Shown piece after piece: positions 1-64,000 of a DNA stretch of 64,000 nt. This DNA is from Chloroflexota bacterium (GTDB lineage Bacteria; Chloroflexota; UBA11872): assembly GCA_022824495.1 (NCBI GenBank), contig JAJDZU010000023.1, forward strand, positions 1 through 64,000, written 5' to 3'. Within the stretch, counting starts at the first letter, position 1. Each line of letters starts with the position of its first letter. A program made the position numbers and the translations under genes. The notes beneath the pieces were generated by a model that saw only the letters and a program-made list of their open reading frames with translations, did no database searches and was not told the DNA's origin.

Positions 1-116
1 GAGATTCGGGCCGTCTGAAGGCGGGTGCTGGCGGAGGCATCACGAGAGGGGAAGAACGGCGTCTTTGAGGGGGTGGCGTGGGTGGCTCGGGGCTTGGGAG
101 GGACTCCGGGCTTTCG

Positions 117-152
117 ACCCTCACCCTAGCCCTCTCCCTGCAGGGAGAGGGG
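117..152. repeat. Palindromic intergenic repeat, copy 1
   Basis: The block ACCCTCACCCTAG is followed by the perfect 20-base palindrome CCTCTCCCTGCAGGGAGAGG at 131-150. The same CCCTC-ACCC-CCTCTCCC...GGGAGAGG layout recurs downstream of aroK, between aroC and aroE, and between aroE and aroA. Confidence 0.85.
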
Positions 153-198
153 ATAAGACGGCGGCTCCTTTGAGAGTCCTGTGCGTATCACGGGAGTG

Positions 199-252
199 GG
201 TGCGCGGAAGACCCTCAGCCCGACCCTCTCCCACGGGTAGAGGGAGGAAGAG
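199..252. repeat. Palindromic intergenic repeat, copy 2 with left flank
   Basis: It begins with GGTGCGCGGAAGACCCTCA, a left flank shared with the copies at 2208 and, with one change, at 3425. It continues into CCCTCTCCC and its imperfect inverted partner GGGTAGAGGG at 235-244. Confidence 0.8.
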
Positions 253-298
253 GGACGGCGTCTCTGCAAACGTTTGCATGACCCGGGGGTGGGAGGTT

Positions 299-362
299 GG
301 GGTGGCAGCCACCCTCACCCCAGCCGTCTCCCTCAAGGGAGAGGGAGGAAGAGGCGGGCCTG
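299..362. repeat. Palindromic repeat, long copy 3 (direct repeat of 2323-2386)
   Basis: This 64-base block begins GGGGTGGCAGCCACCCTCAC, contains TCTCCCTCAAGGGAGA and ends GGAAGAGGCGGGCCTG. It matches 2323-2386 at 63 of 64 positions; the single difference is G versus C before TCTCCC. Such identity between non-coding blocks 2 kb apart suggests recent duplication or gene conversion. Confidence 0.9.
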
Positions 363-380
363 GAGCGCAATAGCGTTCGC

Positions 381-405
381 CCCCGCTCTCTCTCGCGGGA
401 GAGGT
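381..405. repeat. Degenerate palindromic repeat, copy 4
   Basis: CCCGCTCTCTCTCGCGGGAG followed by AGG looks like a decayed version of the CTCTCCC/GGGAGAG palindrome. It sits about 30 bases past the aroK stop on the minus strand. Confidence 0.5.
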
Positions 406-434
406 TTTGAGGACGGCGGCGGCTTCGAGGGCGT

Positions 435-965
435 TCACGATTCGGCCTGGAGGGTGGTGGCGATTTCGGTGGCGATGGTGTGGATGGATTTGTGGTTGGC
501 GTTGATGTGGAGGTGGGCTTGCTGGTAGGCGGCGAGGCGTTCGGCGCGGAGGGCGCGGAGGCGGCCGACGGGGTCGTCGCCGAGCATGGGGCGGGGTTCG
601 TCGGCGATGGCGGGGCCCAAGCGCTCGGCGGCTTCGTCGGGGTCGACATCCAGCCAGACGACGAGACCGCGGCGGAGCAGGGCGGCGCGGGTGAGGGGGT
701 TGACGAAGGCGCCGCCGCCGAGGGCGACGACCTGGCGGGGGCGGGCGGCGAGTTCGAGTACGGCGGATTGTTCGAAGCCGCGGAAGACGTCCTCGCCCTT
801 GTGCGCGAAAAGCCAGGGGATGGTGCGGCCGGTGCGGCGTTCGACTTCGGTGTCGGTGTCCTGGGGTTTCCAGCCGAGGCGGCGGGCAAGGACGGCGGCG
901 ACGCTGGATTTGCCGGCGCCGCTGATGCCGACGAGGAAGACGCGGTCGACGTTGGGCGGGGTCAT
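435..965 (-). CDS. aroK: Shikimate kinase
   Basis: The 176-residue protein phosphorylates shikimate with ATP to shikimate 3-phosphate, the fifth step of the chorismate pathway, in the cytosol. The P-loop GISGAGKSS is at about residues 13-21. The DTDTE segment (about 37-41) corresponds to the shikimate/Mg-binding DxD region, GGGAF (about 83-87) is the conserved shikimate-contact loop, and DEPRPML lies in the lid region. Length is normal for AroK. The ATG overlaps the aroC stop in an ATGA junction at 962-965, so it is the last gene of the minus-strand aro operon and probably translationally coupled to aroC. Repeats follow its stop. Confidence 0.95.
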   Translation of the reverse strand: MTPPNVDRVFLVGISGAGKSSVAAVLARRLGWKPQDTDTEVERRTGRTIPWLFAHKGEDVFRGFEQSAVLELAARPRQVVALGGGAFVNPLTRAALLRRGLVVWLDVDPDEAAERLGPAIADEPRPMLGDDPVGRLRALRAERLAAYQQAHLHINANHKSIHTIATEIATTLQAES

Positions 966-2146
966 GCGGATTCAGTCTGGATGGCGTAGGTCTGGCGGAA
1001 GCGTTGGAGGTTGTCGCGGGTTTCGGGGAGGCTGTCGCCGCCGAATTTGTCGAGCACGGCGTCGGCGAGGACGAGGGCGGTCATGGCTTCGCCGATGACG
1101 CCGGCGGCAGGGACGACGCAGACGTCGGAACGTTCGAAGTGGGCGGTGGTGGGCTCCAGGGTGGCGACGTCGACGGTGCGCAGGGGGCGGCGCATGGTGG
1201 AGATGGGCTTGAGGGCGCCGCGGACGACGATGGGCTGGCCGTTGGTCATGCCGCCCTCGAAGCCGCCGGCGCGGTTGGAGAGGCGGGCCCAGCCGCGGTC
1301 GGGGTCGATGGCGATTTCGTCGTGGACGTCGTGGCCGCGGGCGGCGGCGTTGGCGAAGGCGGGGCCGATTTCGGCGCCCTTGACGGCGTTGATGCTGACG
1401 ATGGCCTGGGTGAGGCGAGCATCCAGCTTGCGGTCCCACTGGACGTGGCTGCCGAGGCCGACGGGAGCGCCCCAGGCGACGACTTCGAATACGCCACCGA
1501 GGGTGGAGCCTTCAGTTCGAGCGGCGTCGATCTCGGCCATCATGGCGTCGGCGCGATCAGGGGTGACGGCGCGGACGGGGGAGGCTTCGACGTCGTCCCA
1601 GGGCCAGTGTTCGGGGCGGGCGTGGTCGAGGCCGGGTTCGTCGACGACGGCGCCGATGCGGGCGGTGCGGCTGCGGATGCGGATGCCGAGTTCGGCGAGG
1701 AATTTGCGGGCGACGGCGCCGACGGCGACGCGGGCGGTGGTTTCGCGGGCGCTGGAGCGTTCGAGGATGTTGCGGAGGTCGCCGGTGCCGTACTTGATCA
1801 TGCCGGCGAGGTCGGCGTGGCCGGGGCGGGGCTTGGTGACGGGGGGGATGTCGTTGGAGGGGGCCTCGATGGCCATTTTTTCGACCCAGTTGGCCCAGTC
1901 GCGGTTCTCGATGAGGAGGGTGATGGGGCTGCCGAGGGTTTCACCAAGGCGGATGCCGCTGCGGATGACGGCCTGGTCGCGCTCGATTTTCATGCGGCCG
2001 CCGCGGCCGTAACCGCCCTGGCGGCGGGAGAGGTCGGGGTTGATGTCCTGGACGCCCAAGGGCACGCCGAGGGGGAGGCCCTCGACGATGACGGTAAGGC
2101 CTGGGCCGTGGGATTCGCCGGCGGTCAGGTAGCGGAGGTTGGCCAT
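962..2146 (-). CDS. aroC: Chorismate synthase
   Basis: It converts EPSP to chorismate using reduced FMN, the last step of the common aromatic pathway. The 394-residue protein opens MANLRYLTAGESHGPGLTVI, the family N-terminus with the GESHG signature. Further signatures are KPRPGHADL (about residues 104-112), SSARETTARVAVGAVARK, and FEGGMTNGQPI toward the C-terminus. An upstream in-frame ATG at 2227 exists, but the ATG at 2146 gives the canonical start. No clear Shine-Dalgarno sequence precedes it. The 387-base gap to aroE is filled with palindromic repeats. Confidence 0.96.
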   Translation of the reverse strand: MANLRYLTAGESHGPGLTVIVEGLPLGVPLGVQDINPDLSRRQGGYGRGGRMKIERDQAVIRSGIRLGETLGSPITLLIENRDWANWVEKMAIEAPSNDIPPVTKPRPGHADLAGMIKYGTGDLRNILERSSARETTARVAVGAVARKFLAELGIRIRSRTARIGAVVDEPGLDHARPEHWPWDDVEASPVRAVTPDRADAMMAEIDAARTEGSTLGGVFEVVAWGAPVGLGSHVQWDRKLDARLTQAIVSINAVKGAEIGPAFANAAARGHDVHDEIAIDPDRGWARLSNRAGGFEGGMTNGQPIVVRGALKPISTMRRPLRTVDVATLEPTTAHFERSDVCVVPAAGVIGEAMTALVLADAVLDKFGGDSLPETRDNLQRFRQTYAIQTESA

Positions 2147-2207
2147 GGGGTGAGGGTGGTTCCTACGAGTGGTCGGCGGGCAGCGGATTGGGTGGTTTGT
2201 TGCGTGG

Positions 2208-2282
2208 GGTGCGCGGAAGACCCTCACCGATTTCCGGCGAAGACGTCGGAATCTGCCTCTCCCCTTGGAGAGGGGAAGAGCG
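2208..2282. repeat. Palindromic intergenic repeat, copy 5
   Basis: The left flank GGTGCGCGGAAGACCCTCAC is shared with copy 2. After an unrelated insert it reaches CCTCTCC (2256-2262), loop CCTT, and GGAGAGG (2267-2273), then GGAAGAG. Confidence 0.75.
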
Positions 2283-2322
2283 GCGATCCCGGCGGGGTTG
2301 CTGGACCCACGAGAGGGTCGTG

Positions 2323-2386
2323 GGGGTGGCAGCCACCCTCACCCCAGCCCTCTCCCTCAAGGGAGAGGGAGGAAGAGGCGGGCCTG
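2323..2386. repeat. Palindromic repeat, long copy 6 (direct repeat of 299-362)
   Basis: It contains CCCTCACCCCAGCCCTCTCC followed by CTCAAGGGAGAGGGAGG and ends AAGAGGCGGGCCTG. It matches the block at 299-362 at 63 of 64 positions. The inverted arms CCTCTCCCT and AGGGAGAGG surround a two-base CA centre. Confidence 0.9.
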
Positions 2387-2439
2387 CTGAATGGGAGCCA
2401 GTGGCCCGGGTGTGGGCCGTGGGAGGCTGGCTTGGGGCG

Positions 2440-2512
2440 AAAGACCCCTCACCACCTGATCGAGTCCGGGGCAGGCTCCAACCTCTTCCCATAGGGAGAG
2501 GGAGAAGAAGGC
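2440..2512. repeat. Diverged palindromic repeat, copy 7
   Basis: The left half GAAAGACCCCTCACC is separated by a diverged insert from CCTCTTCCC-ATA-GGGAGAGGG at 2482-2502, followed by AGAAGAAGGCGGGC. The layout is that of the other copies with more substitutions. Confidence 0.6.
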
Positions 2513-2533
2513 GGGCTCCATATTCGGGTTTGA

Positions 2534-3406
2534 TCAAGGCGAGTCGCTGCCTTCGAGCGCGGTGCGGGCGGCTGTGAGCATGGTACGCGCCGGGGCGGGG
2601 CGGCCGGTCCATTGTTGGAGGCTGGCGGCGCCCTGCATGACGAGCATTTCGAGGCCGCCGAGGGTGGGTGCGCCGACCTGGCGGGCGGCGGCGAGGAGGG
2701 GGGTGAGGGCGGGGCGGTAGACGATGTCGTAGACGAAGAGGTTGGGGTGGAGCCAGCCGGGGGGCACGGGGCTGTCGGCGGGGGCGGGGCCGCCGGCCAT
2801 GCCGACGCTGGTGGTGTTGACGAGAAGTTGGGCGGCGGCGAGGAGTTGGGGGAGGCGGGTGTCGGTTAGGGCGCAGGCGCCGATGGGGGTGTCGTCGGGC
2901 GGTTGGAGGTCTTGTACGAGTTGGTGGGCGCGGGATTCGGTGCGGTTGGCGATGAGGATGCGGCGGGCGCCGGTGTCGAGGAGGGCAATGACGGCGGCTC
3001 GGGCGGCGCCGCCGGCGCCGAGGATAACGACGGATGCGCCGGCGAGGTCGAAGCCGCCGAACCGGCGGAGGGCTTCGCTGAATCCGTAGGGGTCGGTGTT
3101 GTCGCCGAGGAGGCGGGGGCCGTCGCGGATGACGGTGTTGACGGCGCCGGTGCGCTGGGCGGCGGGGGTGAGGCGGTCCATGGCGCGGAACGCGGCGAGC
3201 TTGTGGGGGATGGTGACGTTGAGGCCGGCGAAGCGGCCGATGCGGACGTCTTCGAAGCGGTCGGTTTCGCTGCCGGGGGGCGTGGGGAGGGCGGTGTAGG
3301 CGGCGTCGAGGCCGAGTTCAGCGAGGGCGGCCTGGTGCATGACGGGCGAGAGGGTGTGGCCGAGGGGCCAGCCGATGACGGCGTAGGTGTCGCTCATTGA
3401 GACCAT
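2534..3406 (-). CDS. aroE: Shikimate dehydrogenase (NADP)
   Basis: It reduces 3-dehydroshikimate to shikimate with NADPH. The 290-residue protein shows the substrate motif GWPLGHTLSPVMHQAAL near the N-terminus, NVTIPHK with the catalytic lysine (about residue 68), and NTDPYGF with the catalytic aspartate. The Rossmann loop is GAGGAARA (about 133-140), followed by NRT, which favours NADP. The C-terminal GLEMLVMQGAASLQQWTG is the family signature. Two in-frame ATGs lie 9 bases apart (3406 and 3397). MSDTYAVIGWPLGH from 3397 is equally plausible, since neither has a strong ribosome binding site. Repeat-filled gaps flank it inside the aro operon. Confidence 0.95.
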   Translation of the reverse strand: MVSMSDTYAVIGWPLGHTLSPVMHQAALAELGLDAAYTALPTPPGSETDRFEDVRIGRFAGLNVTIPHKLAAFRAMDRLTPAAQRTGAVNTVIRDGPRLLGDNTDPYGFSEALRRFGGFDLAGASVVILGAGGAARAAVIALLDTGARRILIANRTESRAHQLVQDLQPPDDTPIGACALTDTRLPQLLAAAQLLVNTTSVGMAGGPAPADSPVPPGWLHPNLFVYDIVYRPALTPLLAAARQVGAPTLGGLEMLVMQGAASLQQWTGRPAPARTMLTAARTALEGSDSP

Positions 3407-3424
3407 TGCCTAACCGCGGGAATG

Positions 3425-3477
3425 GGTGCCCGGAAGACCCTCACCCCAACCCTCTCCCAGAGGGAGAGGGAGAAAGA
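3425..3477. repeat. Palindromic intergenic repeat, copy 8
   Basis: GGTGCCCGGAAGACCCTCAC is followed by CCCTCTCCC (3450-3458), a three-base centre and GGGAGAGGG (3462-3470), a perfect 9-base stem. It fills most of the 115-base gap between aroA and aroE. Confidence 0.85.
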
Positions 3478-3521
3478 GCGGCCCCGATTTCGAAGTCGAG
3501 GCCGGGTTTCGCAAAGGCCGC

Positions 3522-4822
<1,301 letters not shown>

Positions 4823-4826
<4 letters not shown>

Positions 4827-5854
4827 GCGCCGACCGGAGAGGCGAGCGGACGCCCGAGAGCGGCGGCCATGGGTTCCAGCTGGGCCATGAGCCCGCTGAA
4901 GTGGTTGAAGCTGAGGCTTTGCTGGCCGTCGATTAGGGCGGTCTCGGGCTCGGGATGGACCTCGACGATGACGCCGTCGGCGCCGGCCGCGACGGAGGCC
5001 AGGGTCATGGAATGGACCATGTACCAGTGCCCGGTGCCCTGCGAGGGGTCCACGACGATGGGCAGGTGGGTGCGGCGGCGCAGGAGCGGGATGGCGTTGA
5101 GGTCGAGGGTGAAGCGCGAGGAGGTTTCGAAGGTGCGGATGCCGCGCTCGCAGAGCATGACGTTGGGGTTGCCGGCGGCCAGGATGTATTCGGCGCACAT
5201 GAGCCACTCGTCGATGGTGTTGCCCATGCCGCGCTTGAGCAGGACGGGTTTCTCGCAGCCGCCGACTTCGCAGAGCAGCGGGTAGTTCTGGGCGTTGCGG
5301 GTGCCGATCTGCAGGACATCGGCGTAGTCGACGACGAACTCGACCTGGCGGGGGTCGAGGACCTCGGTGATGACGGGCAGGCCGGTGGCTTCGCGGGCTT
5401 CGGCCAGGAGTTGCAGGCCCGGGACGCCCATGCCCTGGAAGCTGTAGGGGGAGCTGCGCGGCTTGTAGGCGCCGCCGCGCAGCACCTGGGCGCCGGCGGA
5501 GGCGACGTGCCGGGCGGTGGCGGCCATCTGCTCGGGGCTCTCGACGGTGCAGGGGCCGGCCATGACGGTGACCGAGCCGTTGCCGATCTCGACGCCGCCG
5601 ACCTGGATGACGGAGCGCTCGCGGCTGTCGGTGCGGGCGGCGAGCTTGAAGGGCTCGCTGATGGGGATGGTGGCCTCGACGTGGGGCATGCGCTCGAGCT
5701 GCTGGAGCAGTTCGGGCGGGCGGGTGCCGATGACGGCGATGACGGTCTTGTGCTCGCCGGGCAGGACGCGGGTTTCCAGGCCCTCGGCCTGGACGCGGGC
5801 TTCGACCGCGTCCAGGGCCGCCTGGCCGGCGCTGTTCTTCATCACGATGATCAT
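4823..5854 (-). CDS. aroF: 3-deoxy-7-phosphoheptulonate synthase (type I-beta, with N-terminal regulatory domain)
   Basis: It condenses PEP with erythrose 4-phosphate, the committed step of aromatic biosynthesis. Of the 343 residues, the first 70 or so form a ferredoxin-like domain ([10 protein letters not shown]... to [12 protein letters not shown]) of the kind that binds Phe/Tyr in Thermotoga-type enzymes. The TIM barrel follows with [48 protein letters not shown], and a late [10 protein letters not shown] and [22 protein letters not shown] at 5863-5867 lies 8 bases before the ATG. It heads the aro operon behind a leader with a Tyr/Phe-rich ORF and a terminator, so both allosteric and attenuation control are likely. 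Confidence 0.96.
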
Positions 5855-5899
5855 CGGGCGGGCTCCTGCTGGGAACGGTGGTGGGGCGAGTGGTCGGAG

Positions 5900-5930
5900 A
5901 AAGAAAAAAGCAGAGGCGTGGGCCTCTGCT
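5900..5930 (-). terminator. Intrinsic terminator in the aro operon leader (attenuator)
   Basis: Read on the minus strand, AGCAGAGGC, loop CCAC and GCCTCTGCT form a perfect 9-bp stem that ends in TTTTTTCTTTCT. No minus-strand gene lies upstream for it to terminate: the neighbour at 6165 runs the other way. It sits 46 bases before the aroF ATG, downstream of a Tyr/Phe-rich leader ORF, which is the arrangement of a transcription attenuator. Confidence 0.85.
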
Positions 5931-5984
5931 GCCGGCGTCTGCGGGTCGTTGGTTTACATAAGCGTACGACCCGGCTGCGCCGGC
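5931..5984 (-). promoter_or_regulatory. Two-part hairpin abutting the aro leader terminator
   Basis: On the minus strand GCCGGCG (5984-5978) can pair with CGCCGGC (5937-5931). Inside that, CGGGTCGT (5973-5966) can pair with ACGACCCG (5949-5942). The loop contains the stop codon of the leader ORF. The 3' arm ends exactly where the terminator stem begins. A ribosome finishing the leader ORF would open this hairpin, while one stalled on the Tyr/Phe codons would leave most of it intact. I do not see a mutually exclusive antiterminator, so the switching mechanism is unresolved. Confidence 0.5.
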
Positions 5985-6034
5985 GCTGGAAACGCAAAAT
6001 AGGTGCCGCAAGCGGGGGCGTGACCGTGGGTCAT
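5954..6034 (-). CDS. Putative aro leader peptide (26 aa)
   Basis: This short ORF runs from ATG to TAA upstream of aroF. It encodes a 26-residue peptide with the run Thr-Tyr-Phe-Ala-Phe at positions 11-15, written with TAT and TTT codons, which are uncommon in this GC-rich DNA. A TTG at 6058 could extend it by 8 residues. No good Shine-Dalgarno is present (only GAG five bases before the ATG). Aromatic codons just ahead of a terminator in front of a DAHP synthase gene fit a ribosome-mediated attenuator sensing charged tRNA-Tyr/tRNA-Phe. Family knowledge supports the idea, but expression is unproven. Confidence 0.55.
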   Translation of the reverse strand: MTHGHAPACGTYFAFPAPAQPGRTLM

Positions 6035-6063
6035 GCGTACTCGTAGTCCAAGAATCAAAGGAG

Positions 6064-6092
6064 AGTGTGCGCGAGGTCGGGGCGGGCGTCAA
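6064..6092 (-). promoter_or_regulatory. Candidate promoter of the aro operon (weak)
   Basis: On the minus strand TTGACG (6092-6087) is followed after 17 bases by CACACT (6069-6064). The -35 box is good and the -10 box poor (three of six). Transcription would start near 6057, about 23 bases before the leader ATG, a spacing that suits attenuation. Confidence 0.35.
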
Positions 6093-6164
6093 TAGGATAC
6101 GGTTGAGTAGAGTTGTGAAGATTGGGCGAGCGGGGCGCGGTTCGGGTTGCGATCGGTGACGGGT

Positions 6165-7550
6165 ATGGCTGGCAAGGGCGGCGCGCCGCCGCGGCCGGTT
6201 TCCGAGGCCGCGCTGGTGCAGTTGTGGCTGGAGGCCGCGTCGCGGGTCGGTCCCATGCGCGATTCGCTGGGGCGTTCGATCGAGGTGGTGTATCCCGGCC
6301 GCCGCACGGGGCTGGCGGGACCGGACCTGCAGGACGCGATCATCAGTATTGACGGCGGTCCGGTACGGCGGGTCGACGTGGAAGTCCACCTGCACGAGGC
6401 GTCCTGGGAGCGGCACGGACACGACGGGGACGCGCGCTACGCCGGTGACCTGCTGCACCTGGTGTGGACGGCGGCGCGCGGCGGATCCGGGCGTCCGCCC
6501 TACATCCTGGCGCCGCGGGCGCTGGCCGGCGGGCGGGCGCGAGGAGGACGGCGAACGAAGACGGCAGGGTGGCCGTGTTGGGACGACGAGGGAGGCCCGG
6601 CGGAGACAGCCGAGCTGCGAGGGGCGATTCGAGCGGAGGGCACCAGGCAGCACGCGGAGCGGGCGGCGGTGCTGGAGAGCGACATCGAGGCGCTGGGCGC
6701 GGACCAGGCCCTGTACCGGGCGGTGATGCGGGCGCTGGGGTACAGCGCCAATACGCGGCAGTTCGAGGCGGTGGCCGAGGCGGCGCCGATCGAGCTGCTG
6801 GGCGCGCTGGCCGGGTCGTCGTTGGGTGAGCGGCGGGTGCGCGTGGAGGCGGAGTTGCTGGGGGCGGCGGGGTTGCTGCCGAGCCAGCGCGGGCAAGACG
6901 CTGAACATCCGCATGTGGTGATGCTCGAGGAAGCCTGGGCGGGCACGGCGCCGCGGGCGGCGCCGGCGGTGGAGGACTGGACGCTGGCGGCGGTGCGACC
7001 GCACAACCGGCCGGCGCGGCGGCTGGCGGGGGCGGCCAGGCTGCTGAGCACGGCGCCGTTGGCGCGGCGTTCGCTGGCGGAGCGAGTGGCGGGGCAGGTG
7101 CTGGCCGCGAACGACGGCGGGCGCGGACGGGACCTGGTCGGGTGGTTCGAGGTGCGGGTTGGGCCGGAGGACTTCTGGGCGCGGCACCTGGACGTGGGGC
7201 GGCCGGCGGCGCGATTGCTGCCGGCGCTGATCGGGCGCGGGCGAAGCCTGGAGGTGCTGGTGAACGCGGTGCTGCCGTTTACGGCGGCCCTGGGGGGCTG
7301 GACGGGCCGGACCGGTTTGGTGGAGGCGGCCGGCGAGGTGCTGGCCGGGCTGGGAGCGGTGGGCTGGAACCGGCACACGCGCTACATGGCCGACACGCTG
7401 CGGCTGGAGCGGCGGGGGCTGGGATCGGCCCTGGCGCAGCAGGGGCTGCTGCGGATCTACCGCCGCTGGTGCCGGGCGAAGCAGTGCGGCGAGTGCCCCG
7501 CGGCGAACGCGGCCGCGGCGATTCCAGCGGGGGCGGGCGTCGGCGAATAG
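6165..7550 (+). CDS. DUF2851 family protein, function unknown
   Basis: The 461-residue protein matches my memory of the DUF2851 family, known mostly from Bacteroidetes and Chloroflexi. The N-terminal half has GPDLQDAIISIDGG followed by VDVEVHLHEASWERHGHDGD and YAGDLLHLVW. The GPD...D-x-E-x-H layout resembles a PD-(D/E)XK nuclease-like core. The C-terminus has a cysteine cluster CRAKQCGECP that could bind metal. ATG at 6165 (MAGKGG) is chosen; in-frame GTG at 6156 and TTG at 6147 are alternatives. It diverges from the aro operon and stands alone. A nuclease-like role is inference. Confidence 0.75.
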   Translation: MAGKGGAPPRPVSEAALVQLWLEAASRVGPMRDSLGRSIEVVYPGRRTGLAGPDLQDAIISIDGGPVRRVDVEVHLHEASWERHGHDGDARYAGDLLHLVWTAARGGSGRPPYILAPRALAGGRARGGRRTKTAGWPCWDDEGGPAETAELRGAIRAEGTRQHAERAAVLESDIEALGADQALYRAVMRALGYSANTRQFEAVAEAAPIELLGALAGSSLGERRVRVEAELLGAAGLLPSQRGQDAEHPHVVMLEEAWAGTAPRAAPAVEDWTLAAVRPHNRPARRLAGAARLLSTAPLARRSLAERVAGQVLAANDGGRGRDLVGWFEVRVGPEDFWARHLDVGRPAARLLPALIGRGRSLEVLVNAVLPFTAALGGWTGRTGLVEAAGEVLAGLGAVGWNRHTRYMADTLRLERRGLGSALAQQGLLRIYRRWCRAKQCGECPAANAAAAIPAGAGVGE

Positions 7551-7641
7551 CGCGGCGCCGGCGGTGCCGGTTGCGAGACGGTTGGCAAGTCCGGACGCGG
7601 GTGGGCGTCGAGATGATACTGACTGGAACTAAGTAAGATTA

Positions 7642-7662
7642 CTTGACAGTAACTCGCTCAAT
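7642..7662 (+). promoter_or_regulatory. HAIR-like HspR operator overlapping the lon promoter
   Basis: CTTGACA (7642-7648), seven bases GTAACTC, then GCTCAAT (7656-7662). The HAIR consensus is CTTGAGT-N7-ACTCAAG; spacing is exact and the TTGA...TCAA cores match. It covers the -35 element, so a bound repressor would block RNA polymerase. The cognate regulator HspR is encoded five genes downstream in the same operon. Confidence 0.7.
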
Positions 7663-7671
7663 GTCTACTAT
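7643..7671 (+). promoter_or_regulatory. Sigma70-type promoter of the lon-dnaK-clpC operon
   Basis: TTGACA (7643-7648) is followed by a 17-base spacer and TACTAT (7666-7671): a perfect -35 and a five-of-six -10 at ideal spacing. The expected start is about 7677-7680, a few bases before the ATG at 7682, so the transcript would be leaderless or nearly so. Confidence 0.85.
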
Positions 7672-7681
7672 CGCTCGTGTC

Positions 7682-10132
7682 ATGACTGGATCAATGCACG
7701 CCGAAGACGACGCCGACGGCGCCGAGGGCCGCGCGAGCGGACCTGCGGCACCGCGGCGCACGGTCGTTTCGGTGCAACCCGAATCGACGCGTCTGCCGCT
7801 GGTACCGCTGCCGGACTGGGTGGCGTACCCGGAGCTGACGATGCCGCTGCATGCCAGCCGGGCCGTCTCGGTGGATGCGCTGGCGGCGGCGGCCGAGAAT
7901 GGCGACCTGGTGGTGGTGGTGACGCAGCGCCGGGCGCGCAAGACGGTGGATCCGCAGCACCTGTGCTCGGTGGGCACGGCGGCCAAGGTGATTCGCCGGC
8001 TGCGCATGCCGGACGGCGGCGTGCAGGTGCTGCTGGAAGGCCAGTACCGGGCGTCCGTCGACGACATTGAACCGGTCGGGGAGCACTTCGAGGCCAGGGT
8101 GACGCCGTTGAGCGTGCGGTACACGCCGTCGCTGGAGCTGGAGGCGCTGCGGCGCGTGGTGGTGGCGCACGTGGAGGGAGTGGCGGAAGAGACGAACATG
8201 TTCGCCCCCGAGACGGTGGCCATGACCCGACGCGCCGCCGATCCCGGCTGGCTGGCGGACTACGTGGCGTTTTCCTCCGACATGTCGCCGCACGAGCGGC
8301 AGACGGTTCTGGAGACGCTGGACCTGACCGAGCGGCTGCGCGTCGTGGCGCGCTACCTGGCGAAGCAGGTCGAGATCCTGAACATTCGCAACAAGATCCA
8401 GGGTGAAATCCAGGACGGCATCGAGAAGGTGCAGCGCGACTATTACCTGCGGGAGCAGTTGCGGGCGATCCAACGCGAGTTGGGCATTTCCACGCCGCAG
8501 ACGGACGACGCGCAGGACCTGAGCGAGCGGGTGGACGCCTCGGACCTGCCGAAGGAGGTGGCGACGAAGGCCCGCCAGGAGATTTCACGGCTTGACGCCA
8601 CGCCGCCGACCTCGCCCGAGGTGGGAGTGATCCGCGGCTACCTGGACTGGCTGCTGACGCTGCCGTGGGCGCACGAGACGCGCGATCACCAGAGCCTGGC
8701 GCGGGCGCGGCGGGTGCTGGACCGCGACCATTACGGGCTGGAGAAGCCCAAGGAGCGGGTGCTGGAATTCCTGGCGGTGCGGGCGATTTCAACGAAGTTC
8801 CGCACGCCGATCGTCTGCTTCGTGGGTCCGCCGGGCGTGGGCAAGACCAGCCTGGGCCGCTCGATCGCGCGGGCGCTGGGCCGCGAGTTCGTGCGCATTT
8901 CGCTGGGCGGGGTGCGGGACGAAGCCGAGATCCGCGGGCACCGGCGCACCTACGTGGGGGCGCTGCCGGGACGGATCATCCAGGCGCTGCGGCGGGCGGG
9001 CTCGCGCAACCCGGTGATGCTGCTGGACGAGATCGACAAGATCGGCCGCGACTTCCGGGGCGACCCGTCGTCGGCGCTGCTGGAGGTGCTGGACCCGGAG
9101 TACAACCACAGCTTTTCGGATCACTACCTGGAGGTCCCGTTCGACCTGTCGCGGGTGCTGTTCGTGACGACCGCGAACACGGCCGAGGACATTCCGGCGG
9201 TGCTGCGGGACCGCATGGAAGTGATTGAACTGAGCGGCTACACCGAAGAAGAAAAGGTGCATATCGCGCAGGGGTTCCTGTTGCCGCGGCAGATTCGGAA
9301 CCACGGGCTGCGCAAGGCCGGGGTGACGTTTACGGACCGGGCGGTGCGGGAGGTGATCCGGCACTACACGCGCGAGGCGGGCGTGCGCAACCTGGAGCGG
9401 GAGCTGGCGGCGGTGTGCCGCAAGCTGGCGCGGCGGATCGCGGCCAACCATCGCACCGCGGCACGGGTGACGCCGCGGCGGGTGCGCAGCGCGCTGGGGC
9501 CGGCGAAGTTCCTGCCGGAGGACGAGTCGCGCACGCCGGAAGTGGGCGTGGCGACGGGCCTGGCGGTGACGCCCGTCGGGGGCGAGGTGCTGGACGTGGA
9601 AGCGGCCTGGATCGCGGGCGCCGGCAAGGTGCGCCTGACGGGACAGCTGGGGGACGTGATGAGCGAGTCGGCGCGGGCCGCGCTGTCGTACGCGCGAGCG
9701 CGCACGGGCGTGCTGGGCGTGGATCCCGGGCTGTTCGCAGAGCGCGACCTGCACGTGCACGTGCCGGCCGGCGGGGTGCCGAAGGACGGGCCGTCGGCCG
9801 GGATCACGATGGGGGCGGCGATCATTTCGGCCATGACGGGCCGCCGGGTGCGGCGCGAAATCGCCATGACCGGCGAGGTGACCCTGCGGGGACGGGTGCT
9901 GCCGATCGGCGGACTCAAGGAGAAGGTGCTGGCCGCGCATCGGGCCGGCCTGCACACGGTGATCGCGCCGGAGGAAAACCGGCCGGACCTGGACGACATC
10001 CCCGCGCGGGTGCGCAAGCAGATGCGCTTTGTGTGGGTGAAGGACATGGACAGCGTGCTTTCGACCGTATTGATGAACGAATCCGCGGGGCCGGATCAAC
10101 AGGGACCGGCGGCCGCGTCCGGATCAGCCTAG
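7682..10132 (+). CDS. lon: ATP-dependent Lon protease
   Basis: The 816-residue cytosolic AAA+ serine protease degrades misfolded and regulatory proteins. The substrate-binding LON domain starts at about residue 30 ([20 protein letters not shown]). A coiled-coil stretch carries [15 protein letters not shown]. Walker A GPPGVGKT is at about 381-388 and Walker B is [10 protein letters not shown]. The protease domain has [12 protein letters not shown] with the catalytic Ser near 705 and [14 protein letters not shown] with the catalytic Lys near 748. In-frame TTG and ATG codons at 7643 and 7661 lie inside the promoter, so ATG 7682 is taken (ATG 7694 is also possible). It heads an HspR-type operon; in Streptomyces lon is also an HspR target. 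Confidence 0.95.
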
Positions 10133-10142
10133 GAGGCAGCAG

Positions 10143-12047
10143 ATGGCGAGCAAGATCATTGGGATTGACCTGGGGACGACGAACTCGGTCGTCGCCGTGA
10201 TGGAGGGCGGCGACCCGAACGTGGTCACGAACTCCGAGGGCAGCCGCCTGACGCCGTCGGTGGTGGCATACGCCGGGGGCGGGCAGCGCCTGGTGGGGCA
10301 ACTGGCCCGGCGGCAGGCGGTAATGAATCCCAAGAACACGATCAATTCCTCCAAGCGGTTCGTCGGCCGACGGCTGACGGAGGTCGCGGACGAGTCCGCC
10401 GCGGTGACGTTCGACGTGACCGAGGGTCGGGCTGGCGAAGTGCTGATCAAGATCCCGGAGAGCGGCCGCGAGGTGACGCCGGAAGAGATTTCGGCGGTGG
10501 TGCTACAGAAGTTGAAGGCGGACGCGGAGAAGTACCTGGGCGAGGACGTGACGGACGCCGTGATCACCGTGCCGGCCTATTTCAACGACTCGCAGCGGCA
10601 GTCCACGCGTAACGCCGGCGAGATTGCCGGCCTGAACGTGCGGCGGATCATCAACGAACCGACGGCGGCGGCGCTGGCCTACGGGCTGGACAAGCGCGGC
10701 GCCGAGACGATCCTGGTCTGGGACCTGGGCGGCGGCACCTTCGACGTGACCATCCTGGAGGTGGGCGACGGGGTGTTCGAGGTCAAGGCCCCCAACGGCG
10801 ACACCCACCTGGGCGGCGACGACTACGACCGGCGGGTGGTGGATCACGTGGCGGACGACTTCCTGCGGGCCGAGGGGATCGACCTGCGCAAGGACCCGCA
10901 GGCGCTGCAGCGGTTGATCGAGGCCTCGGAGAAGGCCAAGCAGGAGCTCTCGTCGGTGCCGCAGGCGCAGATCAGCCTGCCGTTCATCACGGCGGACCAG
11001 ACGGGGCCCAAGCACCTGGACGTGGCGCTGACGCGGGCGGAGTTCGAGCGGCTGACGCAGGACCTGACGCAGCGCTGCGTGGAGCCGTTCCGGCGGGCGC
11101 TGGGGGACGCGGGCATCCGGGCCTCCGAGATCAATGAAGTGGTGCTGGTGGGCGGCTCGACGCGCATGCCGGCGGTGCAGACGCTGGTGCGCGAGCTGAC
11201 CGGCAAGGATCCCAACCAGGGCGTCAACCCTGACGAGGTGGTGGCCATCGGCGCCGCGATCCAGGGCGGCGTGCTGGCGGGCGAGGTGGAGGACGTGGTG
11301 TTGCTGGACGTGACGCCGCTGTCGCTGGGCGTGGAAACGCTGGGCGGCGTGCTGACGGCGTTGATCCCGCGCAACACGACGATTCCGACCAGCAAGTCGG
11401 AGATCTTCTCGACGGCCGACGACGGGCAGACGGCGGTGGACATTCACGTGCTGCAGGGCGAGCGCCCGATGGCGCGGGCCAACACGACGCTGGGCCGGTT
11501 CCGGCTGGAAGGCATCCCGTCGGCGCCGCGCGGCGTGCCGCAGATCGAGGTGACGTTCGACATTGACGCGAACGGGATCGTGAACGTGTCGGCGAAGGAC
11601 CTGGCGACGGCCAAGGAGCAGCGCATCACGATCACGGCCAGCACGAACCTCTCCGACGAGCAGGTTGACGCGCTGGTGCAGGAGGCCGAACAGCATGCCG
11701 CCGAGGACCGCCGGCAGCTGGAGGAGGCCGAGCTGCGCAACAACGCCGACAGCCTGGCGTACCAGACCGAGCGCCTGATCAGCGAGAACGGCGACAAGAT
11801 CGAGGCGGACGACCGGCAGGCGGCCGAGCGGGCGATCGCCGACGTGCGCACGGCACTGGAGGGCGAGGACCTGGAGGCGATCCGCAGCGCGGTGGCCGTG
11901 CTGCAGACGGCGGCCCAGAAGCTGGGCGAGCAGATGTACCAGGCGGCGCCGGGCGCGGACGGCGCCGAACCGGCCCCGAGCGCGGACGAGGCCGCGGCGG
12001 ACGACGACGTGGTCGACGCCGAGTTCGAGGCCGCGGACGAGAAGTAG
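10143..12047 (+). CDS. dnaK: Chaperone protein DnaK (Hsp70)
   Basis: This 634-residue ATP-dependent chaperone binds unfolded polypeptides and works with GrpE and J-proteins. The nucleotide domain shows [17 protein letters not shown], then [13 protein letters not shown] and [13 protein letters not shown]. The substrate domain begins near residue 385 ([16 protein letters not shown]). The tail is acidic and ends [11 protein letters not shown] strong AGGAGG at 10131-10136 sits 6 bases before the ATG. It follows lon by 10 bases and precedes grpE by 6, so it belongs to the HAIR-controlled operon. It is the only dnaK in the window, although two grpE/dnaJ pairs are present. Confidence 0.98.
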
Positions 12048-12053
12048 CGCCCG

Positions 12054-12557
12054 ATGAACGCCGATTCCCACGACAGCGAGGCCACGGCCGCCGCCAGCGA
12101 GCGCGAAGCGGAGCTGGAGGCCGAGGTGGCCTCGCTGAACGATCAGCTGCTGCGGCTGCGCGCCGAGATGGACAACTTCCGGAAGCGCGTAAACCGCACG
12201 ACGGACGACCTGATCCAACAGGCCAAGTCGTCGCTGCTGCGCGACATCCTGCGCGTGGCGGACGACCTGGACCGGACGCTGGCGGCGCTGGACGCCGGGA
12301 CGGACCCGGAGAGCGCGCGAGAGGGCGTGCAGCTGATGCGCAGCCAGTTGGCGTCGCTCTTGCAGGCGCGCGGAGTGCGGGCGATCGAAACGGACGGCGC
12401 GTTCGATCCCCACTGGCACGAGGCGGTGGCCACGCGGCCGAGCGCGGACGTGCCGGCGGGCACGATCACGGCGGAGCTGCAGGCGGGATACCGCTGGGGC
12501 GACGACGTGCTGCGCGCGGCGCGCGTGGAAGTGGCCGTGTCGGACGACGGGATGTAG
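12054..12557 (+). CDS. grpE: GrpE nucleotide exchange factor (first copy)
   Basis: The 167-residue co-chaperone releases ADP from DnaK. The acidic N-terminus leads into a long coiled coil (about residues 20-60) carrying the family run [14 protein letters not shown]. The C-terminal beta domain has [14 protein letters not shown] and ends [18 protein letters not shown]. It lies between dnaK and a J-protein gene in the HspR operon. A second, rather different GrpE is encoded at 35502-36185. Confidence 0.93.
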
Positions 12558-12566
12558 GCGGCGCCG

Positions 12567-13499
12567 GTGGAATTCAAGGACTACTACCAGACCCTGGGTG
12601 TTCCACGAAACGCGTCGCCGGACGACATCAAGTCGGCGTACCGGCGGCTGGCGCGGCGCTACCACCCGGACGTGAACCCGGACGACCCGGCGGCGGAGGC
12701 GAAGTTCAAGGAGATCAACGAAGCGCACGAGGTGCTGAGCGATCCGGAGAAGCGGCAGCAGTACGACCGGTTCGGGTCCAACTGGCGCCGGACCGGGTCG
12801 TTTGACGAGGCGTTTCGGCAGAGCGGCGTGCGGATGGACGGGTTCGGCGACTTCTTTGGCGGCGGGGCGTCGGGGTTCAGCGACTTCTTCGAGGCGCTCT
12901 TCGGCGGCCGCGCGGGACCGCAACGTGCGCAGCGGCCGCAGCAGGCGAACGTTGAGGAGACGCTGCAGGTCAGCTTGCCGGAGGTGCTGAACGGCGGGCG
13001 GCGGGCGCTGACGATGCGGGTGCCCTCGCCGGACGGGCGCGTGCGGCAGCGGCGAATCGACGTGACGATTCCAAAGGGCGTGCGCGACGGGCAGCGCCTG
13101 CGGGTGGCCGGCGAAGGCGCGGTTCGGGCCGACGGGTCGCGCGGCGACCTGTTCCTGCGGATCCGGGTGGAGGATGGATCCGCCTTCACGCGCAACGGCG
13201 ACGACCTGGCGACGGAGGTTTCGATCGGGTTGAGCGAGGCCATGCTGGGCGCGCAGGTGGAGGTGCCGACGGCGTCGGGCTCGTCGCTGACGGTGCGGGT
13301 GCCGGCGGAGACGCAGCACGGCAGCCGGCTGCGGCTGCGAGGGCAGGGATTGCCGCGGGCCGGCGGCGACGGGCGCGGCGACATGCTGGTGCGGATCCTG
13401 GTGCGCCTGCCGCGCAACCTGAGCTCGCGCGAGCAGGATCTGTTCCGGGAACTGGCGCGGATTCGCGGCGAGGTCCCGACGCCGACGGCGGTGAACTGA
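12567..13499 (+). CDS. dnaJ: J-domain protein without zinc finger (CbpA-type DnaJ)
   Basis: The 310-residue DnaK co-chaperone has a J domain at residues 4-70 ([13 protein letters not shown] in [16 protein letters not shown]). A Gly/Phe-rich linker follows ([23 protein letters not shown]), then two C-terminal substrate-binding beta domains. The four CxxCxGxG zinc repeats of type I DnaJ are absent, so it is a type II protein like CbpA. The start is GTG at 12567. Its position between grpE and hspR matches the actinobacterial dnaK-grpE-dnaJ-hspR order. The zinc-type DnaJ of this genome is encoded at 36182-37288. Confidence 0.93.
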
Positions 13500-13500
13500 C

Positions 13501-13926
13501 GTGGTGTTCGACAGCGACGACGGCGACCGGACCGGCGACGACCTGCGCTCGCGCCCGGCCTACTTCATCGGGGTGGTGGCGGAAATCACGGAGGTGCATC
13601 CGCAGACGCTGCGCCACTACGAGCGCATCGGGCTGGTGAAGCCCAGCCGCTCGCCGGGCAACGTGCGCATGTTCTCGCAGGAGGACATCGAGCGCGTGCA
13701 CCTGATCCAGCGGCTGACGTCCGAGTTGGGCGTGAACCTGGCCGGTGTGGAAGTGGTGTTGAACATGCGCGAAAGCCATCGGCGGCAGGCCGCCGAACAC
13801 GAACGGGCGCTGCACGACGTGACCAAGCGCTACGAAGCCGAGATCGCGCGGCTGCGCAACGCGCTGCGGCGCGCCACGCGAGACCCGGGCGCCCCGCCGT
13901 ACCGGAACCGGCGGCCGCCGCGATGA
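13501..13926 (+). CDS. hspR: MerR-family heat-shock repressor HspR
   Basis: In Streptomyces and Mycobacterium, HspR binds HAIR operators and uses DnaK as co-repressor. The 141-residue protein has a MerR-type winged helix at about residues 20-90. Its recognition segment is VHPQTLRHYERIGLVKPSRS followed by NVRMFSQEDIERV, which fits HspR rather than metal-sensing MerR proteins; no effector-binding cysteines are present. A helical C-terminal part (about 95-125) would make the dimer. GTG at 13501 begins two bases after the dnaJ stop, and its TGA overlaps the clpC ATG. A HAIR-like operator lies at the head of this operon, implying autoregulation. Confidence 0.92.
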   Translation: MVFDSDDGDRTGDDLRSRPAYFIGVVAEITEVHPQTLRHYERIGLVKPSRSPGNVRMFSQEDIERVHLIQRLTSELGVNLAGVEVVLNMRESHRRQAAEHERALHDVTKRYEAEIARLRNALRRATRDPGAPPYRNRRPPR

Positions 13927-16439
13927 TGAATTTCGAGAAGTTCACGGAGAAGGCGCAGGAAACGATCCAGACGGCGCAGTCGATCATGCTGGAGAGCAGC
14001 CACAACCAGCTGGACGCCGATCACGTGCTGATGGCGCTGCTGGATCAGAACGACTCGCTGGCGGTGCGGATCCTGCAGCGGCTGCGGGTCTCGCCGGACC
14101 TGGCGCGGGGCGAGGCCAAGCGGGCGCTGGGGGCGAAGCCGCGGGTGACCTCGGACCAGGTCAACGGGCCGATCGCGCAGGGCCAGATGTTCGTGACGCC
14201 GCAGGCGGTGGCGATAATCCAGGCGGCGGGCGAGGAAGCGGACCGGCTGGACGACGAGTACGTGGGCAACGAGCACCTGCTGCTGGCGCTGACGAAGTCG
14301 CAGGACACGCAGGCCGGGCGGATCCTGCGTCAAATTGGCGTGGACGCCGAGAGCGTGTACCGGGCGCTGCGCGAGATCCGGGGCGCCCAGCGCTCATCCA
14401 CGCCCAGCGCGGAGAGCCGCTACGAGGTTCTCGAAAAGTACAGCGTCAACCTGACGGACCTGGCGCGCGCGGGACGGCTGGATCCGGTGATCGGGCGCAA
14501 GGCCGAGATCCGGCGGGTGATCCAGGTGCTGGCGCGGCGGACCAAGAACAACCCGGCGTTGATCGGGGAGCCGGGCGTGGGCAAGACGGCGATCGTGGAG
14601 GGCCTGGCGCAGCGAATCTCCGGCGGCGACGTGCCGGAGCTGCTGCGGGGACGCGAGGTGCTGGCGATCGACATGGGGGCGATGCTGGCGGGCGCGAAGT
14701 TCCGCGGCGAGTTCGAGGAGCGGCTGAAGGCGGTAATCAATGAGGTGCGCGCCGCGGAAGGGCAGATCATCCTGTTCTTCGACGAACTGCACCAGGCGGT
14801 GGGCGCGGGCGGGGCGGACGGCGCGATCGACGCCGCCACGATGCTGAAGCCGGCGCTGGCGCGCGGCGAGTTGCAGGCGATCGGGGCGACCACGTTCGAC
14901 GAGTACCGGCAGCACGTGGAGAAGGACAAGGCGCTGGCGCGACGCTTCCAGCCGGTACACATCGAGGCGCCGGGCATCGAGGAGACGGTGCAGGTGCTGG
15001 AGGGCATTCGCAATCGCTACGAGGAACACCACGGACTGACGATCAGCGACGCGGCGCTGCAGGCCGCGGTGGAGCTGTCGGAGCGCTACCTCACGGAGCG
15101 GTTTCTGCCGGACAAGGCCATCGACCTGATCGACGAGGCGGCGGCCAAGGTGCGGGTGGACATCTTCGACGCGCCTGACGAACTGCGGCAGGCGATGAAG
15201 GTGATCGAGGACCTGAAGGCCGACGAAGAAGCGGCCTGGCGACGGCGCGATTACGAGCTGGCGGCGAACCTGAAGTCCGAGGTGCTGCAGAACGAGGCGC
15301 AGCTGGAGTCGGCCCGCAAGAAATGGCTGGCCGAGCAGGACCTGACCGAGACGGTGAACGCGGACGACGTGGCGGAGGTGGTCTCGAGTATTACGGGCGT
15401 GCCGGTGGCGCGGATGTTCGAGGAAGAGGCGGAGCGCCTGCTGGGGATGGAAGCGGCGCTGCACCGGCGCCTGATCAACCAGGACGAGGCGGTGGCGGCG
15501 GTGGCGGACGCGATTCGGCGCTCGCGCAGCGGGATCGGCGACCCGGCCCGGCCGATGGGGTCGTTCATCTTCCTGGGGCCGACGGGCGTGGGCAAGACCG
15601 AACTGGCGCGGGCGCTGGCCGAGTTCATGTTCGACGACGAGGCGGCGCTGCTGCGGGTGGACATGTCGGAGTACGGCGAACGGCATACGGTGAGCCGGCT
15701 GATCGGCGCGCCGCCGGGCTACGTGGGCTACGACGACGCGGCGCAACTGACCGAACGGGTGCGGCGCCGGCCGTACCAGGTGGTGCTGTTCGACGAGATC
15801 GAGAAGGCGCACCCCGAGGTATTCAACGTGCTGCTGCAGGTGCTGGACGAAGGCCGGCTGACCGACGGCCACGGACGCCAAGTCAACTTTTCCAACACGA
15901 TCATCATCATGACGTCGAACGTGGGGGCGCAGCACATCCGGCGGGAGAACCAGCTGGGGTTCGGGGTGCCGGCCGGGGACGACGAGGCGAGCGAGGCGCG
16001 CGACTACCGCGAGATGCGGGCGCGCCTGATGACGGACCTGCGCAAGCGTTTCCGGCCCGAGTTCCTGAACCGGATCGACGAGATCATCATCTTCCACTCG
16101 CTGACGCAGCCGCAGCTGCGGGAGATCGTGGACCTGATGGCGTCGCAACTGGCGGACCGGCTGGAGGGGCAGCGGATCGCGGTGGAACTGACGACGGCGG
16201 CCAAGGACCTGGTGCTGGCGATGGGCTGGGATCCGAATTATGGGGCGCGTCCGCTGCGCCGGACGATGCAGCGGGAGATCGAGAACGTGATCGCACGCAT
16301 GCTGCTGCGGAACGAGTGCGGCGAGGGCAGCACGGTGCGGGTGGACGCGGCGGACGGCGAGTTCAGCTTTGACGCGATAGGGCCGGCCGACGCGGAGGCG
16401 CCGGCGGAAGCGGCGGCGGAGGTCGCGGCCGGGGGATAG
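13923..16439 (+). CDS. clpC: Clp ATPase, ClpC-type (AAA+ unfoldase)
   Basis: The 838-residue hexameric unfoldase has an N-domain of two Clp repeats (residues 1-145). NBD1 has Walker A GEPGVGKT near 214, and NBD2 has GPTGVGKT near 552. The middle domain between them is short (about 425-472) and contains a UVR-like [19 protein letters not shown]. ClpB has a much longer coiled-coil M domain, so this is ClpC-like. NQLGFGV after NBD2 Walker B resembles the ClpP-binding LGF loop. HspR operons usually carry clpB here, so annotation pipelines may call it ClpB. ATG 13923 overlaps the hspR stop (ATGA). Confidence 0.85.
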
Positions 16440-16509
16440 CTCGGCGGCGGAGGGCGCGCAACCTCGAGCGGCCGCCGGGTCGCCTTGCCAGTGGTCCCGC
16501 AACGGGGCA

Positions 16510-16524
16510 CGATTCGCCGAATCG
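16510..16524. promoter_or_regulatory. Perfect inverted repeat upstream of the creatininase gene
   Basis: CGATTCG-C-CGAATCG is a perfect 7-base inverted repeat with a one-base centre, 18 bases before the ATG at 16543. It could be a repressor site or chance; no promoter boxes are evident around it. Confidence 0.3.
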
Positions 16525-16542
16525 ACGCTTCGAGGGCTCCCG

Positions 16543-17346
16543 ATGGCCTACACGGCACTGGAACGTCTGAACCGCGATGAAGTGGGCGCGCGCGCGCCGG
16601 AGGCCGTGGCGATTCTGCCGACGGCCGCGATCGAACAGCACGGGCCGCACAATCCGATCGGGCTGGACACGATGTGCTGCATGGCGGTGGCGCGCGGGGC
16701 GGCCGAGGCGGCCGGCGAGCTTGACGTGATCGTGAGCCCGCCGCTGCATTTCGGCAGCTCGGATCACCACCGGCCGTTTCCGGGGGTGCTGACGCTGCGC
16801 AGCGGGACGTTCAGCCTGGTGCTGAACGAACTGCTGGAGAGCCTGACGCTTTCCGGGTTCCGGCGCATCCTGATCCTGAATGGGCACGGCGGCAATATCC
16901 TGCTGATTCAGCAGGCGGCGCGAGACTTCGTGCTGGAGCACCCGGACGTGCGGGTGGCGGCGGGCGCGTATTGGGACATCGCCCGGCCGCGGCTGGAGGC
17001 GGTTGAAGCCAGCCGCCAGGTGCACGTGCCGGGGCACGGGGGCGACTTCGAGACGTCGCTGATGCTGCACCTGGACCCGGAGTTGGTGCGGGACGACCTG
17101 CTGCCGATCGAACACGCGGACCGAGACGATCCACGGAGTTCGGGCTGGCCGAAGCTGGGGATGTCGACGATGGGCGGGTCGGTGAACGTGGCGGACGTGG
17201 TGTACATGTCGTTCCCCGGCGCGCGCATCACGGGACTGAGCGACGACGCGCGGGCCTCGACCGCGGAGCTGGGGCGGCAGTACTACGAGATCGCGGTGGA
17301 GGAAGTGGCCAAGCTGATTGGGATTATCTCGGCAGGGCCCAACTGA
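16543..17346 (+). CDS. Creatininase-family metal-dependent amidohydrolase
   Basis: The 267-residue protein belongs to the creatininase/MftE/FAPy-deformylase superfamily of metal-dependent amide hydrolases. Family motifs are AAIEQHGPHNPIGLDT near the N-terminus (metal-binding Glu, His and Asp), LILNGHGGN in the middle, and VPGHGGDFETSLML later. The substrate cannot be told from sequence. No creatine or mycofactocin genes are nearby, so creatininase itself is unlikely. It lies 103 bases after clpC, a gap with an inverted repeat, and just before a NUDIX gene in the same direction. Confidence 0.85.
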   Translation: MAYTALERLNRDEVGARAPEAVAILPTAAIEQHGPHNPIGLDTMCCMAVARGAAEAAGELDVIVSPPLHFGSSDHHRPFPGVLTLRSGTFSLVLNELLESLTLSGFRRILILNGHGGNILLIQQAARDFVLEHPDVRVAAGAYWDIARPRLEAVEASRQVHVPGHGGDFETSLMLHLDPELVRDDLLPIEHADRDDPRSSGWPKLGMSTMGGSVNVADVVYMSFPGARITGLSDDARASTAELGRQYYEIAVEEVAKLIGIISAGPN

Positions 17347-17387
17347 TCACGCGGATCCGCATCCAGCGCAGCTGAGCGCCAGGCGCG

Positions 17388-17897
17388 ATGGCACGGGCGG
17401 AGCACCGGAACATCATTGGCGTCGGGGGCGTGGTGCGCATGGACGATGGCGTGCTGCTGGTGCGCCTGACCTATAGCGACATCAAGGGGCGCTTCATGTT
17501 TCCGGGCGGGAAGGTGGATCCGGGCGAGTCGCTGGAAGGGGCGCTGGTTCGGGAAGTCGAAGAAGAGGCCGGAGTGCTCGCCGAACCCGACTCGCTGGTG
17601 GCGGTTCGGCACCGGGTCGACGCGGACGAACTGAACACTTACCTGATCTTCAGCATGCGCTATGTGCGGGGTGAGCCGCGTCCGAATGGTCACGAAACGG
17701 ATGCGGTTGCCGTGGTTGGCGCCGAGCAGTTGCGGACGCAACCGGAGCGGTTCGCGTCGCTGGTGCCGGAGGTTGCTCTACCGGTGCTGGCGGGGACGGG
17801 GCCGGGGCTGTGCCGGCAGGGCTACCTGCCGGCGCACGGCCGATACTCGTCGGAGACGTTCCAACTGTACGCCGCGCCGCAGCCGGACGACGCTTAG
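17388..17897 (+). CDS. NUDIX hydrolase
   Basis: The 169-residue protein contains the Nudix box in GGKVDPGESLEGALVREVEEEAGV (about residues 39-62; GX5EX7REVEEEAG fits the consensus), which binds Mg and hydrolyses a nucleoside diphosphate linked to some group. The beta strands before it (IIGVGGVVRMDDGVLLVRLTY) are typical. The substrate is unknown. Its TAG at 17895-17897 overlaps the stop codon of the convergent acetyltransferase gene. It may be co-transcribed with the creatininase-family gene 41 bases upstream. Confidence 0.9.
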   Translation: MARAEHRNIIGVGGVVRMDDGVLLVRLTYSDIKGRFMFPGGKVDPGESLEGALVREVEEEAGVLAEPDSLVAVRHRVDADELNTYLIFSMRYVRGEPRPNGHETDAVAVVGAEQLRTQPERFASLVPEVALPVLAGTGPGLCRQGYLPAHGRYSSETFQLYAAPQPDDA

Positions 17898-19096
17898 AAG
17901 CGGTCGGCGTTCCAGTACATGAACGGCGAGTTGGGGAAGAGGCGGCGCAGGTAGACGTCGACGTGGGGCGGGATGTCGAGGGCGTCCAGGGCCTCGTAGC
18001 CGCCGGGCGCGCCAAGATAGAGGTCGAGGAACTGGCCGCCGGTGAGCTCGACGACGGGCTCGTTGCCGACCGGGTCACCGATGACGACGTTGGCCATGGG
18101 GGTCTCGATCCTGGCGGCTTCGCCAGCGACGTTGAGAGCGAAGGGGGGGCCGGGCAACGGGGCCATCCGTCTGCGACGGCGGATGAGTTCGGGCACCACG
18201 CTCTCCAGGGCGCCGCGCAGCGAATTCAGCCTGACCATGTAGTGCCGGGTGGGCTTGAGGGTGGCGTCGGCGCGCTTGCGCAACAGGTCGAAGAGCTCGG
18301 ATGCGGGGTGCAGTTCGCCGGTGAGACGGCTGACGCCGCGCTCGGCCGCGCGGGCGCGCCACACATTGAGCAGGGGAATTGCAAGGTTCTCGTATTGGAT
18401 GCCGCCGTCCAGAATCGTCATTTGGTCGTCGGACAGCTCGGTGATGGCGTAAGCCACGACGGTGCGGACCTGGACGAGCACGTCGAAGTAGACGGTGGAT
18501 TCGGGCGTGACGCGCGGCAGCCAGTCCATCAGCGCCTGCCAATAGGCTTCGCTACGGTCGAGCGGGCCGACGCGGTCGGCGGCGATGTCCGAGTAGATGC
18601 CCATGACGGCGGGCAGATCGGCGGTTTCGAAGGGGCGGACTACGTAGCCGCCGGCCCACTCGATGTCGCCACCGGGAAACTCGCCTTCGAGTTGCGCGGT
18701 AGGCATGGCGTGCCAGCCGCGGCCGGCGTAAACCTCGGGAGTCCCAGTGGAGAGCAGGGACAACGGCTGACCGTCGGCCTGCATTCGCTCCACGGCCGCG
18801 TCCAGCAGCCGGCCGGCATGGCCCTGGCCGCGGTGCGCGGGGTCAACGCCAACGTCGGCAATGCCGCCGAAGCGTACGCGCGCCTCGCCGTAGCGCATGG
18901 TGCGGTCGGCGATCCAGAGATGCCCGATGAGGGCGCCGCCGTCCTCGACGACGAGGCTCTGGGATACGTCCCAGGCGGGGTCGGCGCTCTGGTGGCGCTC
19001 GAAGTAGTCGCGGGGCGTGTTGTCGAAGGCGCGATCGGCGAGGTCGAGGGCTTCGTCGCGCCGGTCAAGGGTCAGGGTGGAGACGGTGGGGTTCAT
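17894..19096 (-). CDS. Eis-like GNAT N-acetyltransferase with C-terminal sterol-carrier-like domain
   Basis: The 400-residue protein has the size and order of Eis-type acetyltransferases. The first GNAT domain (about residues 1-140) contains the CoA loop VDPAHRGQGHAGRLLDAAVERM. A second degenerate GNAT region spans about 150-290, and the C-terminal domain (about 295-400; ALNVAGEAARIETP) is SCP2-like. Known Eis enzymes acetylate amines such as aminoglycosides, but the substrate here is unknown. The chosen ATG at 19096 gives MNPTVSTLTL; the frame stays open upstream through a hairpin and is unlikely to be translated there. Its stop overlaps that of the convergent NUDIX gene. Confidence 0.82.
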   Translation of the reverse strand: MNPTVSTLTLDRRDEALDLADRAFDNTPRDYFERHQSADPAWDVSQSLVVEDGGALIGHLWIADRTMRYGEARVRFGGIADVGVDPAHRGQGHAGRLLDAAVERMQADGQPLSLLSTGTPEVYAGRGWHAMPTAQLEGEFPGGDIEWAGGYVVRPFETADLPAVMGIYSDIAADRVGPLDRSEAYWQALMDWLPRVTPESTVYFDVLVQVRTVVAYAITELSDDQMTILDGGIQYENLAIPLLNVWRARAAERGVSRLTGELHPASELFDLLRKRADATLKPTRHYMVRLNSLRGALESVVPELIRRRRRMAPLPGPPFALNVAGEAARIETPMANVVIGDPVGNEPVVELTGGQFLDLYLGAPGGYEALDALDIPPHVDVYLRRLFPNSPFMYWNADRF

Positions 19097-19126
19097 AGGC
19101 AAGGGGGTGGTGCGTTGCGGGTACGT

Positions 19127-19158
19127 AAAAGCGGCCCGACGCATTGGCGTCCGGGCCA
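19127..19158 (-). terminator. Terminator-like hairpin in the leader of the acetyltransferase gene
   Basis: Minus strand: GGCCCG, bulged G, ACGC, loop CAAT, GCGT, CGGGCC, then GC and TTTT. It lies 30 bases before the ATG of the Eis-like gene. The neighbour at 19304 diverges, so no upstream minus-strand gene needs terminating. It may be an attenuator or a 5' stabilising hairpin. The short T run makes it a weak terminator. Confidence 0.4.
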
Positions 19159-19303
19159 GCACGAAATATAGCAAATGGGGTTGGTTTTCCGAGGCTAGAC
19201 TCGGAAGACGAGCGGAAGGACCTTTCACGGCGACCGCCATGCCAGCAGCGAATCAAGCTCAGATGGACGCGGGCTCGGGCCAAATGGTCGCCCGCCGGGT
19301 GTG

Positions 19304-20032
19304 ATGGGGCAGCGATTTCGTCGCGAACTGTTCACGCTGCGCGGCTTGCTGTTCGTGCTGCTGGGCGTGCTGGCGCTGGCCGTGGGCGCGCTCTTGCTGG
19401 CGATGTTCGCCACGCAACCCGCGGCTCCGGGGCCAGTGGCGAGCGGCGGGCCGGCGCGGGGCGCGCCGGCGGAGACGTCCGCGGAACAGCTGAGCGAAGA
19501 TGCGGCGCCGGAGCCCGGTCGGCGCCCGCTGGTCCGGCTGCCGCCGCGGCCTCCACCGGCCGAGATGGCGACGGTCGAGATGCTCCCGATCAACATGGTC
19601 AGCGATCCGGACTTGCGCACATTTCTGCTCGAGGCGGATCGGATGTTCGCGGCGCTCGATCCAGCCACGGGCTACGTCGGGATGCTGGCGACCCAGGCGC
19701 TGCGCGACGAAACCTCAAGGTTGCGAGTGATTGCGGAGAGTGGCGGCGCGGCCGCGGCGCTGGCCGACGTTCGCCCGGTGCGCTGGACGTCCGAATTGCC
19801 GGCTGACGCCCAGACGCTGGCGCTGCTGTTGCGGTCGATCCTGGTGTCAAGCGCGGCGGGGCAGCAAAGCCTGCTGGACAGCGTTTCGGGACAGCCGGCG
19901 ATCACGGAGCGGATTCAACAGGCCCGGGAAGCGCGGGCCCTGGGCCGTTTCCGAGAGATTCACGACGCGCTGGAGTTTGGGGCCGAGTTGCGAAATCACG
20001 TGGTGCTGTCGACGTCGATCGACCGACCCTAG
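19304..20032 (+). CDS. Membrane-anchored protein of unknown function
   Basis: I do not recognise this 242-residue protein. The N-terminus is RFRRELF followed by one hydrophobic helix (about residues 13-35, LLFVLLGVLALAVGALLLAM). A Pro/Ala/Gly-rich linker (about 38-90) follows, then a mostly helical soluble domain with LRTFLLEADRMFAALDPATG and AITERIQQAREARALGRF. This suggests a single-pass protein with the soluble part outside. A GTG directly before the ATG is an alternative start. Its TAG shares bases with the stop of the convergent lipoprotein gene at 20029. Confidence 0.65.
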   Translation: MGQRFRRELFTLRGLLFVLLGVLALAVGALLLAMFATQPAAPGPVASGGPARGAPAETSAEQLSEDAAPEPGRRPLVRLPPRPPPAEMATVEMLPINMVSDPDLRTFLLEADRMFAALDPATGYVGMLATQALRDETSRLRVIAESGGAAAALADVRPVRWTSELPADAQTLALLLRSILVSSAAGQQSLLDSVSGQPAITERIQQAREARALGRFREIHDALEFGAELRNHVVLSTSIDRP

Positions 20033-21825
20033 CCAGCGGCCGGCTCGACGTCGGGTAGCTGCCAGGACTCGATGGCGCGTTCGGCGTTGGCCGTGAGGAG
20101 AAGGTTGGCGGCAGGCGCCGCAGCGACGGCGCGAATTTCGGACGAGGTGACGAGCTGACCGAGCTGCGTTCCGTCGGACCGCACTACGACGAGCGTGCGC
20201 TCGGACGTCTGGGCGATCACGTAGTCATTGGTGACCAGCAGCCGCTCGACCGAGAGTCCGGGAACTTGCCAGAGCTGGGTGCCGGTGAGGCTAAAGGCGC
20301 CGAGCCCGTTGGGTCCGGCGAGGACGATCGTGTCGTTCTGGGGCATGCGCATGGCGGCGGTGGATGGATAGCCGATCTGCCACACGAGATCGCCACGGGC
20401 ACTATCGAAGATGAGCGAACTCTGGCTGGTTACCGCGACCGTGTGTTCGCCGGATCGGGTAAAGAGCACGTTGTGCAGTTCGCCGTCGACGCCGAACCGC
20501 TGATCCAGGTTTCCGGCCGGTGTTATGAGAACGATCTGGTTCTCGCCCTGCTTTGAGGAGGCGACAGCCACGGTGCCCGACTGCGGATTGAGCGCCACGC
20601 CGGCGGCGCTGATGTAGGACTGCGTGGGACCCCACAGCTGTCCGTTTCGATCGAAGGCGAACACGTGCCCCAGCCCGCTGGCATTGGTCGAGCGGGCTAC
20701 CAGCCAACTACCGTCCGGCGCAAAGACGACGTCCTCGAGCAGCTGATTATCGGGACGTGCCGGCGACCTCCAGATCGGCGCGCCTGCCGAGTCAAGCAGC
20801 ATGAGGTCGAAGCCATGCGCGGCCATGAGCGCCCCGTCCTCCGACACGGCGGCGCGCGACAGCGGAACCCGCAGATTGCTGGACCAGCGCGATTCACCGG
20901 CCGGCCCAAAGGCCTGGACCGTGCCGTTGCGGGCGATGGCGATGACATGGTCTCCGTCGGCCGACGCGGCGAGGCCGGTGATGTCGAAGTCGGTTCTGGC
21001 CAGCCAGGCCCGCTCGGACCAGCGGCCGGCCGCGGGGGCGCGGAGTTCGCTTACGGTGAAGGCAAGGTCGACGACGTCCTCAATGCGAGTCGCGAAGTCC
21101 TCGAGTTGCCAGGCGCGAGCCGCAGCGTCGGCTTCGTTGGGCGTGGGATATCGCCCGGCTTCCACCCAGCGAGGGTAGACGCGGGACATGCGGATGACCG
21201 GAAGGCGCTGCCCGATTCGCGCGCGAGCCTCGGCTTCATCCGTAAAGGGGCCGACGAGCACGGCGAGCATGGGGACGCGGAGGGCCTGGATGCGGAATGC
21301 GCCGAGTTCATCGAGGGTCTTGAGCAGCCAGTCCTTGGTTCGGCCCGGATCGAGGGCCTCGGCGAAAGCCTCAATCGCGGTGCGGGCGCGTTGCTGCAGG
21401 GTAAGGACGTGCACGAGGCGCTCGGGCTTCTCGGAATCGCGGTAGGCCCGAACGGTTGGGATTATCTCGACGAGGGCGTCAACGGCAATCGTGAGGTGCT
21501 GGTGGGCAACGGTGGCGGACGCCGGCGGGCTGAGTGGAACCAGGCCTTGTCCCAACGCACCAATGGAGTCGAATCGAGCCTCGGCGGCAGCGGCGAACTG
21601 GTCGGGCGTTTGTGATCCGGCGCCCAGTTCGCGGATGTTGAGCTCAAACGTTCGCACGACATCCAAGGCTCGGGTCGCGACCTTGAGGGTCGGCTCCCAG
21701 TAGGGGCGGGCGGTGAGCCGCGCCGAGCGGGAGGCGGCCTCGCCACAGGCGGCAAGCACGGTGGCCAGTCCGGACGCGACAACGAAAGCCCGCCGCGACA
21801 CCGCGGCGCGCCGCCCCGTCGGCAT
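20029..21825 (-). CDS. Tat-type lipoprotein with SPOR-like segment and beta-propeller
   Basis: The 598-residue protein starts MPTGRRAAVSRRAFVVASG and has a lipobox LAAC near residue 28, so a Tat signal and lipid anchoring are likely. A helical region (about 40-180) follows. Next is a segment near 185-250 (VLVGPFTDEAEARARIGQ, then WVEAGRYPTPNEADAAARA) resembling two halves of a SPOR-type domain. From about 270 to the end, repeated strands such as DHVIAIARNGTVQAFGPAGE look like a PQQ/WD-type beta-propeller. The longer frame from 21918 runs into miaB and is rejected. It begins 7 bases after the miaB stop, so it is probably co-transcribed. Function unknown. Confidence 0.75.
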   Translation of the reverse strand: MPTGRRAAVSRRAFVVASGLATVLAACGEAASRSARLTARPYWEPTLKVATRALDVVRTFELNIRELGAGSQTPDQFAAAAEARFDSIGALGQGLVPLSPPASATVAHQHLTIAVDALVEIIPTVRAYRDSEKPERLVHVLTLQQRARTAIEAFAEALDPGRTKDWLLKTLDELGAFRIQALRVPMLAVLVGPFTDEAEARARIGQRLPVIRMSRVYPRWVEAGRYPTPNEADAAARAWQLEDFATRIEDVVDLAFTVSELRAPAAGRWSERAWLARTDFDITGLAASADGDHVIAIARNGTVQAFGPAGESRWSSNLRVPLSRAAVSEDGALMAAHGFDLMLLDSAGAPIWRSPARPDNQLLEDVVFAPDGSWLVARSTNASGLGHVFAFDRNGQLWGPTQSYISAAGVALNPQSGTVAVASSKQGENQIVLITPAGNLDQRFGVDGELHNVLFTRSGEHTVAVTSQSSLIFDSARGDLVWQIGYPSTAAMRMPQNDTIVLAGPNGLGAFSLTGTQLWQVPGLSVERLLVTNDYVIAQTSERTLVVVRSDGTQLGQLVTSSEIRAVAAAPAANLLLTANAERAIESWQLPDVEPAAG

Positions 21826-21832
21826 GCGAGTG

Positions 21833-23170
21833 TCAGGCCGGCGCGTCGGCGACCGCCGTGCCTCGCAGCGACCAGGGGGTGGCCGCGGTGATGCTGACGG
21901 AGCGCAGATCACCGGCATTGAGTTGGACCCCGTGCGGCGTGAACACCAGCTTGTTGGTGCGGGTGCGGCCTCTCCAGCGCGGACCGTCGCGGTCGCCCTT
22001 GCCCGGCGTCAATTCCTCGAAGAGAACCTCAGTGACCTCGCCCAGGTAGCCGCGGTTGATGTCCTCGGCAATGACGGTCTGCTCGCGTTCAATGCGATGG
22101 AGCCGCCGCAGTTTCTCTTTCCGCGGGACGTCGTCGGCCCATTCGGCGGCGACGGTTCCCTTTCTGGGTGAAAAGGCCGCCACATGCACCTGATCGAAGC
22201 GCAAATCCCGGACCATTTGCCAGGAGTTTCGAAAGTGCGCTTCCCGCTCCCCGCAGAAGCCGACGATGATGTCGGTGGTGAGAGCCACGCCGGGTACGGT
22301 GGCGCGCAGCATCGCGATGGTGTCGCGGTAGAAGCCCGCAGAGTAGCCGCGGGCCATGCGCTTGAGAACCCAGTCGTCACCGGACTGGACCGGGAGATTG
22401 ATCTCCTCGCACACGCCCGGAATGTCACGCATGGCCTCGGCCAGCGCCCGGGTCATATAGCGTGGGTGGGCGGTGGTGAAGCGTATTCGCTCGATACCTT
22501 CCACGGCGTCTACTGCTTCGAGGACATCGGGCAGGGCCGTGCCGTCAAGGTCGAAGCCGTAGGCGTTGACGATCTGTCCGAGCAGAACAATCTCGCGAGC
22601 GCCTTCGTCGCGGAAACGGCGGACCTCATCGAGGATCTCGGCAAGCGGCCGGCTGCGCTGGGCGCCGCGCCGAAACGGCACGATGCAGTAGGTGCAGCGC
22701 TTGTCGCAGCCGTAGATCACGTTCACGAATCGGGAGACGGCGCCAGCCCCGGGGGCGGGCTGAGCCTCGACGTCTTCGTAGGCGGGCGCGTCGGCGGGGG
22801 CGGAGCGGGCCAATCGGGCGAGCAGGGGCTCGGCGTTCAGGGTGTCGAACAGCACATCGACGGGATCGAGGTGGGGCGCCAGTTCGTCTTCGTCGGCGTG
22901 GACGGTGCAGCCGGTGAGGCCGACGACGAGATGGGGTTTGGCTTTCTTGAGCCCCTTGAGCATGCCGAGCATGCCCCACACCTTGCGGTCGGCGTTGTCA
23001 CGAACCGCGCAGCCGTTCACCACCACCGCCGTCGCATCGGCCAGGGTGCCGGCCTGGGTGTGGCCGGCGCGGCGCAGTTCGCGCTGAATCCGTTCGCCGT
23101 CGGCGCGATTCATCTGGCAGCCAATGGTCCAGATGAACACACGGTGGGCGGGAAGCAGGGTCGGCGGCAT
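21833..23170 (-). CDS. miaB: tRNA-2-methylthio-N6-dimethylallyladenosine synthase
   Basis: This 445-residue radical-SAM methylthiotransferase modifies A37 of tRNAs that read UNN codons. The N-terminal UPF0004 domain has TIGCQMNRADGE, NGCAVRDNADRK and GLTGC, whose cysteines bind the auxiliary cluster. The radical-SAM motif is YGCDKRCTYCIVP (about residues 155-167), followed by RGAQRSRPLAEILDEV. A C-terminal TRAM domain (about 375-445) contains GRTRTNKLVF. MiaB rather than MtaB/RimO is favoured by GCQMN and the CIVPFRRG...SR run. It is divergent from the polysaccharide operon and upstream of a lipoprotein gene. Confidence 0.9.
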   Translation of the reverse strand: MPPTLLPAHRVFIWTIGCQMNRADGERIQRELRRAGHTQAGTLADATAVVVNGCAVRDNADRKVWGMLGMLKGLKKAKPHLVVGLTGCTVHADEDELAPHLDPVDVLFDTLNAEPLLARLARSAPADAPAYEDVEAQPAPGAGAVSRFVNVIYGCDKRCTYCIVPFRRGAQRSRPLAEILDEVRRFRDEGAREIVLLGQIVNAYGFDLDGTALPDVLEAVDAVEGIERIRFTTAHPRYMTRALAEAMRDIPGVCEEINLPVQSGDDWVLKRMARGYSAGFYRDTIAMLRATVPGVALTTDIIVGFCGEREAHFRNSWQMVRDLRFDQVHVAAFSPRKGTVAAEWADDVPRKEKLRRLHRIEREQTVIAEDINRGYLGEVTEVLFEELTPGKGDRDGPRWRGRTRTNKLVFTPHGVQLNAGDLRSVSITAATPWSLRGTAVADAPA

Positions 23171-23217
23171 CGAGCGAATGGGACCTTATGTAGCGGCCGA
23201 GGGCCGAAGTGCCACGC

Positions 23218-23226
23218 TGGTATGAT
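23218..23226 (+). promoter_or_regulatory. Extended -10 promoter candidate of the polysaccharide operon
   Basis: TGG-TATGAT (TG at 23218-23219, TATGAT at 23221-23226) matches an extended -10 element; no good -35 is seen 17 bases upstream. Transcription would start near 23233, after the upstream GTG of the small membrane protein, favouring the shorter reading of that gene. Confidence 0.45.
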
Positions 23227-23286
23227 AGCGGTCCGGGGTACGCGCACCGGATACGCAGTCTGGACGGTGATTTTCTGCGCTCCCGA

Positions 23287-23487
23287 TTGACGCTTCTCCG
23301 CCGCCCCGCCGTGATTGCGTTCCTTGTTCTGGCGACCGTTCTGACGGCACTGGTTTTCATGGTTTCGATTGGACGGGCCCTGGGCGCGGCGCAATATGCG
23401 GGGCTGGTGGCGGTGGCCGTGGTGACGGCAGCGTTTGCCGTGGGACTGATGTACGCCGACTCGGATTCCGGCGACTCGGAGCCATAG
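23287..23487 (+). CDS. Small two-helix membrane protein, unknown
   Basis: As read from TTG at 23287, the 66-residue protein has a short basic N-terminus (MTLLRRP), then two hydrophobic helices (AVIAFLVLATVLTALVFMV and YAGLVAVAVVTAAFAVGLM), and an acidic tail DSDSGDSEP. The frame is open back to a GTG at 23209 (92 residues). The promoter candidate lies inside that extension, and the added part is not hydrophobic or conserved-looking. It ends one base before the rmlD start region and is the first gene of the polysaccharide operon. Function unknown. Confidence 0.5.
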   Translation: MTLLRRPAVIAFLVLATVLTALVFMVSIGRALGAAQYAGLVAVAVVTAAFAVGLMYADSDSGDSEP

Positions 23488-23488
23488 C

Positions 23489-24334
23489 ATGGCGGGAATG
23501 ACGGTGGTCACGGGCGCCGGCGGTCAACTGGGCATTGAACTTGCGCGGCGGCTGGATGCGCAGACCGCGGTTACGCTGAACCGTTCGCAACTTGACATAA
23601 CCAATGCGCGGCTGGTCGAGCGAACGTTCGGCGAGATTGCGCCACGCCTGATCATCCACGCGGCGGCCGCGACGAACGTGGACGGCTGCGAGCGCGACCG
23701 GGCGGAGGCGTACCGGATAAACGCGGTCGGGACGTGGAACGTCGCGCGGGCGGCCGCGCGGGCCGGCGCAGCGATGGTGTACGTGAGTACGAACTACGTC
23801 TTTGACGGCAAGAAACTGGGCCCCTACCTGGAGTACGACGACGCCTCGCCGCTGAGCGCCTACGGCTGGACCAAGCTCCACGGCGAACGGGCGGCGCGCC
23901 AGGTGGTCGAACGGCTCTACGTGGTGCGAACAAGCTGGCTCTACAGCCGGTGGGGCCAGAATTTTCTCAGCCGCCTTACTAACCTGGACGCTTCCGACGG
24001 ACCCCTGCGGTACATCGGCGACCAGGTAGCCAATCCGACGAACGCGGGCGACCTGGCAGCCGCGATCCTGGACCTGTCGGAGACGGAGGCATTCGGCGTG
24101 CACCATCTGGTGAACGAGGGGGCTACCAGCTGGTACGGCTGGGCATCGGCCGTGCTGGCGGGGCTGGGACGCGCCGACATCGCGTTGGAAGAAATCAGCG
24201 CGGACGAGTTTCCGCGAGCGGCGGCGGTGCCAGCGAATGCCGAACTGGCCAACGAGACGGCGCGCGCCGTTGGCGTGACGCTGCGTCCGTGGAGCGATGC
24301 CCTGACAGCGCATGTTCGCGAGATCGCCGCCTAG
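23489..24334 (+). CDS. rfbD: dTDP-4-dehydrorhamnose reductase-like protein (RmlD)
   Basis: The 281-residue extended short-chain dehydrogenase has the Rossmann loop GAGGQLG (residues 9-15), IIHAAAATNVDGCE, YVSTNYVFDG and the catalytic YGWTKLHGE (Tyr and Lys about 130-134). This is the layout of RmlD, which makes dTDP-L-rhamnose. In most relatives the strand reads STDYVFDG; here Asn replaces Asp. No rmlA, rmlB or rmlC is in this window, so the donor must be made elsewhere or the substrate may differ. It is followed immediately (TAG-GTG) by a glycosyltransferase of a rhamnosyltransferase-like type. Confidence 0.85.
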   Translation: MAGMTVVTGAGGQLGIELARRLDAQTAVTLNRSQLDITNARLVERTFGEIAPRLIIHAAAATNVDGCERDRAEAYRINAVGTWNVARAAARAGAAMVYVSTNYVFDGKKLGPYLEYDDASPLSAYGWTKLHGERAARQVVERLYVVRTSWLYSRWGQNFLSRLTNLDASDGPLRYIGDQVANPTNAGDLAAAILDLSETEAFGVHHLVNEGATSWYGWASAVLAGLGRADIALEEISADEFPRAAAVPANAELANETARAVGVTLRPWSDALTAHVREIAA

Positions 24335-25300
24335 GTGACGGCCAGTGGCGACGCGGACTCGCCGCGCTGGACGGTGTTGATTCCGACGTGGAACGGGCGA
24401 CACCTGCTGGAAGAAGCGCTGGGCGGTCTGGATGCGCAGGTGCTGCAGGACTTTGAGGTGATTGTGGTGGACGACGGTTCCGACGACGACACGGTGACCT
24501 GGATGCGCTCGCAGCGTCCGGCCGATCGGGTGGTGGAACTGCCGAGTCAGCGCGGCCTGGCGGCGGCGCTCAACCGAGGCATTGCCGTCGCGCGCGGCAG
24601 GTTTATCGCGCTGCTGAATAACGACGCGGTGCCGGAACCCGGATGGCTGGCGGCCCTGGACCGCGCGTTTGCGACGACGCCCACGGCCAGTTTCCTGGCG
24701 TCGCGGATTCTGCTCTACGACGATCCGTCTCGCCTGCACGCGGCCGGCGACACGTTCAGCCGCGATGGGCTGCCAGGCAATCGCGGGGTGTGGCAGCCGG
24801 ACGGTCCGGTTTTCCGCGAGCCGTGCGAGGTCTTTGGGGCCTGCGCGGCGGCGGCGGCCTATCGGCGCGAGTTGTTCGACGACATCGGCGTCTTTGACGA
24901 GGACCTGGTGATGTACTGCGAGGACGTTGATCTCGATTGGCGAGCGCAGATGGCGGGTCATCGATGCCGATACGTGCCGGACGCCGTGGTGAGTCACCGT
25001 TTGAGCGCAACGGCGGGGGGACCGATCGCCAGCTACCTGGTGGCGCGCAATCGTCCGCTGGTCGCGGTGATGAACATGCCCGGATTTCTCTGGCGACGCG
25101 GGTGGTGGCGGATTGCGTGGGCTCAGCTTAAACTGGCGGCTGCGGCGTTTCGGGCGATTCAGGGGCGGGCGGCGCGCGCCACACTGGCGGGCCAGGTGGC
25201 GTCGTTTGCGCACCTACCCCGGGCTTGGAGCAAGCGGTCGCGCCGCCAGCGGTCACGCCGTGTAGCCGACGACTATATCGACGCCTTGCTTGAGCGTTGA
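24335..25300 (+). CDS. Family 2 glycosyltransferase (rhamnosyltransferase-like)
   Basis: The 321-residue GT-A enzyme has VLIPTWNGRHLLEEAL at the start, VVDDGSDDDT, and LLNNDAVPEPGWL carrying the DxD-like metal site (about residues 91-103). MYCEDVDLDWRAQMAGHRC near 190-210 holds the catalytic-base ED. The arrangement is that of WbbL-type GT2 proteins. No membrane helix is certain; a hydrophobic stretch near 245-275 may touch the membrane. GTG at 24335 directly follows the rmlD stop. Confidence 0.85.
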   Translation: MTASGDADSPRWTVLIPTWNGRHLLEEALGGLDAQVLQDFEVIVVDDGSDDDTVTWMRSQRPADRVVELPSQRGLAAALNRGIAVARGRFIALLNNDAVPEPGWLAALDRAFATTPTASFLASRILLYDDPSRLHAAGDTFSRDGLPGNRGVWQPDGPVFREPCEVFGACAAAAAYRRELFDDIGVFDEDLVMYCEDVDLDWRAQMAGHRCRYVPDAVVSHRLSATAGGPIASYLVARNRPLVAVMNMPGFLWRRGWWRIAWAQLKLAAAAFRAIQGRAARATLAGQVASFAHLPRAWSKRSRRQRSRRVADDYIDALLER

Positions 25301-25318
25301 GGCAGGTGGAGGACAGCG

Positions 25319-25693
25319 ATGGGCATTTTCCGGCGACTTTTCGGCGGCGGCAATGGGGAACCGAAAGAACCTGTGGACACCGCGTGGCACTTCTACGTCA
25401 AGAGCAAATACGCGGACGAGATCATCGACATCCGGGTGGATCCGAATGCCGACCTGTCGCCGGAGTTCGACGGACCGGGCGACAGCGCCTCCCACTACAC
25501 GACGAATAAGGACATCATTGGGGCCAAGAGTTTCCGAAGCATCAACCTCTACCTCGTCTTCGACTCAAGCCGGGCGTTTACCGGCGACTACACGATTGAG
25601 GGCGGTGAACTGGTCGATCAGGCGGCCTACGATGCCTGGAAGGCACGAGAAGCAGCCGGAAGCGCCGGCGACGGCGACACGAACGAGGGATAG
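25319..25693 (+). CDS. Conserved-looking small protein, unknown
   Basis: I do not recognise this 124-residue protein. It opens MGIFRRLFGGGNGEPKEP, a possible amphipathic membrane-touching start, then a compact soluble domain (WHFYVKSKYADEIIDIRVDP, SINLYLVFDSSRAFTGDYTI) and an acidic Gly/Asp tail. It has one of the clearest ribosome binding sites here (GGAGG at 25308-25312, 6 bases before ATG). It sits inside the polysaccharide operon between two membrane-associated functions. Confidence 0.7.
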   Translation: MGIFRRLFGGGNGEPKEPVDTAWHFYVKSKYADEIIDIRVDPNADLSPEFDGPGDSASHYTTNKDIIGAKSFRSINLYLVFDSSRAFTGDYTIEGGELVDQAAYDAWKAREAAGSAGDGDTNEG

Positions 25694-25723
25694 CTCGCCC
25701 ACGACCTTTCGGGCGTCCGTGCG

Positions 25724-27109
25724 GTGACTGCCGCCCGGCTGCCCAACGGGCGGGCGTCGCTGACGGTGCTCGCGGCGCTGGCTACCGCTGCCTTCCTGGC
25801 GGGCGTGTTGGGCGGCGCACGGCCACCGCCGGCAGCGATGGCGGGCGCCATTGCCGTGCTGGGCGCGCTTGTCGGATTCGCGCGTCCGGCGGGTGGACTC
25901 GCCGCAGCGTTGCTACTGGCGTTGCTGGCGCCGTTTCTCGTCGTGCCGCAGCGATTCGGCGTGCAACCACCGGTGCTGGACGTGGTGGTTGCGACAACGT
26001 ACGTGGGCATTGCCGTGCAGGCGATTGGGCGTCGACGCGGCGTTGTGCGCGCGTGGCCGCAGATTCCGCGCTGGCTTGTGCTGGTGGCGGCGCTGGGGGT
26101 GTTGCTGCCGTTGGCGTCCGGCGCGGCGTCTTATGCCGCGTCGAGCGACAGGGAAGCGACGCAGGTTGCGGTCAAGATGTCGCTCTACGGGCTGACGCCG
26201 CTGATGGTGGCGCTTACCTGCCGTTCGGCCAAGGTGTACCGACGCGCCACCACGCTGGTGGTTGTCGCGACCGGGTTGCAGGCGCTGGCCGCCGTTGGGC
26301 TTCACCTTGCGGGGCCCGGCGGCATTGAGGCGCTGCGGTCGCTGGCCGCAGCCGGATACCCGTCCACGAATGTCGCGCGGTTTCTCCCGGATGAAACCAC
26401 GCGTCGCGCCACGGGCTTGCTGGTCGATCCCAACGTGCTGGGCGTCACCCTGGCGGCCGCGCTGCCGTTTGGCTTGACGTGGTTTGGGCGCGGCGTTCGT
26501 CGCGCGACTTTCGGAGCGGCGGCCGTGATGGCGATCGGCCTGGCAATGTCGATGACGATTTCGCGAGCGAGCTGGATTGCGGGCGCCGTCGGGCTTCTGA
26601 CCTGGCTGGCGCTGATCCGACCGCGGGCGGCAGCCATGGCGACGGCGCTGCTGGGCGGAGCCGTTCTGGTTGCGCCGGTGGATCCATTCGAGCGAATCCG
26701 AGAGGGATTCCTCGGCGTGGACCGCTCGGCGGCGCTGCGGATTGGCGAGATTCGCGAAGCAACGCGCGTTATCAGCCGGTTCCCCTTGCTGGGCGTGGGC
26801 TATGGCGAGGCCCCGCATCCGGACATATTTGCCGGCGTTTCGAATGCGTGGCTGTGGCTGGCCGAGCGCGCGGGCATTGCGGCGGCGCTGGCGCATCTGG
26901 CCCTGGTGGGCGGCGCGGCCCAGGCGGCGGTGCGGACCGTTGCCGCCGATCCGGCATTGCGGCCGCCGCTTGCTTCGCTGGCGGCGTTTGCCGCGGCCGG
27001 TGTCTTCGATCATCACATCGTGAGCTTTCCGCACCTGGTGTTCCTGGTGGGCGGGCTCGTCGGCCTGATCGTGGCCCGTGCGTCCGGCCCCGCGGCGCGG
27101 CCGGCATGA
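25724..27109 (+). CDS. O-antigen ligase/polymerase-like membrane protein
   Basis: The 461-residue protein is mostly hydrophobic with about ten or more helices. It has a large extracytoplasmic loop around residues 195-230 (GGIEALRSLAAAGYPSTNVARFLPDETTRRATGLLVDPNVLG). The motif GLLVDPNVLG and the later FPLLGVGYGEAPHP are typical of the Wzy_C/O-antigen ligase family, which polymerises or transfers lipid-linked glycans. GTG start at 25724; its TGA overlaps the next gene's ATG. As the envelope type is unknown, ligase versus polymerase cannot be decided. Confidence 0.8.
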   Translation: MTAARLPNGRASLTVLAALATAAFLAGVLGGARPPPAAMAGAIAVLGALVGFARPAGGLAAALLLALLAPFLVVPQRFGVQPPVLDVVVATTYVGIAVQAIGRRRGVVRAWPQIPRWLVLVAALGVLLPLASGAASYAASSDREATQVAVKMSLYGLTPLMVALTCRSAKVYRRATTLVVVATGLQALAAVGLHLAGPGGIEALRSLAAAGYPSTNVARFLPDETTRRATGLLVDPNVLGVTLAAALPFGLTWFGRGVRRATFGAAAVMAIGLAMSMTISRASWIAGAVGLLTWLALIRPRAAAMATALLGGAVLVAPVDPFERIREGFLGVDRSAALRIGEIREATRVISRFPLLGVGYGEAPHPDIFAGVSNAWLWLAERAGIAAALAHLALVGGAAQAAVRTVAADPALRPPLASLAAFAAAGVFDHHIVSFPHLVFLVGGLVGLIVARASGPAARPA

Positions 27110-28173
27110 GGACCGTTGCGCTGGACGGGCGGATGCTTCGCCATGATCGGGCGGGCATCGGTCGCTACATCTGGCGGTTGCAGGCGGCGCTGGCGGCACT
27201 GCCGCGGCCGGACATCGATCTTGAGTTGCTGGTGGACCGACGCGGCGGGCTGCCGGGCAGACCAGCGCTGCGCACACGGCCAGTTTTCGCTCCCGTGCGC
27301 GGCCGAATGGAACGGCTGCTGCTGCCGCGCGCTTTGCGCGGGGTAAACCTGGCGCACTTTCCGGATCACGGGATCGCCGGCGGATCCAGGTGCCCGGCGG
27401 TGGTGACCGTTCACGACATTTCTTTTCTGACGCACCCGGAAACACATTCCGCGTCGAGCCGACGCCATTACGAAGGCGCCATTCAGACGGTTCGGCGCGC
27501 TCGGGCGGTGATCGTTCTGTCGAGGCACGGTCGAGCGGCGCTTGTCGATCGCGGGCTTGTGGAACCATCGCGCGTGACGGTCATTCCGAATGCTCCGGGT
27601 CTACCGGAGGCAGCAGCGGGGCCGGGAACGAGGGTCTGGCCATCGCCGTTTGCGCTGATGGTGGGAACGATTCAGCCGCGCAAGAACATTGAGCTGTCGG
27701 CGCGCGCCTTTTGTGCATCGGCGTTTGCCCGGCATGCGACGCTGCTGATCGTCGGGTCGATTGGCTACCGTGGGCCAGAGATTGTGCGCGCCGTGCGGAA
27801 CGAGCCGGGGGCCGGATCGGTGCGGTTCCTGGGGCGGGTGAGCGACGACCTGCTGGTTCGTTTGCTGGCCCAGGCGGAGTTCCTGCTCATGCCGTCGCTC
27901 GACGAAGGCTTCGGTCTGCCGGCGGTGGAGGCCATGTCGTGCGGGACGCCTGTGATCGCCGCTGGGGCCGGCACGGTACCGGAAGTCGTTGGCGACGACG
28001 CGTTGCTCATCGAGCCGGACGATCAGGAGAGTTTGACCGCCTCCATCGATCGGCTGGCGGACGACGCGGAGCTGCGCGCCGCGCTTGGCGCCGGCGGCCG
28101 AGCCCGATCCGCTGAGTTCAGCTGGGAGCGAACGGCGCGCGCGACGATGGCGGTGTACGAGGCCAACGCGTGA
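27106..28173 (+). CDS. Family 4 glycosyltransferase
   Basis: The 355-residue GT-B enzyme opens with VALDGRMLRHDRAGIGRYIW, the acceptor-side loop of mannosyl/glucosyl GT4 proteins. It continues with VVTVHDISFLTHPE and VIPNAPG. The donor-side signature includes VGTIQPRKNIE, FLGRVSDDLL, and MPSLDEGFGLPAVEAMSCGTPV, where the E-x7-E motif is clear. The ATG at 27106 overlaps the previous stop as ATGA. The frame extends upstream, but that part is antiparallel shadow of the previous gene. Confidence 0.9.
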   Translation: MRTVALDGRMLRHDRAGIGRYIWRLQAALAALPRPDIDLELLVDRRGGLPGRPALRTRPVFAPVRGRMERLLLPRALRGVNLAHFPDHGIAGGSRCPAVVTVHDISFLTHPETHSASSRRHYEGAIQTVRRARAVIVLSRHGRAALVDRGLVEPSRVTVIPNAPGLPEAAAGPGTRVWPSPFALMVGTIQPRKNIELSARAFCASAFARHATLLIVGSIGYRGPEIVRAVRNEPGAGSVRFLGRVSDDLLVRLLAQAEFLLMPSLDEGFGLPAVEAMSCGTPVIAAGAGTVPEVVGDDALLIEPDDQESLTASIDRLADDAELRAALGAGGRARSAEFSWERTARATMAVYEANA

Positions 28174-29384
28174 ACATCCTGGCGATCACAGCGGCGCCGC
28201 CGTGGCCGGCGACGCATGGCGCGGCGATCCGCAACGGCCTGCTGCTGGAGGCGCTGGCACGCGAGCACCGCGTTGACCTGGTGACACTGGACCATCCGGG
28301 CGCGCCCGCGATTCCCGCGCCAACCGGCATGGGTAAGGTCATCCAGGTTCGGGCGGCGCCGCCCAGCACCTGGCGACGGCTGCGGGGCGGTTGGCGAGGC
28401 GGTGTTCCGGACCTGCTGATTCGCCACGGTTCTCGCGTCCTGCGAGGCCGAGTCCAGTTGCTCCTGCGTGGCGGCGCGTATGACGCCGTGCACGTGGCTC
28501 AGGCACAGCTGGCGCCGCTCATCCACGACGCCCGGACCGCGTCGCCAGGGCCGTCAAGGCGACCGCACGTCGTTTACGACGCGCACAACATCGAGTGGAA
28601 GCTGCAGGCGGCGCTCGCGGGCGCGAGCGCCTGGCCGCGGTCGCTGTGGGCTCGCCGGCAGGCCGGGCTGTTGCGGCGGGTCGAAGCCTGGATTGCGCGG
28701 ACAGCTGATCTGGCGGTCGCGTCGTCGTCCGCCGACCGGGTCGATCTGGCGGCCCTGGGCGCCGCCGTGCCGGTGTATATCCCGCACCCGGTACGCATTG
28801 GGCCGGCGAATCCAGGCAGCAGTGATCGGGCCGCGAATCCGCGCGTGCTCTTTGCCGCGAATTTCGCCTACCGTCCTAACATAATGGCGGCGGAGTGGCT
28901 GTTTGGCCGGGTATGGCCGGCCGTTGCGCGCCAGCTGGCGGAGGCCGAGTTACGAGTGGTTGGTCCGCAGTCGGAACGGCTGCGACCGATCGTTCCCGTG
29001 CGTACAACCCTGGGCGGAACCGTGGACGATATCGAACGCGAATACCGGGTGGCGTGGATTGCCGTTTCCCCGACTTCCGTCGCGGCGGGAGCGCCGTACA
29101 AGGTTCTCTCGGCGCTGGCCGCGGGCCGGCCGGTGATTGCGCGCGCGCAAGGTTTTGTTGGCCTGCCCGCCGGCGCCGGTACGGGCGTGGCAATTGCCGA
29201 TGGGGCTGACGCGTTCGCGGCCGCGGTGACGAAGCTGGTACAGGATCCCAAGTTCTATCAGCGAACGGCGAATGCCGGATTGGCGTTCGTCAAGACCGAG
29301 CACGACGCGGCGATCGTGGGTCGGCAGCTTCTGGATGCGTACGCGCGCCTCGAGGCATCGACGATGGTTGGCGGGGCAACGTGA
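28170..29384 (+). CDS. Glycosyltransferase, GT-B fold (family 4-like)
   Basis: The 404-residue protein starts MNILAITAAPPWPATHGAAI, with the sugar-transferase loop after the first strand. It contains VVYDAHNIEWKLQ, VASSSADRVDL, and LFAANFAYRPNIMAAEWLF in the donor domain, a pattern common to GT4 enzymes of polysaccharide clusters. The E-x7-E motif is replaced by TSVAAGAPYKVLSALAAGRPV, so catalysis may differ from its upstream neighbour. It starts at GTG in a GTGA overlap. Confidence 0.82.
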   Translation: MNILAITAAPPWPATHGAAIRNGLLLEALAREHRVDLVTLDHPGAPAIPAPTGMGKVIQVRAAPPSTWRRLRGGWRGGVPDLLIRHGSRVLRGRVQLLLRGGAYDAVHVAQAQLAPLIHDARTASPGPSRRPHVVYDAHNIEWKLQAALAGASAWPRSLWARRQAGLLRRVEAWIARTADLAVASSSADRVDLAALGAAVPVYIPHPVRIGPANPGSSDRAANPRVLFAANFAYRPNIMAAEWLFGRVWPAVARQLAEAELRVVGPQSERLRPIVPVRTTLGGTVDDIEREYRVAWIAVSPTSVAAGAPYKVLSALAAGRPVIARAQGFVGLPAGAGTGVAIADGADAFAAAVTKLVQDPKFYQRTANAGLAFVKTEHDAAIVGRQLLDAYARLEASTMVGGAT

Positions 29385-30322
29385 AGGTCGCGGTCTGCGC
29401 GACGGTGAGGAACGAAGCGGCGGATGCGGCGCCGCTGGTGGCGAGCCTGCGGGATCAGTCGTTGGCAGCCGATGAGATCGTGATCGCGGACGGCGGGTCC
29501 ACGGACGGGACGTTCGAGGCCCTGCGCGCGGCCGCGGCGGGTGATTCACGGGTCAGGCTGCTGCGCGCGCCGGGAACAAATATCGCCGCCGGACGGAACC
29601 GCGCCATCGCCGCGACCGAGGCGCCGCTGGTGGCGGTGACCGATGCCGGGCTGCGGCGATCGCCGCACTGGCTGGCGTCGCTGGTTGCGACGGTGCAGGG
29701 AGAACCGCTGGCGGCCGGGTCGTACGGCTACATCCTGGCGGCCCCGGAAACGACGTTCGAGGCGGCGCTGGGCGCGGTGGCGCTACCGCTGGCAGCGCAG
29801 ATCGACCCAGCTCGATATCCGCCCAGTAGTGGGTCGGCGCTGTTTCGACGGTCGTGGTTGCAACGGGTTGGCGGATATCCCGAGTGGCTGGCGCACGGCG
29901 AGGATCTCTGGCTGGACCGCGAGATCTGGCATGCCGGCGGGTGGTTTCGCCATGCTCCGGGAGCCGACGTGGGGATTCGGCCGCGGTCCACAGTGTCGGC
30001 CTTCTTCCGTCAGTACTTCCTGTATGCGGCCGGTGACGGGCACGCCGGAATGCTCCGTCCGCGTCACGCGCTGCGGTTTGGGGCCTATGCGCTTGGGCTG
30101 GCGCTGCTCCTGGCGCCGGCGCCGGCTTCGCGGATTCTCCTGGCGCTGCTGGCCGGCGCGTACCTGGGCGGCTGCATGCGCCGGGTGCCAGCGATGGTGC
30201 GGCACAGCGACGCTGCCAATCCGCTGACCGCCACTGCGTTCGCGCCGCTTCTGCGAATGGTGGGCGACCTGGCCAAGATGACGGGTTTCGTTGCGGGCCT
30301 TTCGCGCCGGTTGCGACGATGA
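29381..30322 (+). CDS. Family 2 glycosyltransferase with C-terminal membrane helices
   Basis: The 313-residue protein has ATVRNEAADAAPLVASL, IVIADGGSTDGT and VAVTDAGLRRSPHW (DxG in place of the usual DxD), with GEDLWLDREIW as catalytic base region. After residue 225 two hydrophobic helices (FGAYALGLALLLAPAPASRILLALLAGAYLGG) anchor it to the membrane. It starts GTG at 29381 overlapping the preceding stop. Confidence 0.85.
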   Translation: MKVAVCATVRNEAADAAPLVASLRDQSLAADEIVIADGGSTDGTFEALRAAAAGDSRVRLLRAPGTNIAAGRNRAIAATEAPLVAVTDAGLRRSPHWLASLVATVQGEPLAAGSYGYILAAPETTFEAALGAVALPLAAQIDPARYPPSSGSALFRRSWLQRVGGYPEWLAHGEDLWLDREIWHAGGWFRHAPGADVGIRPRSTVSAFFRQYFLYAAGDGHAGMLRPRHALRFGAYALGLALLLAPAPASRILLALLAGAYLGGCMRRVPAMVRHSDAANPLTATAFAPLLRMVGDLAKMTGFVAGLSRRLRR

Positions 30323-31215
30323 CATCGGTCAGCCCGGACGTCGCCGTGGTGATAACCACCTACAACGTCCGTTCTCTGCTGGAGCGATGTCTGGACAGCC
30401 TGGATGCCGCTCGCGGATCGTTAGTCGCTGAAGTTGTGGTGGTGGACAACGGGAGCGGCGACGACACTTGGCCGATGCTGATGGCTCGTGACGACGTGCG
30501 CGCCATTCGCGGTTCGCCGGATCTCGGCTTCGGCGGCGCCAACAACATCGGGGCGGCCGCGACGGACGCACCGCTGGTGCTGTTTCTGAACCCCGACACG
30601 GAGCCGGAGCCCGGTTCGATCGAGACCCTGGTTGACGAACTCAGGCGGCGACCCGAGGCCGCCGTGGCCGGACCACGGCTGACTCTCCCCGACGGCGGAC
30701 TGGATCCCGCCGCCCGGCGGCACTTTCCGCGTCCGGGCAACGCGTTGCACCGTCTGCTGGGTTCGCCGCGGATACTCGGACCACGGCCCGCACGGCCGTA
30801 TAACCCCGGCGACCCAGTGGATGGGTCCGTGAGCGACATCGATGCCGTGTCCGGGGCATGTCTCCTGGTTCGGCGCACGGCATTCCAGGCCGTTCGCGGG
30901 TTTGACCCCGGGTTCTTCATGTACGGCGACGATCTGGACCTGCAGCGGCGTATTGCCAACAACGGCTGGACGTCGCTGTACGTGCCAACGTCCCGCGTCT
31001 GGCATCACAAGCGCCAGTCGTCGCGGCAGCGCCCGCTGCGAACGCGGTTTGAGTTTTACCGGTCGATGTGGCGCTATTACGCGAAGCACCATGATGGCGA
31101 TCCCCGGCCGCTGCGGTTCGTGGTGCTGGGGGCGATAGCGGTTGTGGGGTGCGGCGGCGTGCTGCGCGCGCTGGCGGCCTCCCGACCGCGGCGAAGGAAC
31201 AGGCCGCGATGCTGA
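30319..31215 (+). CDS. Family 2 glycosyltransferase (WbbL/rhamnosyltransferase-like)
   Basis: The 298-residue enzyme opens VAVVITTYNVRSLLERCL, then VVVDNGSGDDT, GFGGANNIGA and LFLNPDTEPEPGSIETL (NPDT metal site near residue 95). FFMYGDDLDLQRRI follows near 198-211. This NxG..N/NPDT pattern is typical of WbbL-type rhamnosyltransferases, matching the rmlD-like gene at the operon start. The ATG overlaps the preceding stop (ATGA), and its C-terminus overlaps the next start by 7 bases. Confidence 0.87.
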   Translation: MTSVSPDVAVVITTYNVRSLLERCLDSLDAARGSLVAEVVVVDNGSGDDTWPMLMARDDVRAIRGSPDLGFGGANNIGAAATDAPLVLFLNPDTEPEPGSIETLVDELRRRPEAAVAGPRLTLPDGGLDPAARRHFPRPGNALHRLLGSPRILGPRPARPYNPGDPVDGSVSDIDAVSGACLLVRRTAFQAVRGFDPGFFMYGDDLDLQRRIANNGWTSLYVPTSRVWHHKRQSSRQRPLRTRFEFYRSMWRYYAKHHDGDPRPLRFVVLGAIAVVGCGGVLRALAASRPRRRNRPRC

Positions 31216-32621
31216 TCTGGGCTCGGCGTAACTGGGGGGCCATCGTCTCAACGTTGTCGTTGGGAGCAGATGTGGCGACGGTCGTGCTGGCGTTTATCGC
31301 CGCCTATTACATGCGGTATCGCATTGGGTGGTTTGAGGGGACGCCGCCGAACCGATTCCTGTTCCTCGCACCTGTGACGGTTTCCTTTGCCGTTGCCACG
31401 GTGATCGGCGGACTGACCGTGGGCATGTATTCGAGATTCCGGACGGCGGGACCGTTCGACAGGGTCGCACGCAGCGCCGGCATGGTGACCATTGGTGCGT
31501 TGCTGGCCGTTGCCGCGACGTTTTTTGTCTTTACCGACCGGCTGGAACCGGTGCGAAATGTGATGCCAATCGCCTGGCTGCTTGGGATCGTCTTCGTCGC
31601 GGTTGGCCGGTCACTGCTGGCCGGGCTGCTGAGGATTCTGGCCGTGCTGGGGCACGGGGTGCAACGCGTGCTCGTGATCGGTGCGGGGAGCGAAGGCCGC
31701 GAGGTCGGTGGGCGACTGCTCGGGGATCCGAGTCGGCGATATCAGTTGGTGGGCTTTGTGGACGACTTTGAATCGCGGGTGACCCTGGGCGAGCGGGACT
31801 TACCTGTGCTGGGTACACCCGCCGTGCTGGCGGACGTGATCGCGGAGCACGAGATTGACAAGGTCGTGGTGGCCATTCCTTCGCTTTCCCACGACGATCT
31901 GCTGTCGATCCTTGCCGAGGTGGAGGCGTCGTATGCCGATGTCTGGCTGTTGCCCGATCTTTTCCAGCTCATGGTGTCGCCGGTGACCGAAGGCGGCGTG
32001 CGAGGGCTGCCGCTAATTGCCGTCAACGAGGTACGGCTGCGGGGGCTGAGCCGCTTCAGCAAACGAATGCTTGACCTCGTGGTGGCTTCGATTGTGCTGG
32101 TGGTGGCCTCGGTGCCATTGCTGCTCATCGCTCTCATTGTCAAGCTAGACTCCAAGGGACCAGCGTTTTACGTGCAGACTCGGGTGGGGCGCGACGGGCG
32201 GCCGTTTCCGATCGTGAAGTTTCGAACGATGGTCAGCGGCGCGGACGAGTATGGACAGACCTGGACGGTTGCCAACGATCCGCGGCGGACGCGCGTCGGG
32301 CGATGGCTGCGGCGCTACTGGATTGACGAATTGCCACAGCTCCTGAACGTGATTCGCGGCGACATGAGCCTGGTTGGACCGCGTCCGGAGCAGCCCGACT
32401 ACGTGGCCAGATTCCGCGGCGAGTTTTCTCGCTACATGGTTCGCCACCGCGAGCGCGCCGGCGTCACGGGTTGGGCCCAGGTGAACGGAATGCGTGGCGA
32501 TTCGTCGATCGCCGACCGCACGCGCTATGACCTGTATTACGTTGAGAACTGGTCAGTGCTCTTTGACTTACGGATTCTGTTGCGAACACTGCTGATTGTG
32601 ATCCGTGGCGATGCGAACTAG
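31209..32621 (+). CDS. Polyprenyl-phosphate sugar phosphotransferase (exopolysaccharide initiation)
   Basis: The 470-residue membrane protein starts repeat-unit synthesis by moving a sugar 1-phosphate onto undecaprenyl phosphate. It has four N-terminal helices (about residues 10-130) and a nucleotide-binding-like CoA domain with VLVIGAGSEGREVGGRLL. A further helix (VVASIVLVVASVPLLLIALIV) is followed by the catalytic domain with KFRTMVSGAD, WIDELPQLLNVIRGDMSLVG and PRPE. The Asp-Glu pair in DELPQLLNV is the family's catalytic site. ATG 31209 is preferred; the frame is open 60 bases further up. Confidence 0.92.
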   Translation: MLIWARRNWGAIVSTLSLGADVATVVLAFIAAYYMRYRIGWFEGTPPNRFLFLAPVTVSFAVATVIGGLTVGMYSRFRTAGPFDRVARSAGMVTIGALLAVAATFFVFTDRLEPVRNVMPIAWLLGIVFVAVGRSLLAGLLRILAVLGHGVQRVLVIGAGSEGREVGGRLLGDPSRRYQLVGFVDDFESRVTLGERDLPVLGTPAVLADVIAEHEIDKVVVAIPSLSHDDLLSILAEVEASYADVWLLPDLFQLMVSPVTEGGVRGLPLIAVNEVRLRGLSRFSKRMLDLVVASIVLVVASVPLLLIALIVKLDSKGPAFYVQTRVGRDGRPFPIVKFRTMVSGADEYGQTWTVANDPRRTRVGRWLRRYWIDELPQLLNVIRGDMSLVGPRPEQPDYVARFRGEFSRYMVRHRERAGVTGWAQVNGMRGDSSIADRTRYDLYYVENWSVLFDLRILLRTLLIVIRGDAN

Positions 32622-35406
32622 CCGGCGGTTCGGTTCGGTTTCGCGCAGGCAGATCGTGGGTCTGCTTGCCGCTGGATCGGTCGTATCAGCCTGCGAGATT
32701 GCCGGTTTTGGCGGGGACTCGGCACCGACGACCGATCCAAACGCGACGCGGGTCCCACCGCCCTATCTGGCGCCCATCGCGCAGCCGCTGCCGCCGCCGG
32801 TGAGGTTACCGGCGCTGCTTGTGGACTATGCGGGGACCGGGGCGATTGGCAACGCCGGCGACGGCGGCCCGGCCATCGACGCCCAGTTCCGCAGCATTGG
32901 GGGCGTCGCGGTTGGCTCGGACGGGCTGATCTTTGTGTCGGATCCGAGCGCAAGTCGTATCCGACGCATCCGTACGGACGGAGTTATTGAAGCGTTGGCG
33001 GGTACGGGTACACGCGGGTACGGCGGTGACGGCGGGCATGCACTGGCGGCGGACTTCACCGATCCCACTCGCCTGCTGGCCGATCAAGCAGGGACGCTTT
33101 TCGTGGCGGAACTCGATCGCGTGCGACGGATTGACCCAGGGGGCCTGGTGTCGACGATCCTCGGCGACGGCCATGCCGGACTGGATGGCGACGGCGGCCC
33201 CGCCGCGTTTGCGCGGACCGCCGGCAATGAAGGCATGGCGATCGACGGCGACGGCAATCTGTTTATCGCCGAGCGGGCGGCTCATCGCGTTCGCCGCGTC
33301 GACACACGCGGAGGTGTTTCCACGGTTGCCGGCACCGGCATACCCGGAAGCGATGGCGACGGCGGCCCGGCGCTGACCGCAACGCTCAACCAGCCGGTCG
33401 ATGTTGACGTGGACGGCATAGGCAACCTGCTGATTGCCGAGCTGGCCGGCAACCGGATTCGTCGGGTAAGCACCAACGGGGTGATTGACACGGTTGCGGG
33501 TACCGGGGTCCCGGGTGGCGCCGGGGATGGCGGCCCGGCGGCGCGAGCCGAACTCCACGGGCCGCAGAGCGTGGTTGTGGACGCTAGCGGCGCGATCTTC
33601 GTCGCCGACTGGAACAACCGGCGCATTCGCCGCATTCACCCGGACGGGACCATTCAGACGGTCGCCGGGCTGGTGGGCGGCCGCGTGGAGTCCGGCGGCG
33701 CAGCGCTGGAATCGCGACTGACATTGCCGCTGGACGTGGTGCCGACGCTGGACGGCAGCCTGTTGATCGTGGAGCAGAGCGCACGGAGGGTTCGTGCGCT
33801 CGTGCCCGAGTCAGGCGCCGCCGCGTCGCCCGTAGCCCCGGAGACGCAGGCGTCCGGGCCGGAGGGCAGCCAGCAGGCCGAGGCTCAAGTCGCCGCCGCC
33901 GCTTTCGTGGCGCCTGCGCCCGCCCTGCCGAACGGCGCACCGCTTGGCAGTGACCTTGTCGCCGAAGTTTTCGCAGGCACCGGCGAGTCCGGCAGCGCGG
34001 CCGATGCCGAATTCCGGCTGAGCGCGGCCCTGGCCTCGCCGCGAGGGATTGCTATCGATGGCGTCGGCCGCCTGCTGATTGCCGACACCGGGAATCATCG
34101 GATCCGTCGGATTGACCCAGACGGCGCCGTGCGCATCGTGGCGGGCACCGGCGAGCCGGGGGGCGCGGGCGACGGTCGGGCCGCAACCGCGGCACAACTC
34201 AACCGACCATCCGCAGTGGTTGTCGATTCAAACGGATCGATTTATGTGGCCGACTCCGGCAATTTCCGCATTCGCAAAATCGATCCCGACGGAGTGATCA
34301 CGACATTCGCCGGCGGTTCGCAGCCCGGCGTTGCCGGCGACGGCGGTCTCGCGCGGGACGCGCAGTTTACGGAGCCTGTTGGGCTGGCCCTTGGGTCTGA
34401 CGGATCGCTTTTTGTGGTTGACGGTCCCGTTCACCGGGTGCGCGTTATTCGTCCCGACGGTCTCGTTCACTTGTTCGCGGGGAGTGGTGTGGACGGCAGC
34501 GGCGGCGATGGCGGACCGGCGGCTGAGGCGGCGCTGGGGTTTCCGCAGCGCGTGGCTCTTGGTGCCGACGGTTCGGCGTTTATCACGCAACTCCACGCGG
34601 GCGTGGTTCGCCGAATCGGCGCTGATGGCGTTATTGACACACTGGCGGGGTCTGGCCGGTCGGATGCACCCGTCGAGGGACCGGCCGGCGAAATCGCGCT
34701 GGACGCGCCGATTGGGGTTGCCACGGACGCTGCCGGGGCGGTCTATGTGGTCGCCAGCGGCAACGGCCAGATTGCGCGAATCGATCCCGGCGGGCAGTCG
34801 CAGGTTGTTGCAGGGAATCCGCTGGGCCAGGGACAGTCCGGCGACCCGGCGCGGGAGATTCCGCTCTTCACGGCGCTTGATCTTTCCGTTGGGCTGGACG
34901 GCGTCGGCTACCTGCTCGAAGCGCGCGGCCTGATTTGGCGAATCAGTTCCCGAAACCCGGGCGCCGCGCCGGACTCCGCGCAAGCGGAAGCCTCGCCGAC
35001 GCCGACGCAATCCGGGACGCCGACTCCGGAAGTGGGCGCCGTCGAATCGGCCGAAGCCAACAGCGTGGTGCTTGCCCTGCAGCTTGGGCCCGGGCAGGAG
35101 CCGGTCCAGCCGACGCTCACGTTTCATCCGGGCGAGCGGGTGAACGTCTCGATTGAGTTCGCGAACGTCACGCAGGGATCTCGCCTGGGAATCCGCTGGT
35201 TTGCCGGCGACGCCCTGCAGGGAACGTTCCTGACCGATCCACAGCCGGCCTATAGCCAGGCGCGATTTGGATTCTGGTTCGGGCTTCCACCAACCGCCGC
35301 GGCCGGACCGTGGCGTGTCGAGATATTGGTCGGCACGAGGGCCATTGCCTCGGCGGATTTCGTTGTGACGCCCGGTGAGGTTCGGGTCGTGTCGCCTGGC
35401 GCCTAG
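32611..35406 (+). CDS. Lipoprotein with two six-repeat NHL propellers
   Basis: The 931-residue protein begins with SVSRRQIVGLLAAGS and a lipobox VSAC near residue 29, suggesting Tat-exported, lipid-anchored location. Twelve NHL-type repeats, marked by AGTG-x-PG-x-GDGGPA and IRRID-DG, fall into two blocks of six (about 70-395 and 452-785). An Ala/Pro/Gln linker separates them, so two six-bladed propellers are expected. A Pro/Thr linker (SPTPTQSGTPTPE) and a beta-rich C-terminal domain (about 818-931) follow. Its start lies inside the end of the sugar-transferase gene (11-base overlap), so it belongs to the polysaccharide operon. A scaffold or glycan-binding role is inference. Confidence 0.85.
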   Translation: MRTSRRFGSVSRRQIVGLLAAGSVVSACEIAGFGGDSAPTTDPNATRVPPPYLAPIAQPLPPPVRLPALLVDYAGTGAIGNAGDGGPAIDAQFRSIGGVAVGSDGLIFVSDPSASRIRRIRTDGVIEALAGTGTRGYGGDGGHALAADFTDPTRLLADQAGTLFVAELDRVRRIDPGGLVSTILGDGHAGLDGDGGPAAFARTAGNEGMAIDGDGNLFIAERAAHRVRRVDTRGGVSTVAGTGIPGSDGDGGPALTATLNQPVDVDVDGIGNLLIAELAGNRIRRVSTNGVIDTVAGTGVPGGAGDGGPAARAELHGPQSVVVDASGAIFVADWNNRRIRRIHPDGTIQTVAGLVGGRVESGGAALESRLTLPLDVVPTLDGSLLIVEQSARRVRALVPESGAAASPVAPETQASGPEGSQQAEAQVAAAAFVAPAPALPNGAPLGSDLVAEVFAGTGESGSAADAEFRLSAALASPRGIAIDGVGRLLIADTGNHRIRRIDPDGAVRIVAGTGEPGGAGDGRAATAAQLNRPSAVVVDSNGSIYVADSGNFRIRKIDPDGVITTFAGGSQPGVAGDGGLARDAQFTEPVGLALGSDGSLFVVDGPVHRVRVIRPDGLVHLFAGSGVDGSGGDGGPAAEAALGFPQRVALGADGSAFITQLHAGVVRRIGADGVIDTLAGSGRSDAPVEGPAGEIALDAPIGVATDAAGAVYVVASGNGQIARIDPGGQSQVVAGNPLGQGQSGDPAREIPLFTALDLSVGLDGVGYLLEARGLIWRISSRNPGAAPDSAQAEASPTPTQSGTPTPEVGAVESAEANSVVLALQLGPGQEPVQPTLTFHPGERVNVSIEFANVTQGSRLGIRWFAGDALQGTFLTDPQPAYSQARFGFWFGLPPTAAAGPWRVEILVGTRAIASADFVVTPGEVRVVSPGA

Positions 35407-35501
35407 CCAACCGCCGGGCTGACGGAGCGCTGGCCGGAGAACCGACGAGGGCGAGTTCACTCGTAGAATGTCGGTGAACGCCCCCGGGATTGCACCACTG
35501 C

Positions 35502-36185
35502 ATGGCCACTGCACGAACTGATGCCGACGACGTCGACGAGGAACCGCAGATTGAGGTAACGGTCACCGACCACCGGTCCGCCTCGGCTCTCGACGAGAAC
35601 TCGAACGAAGCTGCCGAGACCGACGGCGCGCCCGAGGTTCCGGTGGATGAGATCGAGGCGTTGAAGGCGGAGGTCGCCAAGCTTGACGCGCGCCGACAGG
35701 ACGTCTTGAACCGCCTAACGCGCGCGCAGGCTGACTTTGCGAATTACCGTCGGCGAACGGCTGACGAGGCCCGGGAGATTGCCAAGTACGCGAACCAAGC
35801 TTTTGCTTTTGAGTTGCTGAGTGTTATGGACGCGCTGGAACGGGCATTCGGATCGATTCCTCGGGAGCTACGGCTGCTGACCTGGATTGACGGGGTAGCC
35901 CTGATCCAGGCCCAGTTGAGCCGCGTGTTGGAGACGGCAGGCGTGACCCAGATTGAGTGCCGGCCGGGTGATCCGATCGACGTCGAAATACACGAGGTTG
36001 TGATGACCGAAGGCGACGAAGCAACGGCCGTCGCTGCCGAGATGCAGCGAGGCTATCGCATGCACGATCGCGTGCTTCGGCCCGCCCTCGTCAAGGCCGG
36101 GCCGAAGCCACCGGCCGACGAATCTGCGGATGCTGACGCCGGTTCGGCCGACCTGTCGCGCGTAGATTCCAGCGAGAGCGTGTGA
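35502..36185 (+). CDS. grpE: GrpE nucleotide exchange factor (second copy)
   Basis: The 227-residue protein has a long acidic N-terminus (residues 1-50), then a coiled coil (EIEALKAEVAKLDARRQDVLNRL) and the family run LTRAQADFANYRRRTADE. A beta domain near 150-195 ends RGYRMHDRVLRPALVKAG. DPIDVEIHEVV replaces the more usual DPxxHEAV pattern. An acidic tail (ADESADADAGSADLSRVDSS) is unusual. ATG 35502 is taken; TTG 35490 is a weak alternative. TAGAAT at 35464-35469 could be a -10 box but lacks a -35. It is followed by dnaJ in a GTGA overlap. Confidence 0.88.
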   Translation: MATARTDADDVDEEPQIEVTVTDHRSASALDENSNEAAETDGAPEVPVDEIEALKAEVAKLDARRQDVLNRLTRAQADFANYRRRTADEAREIAKYANQAFAFELLSVMDALERAFGSIPRELRLLTWIDGVALIQAQLSRVLETAGVTQIECRPGDPIDVEIHEVVMTEGDEATAVAAEMQRGYRMHDRVLRPALVKAGPKPPADESADADAGSADLSRVDSSESV

Positions 36186-37288
36186 GCGCCAAGCCCGACT
36201 ACTACGACGTCCTTGGCGTTGACCGTACGGCCGGACCCGATGAGATTCGGAAGGCATACCGTGATCTCGCGCGACGCCACCATCCGGATGTGAGCCGCGA
36301 GCCGGACGCCACTGAGCGATTCCAGCTGATCAACGAGGCCTACGCGGTTCTGCGCGACGACGAGAAGCGGGCGACGTATGACCGTTTTGGTCATGACGGT
36401 CCGGGGTCTCCCTTCGGCGCGGGGTTTGACGACTTTGGCGGGATTGGCGACGTGTTTGACGCCTTTTTCGGCGGCGGGCGCCGGTCAAGGCCGGGAGCGG
36501 CGCAGCCGGGGACGGACGCGCGAGTACAAGTGGAGCTGGAATTCCTGGAGAGCGTATTCGGCGTCGAGACCGACGTGGAGTACCAGCGCCTGGAGCCGTG
36601 CGGGACGTGTGCCGGAAACGGCGCGGCACCGGGCACCCGGCCGAGTACGTGCCGGCCCTGCCGAGGCACCGGGCAGGTGCAACGAGCTCAGCGGTCGATC
36701 TTCGGTCAATTTGTCAACGTCACGACGTGCGACACCTGCGGCGGGGCGGGGCAGGTTGTCGAGAGCAAGTGTCCAACGTGTACCGGCGTCGGCCTGGAGC
36801 GCGTATCCGTGAATCGCACCGTCCGGGTGCCCGCCGGACTTCAGCCAGGCACCGAACTGAGGCTCACCGGTGAAGGCAACCACGGTCCGCGGGGCGGCTC
36901 GCCCGGCGATCTGTATATCGGCATCGGCGTCAAGCCGCATCCCGTACTCGAGCGCGACGGTGACAATATTTTGAGCAATGTGGTGATCAACGTGGCCGAG
37001 GCGGCGCTTGGCGCCAGCCTGGAGGTGGAGACGGCGGACGGGCTGAAGTCCGTCAAGATTCCTCCGGGCATCCAGGCCGGAACACCCATCCCGTTGCGCG
37101 GCAAAGGCGCGCCTCGCCTGCGCGGTTCGGGACGCGGCGATCACTTTCTCTTCGTGCACGTGGCCACACCGACGAAGTTGAATCGGAAGCAACGCGACCT
37201 GCTGGAACAACTGCGCGAGACTCTGCCCGGCGGCAGCGACACGGGCGGACGCAGCTTTGCAGAGAAAATCCGAGCCGCATTTCGGTGA
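36182..37288 (+). CDS. dnaJ: Chaperone DnaJ (type I, zinc-finger)
   Basis: The 368-residue protein has a J domain (residues 5-70; HPD in RRHHPDVSRE), a Gly/Phe linker (GGIGDVFDAFFGGGRR), and four zinc motifs CGTCAGNG, CRPCRGTG, CDTCGGAG and CPTCTGVG (about 140-215). The C-terminal substrate domains include GDLYIGIGVKPHPVLERDGD. All eight zinc ligands are present, so it should act as a holdase as well as a DnaK stimulator. It differs in type from the J-protein in the HspR operon. GTG 36182 overlaps the grpE stop and its own stop overlaps prmA. Confidence 0.95.
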   Translation: MSAKPDYYDVLGVDRTAGPDEIRKAYRDLARRHHPDVSREPDATERFQLINEAYAVLRDDEKRATYDRFGHDGPGSPFGAGFDDFGGIGDVFDAFFGGGRRSRPGAAQPGTDARVQVELEFLESVFGVETDVEYQRLEPCGTCAGNGAAPGTRPSTCRPCRGTGQVQRAQRSIFGQFVNVTTCDTCGGAGQVVESKCPTCTGVGLERVSVNRTVRVPAGLQPGTELRLTGEGNHGPRGGSPGDLYIGIGVKPHPVLERDGDNILSNVVINVAEAALGASLEVETADGLKSVKIPPGIQAGTPIPLRGKGAPRLRGSGRGDHFLFVHVATPTKLNRKQRDLLEQLRETLPGGSDTGGRSFAEKIRAAFR

Positions 37289-38229
37289 GTAGCCGGTGGG
37301 CAGCGATTAGCGTGCCCATGAAGCCGGAAGCCCTGGACGACGTGTCCGCAGCTTTGCAGCGGTTGGTTGGACGTGCGTTTGCCGTGGAGACCCGGGGCCG
37401 TGGCGGGGAACGAGAACTGCCGATTACGGCCCATGCGTACGTAGCGCCGGGCAAGCGACAGGCGGCGTCGCGCCGCGAGTTGCTGCGGGCGCTCGAAATG
37501 CTGCGGATTGCCGGGGACGGTCTTGTTGGCGCTGCTACCGAGTCGTTTGTTGACGCAGACGATTTCCGAACGAAGTGGCGCGAGTTCCACGGGCCTCTGG
37601 CGGTTGGTCGACGCCTGCTGATCGTCCCGGCCTGGCTGGATCGGCCACGCGATCAGCCTGAGCGGCTGCCGGTTTTCCTCGATGCGGCGATGGCGTTTGG
37701 CACGGGGCGGCATCCCACGACCCGGCTTGCGCTGGCGACCTTGGAAGATGCGCTGCAGCCAGGTGACGTGGTTGTTGACGTTGGGACCGGGTCGGGCGTG
37801 CTGGCGATTGCCGCGGCCAAGCTTGGCGCAGCCCGCGTCTACGCGTTCGACCGGGATTCCGAGGCCGGACCGTCGGCTGCCGCCAATCTGCGGCGAAACG
37901 ATGTGGCCGAACGGATTGCGTTGACGATTCCAAGTTCGACCCTCGAGACGCCCGAGCCAGCCGACCTGGTGGTCGCAAATATCGTGGCATCGGTGCACGT
38001 GAAGCTGATGCCGGTCTACAGCCGGCTGCTGAAGCCCGCCGGGCGGCTTCTGTTGAGCGGCGTGATTGACGCTCGGGCTGACGACACGGTCGCTGCCGCG
38101 CGGCCATACGGATTCCGCCTACAGGCGACCGCGGCGGATGAGGAGTGGCGGCTGCTCGAGTTCGCGAGGGTGGCACCGCCGGATACGCACAAGGAATCGG
38201 AGGACGGCATGGGAGACTGTTGCCTATGA
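37285..38229 (+). CDS. prmA: Ribosomal protein L11 methyltransferase
   Basis: The 314-residue enzyme uses S-adenosylmethionine to methylate L11. The N-terminal alpha/beta domain is followed by DAAMAFGTGRHPTTRLAL, the PrmA signature, then the SAM loop VVDVGTGSGVLAIAAAKLGA (about residues 162-181) and VVANIVASV, matching the NI-containing PrmA motif IV. It follows dnaJ in a GTGA overlap; dnaJ-prmA adjacency is common in Gram-positive-type heat-shock operons. The C-terminal tail (DTHKESEDGMGDCCL) looks non-conserved. Confidence 0.9.
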   Translation: MSSRWAAISVPMKPEALDDVSAALQRLVGRAFAVETRGRGGERELPITAHAYVAPGKRQAASRRELLRALEMLRIAGDGLVGAATESFVDADDFRTKWREFHGPLAVGRRLLIVPAWLDRPRDQPERLPVFLDAAMAFGTGRHPTTRLALATLEDALQPGDVVVDVGTGSGVLAIAAAKLGAARVYAFDRDSEAGPSAAANLRRNDVAERIALTIPSSTLETPEPADLVVANIVASVHVKLMPVYSRLLKPAGRLLLSGVIDARADDTVAAARPYGFRLQATAADEEWRLLEFARVAPPDTHKESEDGMGDCCL

Positions 38230-38585
38230 ATTCCGACGGCAGTGCCCCAGGCTGTATTTTCTGCGCCATAATCAGCGGCGAGATCCCCAGCGACAGGGTC
38301 TACGCCGATGACCAGGTGGTCGCATTTCGAGACATTGACCCGCAGGCGCCGTCGCACGTTCTCGTGGCGCCCCGCCGGCACGTAGCGAGCATTGATGAAT
38401 TGAAGGACGACCAGGAATTGCTGGGACGGGTGATGGCGGCGGCCGTGACGGTAGCCCAGACCGAGAATCTTGCCGAGACAGGTTATCGACTGGCGACAAA
38501 CCACGGACGCGACGGCGCCCAATCGGTTGCCCATCTGCACATTCACGTGTTGGGCGGCCGCGCCTTGAGCGGGCGATTGGGATAG
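38226..38585 (+). CDS. HIT-family hydrolase (HinT-like)
   Basis: The 119-residue protein has CIFCAIISGEIPSDRVYADD at the N-terminus and the histidine triad HLHIHVLGGR near the C-terminus. This matches HinT-type purine nucleoside phosphoramidases that act on aminoacyl-AMP-like substrates. The ATG at 38226 overlaps the prmA stop (ATGA), and the longer frame from 38145 is rejected as prmA shadow. It is the last gene of the grpE-dnaJ-prmA operon. Confidence 0.93.
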   Translation: MNSDGSAPGCIFCAIISGEIPSDRVYADDQVVAFRDIDPQAPSHVLVAPRRHVASIDELKDDQELLGRVMAAAVTVAQTENLAETGYRLATNHGRDGAQSVAHLHIHVLGGRALSGRLG

Positions 38586-38647
38586 GTCGTCGATCCAGTT
38601 GCTGTCCGTCCGGCGAACCTGGACGGGCCCGGGCGCGGAATGGCGGC

Positions 38648-38676
38648 TTGGTGGGTCGGCGACAACGTGGTATTGT
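38648..38676 (+). promoter_or_regulatory. Promoter of the rpoB operon
   Basis: TTGGTG (38648-38653) is followed after exactly 17 bases by TATTGT (38671-38676). Transcription would begin near 38683, leaving a leader of about 300 bases before rpoB. Confidence 0.6.
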
Positions 38677-38735
38677 GGTAGCAACGTGGGGGTGCCCGAA
38701 TAGCCGCGCGGCTGCGAGTCAACTGAATAGCCATT

Positions 38736-38765
38736 GCCCGACCGGTGTGCACCGGTTGGGCTTTT
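38736..38765 (+). terminator. Intrinsic terminator or attenuator in the rpoB leader
   Basis: GCCC-G-ACCGGT, loop GTGC, ACCGGT-T-GGGC, then TTTT. The stem is 11 bp including one G-U pair. It lies about 55 bases after the predicted rpoB transcription start and 150 bases after the hit stop codon. It could end the upstream operon, or act as a leader attenuator for rpoBC. Confidence 0.7.
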
Positions 38766-38955
38766 GCGCCTTGCGGACTACGGGCTCCAAATCGAAAACG
38801 GATGTGACGCGCTGACGCAGTTTTTTCCGCAGGGTTCCTGGTTGATCGCAACTCGCGTGCGTCGGCGCCCTGTGCCTGTGTACCGGTCCCGCGATTGGCT
38901 GTGCACCGGAGTTTGCCCTGTGCGCCGCGGCCGCGGCGGGCGAACGCGTTTCCGC

Positions 38956-38984
38956 ATGTCGTCGAATGAAGGAGCAGGCGATTC

Positions 38985-38988
<4 letters not shown>
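38956..38988 (+). CDS. Ten-codon upstream ORF coupled to rpoB (putative)
   Basis: ATG through TGA encodes [10 protein letters not shown], and its TGA overlaps the rpoB ATG as ATGA. The rpoB Shine-Dalgarno lies within it. The peptide's first four residues equal those of RpoB (MSSN), written with different codons. It may couple translation initiation of rpoB, or be chance. Confidence 0.3.
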
Positions 38989-42446
<3,458 letters not shown>

Positions 42447-42460
42447 GAGGACCCGAACGA

Positions 42461-47050
<4,590 letters not shown>

Positions 47051-47122
47051 TAGGCTCTTCGCAGCCGTGGCTGGCCTTGCGCCGCCGGGCATTTTCTACG
47101 TAAGGGCTCCGAAGGTCACCTC

Positions 47123-47536
47123 GTGCCAACAATTAATCAGCTCGTCCGTAAAGGACGCAAGAAACGCCGAAGCAAGCTCAAGGCGCCCGCGCTGCATTAC
47201 TCGTACAACGGTCTACGACGTCGTATGCAGCGGGGCGATGGCTCGCCCCAAAAGCGGGGTGTGTGTACGTTAGTGCGAACGGTTACGCCGAAGAAGCCCA
47301 ATTCAGCGCTACGGAAAGTTGCGCGTGTTCGGCTTTCAAACGGAATCGAAGTCACGGCGTACATTCCTGGCGAGGGGCATCGGCTGCAGGAGCACTCGGT
47401 GGTCTTGATTCGTGGTGGCCGAGTGCGCGATTTACCCGGCGTTCGGTATCACATTGTCCGTGGAACCCTTGACGCTGACGGTGTTGAGGGTCGGCGACGC
47501 AGCCGGTCCAAGTACGGCGCAAAGCGCGACGCGTAG
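47123..47536 (+). CDS. rpsL: Ribosomal protein S12
   Basis: The 137-residue protein is part of the 30S decoding centre. It starts [20 protein letters not shown] and contains [19 protein letters not shown], whose lysines are the streptomycin-sensitive type, and [20 protein letters not shown]. Between KAPAL and [11 protein letters not shown] lies an insertion of about 15 residues ([16 protein letters not shown]) compared with E. coli; I recall similar insertions in Chloroflexota. GTG start at 47123 with AAGGT ten bases upstream. It follows rpoC by 72 bases. Confidence 0.96.
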
Positions 47537-47608
47537 CTCGCTGATTCGATTGTCCCGGCCAATGACGTTGCCCACAGTAGCCGCTTCGCCGCGTGCGAGT
47601 CGCGCCTG

Positions 47609-48079
47609 ATGCCGCGCCGCAAGCGACCGGAACGTCGCGTGATCCCGCCAGACCCTCGATTCAACAACCGCACCGTGCAGAGGTTTATCAATAAGGTCAT
47701 GCGAAGCGGTAAAAAGTCGCTGTCGCAGCGGATCGTCTATAGCGCCTTCGACATTGTTGAAGGTCGAACCGGCGCGCCTGCCATCGACGTATTTGAGGCG
47801 GCCGTACGTAATGCCATGCCTCAGATCGAAGTCAAGCCGCGTCGTGTTGGCGGCGCGAATTACCAGGTTCCCGTGGAGATTCGAGGGGACCGGCGCTATT
47901 CGCTGGCCGTGCGCTGGTTGATTGACGCGTCCCGCAGTCGGGGTGGCCGGTCCATGCCCGAGCGCCTGGCGGCTGAATTGATGGAAGCCGCTGACGGACA
48001 AGGCGGCGCCGTGCGACGGCGCGATGAAATGCATCGAATGGCGGAAGCGAACCGCGCGTTCGCGATTTACGCGTATTAG
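47609..48079 (+). CDS. rpsG: Ribosomal protein S7
   Basis: The 156-residue protein nucleates assembly of the 30S head. It starts [20 protein letters not shown] and contains [22 protein letters not shown] and the family-typical [19 protein letters not shown] and [20 protein letters not shown]. Normal length. It lies 72 bases after rpsL with no visible promoter between. Confidence 0.97.
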
Positions 48080-48111
48080 CCCGTCTGCCTGAACCCCGGA
48101 ACACGAGGCCC

Positions 48112-50184
48112 ATGAACACCCTGGATATTTCGCGTACGCGCAACATCGGCATCATTGCCCACATTGACGCCGGCAAGACGACCACCACGGAACGCATTCT
48201 GTTCTTTTGCGGTCGGATTCACCGGGTGGGCGAGGTGCACGAGGGCAACGCCCAGATGGACTGGATGGCGCAGGAACGTGAGCGCGGTATCACAATCGTG
48301 GCCGCCGCGACGACAGCCTCCTGGAACGATCACCGAATCAACATTATCGACACGCCAGGTCACGTTGACTTCACCGCTGAAGTGGAACGTTCGTTGCGCG
48401 TTCTCGATGGCGGCGTTGTCGTATTTGATGCGGTCAATGGCGTGGAGCCGCAGTCGGAAACCGTCTGGCGACAGGCCGACCGATACAGCGTTCCACGGGT
48501 GGCCTTTGTCAACAAGATGGACCGGCGCGGGGCGGACTTTGACGCAACGATCGATTCAATTCGCGACCGACTTGGCGCCAACCCCGTGCCTATTCAGATT
48601 CCCATCGGCTTTGAAGCGGAGTTTGAAGGTGCGGTTGATCTGGTGACGATGGAGGCGATTCGCTGGTCGCCGGACCATCTGGCGGCCCCCGTGCGAGGGC
48701 CAATTCCGGATGAGCTTGAATCAGCCGCCCTGGACGCTCGTGAGCGGATGGTCGAGGCACTGGCCGAACTTGATGACGACGTGGCCGTCAAATATCTCGA
48801 CGGCGAGGATCTGAGCACGGATGAGCTCGTAGCGGCCCTGCGTCAAATGACGGTTCGGGCGCAGGGAGTTCCGGTGCTGATGGGCTCCGCGTTGCGCAAT
48901 AAGGGAATCGAGCCACTGCTCGACGCGATCGCGGCCTATTTGCCCTCGCCTCTCGACGTTCCGCCGGTGACCGGAATCAATCCCAAGACTGGCGCGGAGG
49001 AGCAGCGTCGGCCAGCGGAGGACGATCCATTTACGGCGATTGCGTTCAAGATTGTGGCGGACCCGCATGCAGGCAAGCTGGCGTATTTCCGGGTGTACTC
49101 GGGCTCCATTGAACCGGGCGGTACGGTGCTCAATACGACCGCCGGCAAGCGGGAGCGTCTATCGCGGGTACTTCGCATGCACGCCGACAAACGCGAGGAA
49201 GTTTCCGAGACTATCCGCTACGGCGACATCCTGGCCGCCGTGGGTGTTCGCTCGACCAACACCGGGGATACGCTGACGGACCCCAAATACCCACTGCAGT
49301 TGGAGTCCATTACGTTTCCGGAGCCTGTGGTGACGATTGCGATCGAGCCAAGGAGCCGGGGCGATCAGGACAAGATCATTGATGCCCTGCGACGGCTTGG
49401 TGAGGAAGACCCGACGTTTCGCATCAGTGCCAACGAGGAGACGGGTCAGACGCTGATTGCCGGAATGGGTGAGCTGCATCTAGAGGTAATCGTGGACCGG
49501 CTGCTGCGTGAATACCGCGTAGGCGCCAATGTTGGACGACCGCAGGTGTCGTATCGGGAGCGGCCGCGCAGGGAAACTACCGGGCGCGGGCGCTTTGTTC
49601 GACAGACTGGCGGCCGTGGGCAATACGGTGATGTGACGGTTGAACTCGAGCCGCTGCCGCTGGGTACGGGAGTTCAGATTGAGCGTCGCATTGTCGGTGG
49701 TGCGATTCCCGTTCAGTTCATTCCAGCCGCGGAGCGTGGGGCGGCGCGTCGATTGACAAGCGGCCCACAAGGCATGGAGGTCACTGACGTACGTATCACG
49801 CTCGTGGACGGGTCGTACCACGAGGTCGATTCGTCCGAACTTGCCTTTGAGATCGCCGGCGCCATGGCCGTGGAGGACGCGCTGAACAGGGCGAAGACGG
49901 ATGTGATGGAGCCGGTGATGAGCGTCCAGGTCGTCGTTCCCGAGGACTACGTGGGCGACACGCTTGCCGGGCTCGCCGCAAAGCGGGGCACCATCCACGG
50001 TGCCGACATGCGTGGCGGGTCGCACATTCTCGCGGCGGAGGTACCGCTGGCGACGATGTTCGGGTACGCTAACGAGTTGCGTTCGGCGACGCAGGGTCGC
50101 GGGACGTTCTCAATGGAATTCTCCCACTACGCGGTGACCCAGCGAGCGGGCGCCGCGGATGGACTGCTGACACCGGTTTCGTAA
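48112..50184 (+). CDS. fusA: Elongation factor G
   Basis: The 690-residue GTPase translocates tRNA and mRNA on the ribosome. G1 is [15 protein letters not shown], followed by the switch I RERGITI, G3 DTPGHVDF and G4 NKMD. Domains II-V follow, with the domain IV loop at [17 protein letters not shown] and the C-terminal [22 protein letters not shown]. Length is normal. It lies between rpsG and tuf, the classical str order. Confidence 0.97.
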
Positions 50185-50213
50185 CCGCCCACTGCGCAGG
50201 AGCACAGGAGCGA

Positions 50214-51416
50214 ATGGCACGCCAACACTTTGAACGAACCAAGCCGCACGTAAACGTAGGCACGATCGGCCACGTTGACCACGGCAAGACGACGCTGACC
50301 GCCGCCATTACGAAGGTCCTTTCGTACAAGCAGCTGGCCGATTTCATGGCCTTTGACGAGATTGACCGCGCGCCGGAGGAGAAGGAGCGCGGGATTACGA
50401 TTTCGATCACGCATGCCGAGTACGAGACCGAGAGCCGGCACTACGCGCACATTGACGCGCCCGGCCACCGCGACTACATCAAGAACATGATCACGGGCGC
50501 CGCTCAGATGGACGGCGCGATCGTGGTGGTGGGCGCGGACGACGGACCGATGCCGCAAACCTATGAGCACGTGCTGCTGGCACGCCAGGTGGACGTACCG
50601 GCGATCGTGGTGTTCCTCAACAAGGCGGACATCGTTGAAGACGAGGAGTTGCTTGAGCTCGTTGAGCTTGAACTTCGCGACCTCTTGAACAAGTACGACT
50701 TCGACGGTGACAACGCGCCGATCATTCCGGGCAGCGCACTGCTGGCCTTGGAGTCGGAAAGCACGGACCTCGATTCTCCGGAGTATCAGCCGATCCTGGA
50801 GCTGATGGAAGCCGTGGACACCTATATCCCACAGCCGGAGCGTCCGGTCGACCAGCCGTTCCTGATGCCCGTGGAGGATGTGTTTGGCATCAAGGGTCGT
50901 GGAACGGTTGTGACCGGTCGCGTCGAACGCGGCAAGGTCCAGGTCGGCGAGCAGATTGACATCGTGGGCATGCGCAGTGAAATCGATCAGCGCGTAGTTA
51001 CCGGTGTCGAGATGTTCCGCAAGACGCTGGACGAGGGTGTGGCCGGCGACAACGTGGGTTGCCTGCTGCGGGGTATCGAGCGTGACGAGGTGGAACGCGG
51101 GATGGTGCTGGCGCAGACAGGTTCAATCACGCCGCATACCGAGTTCAACGCGCAGGTCTACGTGCTGACACGGGATGAGGGTGGCCGTCACACGCCGTTT
51201 TTCAGCGGCTACCGCCCGCAGTTCTACATTCGAACGACGGACGTCACCGGTGAGATTGAGTTGCCGGCCGGGACCGAGATGGTCGTGCCCGGCGACAACG
51301 TGGAAATGACGGTTCGTTTGCACCAGCCGATTGCGCTGGAAGACGGCGTGAACTTCGCTATTCGTGAAGGCGGCGTGACCGTCGGCGCGGGCGTCGTAAC
51401 GAGCATCATCAAGTAG
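50214..51416 (+). CDS. tuf: Elongation factor Tu
   Basis: The 400-residue GTPase brings aminoacyl-tRNA to the ribosome. G1 is [15 protein letters not shown], the switch region [16 protein letters not shown]4 NKAD and G5 GSALLAL. The G3 region reads [12 protein letters not shown] where bacterial EF-Tu nearly always has DCPGHADYIKNM; Ala-for-Cys and Arg-for-Ala make it look like archaeal/eukaryotic EF-1A. Domains II and III ([30 protein letters not shown]) are ordinary. Only one tuf is in the window. CAGGAG lies 4-9 bases before the ATG. Confidence 0.97.
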
Positions 51417-51419
51417 CCG

Positions 51420-51830
51420 ATGGCCCACGCGCGCGCCCGCCCCCCTCGCCCCCCTCGCCCCCCTCGCCCGGCTTCGCTGGAGGCCTCGGGTCGTCGCGCC
51501 GCGGCACGCCCGCGGCGACAGTCGCCCACGCAGCGAATTCGGATTCGCCTAAAGGCATATGACCACCGCGTGCTGGACGACGCGGCTCGACGCATCATCG
51601 ATACCGCGGGGCGGACAGGCGCTGATGTTCGCGGGCCTATCCCGCTTCCCACGGAGCGCAAGACGTGGACGGTGATTCGATCGCCGTTCATTGATAAAGA
51701 CTCGCGCGAGCAGTTCGAGATGCGAACGCACAAGCGGCTGATTGACGTGATTGATCCGACTCCTCAGACCATGGATGAGCTCCTGCGGTTGCAGTTGGCC
51801 GCGGGGGTCGACATTGAGTTGAAGTCGTAG
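51420..51830 (+). CDS. rpsJ: Ribosomal protein S10 with Pro/Arg-rich N-terminal extension
   Basis: The core from about residue 38 ([20 protein letters not shown]...) is ordinary S10 with [23 protein letters not shown]. Ahead of it are about 36 extra residues, [20 protein letters not shown] onward, encoded partly by three exact copies of CCCCCCTCG (51440-51466). No ATG, GTG or TTG lies nearer the core in this frame, so the extension is probably real. The ATG is 3 bases after the tuf stop. S10 also serves transcription antitermination with NusB. Confidence 0.93.
51440..51466 (+). repeat. Three-copy 9-base tandem repeat inside rpsJ
   Basis: CCCCCCTCG is repeated three times without change and encodes Pro-Pro-Arg repeats in the N-terminal extension of S10. 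Its length, a multiple of three, lets copy number change without breaking the frame. Confidence 0.9.
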
Positions 51831-51832
51831 CC

Positions 51833-52474
51833 ATGTCAGTGGGTCTGATTGGTCGTAAGCTCGGCATGACGCAGGTCTTTGACGACCACGGTCGTGCGTT
51901 GGGCGTCTCGGTCCTCCAAGCCGGGCCGTGCCATGTCACCCAGGTGCGGACCGAATCCACCGACGGCTATTCCGCCGTGCAACTCGGTTTCGATCCCGGG
52001 CCCGAACGTCGGCTTTCGCGCGCGGAACTCGGGCACCTCGGACGCTTGCCGTCTTACCGCGTGTTGCGTGAGTTCCGAACTCCGGACGTGACCGACATTT
52101 CGGTCGGTGACGAGCTAAGCGTGGCCAATGTGGACCTTGGGCAGCGCGTGGATGTCGTGAGTGTGTCCAAGGGCAAGGGTTTCGCCGGCGTGATGAAGCG
52201 TCACGGTTTCAGGGGCGGCAAACGCACCCACGGCCAGTCGGATCGCGAGCGGGCCCCAGGATCAATTGGCGCAGGAACGTCGCCCAGCCGGGTCTTTAAG
52301 GGCACCCGTATGGCCGGGCGAATGGGTGGCAGCCGCACGACGTCACGCAATCTGACGGTGGCAGGGATTGACGTTGAACGAGGCTTGGTTCTTGTGATTG
52401 GGGCAGTGCCCGGACCGCGCGACACGGTCGTGACAATTCGGCCAGTTCACCGTAGCGGTCGAGGGGCTGACTGA
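51833..52474 (+). CDS. rplC: Ribosomal protein L3
   Basis: The 213-residue early-assembling 50S protein starts MSVGLIGRKLGMTQVFDDHG and has the signature GFAGVMKRHGFRGGKRTHG with the loop that reaches the peptidyl transferase centre. Its Gln in the GQSDRERAPGSIG stretch is the residue normally methylated by PrmB. Its TGA overlaps the rplD ATG by one base (TGATG). Confidence 0.97.
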   Translation: MSVGLIGRKLGMTQVFDDHGRALGVSVLQAGPCHVTQVRTESTDGYSAVQLGFDPGPERRLSRAELGHLGRLPSYRVLREFRTPDVTDISVGDELSVANVDLGQRVDVVSVSKGKGFAGVMKRHGFRGGKRTHGQSDRERAPGSIGAGTSPSRVFKGTRMAGRMGGSRTTSRNLTVAGIDVERGLVLVIGAVPGPRDTVVTIRPVHRSGRGAD

Positions 52475-53085
52475 TGGCCGCGAAGAATGCAGGTCCGGAT
52501 GGGCTCGCGCCGGTGGCGAGCGACTGTTTCGGCAGCGCGGACGCGCCGGCCGAAATGTTGAAGCGCATGCTGACAGTTCACGCGGCCAACCAACGCCAAG
52601 CCACGGCCAACACGAAGAGTCGTGGCCAGGTTGTGGCCAGTACGGCCAAACTCTTCCGCCAGAAGGGTTCCGGTCGCGCTCGCGCGGGCAGCGCGGGTTC
52701 GCCAGTGCGGCGAGGCGGCGGTGTTGCCTTCGGGCCCAAGCCAGGGCGCGCGCGTGTTCGCATGAACAAGCGAGAGCGCAAAGCGGCGGTACGCGCGCTC
52801 TTGGCGGGCAAGGCGGCCGAGGCGCGTATTAGCGTGGCGTCCTCGTGGGGCGATTCTCCGAAGACTCGCGACCGAGCGGCCTGGCTGAATGCCGGCGGAC
52901 TAACCGGACGCGTGCTGCTGGTTGACGTGGAGCCCTCGGAGGGGTTGCGGCGCTCGGCGCGGAACATTCCCAACGTGGATGTCGAACGGGCCGATACGTT
53001 GAGCTTCTATGGAATCGCCGTGGCCGATCACATTGTGGCCAGCCCGGCGGCGCTGGATGCGCTGCAGGCACGGGTTGGCCGATGA
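52474..53085 (+). CDS. rplD: Ribosomal protein L4
   Basis: The 203-residue protein lines the exit tunnel; its extended loop is RQKGSGRARAGSAGSPVRRGGGVAFGPKP. The N-terminus (MAAKNAGPDGLAPVASDCFG) is somewhat diverged. In E. coli L4 also represses its own operon, though no such site is visible here. It is coupled to rplC (TGATG) and rplW (ATGA). Confidence 0.95.
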   Translation: MAAKNAGPDGLAPVASDCFGSADAPAEMLKRMLTVHAANQRQATANTKSRGQVVASTAKLFRQKGSGRARAGSAGSPVRRGGGVAFGPKPGRARVRMNKRERKAAVRALLAGKAAEARISVASSWGDSPKTRDRAAWLNAGGLTGRVLLVDVEPSEGLRRSARNIPNVDVERADTLSFYGIAVADHIVASPAALDALQARVGR

Positions 53086-53366
53086 ATCCCGCCGACGTGA
53101 TTACGCGCCCAATCGTGACGGAGAAGTCCACGGCGCTCGGCGAACTAGGAAAGTACGTCTTCCAGGTTCGCAGCGGGGCGTCCAAGCACGCCGTCAGGCG
53201 AGCCGTGGAAGCTATGTTTCACGTGGAGGTCGCGTCGGTCAACGTGATGAACGTGCGCGGGAAACCGCGGCGGATGGGACGATTTGAAGGTCACCAGCCA
53301 AGCTGGCGCAAGGCCGTGGTTACCCTGCGCGAAGGCCATTCCATCGAAGTGGTCCCGGGGGTCTAG
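53082..53366 (+). CDS. rplW: Ribosomal protein L23
   Basis: The 94-residue protein at the tunnel exit docks trigger factor and SRP. VITRPIVTEKSTALGELGKYVFQV opens the fold and VNVMNVRGKPRRMGRF follows, both typical. The ATG overlaps the rplD stop. Confidence 0.96.
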   Translation: MNPADVITRPIVTEKSTALGELGKYVFQVRSGASKHAVRRAVEAMFHVEVASVNVMNVRGKPRRMGRFEGHQPSWRKAVVTLREGHSIEVVPGV

Positions 53367-53369
53367 GCC

Positions 53370-54200
53370 ATGGGACTGCGTAACTTCAACCCAACCTCGC
53401 CGGGTCGGCGTGGCTACGTTGCGGTTGACAACGTCGAGTTGTCAGGGGACCGGCCTCTGAAGTCGCTGATGCGTCCGCTTACGAAACGCGCCGGCCGCAA
53501 TAACACTGGCAGGATTACGGTTCGGCATCGCGGCGGCGGCGCCAAGCGACGCTACCGGGTAATCGATTGGCACCGCGACAAGACCGGTGTACCCGCTCTG
53601 GTGGCCAGTGTCGAATACGATCCCAACCGCTCGGCCCACATTGCTCTACTGCACTATCGTGACGGTGAGAAGCGATACATCCTGGCACCGGTAGGAATTG
53701 ACGTGGGCAGTGCGCTCGTTTCCGGCCCGGACGCTGAACCGCGACCCGGGAACGCCATGCAACTTGCTCGCATTCCGGCGGGTACCGAGGTCCATGCGGT
53801 TGAACTAACACCCGGACGTGGCGCCCAGCTGGTGCGATCGGCCGGCATGGTGTGCCAACTGATGGCCAAGGACCGCGGACTTGCCACGCTTCGATTGCCG
53901 TCGGGCGAGATGCGCCAAGTATCCGAGGCCTGTATGGCGACGGTGGGCCGTGTGGGGAATGTGGACCACAGTAACCAGTCGGCGGGGAAGGCCGGTCGGA
54001 TACGATGGCGCGGCCGTCGCCCACAGGTGCGTGGTGCGGCCATGAATCCTCACGATCATCCACACGGCGGCGGCGAAGGCAAAGCGCCGGTCGGCATGCC
54101 GGGACCAAAGACCCCGTGGGGCAAACCCACCCAGGGTCGCCGGACTCGGGTCGGGCGTCGTCCCAGCGACAGATTCATCGTGCGTCGGCGGAACAGGTAG
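53370..54200 (+). CDS. rplB: Ribosomal protein L2
   Basis: The 276-residue protein is essential for subunit joining and peptidyl transfer. It has [22 protein letters not shown], and near the C-terminus the conserved [20 protein letters not shown] loop with the histidine implicated in peptidyl transferase. The end [14 protein letters not shown] is typical. Normal length; it follows rplW by 3 bases. Confidence 0.97.
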
Positions 54201-54206
54201 GACGAT

Positions 54207-54491
54207 ATGTCGCGCAGCACAAAAAAGGGCTGGTACATCCATCCAAAACTGGAGAAGCGCGTGGCCGAAGCCTCGCGCAGTCGCCGCAAACAGGTCTTAC
54301 GAACCTGGAGTCGGGCCAGCGTGGTTCACCCCGAAATGGTAGGGCTCACAATTGCCGTTCACGATGGTCGACGGCACGTTCCGGTGTACATCTCCGAGAA
54401 CATGGTGGGACACCGGCTTGGTGAGTTTGCACCCACGCGTACGTTTCGCAGCCATGCGCGCGGACGTTCCACATCGCCGATGGGGGCTTGA
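54207..54491 (+). CDS. rpsS: Ribosomal protein S19
   Basis: The 94-residue 30S head protein starts [20 protein letters not shown] and has [48 protein letters not shown] spread across its core, the normal S19 pattern. GTAGGA lies just before the ATG. Confidence 0.96.
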
Positions 54492-54494
54492 CGC

Positions 54495-54833
54495 ATGGAA
54501 GTGTCCGCCACGGCCAAGTACGTGCGAATGTCGCCGCAGCGTGGTCGAGCGATTGCGCGCGAGCTGGCAGGCCTTGAAATCGAGCAGGCAATGTCCACAC
54601 TCGCGTTTATGCCCAATCGGGCGGCCGCCGAGATTGCCAAGGTCGTCAAGTCGGCGACGGCCAACGCCGAGCACAACTACGCGCTGGACCGCGAGGCGCT
54701 ACGCATCCGGACGGTCGTGGTCAACGACGGGCCGCCGCTGCGGCGATTTCGGCCGAGGTCGCGCGGGCGGGTTGGCCCATACCTGAAGCGATCCGGTCAC
54801 ATTACTGTGACGGTTGAAGACGGGATGGCGTAG
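54495..54833 (+). CDS. rplV: Ribosomal protein L22
   Basis: The 112-residue exit-tunnel protein starts MEVSATAKYVRMSPQRGRAI (the usual KYVRMSPRKxR) and ends in a tunnel hairpin carrying RRFRPRSRGRVGPYLKRSGHITVTVED. The typical RxxPRARGRA hairpin is slightly altered to RPRSRGRVGP. Confidence 0.95.
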   Translation: MEVSATAKYVRMSPQRGRAIARELAGLEIEQAMSTLAFMPNRAAAEIAKVVKSATANAEHNYALDREALRIRTVVVNDGPPLRRFRPRSRGRVGPYLKRSGHITVTVEDGMA

Positions 54834-54835
54834 GC

Positions 54836-55585
54836 ATGGGTCGCAAAGTTCATCCCATTGGGTATCGCCTGGGTTACACCACCCGCTGGGAAAGCACGTG
54901 GTACGCCGATCGCGACTACACCGAATTGCTGCTGGAAGATCTGGCAATTCGGAATCTCGTGCGCCAATTCCTTGAGGCGCCCAATGGACGCGATGGCGCT
55001 CGGCGCGGCGGCCGACGGCGCGGCAGCTACGGGGCCGGGGTGTCGAAGATCGAGATCGAGCGCCAAGTCAGCCAGGTTCGGGTCGTTATCCATACGGCGC
55101 GGCCTGGCATTGTGATCGGGCGCGGCGGTAGTAATCGGGAGGAAATCCAGAACCGCATTGAACGGCATACCGGCAAGCGCGTGGTCGTGGATGTCGAGGA
55201 AATCGGCCAACCTGAGCTCGACGCGTTCCTTGTCGTTCGAAATGTCGCCGACCAACTGGAGCGCCGCGTTTCTTTCCGTCGCGCGATCAAGATGACGGCG
55301 GAACGCACCATGCGCGCCGGCGCACAGGGCGTGAAGATCATGGTGAGCGGCCGCCTGGGCGGTCGTGAAATGTCGCGAAGTGAGTTTGAGCTTCTTGGCA
55401 CGGTTCCGCTGCAGACGTTAGACGCCGATATCGATTACGGGTTTACCGAAGCACGAACGGCCGCCGGGCGTATCGGCGTCAAGGGATGGGTTCATCGCGG
55501 CGCAGCTCGTGACGCGGCCGAGTTGCTGTCGGAGTCGGTATCGCGACCATCCGCGGGCCGTCGTCGTCGACCACCGCGAGGCTGA
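54836..55585 (+). CDS. rpsC: Ribosomal protein S3
   Basis: The 249-residue protein sits at mRNA entry. It starts [20 protein letters not shown] and carries the KH-domain loop [22 protein letters not shown] (about residues 84-105). The C-terminal domain has [22 protein letters not shown] and [21 protein letters not shown], followed by a short Arg/Pro-rich tail. An Arg/Gly-rich insert ([16 protein letters not shown]) lies near residue 55. Confidence 0.96.
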
Positions 55586-55587
55586 CC

Positions 55588-56013
55588 ATGTTGATGCCCA
55601 AGCGTACGAAGTTCCGCAAGATGCACCGTGGGCGTCGTCGTGGTCGCGCCGGTCGCGGCAATTCTCTCGTCTCGGGTGACTTTGGCCTGCAGGCCACGAC
55701 CGTGGGTTGGGTGGACAGCCGTGAGATTGAGGCGGCTCGCCGCGCGATCACCCATTCCGTTCGGCGAACAGGCCAGCTTTGGATTCGCATTTTTCCGGAC
55801 AAGCCCATCACGCAAAAGCCGGCCGAGGTTCGAATGGGCAGTGGGAAGGGCAACGTTGAGAGTTGGGTTGCGGTGGTCAAGCCGGGTCGAATCCTCTTTG
55901 AGTTGGCCGGTGTTGACGAAGGCATGGCCCGTGAGGCCATGCGCCTGGCGTCACACAAACTCTCGGTTCAAACCCGTGTGGTTTCCCGTTCTGCGGAGGT
56001 CGCCGTTGGCTAA
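55588..56013 (+). CDS. rplP: Ribosomal protein L16
   Basis: The 141-residue protein near the A site starts [20 protein letters not shown] and has [44 protein letters not shown] and [17 protein letters not shown]. All are family signatures. An ATG six bases downstream (MPKRTK) is the more usual L16 start. It overlaps rpmC by 8 bases. Confidence 0.96.
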
Positions 56014-56221
56014 GGCTGATCAGTTCCGGGACCTGAGCGACGACGAGTTGGACACGCGGATTGCCGAAACCAAGGAAGAACTCTTCAGGCTGCGCGTCCA
56101 GCATGCGACGCTGCAGTTGGCGGATACATCGCAGCTGCGCCATGTGCGGCGTGATATCGCGCGCATGCTAACCGTGCAGCGCGAGCGTGCGCTGGCATCC
56201 TTCGAGACGGAGGAGGCGTAA
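56006..56221 (+). CDS. rpmC: Ribosomal protein L29
   Basis: The 71-residue two-helix 50S protein contains [20 protein letters not shown] and [21 protein letters not shown], ending in the [14 protein letters not shown] helix. There is no ATG at the right place. TTG at 56006 is chosen because GGAGGT at 55995-56000 stands 5 bases before it. It lies in another frame within the last codons of rplP, so the two are coupled. Confidence 0.92.
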
Positions 56222-56224
56222 CCC

Positions 56225-56572
56225 GTGTCGGAAGCTCGTGCTCGTCGGGTCGGTCGCGTAGCCAGCGATCGGGCGGACAAGACAATCATCGTTGAGGTGG
56301 AGTCGGTCCGCCGCCATCGCCTCTATGGGAAGCCGGTACGTATTCGGCGCAAGTTCATGGCGCACGATCCGAGCAACACCTGTCGCATTGGCGATGTCGT
56401 GCAGATCGAGGAGTCGCGTCCAATCAGTCGGCGGAAGCGCTGGCGTCTCGTGGAAGTCCTTGAGCGCACGCAGTTGACTGCCGAGGAACGCCAAGCGGCC
56501 TTTAGCGCCGGAGAGACGGAAGAGGCGTCGGCTGTTGCTTCCGATGGGGCGGAGCACGCGGAGCAGCAATGA
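56225..56572 (+). CDS. rpsQ: Ribosomal protein S17 with acidic C-terminal tail
   Basis: The 115-residue protein has the S17 core ([55 protein letters not shown]) in the first 82 residues. An Ala/Glu-rich tail of about 33 residues follows ([20 protein letters not shown]), absent from E. coli S17. GTG start at 56225. The tail overlaps the rplN start by 4 bases (ATGA). Confidence 0.95.
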
Positions 56573-56934
56573 TTCAGCAGCAGAGCCGGCTCAGGGTCGC
56601 CGACAACAGTGGCGCACGCGAGATCATGTGTATTCGCGTTTTGGGTGGCTCGTCCCGCAAGTACGCGCGCGTCGGCGACATCATCGTAGGCAGCGTGAAG
56701 CAAGCCGCGCCCAACAGTGCCGTGCCACGTGGATCTGTCGTGCACGCGGTTGTGGTGCGCGTCAACAAGGAATACCGACGGCCGGACGGCTCGCGGATTC
56801 GCTTTGACGATAACGCTGCGGTTCTGCTTGAGGGCGACGTGCCGCGGGGCACACGAATCTTTGGTCCTGTCGGCCGCGAATTGCGTGACCGTCAATTCAT
56901 GCGCATCGTCTCCCTGGCGCCCGAGGTGCTCTAG
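56569..56934 (+). CDS. rplN: Ribosomal protein L14
   Basis: The 121-residue 50S protein starts [20 protein letters not shown] and has [40 protein letters not shown] and [23 protein letters not shown]. All are highly conserved family segments. Confidence 0.97.
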
Positions 56935-56936
56935 CG

Positions 56937-57266
56937 ATGTCCGTAGCTCGCTTCCGCATCCGAAAGGGCGACACTATCCAGGTGTTGCAGGGGCGCGACG
57001 TAGGCCGACGGGGAGTGGTAGAGCGCGTAGTTCCGGCGACGGGTCGTGTCGTCGTGGAGGGCGTCAACGTTCGCAAGCGTCATGCCCGACCGCGGGCAAT
57101 CGGGCAGCCGGCGGGTATCATTGACTTCAACGCCCCGCTTGACGCTTCGAACGTCATGCTGGTGTGCCCCGTCTGCGACCAGCCGGTCCGGGTCGGATAC
57201 AGACTTGGCGATGATGGTGTGAAGCGGCGCCACTGCCGCAAATGCAACGAACTGATTGACGAGTAA
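56937..57266 (+). CDS. rplX: Ribosomal protein L24
   Basis: The 109-residue assembly-initiator protein has a KOW motif in [20 protein letters not shown] and [20 protein letters not shown]. Two cysteine pairs follow at the C-terminus (CPVC and CRKC), forming a likely zinc knuckle found in many bacterial L24 proteins but not in E. coli. Its TAA overlaps the rplE ATG by one base. Confidence 0.95.
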
Positions 57267-57820
57267 TGGCCCGCCTGCTCACGCGCTATCGGGAAGAGAT
57301 CCGCCCGCAAATGATGCGGGAGTTCGGCTACTCCAACCCTCTGGCTGTGCCGCGCCTGGACCGAATTGTCGTGAACATCGGGCTGGGCGAGGCACTGGAA
57401 AACGATTCCGCAGTGGATCATGCAGTCCGTGACATCGCCACGATCACCGGACAACGTCCCGTGGTTACGCGGGCCCGAAAGAGTGTGGCAGCGTTCAAAC
57501 TGCGCGCAGGACAGCGGGTGGGAGTGAAGGGCACCCTTCGAGGCACCCGCATGTATGAGTTCCTGGATCGCCTGGTTACCGTTGCGCTTCCGCGTATGCG
57601 CGACTTTCGAGGGGTTCGACGAACGTCGTTTGACGGTCGTGGCAACTACGCTCTGGGACTGTCCGAGCAGCTTATTTTTCCGGAGATCGACTACGACCAG
57701 ATTGATCGAATTCGCGGGTTGCAGGTCGTCATCGTGACGACAGCCCCGCGTGACGGCGAGTCCTTGCGGCTGCTGGAACTTCTAGGCATGCCGTTCCAAC
57801 GCCTCGACGAGGCAGCCTGA
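57266..57820 (+). CDS. rplE: Ribosomal protein L5
   Basis: The 184-residue protein contacts 5S rRNA and the P-site tRNA. It has [49 protein letters not shown] and [38 protein letters not shown]. All are clear L5 segments. Confidence 0.97.
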
Positions 57821-57829
57821 GGATCGGAT

Positions 57830-58069
57830 ATGGCGCGAAAGGCAAAGATTGAGAAGTGGAGGCGTGAGCGCGAGGCTTGGCTTGACCCTGAGTTTGAGAC
57901 CAAGTCTATTCGGGGGCGTAAGCTGCGTTTCAAGGTGCGATACCGTAATCGTTGCCGACTTTGTGGCCGTCCGCGTGCCCATATCCGACGATTTGGCATA
58001 TGCCGAATCTGCTTCCGTGAACTGGCCGTGAAGGGGCATATTCCAGGCGTGACGAAGGCGAGTTGGTGA
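57830..58069 (+). CDS. rpsN: Ribosomal protein S14, zinc type, with insertion
   Basis: The 79-residue protein has the zinc site [20 protein letters not shown] and ends [18 protein letters not shown], the C+ type. The usual zinc-type S14 is 61 residues. Here about 18 residues ([20 protein letters not shown]) separate MARKAKIEK from [11 protein letters not shown]. Confidence 0.94.
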
Positions 58070-58076
58070 GGCGAAG

Positions 58077-58466
58077 ATGACCGACCCCATTGCGGACATG
58101 CTGGCTCGGCTGCGGAATGCCGTGACGGCGCGTCACACAAAGGTCCGCATTCCTCACTCAAAGACCAAAGCCCGGATAGCTGCGCTGCTGGCGGACGAGG
58201 GCTTTATCGGATCCATTGAGACGGTCCGCGAGGGCCATCGCACATGGTTGGATGTGACCTTGCGCTATCTGAACGGCGAGCCAGCGTTCGGTGGCGCCAA
58301 ACGAGTCAGCCGCCCTGGGCTGCGCATCCACACGCGGTCGCGCGAGATTCCGCGCGTTATGGGCGGCATTGGAGTCGCCGTTATCTCCACGTCGCAAGGC
58401 ATGATGTCGGGCCGCGAGGCCGCCAAACGTCGCCTCGGCGGCGAAGTCATCTGTTTCGTCTGGTAG
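58077..58466 (+). CDS. rpsH: Ribosomal protein S8
   Basis: The 129-residue 30S platform protein starts [20 protein letters not shown] and ends in the signature [20 protein letters not shown] followed by [13 protein letters not shown]8 represses the spc operon in E. coli; no equivalent site is evident here. Confidence 0.97.
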
Positions 58467-58470
58467 TTCC

Positions 58471-59022
58471 ATGTCCCGGATTGGATTAACTCCCATTGAC
58501 GTGCCTGACGACGTGAGCGTCAGTTTCGACGCGGAAAACGTAGTGTCGGTGCGGGGTCCCAAGGGCGAACTGACCCAAGCTCTTCCGCATCTGATCACCT
58601 TTGCTCGAGACAACGGACGCTTGCAGGCCAGCCGTCCGAATGACGACCACCGGACGCGAGCCTTGCACGGTCTGGCTCGCCAGTTGGTGGCAAACATGAT
58701 CGTTGGCGTTACGCAGGGCTACGAGAAGCGTCTGGAAATTCAGGGCACTGGCTATCGAGCGCAGCTTCAGGGAAATACGCTTGACCTGCAGTTGGGGTTC
58801 ACGCATCCGCAGCGCCGCCGGGCACCCGACGGAATCGAGTTTGAGGTTCCCGACCCGACGCATATCGTTATCCGCGGAATCGACAAGCAGGCCGTCGGCC
58901 AGGCAGCGGCAGAGATACGTGCCATTCGGCCGGCCGATCCCTACAAGGGGCATGGCCTTCGCTACCAGGGCGAAGTCGTTCGGCGAAAGCCCGGCAAGAC
59001 TGCCGCGACCACCGTCGCCTAG
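58471..59022 (+). CDS. rplF: Ribosomal protein L6
   Basis: The 183-residue protein starts MSRIGLTPIDVPDDVSVSFD and has MIVGVTQGYEKRLEIQGTGYRAQ and the C-terminal RPADPYKGHGLRYQGEVVRRK. The last is the L6 signature, with His-Gly-Leu in place of the usual Lys-Gly-Ile/Val. Confidence 0.96.
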   Translation: MSRIGLTPIDVPDDVSVSFDAENVVSVRGPKGELTQALPHLITFARDNGRLQASRPNDDHRTRALHGLARQLVANMIVGVTQGYEKRLEIQGTGYRAQLQGNTLDLQLGFTHPQRRRAPDGIEFEVPDPTHIVIRGIDKQAVGQAAAEIRAIRPADPYKGHGLRYQGEVVRRKPGKTAATTVA

Positions 59023-59034
59023 GTGACCTGACGC

Positions 59035-59388
59035 ATGGCCCAGGGGACTCGACAATCAGCTCGCAAGCGGCGGCATCGCCGCATCCGTCAACGGGTGGTT
59101 GGGCGCGCGGAACGCCCGCGACTCGCCGTGTTTCGCAGCCTCAAGCACACTTACGCGCAGGTGATCGACGACGCGGCCGGACATACGCTTGTTGCCGCCT
59201 CGTCGCGCGAGCGCGCGACGGAGGGATCGACCAAGGTTCAGCGGGCGGCGGATGTTGGGGCGCGCTTGGCCGAGCGCGCGAAGGAGCTTCAGATTACTGC
59301 CGTCGTATTTGACCGAGGCGGCCACCACTACCACGGGCGCGTCAAGGCGTTGGCTGACGCCGTTCGCGCCGGGGGCATCGCAGTATGA
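59035..59388 (+). CDS. rplR: Ribosomal protein L18
   Basis: The 117-residue 5S rRNA-binding protein has an Arg-rich start ([20 protein letters not shown]), then [27 protein letters not shown] and [25 protein letters not shown]. It overlaps rpsE in an ATGA junction. Confidence 0.96.
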
Positions 59389-59930
59389 CGATTGACACGC
59401 GGCACGTTTCAGGTGGTCCCGACGCGTCCCGCGAGGGAGGCGATCTACATCGCCTGGACGATCGCGTCGTCCGCATAAAGCGTGTGGCCAAAGTCGTAAA
59501 GGGTGGCCGCCGCTTTGGGTTCAATGCGATTGTCGTTGTCGGCGACCGCCGTGGACACGTTGGCGTGGGCATCGGTCGGGCCAACGAGGTGGTTGCGGCA
59601 ATTCGAAAAGGCCAGGAACGCGCACGCCGGTCACTGATTGCGATACCGCTTACCGACGACGGCTCGATTCCCCACTACGTGGAAGAGCGTTATCGAGCAT
59701 CCAAGGTCGTGCTTCGTCCCGCCGGTCCTGGGACCGGAGTCATTGCGGGCGGCGCGGTGCGAGCCGTGCTTGAACTTGCCGGCGTTCGCAACCTGCTCAC
59801 CAAGATCATCGGTTCAACAAACGCTGTCAACGTGGTGCGAGCCACGGTGAACGGCCTGGCTCGTCTGCAGATACCCGAAGAATCCGTCGCACGTCGCACG
59901 CAGACTCTCGGGGCGTCCACCGATGAGTGA
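59385..59930 (+). CDS. rpsE: Ribosomal protein S5
   Basis: The 181-residue protein affects translational accuracy. It has [29 protein letters not shown], the S5 signature, and [30 protein letters not shown] 24-residue acidic N-terminal lead precedes the core. It overlaps rpmD by 8 bases. Confidence 0.96.
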
Positions 59931-60123
59931 ACTGCGTTTGCGTCAGGTGCGCAGCGCCATTGGCTCGCGAGACTCGCAGCGGCACACGCTCCGCGCCCTG
60001 GGGCTTGGTGCGATCGGGCGCCGGTCGTCGCGTCCGAATACGGCAGACGTCCGGGCGATGGTGAAAGTCGTTGAGCATCTCGTTGAGATTGAGTCGGACC
60101 CATCGCAGAGCGAGGCGGCATGA
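59923..60123 (+). CDS. rpmD: Ribosomal protein L30
   Basis: The 66-residue protein has [20 protein letters not shown], then [37 protein letters not shown]. This is the typical L30 pattern (RQxxTLRALGL...N...RGM...H). It overlaps rpsE and rplO. Confidence 0.94.
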
Positions 60124-60566
60124 AACCGCATCAGATCACGGCCGACGCGCCGCGTCGTAAGCGCCGTCGTCGCGTCGGTCGCGGCGAAGGCTCGGGCAAG
60201 GGGAAGACCACCGGCCGCGGGACTTTGGGACAAGGCGCCCGCAGCGGCACCAACGCCTATCCCGGTTTTGAGGGCGGGCAGACGCGCCTGCTCATGCGCT
60301 TCCCAAGCCGCCGCGGTTTTACGAACCATCGGTTCAGGCGCGATTACCAGCCAGTCAACGTGGGTGCGCTGAGGGTGTTTCCCGAGGGGTCGGTGGTCGG
60401 TCCTGAGGAACTCAAAGTCCAGGGCCTGATTGAGCCCGGCCTGTACAAGATTCTTGCCGAGGGTGACCTGGACCACGCATTGACGGTGCGGGCGCCGAAG
60501 TTCTCGGCGGCAGCCAAGGCGAAGATCGAAGGCGCCGGTGGCTCCGTCGAGGAGTTGAGCGAGTGA
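60120..60566 (+). CDS. rplO: Ribosomal protein L15
   Basis: The 148-residue late-assembly protein has RRVGRGEGSGKGKTTGRGTLGQGARSG and GFEGGQTRLLMRFPSRRGF near the N-terminus. LTVRAPKFSAAAKAKIEGAGGSVE at the end matches the normal L15 C-terminus. Confidence 0.96.
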   Translation: MKPHQITADAPRRKRRRRVGRGEGSGKGKTTGRGTLGQGARSGTNAYPGFEGGQTRLLMRFPSRRGFTNHRFRRDYQPVNVGALRVFPEGSVVGPEELKVQGLIEPGLYKILAEGDLDHALTVRAPKFSAAAKAKIEGAGGSVEELSE

Positions 60567-61843
60567 TCGAGACGGCCGTCGCGGCCTTCCAGCTTCCCGA
60601 CGTTCGTCGCAAGATTCTCTTCACCATCGGCCTCTTGGTCGTGTTTCGGGCTGTCGCCCACATTCCGCTGCCTGGTGTCAACACGGAATTGCTGGCCGAT
60701 TTCTTCGCCGGAAACCAGTTGTTGGGCTTCATGAACCTGCTCTCCGGCGGGGCGCTGGAGAACTTCTCGGTGGTCGCGTTGGGCGTCTATCCGTACGTGA
60801 CGGCCAACATTGCTTCGACCGTCCTGGTTCCGCTGATTCCTCCACTCCAGGAACTCTCGCGGGAGGGCGAATCTGGTCGCCGCAAAATCGCCCAGTGGAC
60901 GCGCCTGGCCACCATCCCTTTCGCCATGCTGCAAGGGTTTGGGCAGATTCAGATCCTACGCTCAGCGCAGCAGGGGCTCTTATCGCCGACGCTCGGCGCG
61001 TTTGACATTGTTGTGATGCTGATCGTGATGACTGCGGGCACGATGTTCCTGCTCTGGATCGGCGAGCTGATCACGGAGAATGGCATTGGCAACGGGGTAT
61101 CGATCATCATATTCGCCGGCATCGTGGCTGGCGCTCCCGCCGCGCTCGGCCAGTCACTCTTTGCCGGCGAAAATATCGGCGGATTCGTCGCAGTCGTAGT
61201 CATTGGTCTCATCATGATCGCGGCCATCGTGTTTGTGCAGGAAGCGCAGCGCCGTATCCCGGTTCACTACGCCAAGCGAATACGTGGGACTCGTATGTAC
61301 GGCGGGCAGAGCACGCACATCCCGCTCAAGGTCAATTCGGCGGGCATGATTCCACTGATCTTCGCGTTCTCGCTGATGCTGCTTCCGGCGACGGTTGCCA
61401 GCTACTTTGAGACGTCGCAGGTCTCGTGGCTGGCGAATGCCGCGGGAGCAATCGCGATCACCCTGAGCCCCAGCAATGCCATCTATTGGGTCTTTACCTT
61501 TCTGCTCGTCATAGTTTTCACGTACGTCTATACCCTGGTCGTCTTCCAACAGCAAAACCTGGCCGAAAACCTGCAGAAGAACGGGGGCTTTATCCCGGGA
61601 ATCCGTCCGGGCCGTCCGACGCACCAGTACCTGACCGGGGTCGTGAATCGCATCACCCTGGCGGGGGCCGTGTTCCTGGGCATCATCGCGGTTGTGCCAT
61701 TCGTTGCACAGTCCGTGACGGGCGCGGACGCGGTGGCAATCAGCAGCACGGGAATGCTGATTGTCGTGGGCGTGGTTCTCGACACGATGCGCCAGCTTGA
61801 ATCCCAATTGATGATGCGCAACTACGAAGGGTTCATTCGGTAG
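60563..61843 (+). CDS. secY: Preprotein translocase subunit SecY
   Basis: The 426-residue channel protein of the Sec translocon spans the inner membrane ten times. It opens with ARKILFTIGLLVVFR-like FxxxDVRRKILFTIGLLVVFR, then HIPLPGVN and MNLLSGGALENFSVVALGVYPYV (plug region). GNGVSIIIFAGIVAG and the cytosolic loop REGESGRRKIAQWTR follow. AKRIRGTRMYGGQSTHIPLKVNSAGMIPLIFA is the SecY signature. GTG start at 60563 in a GTGA overlap with rplO. Confidence 0.97.
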   Translation: MIETAVAAFQLPDVRRKILFTIGLLVVFRAVAHIPLPGVNTELLADFFAGNQLLGFMNLLSGGALENFSVVALGVYPYVTANIASTVLVPLIPPLQELSREGESGRRKIAQWTRLATIPFAMLQGFGQIQILRSAQQGLLSPTLGAFDIVVMLIVMTAGTMFLLWIGELITENGIGNGVSIIIFAGIVAGAPAALGQSLFAGENIGGFVAVVVIGLIMIAAIVFVQEAQRRIPVHYAKRIRGTRMYGGQSTHIPLKVNSAGMIPLIFAFSLMLLPATVASYFETSQVSWLANAAGAIAITLSPSNAIYWVFTFLLVIVFTYVYTLVVFQQQNLAENLQKNGGFIPGIRPGRPTHQYLTGVVNRITLAGAVFLGIIAVVPFVAQSVTGADAVAISSTGMLIVVGVVLDTMRQLESQLMMRNYEGFIR

Positions 61844-61847
61844 GCGG

Positions 61848-62420
61848 ATGGGCGAGCGTCCCGTGATTTTGGTGCTTCTTGGCCCTCCGGGTGCCGGCAA
61901 GGGCACGCAGGGTGAGCGACTGCTCCGGCGTATCGCGCTGGATCACGTTTCCACCGGTGATCTCTTTCGCGATGCGGTCACTACCGGATCGCCCGCCGGC
62001 CTGCGCGCCGAGTCGTACCTGCACAGCGGCCAACTCGTTCCGGACCAGGTCGTTCTGCAGGTAATCGAGGAGTATTTGGGCGTCGCTCGCGGACGAGATA
62101 CGTGCTTTGACGGCTTTCCCCGTACGCGCAATCAGGCGGAAAAGCTGGACGATCTCCTCAGGCAGTTCAATCTCGCAGTCACGGCTGTTGTCTATATCAA
62201 CGTGCCCGATGACGTGGCCCTTGCACGTCTGCTGAGCCGCGGCCGGGCGGATGACACCGAAGAAACGGCGCGTTATCGATTGCAGGTGTATCACGAGGAC
62301 ACGGCGCCGTTGATCGACTACTACCGTGACGCAGGCGTGCTCATCGAGGTGGACGGGTCCGGCGGCGTGGAGCCGGTCGCGCAGCGCGTGTGGACGTCGC
62401 TACAAGAAGCTATTCGATGA
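61848..62420 (+). CDS. adk: Adenylate kinase
   Basis: The 190-residue enzyme interconverts 2 ADP with ATP and AMP. The P-loop is LLGPPGAGKGTQGERL (about residues 9-24), the AMP region TGDLFRDA, and FDGFPRTRNQAEKLDDLL follows. The LID is the short form without zinc cysteines (LSRGRADDTEETARYRL). ATG start 4 bases after secY; its stop overlaps the map start. Confidence 0.96.
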   Translation: MGERPVILVLLGPPGAGKGTQGERLLRRIALDHVSTGDLFRDAVTTGSPAGLRAESYLHSGQLVPDQVVLQVIEEYLGVARGRDTCFDGFPRTRNQAEKLDDLLRQFNLAVTAVVYINVPDDVALARLLSRGRADDTEETARYRLQVYHEDTAPLIDYYRDAGVLIEVDGSGGVEPVAQRVWTSLQEAIR

Positions 62421-63199
62421 TGTCCGGATCAATCAGACCGAAGACGGCCGAACAGATTGAGGCCATGGGGGCCTCGGGGCGCGTGTTGGCAGGTGCGCTC
62501 AACGAGATTGAGGCGGCCGTGGAGCCCGGCGTGACGACGGGAGAGCTCAACGAGATTGCCGAGACCTATATCCGCGATTACGGCGGCATTCCATCATTCC
62601 TTGGCGTGCCAGCGGCCGACCCGGGCATCGAGCCGTTTCCCGGGGCGATCTGTGCGTCGATCAATGACGCCATCGTGCATGGGATTCCGGGTAGCGCCGT
62701 CTTGCGGAAAGGCGATATCATAGGGCTGGACTGTGGAGTGATTCTTGACGGCTGGCATTCCGATTCAGCGCGTACGCTCGCGGTAGGCGAGATTAGCCCT
62801 GACGCGAGCCGCCTGCTTGAGGTAACTCGCGCCGCTCTCGCCGAAGCCATTGGTGCATCTGTCGCGGGCGGTCACATTGGCGATATAGGGGTAGCCGTGC
62901 AAAAGCTGGTAGAGAAGGCCGGGCTCACGATCGTGAGGCGTTTCGTAGGACACGGAATTGGAAGGACCATGCACGAGTCGCCGCAGGTGCCGAACTTCGG
63001 TCGGCCTGGCGGCGGTCCCGAGCTGCTTCCGGGGACGACGCTGGCTATCGAGCCGATGGTCAACATCGGTTCCGCTGGTGTGGTGTTCGACGACGATGGC
63101 TGGACGGCGCGAACCGCTGATGGCTCCCTGTCGGCTCACTTCGAACACACCGTGGCCATCACGGAATCCGGTCCGCGGATTCTGACGGAAGCTGCCTGA
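62417..63199 (+). CDS. map: Methionine aminopeptidase, type I
   Basis: The 260-residue metalloenzyme removes the initiator methionine. Metal ligands are visible as Asp in IIGLDCGVIL, Asp in WHSDSARTL, His in RRFVGHGIGRTMHE, Glu in LAIEPMVN and Glu in HFEHTVA. Two adjacent ATGs (62417, 62420) overlap the adk stop. A TTG extension to 62390 is not needed. Adjacency to adk and infA is the usual spc-alpha junction. Confidence 0.97.
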   Translation: MMSGSIRPKTAEQIEAMGASGRVLAGALNEIEAAVEPGVTTGELNEIAETYIRDYGGIPSFLGVPAADPGIEPFPGAICASINDAIVHGIPGSAVLRKGDIIGLDCGVILDGWHSDSARTLAVGEISPDASRLLEVTRAALAEAIGASVAGGHIGDIGVAVQKLVEKAGLTIVRRFVGHGIGRTMHESPQVPNFGRPGGGPELLPGTTLAIEPMVNIGSAGVVFDDDGWTARTADGSLSAHFEHTVAITESGPRILTEAA

Positions 63200-63207
63200 G
63201 GCTATTG

Positions 63208-63552
63208 ATGGCGTCGCCAAGAAACCGAAGAACCGAAACGCCGGCCCCAACCGATGAGTCGTCGAGCAAGACGCCGGTCATCGAGATTGAAGGCGAGGTT
63301 GTTGACTCGCTTCCAAACACGATGTTCCTGGTCAAACCTATTGGGCCAAATGGGCAGCCGCTGCGAATTCAGACCGGTGACGACAGTGACGAAGAGCCAA
63401 AGGCTATCCTGGCTCACTTGGCCGGCAAGATGAGGCTGCGCTTCATTCGCGTCGGCGTGGGCGACCGCGTGCGGATGCAACTCTCGCCCTACGATCTTTC
63501 GCGCGGACGAATCACGTGGCGGCTCCGCGCTGACCAGCGAGTGGAGCGGTAG
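63208..63552 (+). CDS. infA: Translation initiation factor IF-1 with insertion
   Basis: The 114-residue protein carries the IF-1 S1-like fold: [18 protein letters not shown], then [37 protein letters not shown]. Normal IF-1 is about 72 residues. Here there is an N-terminal lead of about 24 residues rich in Thr/Pro/Ser and, between MFLV and AHLAGKMR, an extra stretch of about 17 residues including [16 protein letters not shown]. It lies between map and rpmJ, the normal infA position. Confidence 0.93.
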
Positions 63553-63557
63553 GGATC

Positions 63558-63671
63558 GTGCGAGTTTCGGCATCCGTCAAACCACGGTGCGACCGCTGTC
63601 GCGTGATTCGGCGACGTGGACGCGTGATGGTCATTTGCTCCAACCCGAAACACAAGCAGCGGCAAGGCTGA
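63558..63671 (+). CDS. rpmJ: Ribosomal protein L36
   Basis: The 37-residue protein starts at GTG and reads [36 protein letters not shown]. It keeps the CxxC...CxxxxH zinc ligands of the C+ type. It sits 5 bases after infA. Confidence 0.96.
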
Positions 63672-63684
63672 GGACGGGGGATCC

Positions 63685-64000
63685 ATGGCTCGAATTGCCG
63701 GCGTAGACATTCCGCGACATAAGCCGGTCGTAATCGCGCTGACCCACATCTACGGAATAGGGCGCACGACCAGCGCCGAGATTGTGCGTCAGGCCGAGAT
63801 TAATCCACAGACACGCGTCAACGACCTGACGGAGGCCGAATTGGGTCGAGTCCGGGCATTGATCGGTCGTGAGCGAGTTGAAGGCGACCTACGACGCGTT
63901 GTGCAGACCAGTATTGCTCGCTTGCGCGAGATAGGTTCCTACCGGGGTCTACGGCATCGGATCGGACTTCCAACGCGTGGACAACGGACACGAACGAATG
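63685..64000 (+). CDS. rpsM: Ribosomal protein S13 (cut by window end)
   Basis: The first 105 codons are present. It starts [20 protein letters not shown] and continues [13 protein letters not shown], ending before the edge with [20 protein letters not shown]. The GLRHRxGLPxRGQRT signature is diagnostic. The gene runs past base 64000; rpsK, rpsD and rpoA would be expected next. Confidence 0.96.

Follow-up and report, generated by a model that had tools for sequence, protein, structure and literature searches.

The aro operon of a Chloroflexota bacterium is preceded by a leader that very probably acts as a ribosome-mediated transcription attenuator. The leader lies in the 64,000-nt stretch of DNA analysed here (the window) and, by all computed evidence, it belongs to a Chloroflexota-wide family that is absent from Rfam and whose architecture departs from that of the textbook attenuators. 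A short open reading frame (ORF) containing Tyr and Phe codons is followed by a helix with the arms X and Y, and Y directly abuts an intrinsic terminator. A Tyr/Phe leader-peptide attenuator before this operon had been proposed in an initial annotation; it is still the best reading, and related genomes keep the ORF, its codons and the terminator together.

The aro operon and its leader

NCBIfam searches gave the operon order aroF-aroA-aroE-aroC-aroK:

4823..5854, minus strand: aroF, DAHP synthase (NCBIfam NF006421, TIGR01361)
3522..4799 (start approximate), minus strand: aroA, 3-phosphoshikimate 1-carboxyvinyltransferase (NCBIfam)
2534..3406, minus strand: aroE, shikimate dehydrogenase (NCBIfam)
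962..2227, minus strand: aroC, chorismate synthase (NCBIfam; the family match starts at ORF codon 31-32)
435..965, minus strand: aroK, shikimate kinase (best NCBIfam matches, below their own curated cut-offs)

Two 89-nt repeats that are 89% identical (274-362 and 2298-2386) and six related 29-nt copies are located between or beside the genes of the operon. The leader region is on the minus strand between the aroF ATG (5854) and a divergent DUF2851 gene (6147-7550, plus strand), which was identified with Pfam. The minus-strand frames opposite the latter gene, namely 6500-7378, to which Pfam gives no family, and the aroA frame, which is open to 7376, look spurious. With a divergent neighbour and frames of this kind, the original statement that no minus-strand gene lies upstream appears to hold. 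The leader contains the following features:

6064..6092, minus strand: putative promoter TTGACG-N17-CACACT (sequence pattern; predicted transcription start about 6057)
5954..6034, minus strand: leader ORF, 26 sense codons plus TAA (ATG at 6034, TAA at 5956-5954; peptide MTHGHAPACGTYFAFPAPAQPGRTLM)
5990..6001, minus strand: sensor codons TAT TTT GCG TTT (Tyr Phe Ala Phe), 17 to 8 nt upstream of X
5978..5984, minus strand: X, 5' arm of the conserved outer helix, GCCGGCG (helix scan and covariation)
5966..5972, minus strand: 5' arm of an inner hairpin, GGGTCGT (sequence and fold)
5943..5949, minus strand: 3' arm of the inner hairpin, ACGACCC (sequence and fold)
5931..5937, minus strand: Y, 3' arm of the conserved outer helix, CGCCGGC (gap of 0 to the terminator; covariation)
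5904..5930, minus strand: intrinsic terminator, 9-bp stem (5930-5909) and T6 (5909-5904) (sequence, terminator scan and covariation)

The 26-codon ORF and its Tyr-Phe-Ala-Phe, which had been described as encoded by TAT/TTT codons, can be read directly at 6034-5954, with TAT at 6001-5999, TTT at 5998-5996, then GCG, and TTT at 5992-5990. The hairpin said to hold the stop codon of the ORF in its loop exists as the 7-bp inner hairpin GGGTCGT/ACGACCC, but the conserved helix that abuts the terminator is the outer one, X:Y, which had not been named. Likewise, the terminator (AGCAGAGGC-CCAC-GCCTCTGCT, 5930-5909) has the 9 bp and the T6 tract ascribed to it, but the distance from the T tract to the aroF ATG is 49 bases, not 46.

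The promoter-like pattern is present in all 15 of the same-family leaders examined; a sigma-70 consensus scan did not pick up the copy at 6092-6064. The 206-nt leader folds at -70.5 kcal/mol, compared with -56.85 for dinucleotide shuffles (z = -3.40; 0 of 200 as good). A terminator scan of 12 kb found 4 terminators versus 3.6 expected, which is chance level taken alone; the terminator of the window is significant because it is conserved, not because of the scan statistics. No T-box or other Rfam leader family was found in the whole window at the gathering cut-offs (0 matches). Searches of the window leader at E ≤ 5 returned a single irrelevant match, and those of 15 related loci returned tRNA genes and below-gathering matches only.

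Conservation within the genus and the class

A search for AroF in 41 genomes of the class yielded a match in 38 (none in G001, G003 and G012), and the model R2, which was built from 69 leaders, finds the leader in exactly these 38 genomes. By their coordinates, 37 of the 38 leaders share a contig with the aroF match and lie directly upstream of it. In G011, aroF begins at a contig edge and the leader is near the end of another contig. Additional DAHP synthase genes are present in G030 (two copies), G038 and G040, none of them with a terminator upstream in the terminator scan.

In the nine genus leaders tabulated, Tyr-Phe-Ala-Phe is invariant at the amino-acid level with TTT/TTC wobble, although the rows were anchored on GCGTTTCC, so that only Tyr and the first Phe were free to vary. 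The ORF ends in TAA in eight of them and in TAG in one. L010, the most diverged, has another N-terminal peptide and yet keeps YFAFPAPARPGR..M*, and a Phe codon has changed to Tyr in a leader of the sister genus (L013). The terminator stem of L006 (from the genus genome G007) contains two mismatches, and this terminator was undetected by our script because of the imperfect stem. In L005, L006, L007 and L009, an in-frame upstream ATG occurs about 8 nt past a -10-like box, and the start of the leader ORF is possibly leaderless in these four. The window and L002, L003, L008 and L010 are without this ATG and carry the one equivalent to 6034.

A leader family across Chloroflexota

Scanning upstream of aroF homologues revealed an order common to many families: a run of Tyr/Phe/Trp codons, X, Y and the terminator, with the stop codon in or beside X or between X and Y. 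The covariance model R1 is based on the MAFFT alignment A3 of 16 leaders, none of which is from the family of the window. In this plain MAFFT alignment, 97.2% of the cells pair and 12 of the 18 pairs have changes on both sides. At E ≤ 1, R1 matches a single place in the genome of the window, namely 5900-6006 on the minus strand (E = 2.8e-9). Among 400 sampled Chloroflexota genomes, 148 are matched by R1 at E ≤ 0.01 and 141 by R2 at E ≤ 1e-5. A DAHP synthase match is present in 362 of the same 400, whereas the leader is found in 148; the motif is thus not universal in the phylum and is carried by under half of the sampled genomes. Three Chloroflexota loci without the leader (L126, L131 and L132) have, by eye, an apparent chorismate mutase (aroH-like) gene directly upstream of aroF.

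In the alignment of 69 leaders, all 18 X:Y and terminator pairs show double changes, 98.7% of the cells pair, and the covariation score is 0.494, compared with 0.169 when shuffled (0 of 500) and at most 0.145 when slid, although this alignment leans towards the model because it was fitted to it. An alignment of related leaders had been set beforehand as the check on the proposal, and it came out in its favour, with codons invariant in 9 of 9 genus leaders and covariation of X:Y and the terminator.

We also ran R2 at E ≤ 0.01 on 47 named genomes from many phyla. Fifteen gave a match, and only three of these were strong: Ktedonobacter racemifer (1.4e-16), a Chloroflexi MAG (2.5e-15) and a Thermomicrobiales MAG (8.1e-8), all three of which we take to be Chloroflexota. 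The remaining 12 were weak (E = 6.8e-5 to 0.009), and at the seven weak places that were read, in five genomes, no DAHP synthase was recognised among the ORFs shown.

Across families, GGCATGA or GGTGTGA is frequent as X, and GTCGTGCC or CGCACC as Y (A3 columns 25-33, A5 columns 23-32), and these recurrent letters fall in differing reading frames relative to the leader ORF, which hints at a possible sequence constraint beyond pairing. The terminator stem (A)GCAGAGG...CCTCTGC(T) is likewise kept across many families (window 5930-5909 and many A5 leaders), though other stems would serve. In one family, four of the five loci scanned have a tRNA-Ser(GCT)/tRNA-Arg(GCG) pair, in one orientation or the other, upstream of the leader of aroF:

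L158, 233-429: tRNA-Ser(GCT)/tRNA-Arg(GCG) pair
L188, 851-1046: the same pair
L159, 383-558: the same pair
L201, 1222-1409: the same pair

Sensor codons match the downstream gene

Codons were counted in the 24 nt upstream of X, in the most aromatic open frame, and downstream genes were checked by NCBIfam on pieces, Pfam and locus-to-locus comparison. Among 77 leaders of the DAHP-synthase class, Tyr occurs in 74, Phe in 68 and Trp in 31; 56 of these loci hold a DAHP synthase, 20 more are short upstream regions of known aroF matches, and one (L302) is a contig end without its gene, so that the gene is found or known for 76 of the 77. The codons of the window are indeed Tyr and Phe, as first described, but the wider family senses Trp as well. 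The tyrS leaders tabulated, six of the seven from one family, contain Tyr in 7/7 and neither Phe (0/7) nor Trp (0/7), whereas the pheS leaders contain Phe in 4/4, Tyr in 0/4 and Trp in 2/4. Single leaders before a fused chorismate mutase-prephenate dehydrogenase gene and before aroH plus a DAHP synthase contained Tyr only. The difference in Phe between the DAHP synthase and tyrS leaders has a Fisher p of 2.5e-6, computed on lineages that are not independent.

Three leaders need separate mention. The tyrS leader (L291) of K. racemifer, a species that also has a leader of the DAHP-synthase class, showed no helix in the range searched and is outside the count; by eye, it reads KSYYYYRSALW, and X is preceded by four Tyr codons but by no Phe. 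In L233, the frame scored differs from that preferred by eye, with one Tyr codon before X either way. An R1 match in L229 (153-257, plus strand) precedes asd, the gene for aspartate-semialdehyde dehydrogenase, and has an Ile/Thr-rich ATG frame, although the count scored it in an aromatic frame. From this single, weak example, the device may serve other amino acids as well.

Sensor codons make up 315 of 556 codons (56.7%) within the 24 nt before X, a figure favoured by the choice of frame, compared with 45 of 904 (5.0%) at positions further 5' and 17 of 447 (3.8%) downstream. Because the sensor codons follow the downstream gene, these data support ribosome-mediated attenuation, and they provide predictions of amino-acid-specific regulation for uncultured lineages.

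Leader geometry and the search for an antiterminator

X:Y consists of 6-17 contiguous pairs (median, 10), and in 90 of 91 leaders Y is separated from the terminator by 0-4 nt (gaps of 0-6 searched). When gaps were scanned to 40, a strong helix (score ≥ 20) was present at a gap of 0-4 in 30 of 31 representatives and in 3.5% of shuffles; this test is partly circular because the representatives were hand-picked from a scan that already viewed small gaps. At p ≤ 0.05, an abutting helix is present in 29 of the 31. E. coli trp (p = 0.023) and his (p = 0.010) likewise have a helix next to the terminator, and abutment alone is therefore no proof of antitermination.

No trp/phe/his-type mutually exclusive antiterminator was found in the 31 leaders, which bears out the earlier remark that no clean one is visible as far as gap-free helices are concerned. 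Upstream partners of the terminator 5' arm (mean p = 0.66) and 3' arm (mean p = 0.58) were no better than those in shuffles, and upstream partners of X or Y were on average not above shuffles. A 5'-arm partner at p ≤ 0.05 was detected in 2 of the 31 leaders versus 4 of 5 E. coli attenuators; thr, leu, his and phe reached this level in an equivalent test, and trp was missed (p = 0.233). As the test sees gap-free helices only, a bulged antiterminator could escape it, as that of E. coli trp did. A candidate upstream partner of Y in L003 and L008 (CGGCGTCT/AGACGCCG) was dropped because it is broken in L001 and L002.

Folding in the presence of a ribosome

Masked folding considered only the RNA ahead of the ribosome, with the leading edge set 13 nt from the start of the A-site codon, and scored 39 of 41 leaders; misplacement of X left L003 and L008 without codons. 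A ribosome standing on the first aromatic codon gave a best X:Y pair probability of at least 0.99 in 39/39 leaders. One standing on the stop codon gave 0.00 in 38/39, and the exception (L018) had been read in a wrong frame. When the ribosome was placed on the last sensor codon, X:Y reached 0.8 in 17 of the 39 leaders and stood at 0.05 in the window. In this model, the predicted RNA structure thus shifts with the position of the ribosome, from an X:Y probability of at least 0.99 to 0.00. Because X:Y forms when the ribosome occupies the first aromatic codon and is lost when it occupies the stop codon, it would be the structure of the starved state. The terminator probability was at least 0.75 in every masked state. 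No base is common to X:Y and the terminator, and at equilibrium both of them form, so that any blocking of the terminator has to be postulated as steric.

Proposed mechanism and alternatives

In attenuators of this kind, amino-acid starvation turns the operon on. Since starvation should switch the aro operon on, X:Y would have to hinder the terminator by a non-competitive route. We infer the transcription start, the direction of control and the blocking of the terminator by X:Y together with a stalled ribosome, as follows. When Tyr or Phe aminoacyl-tRNA is scarce, the ribosome would halt on TAT/TTT just 5' of X, leaving X free to pair with Y while the stop codon and the spacer are looped out. 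X:Y would then set the stalled ribosome at the foot of the terminator, which would be blocked, and RNA polymerase would enter aroF. When aromatic amino acids are ample, the ribosome would reach the stop codon between X and Y and prevent X:Y, and the terminator would form and stop transcription short of aroF. With no ribosome, X:Y may form, and the terminator would be unobstructed. An X:Y that acts as a splint would explain why the codons lie so near X, why Y all but touches the terminator and why the loop is free, and would predict termination both in plenty and without translation. We regard this attenuator as the best full explanation and as a reasonably probable one.

A classical mechanism of the trp/phe type, in which the stalled ribosome opens X:Y as a 1:2 pause/protector hairpin and an antiterminator with interruptions or bulges then joins Y or the loop to the terminator 5' arm, appears unlikely. 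The parts follow one another much as in E. coli trp (codons, first hairpin arm, loop with the stop codon, second arm and terminator), in which the gap-free test also missed the antiterminator, and in short-X leaders, including that of the window, X:Y is opened once the ribosome has reached the last codon. However, the 5'-arm partners in the 31 leaders are no better than shuffles in a test that four of the five E. coli attenuators pass, and X:Y persists in 17 of 39 leaders even when the ribosome occupies the last sensor codon, so that stalling would not free Y.

X:Y might also be a steric antiterminator by itself, hindering closure of the lower stem inside RNA polymerase, with a default that is on without translation. 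The strict abutment (90 of 91 leaders; strong helix in 30 of 31) and the covariation of X:Y would fit this distinctly improbable alternative. It leaves the short distance between the sensor codons and X less explained, and the abutting helices of E. coli his and trp are compatible with termination, that of his belonging to the terminating form.

We consider it very unlikely that X:Y stacks on the terminator and assists it, with the stalled ribosome weakening termination by preventing X:Y. The two helices abut end to end with little or no overlap, and a ribosome at the last sensor codon masks X in many short-X leaders, but X is free in 39/39 with the ribosome at the first sensor codon, and the terminator of the window, with its 9-bp stem and T6, looks strong unaided. 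It is extremely improbable that the leader is just the conserved terminator of a transcript from upstream, or an unannotated gene for a short protein, with incidental codons, even with the terminator scan alone at chance level, given that the codons match the downstream gene in several families, the upstream neighbour is divergent, and X:Y covaries while the peptides change.

For the attenuator in which X:Y and a stalled ribosome block the terminator, a tentative and rather doubtful extension is a phylum-wide class that needs no base-pair competition, with X:Y as a splint that is retuned by codon exchange before aroF, tyrS, pheS, the chorismate mutase-prephenate dehydrogenase gene and perhaps asd with Thr/Ile. 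If the splint mechanism is true, sensing by the ribosome would be separated from hairpin competition, and the steric relation between ribosome and terminator would be directly testable.

Comparison with known systems

The E. coli leaders pheL, trpL, hisL, thrL and leuL resemble those of Chloroflexota in having an ORF with codons for the end product and a terminator before the structural gene, but an alternative partner for the terminator 5' arm is present in four of these five, in contrast to 2 of the 31 Chloroflexota leaders. E. coli pyrBI, which senses UTP via pausing of RNA polymerase and has no X:Y helix, is a precedent for the proposed blocking of a terminator by a ribosome. In PMC5021804, a ribosome close to RNA polymerase is described as preventing the pyrBI terminator hairpin.

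The ilvB-II motif of Corynebacterium, as outlined in an excerpt of PMC10272879, has a uORF over most of a hairpin (P1) followed by a terminator (P2), in which P2a can pair with the P1 loop as a putative antiterminator. The order of uORF, hairpin and terminator is the same in Chloroflexota, but a pairing like that of P2a was not found in the Chloroflexota leaders.

Two further systems lie before DAHP synthase genes. The C. glutamicum aroR-aroF leader (Neshat et al. 2014, as summarised in passages of PMC11802643 and PMC4046766) encodes a Phe-Tyr-Phe leader peptide, and ribosome stalling raises transcription when Phe is short. Likened by these descriptions only, it shares the aromatic leader peptide before DAHP synthase with the Chloroflexota leader, but aroR is from Actinobacteria. 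The proposed uORFC-13-1 motif (excerpts of PMC8632094), known from 24 representatives in Acholeplasma and unknown environmental sequences, comprises a uORF with one or more Phe codons and a base-paired substructure directly 5' of an intrinsic terminator, before aroF and possibly with a promoter inside; its mechanism was left open. Compared by description only, it is similar to the Chloroflexota leader in uORF, helix and terminator.

According to a statement made in 2010, in a passage of PMC2965389, leader peptides were unknown outside Proteobacteria and Actinobacteria before the Firmicutes case of the same paper. We found no account of a leader-peptide attenuator in Chloroflexota in the titles and abstract openings of open-licence PMC papers, a set that most subscription papers fall outside. 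Within that scope, the novelty first suggested for Chloroflexota stands, but leaders of DAHP synthase genes as such are not new. Because they have already been reported in Corynebacterium and proposed in Acholeplasma, it is only the Chloroflexota family and its architecture that look new.
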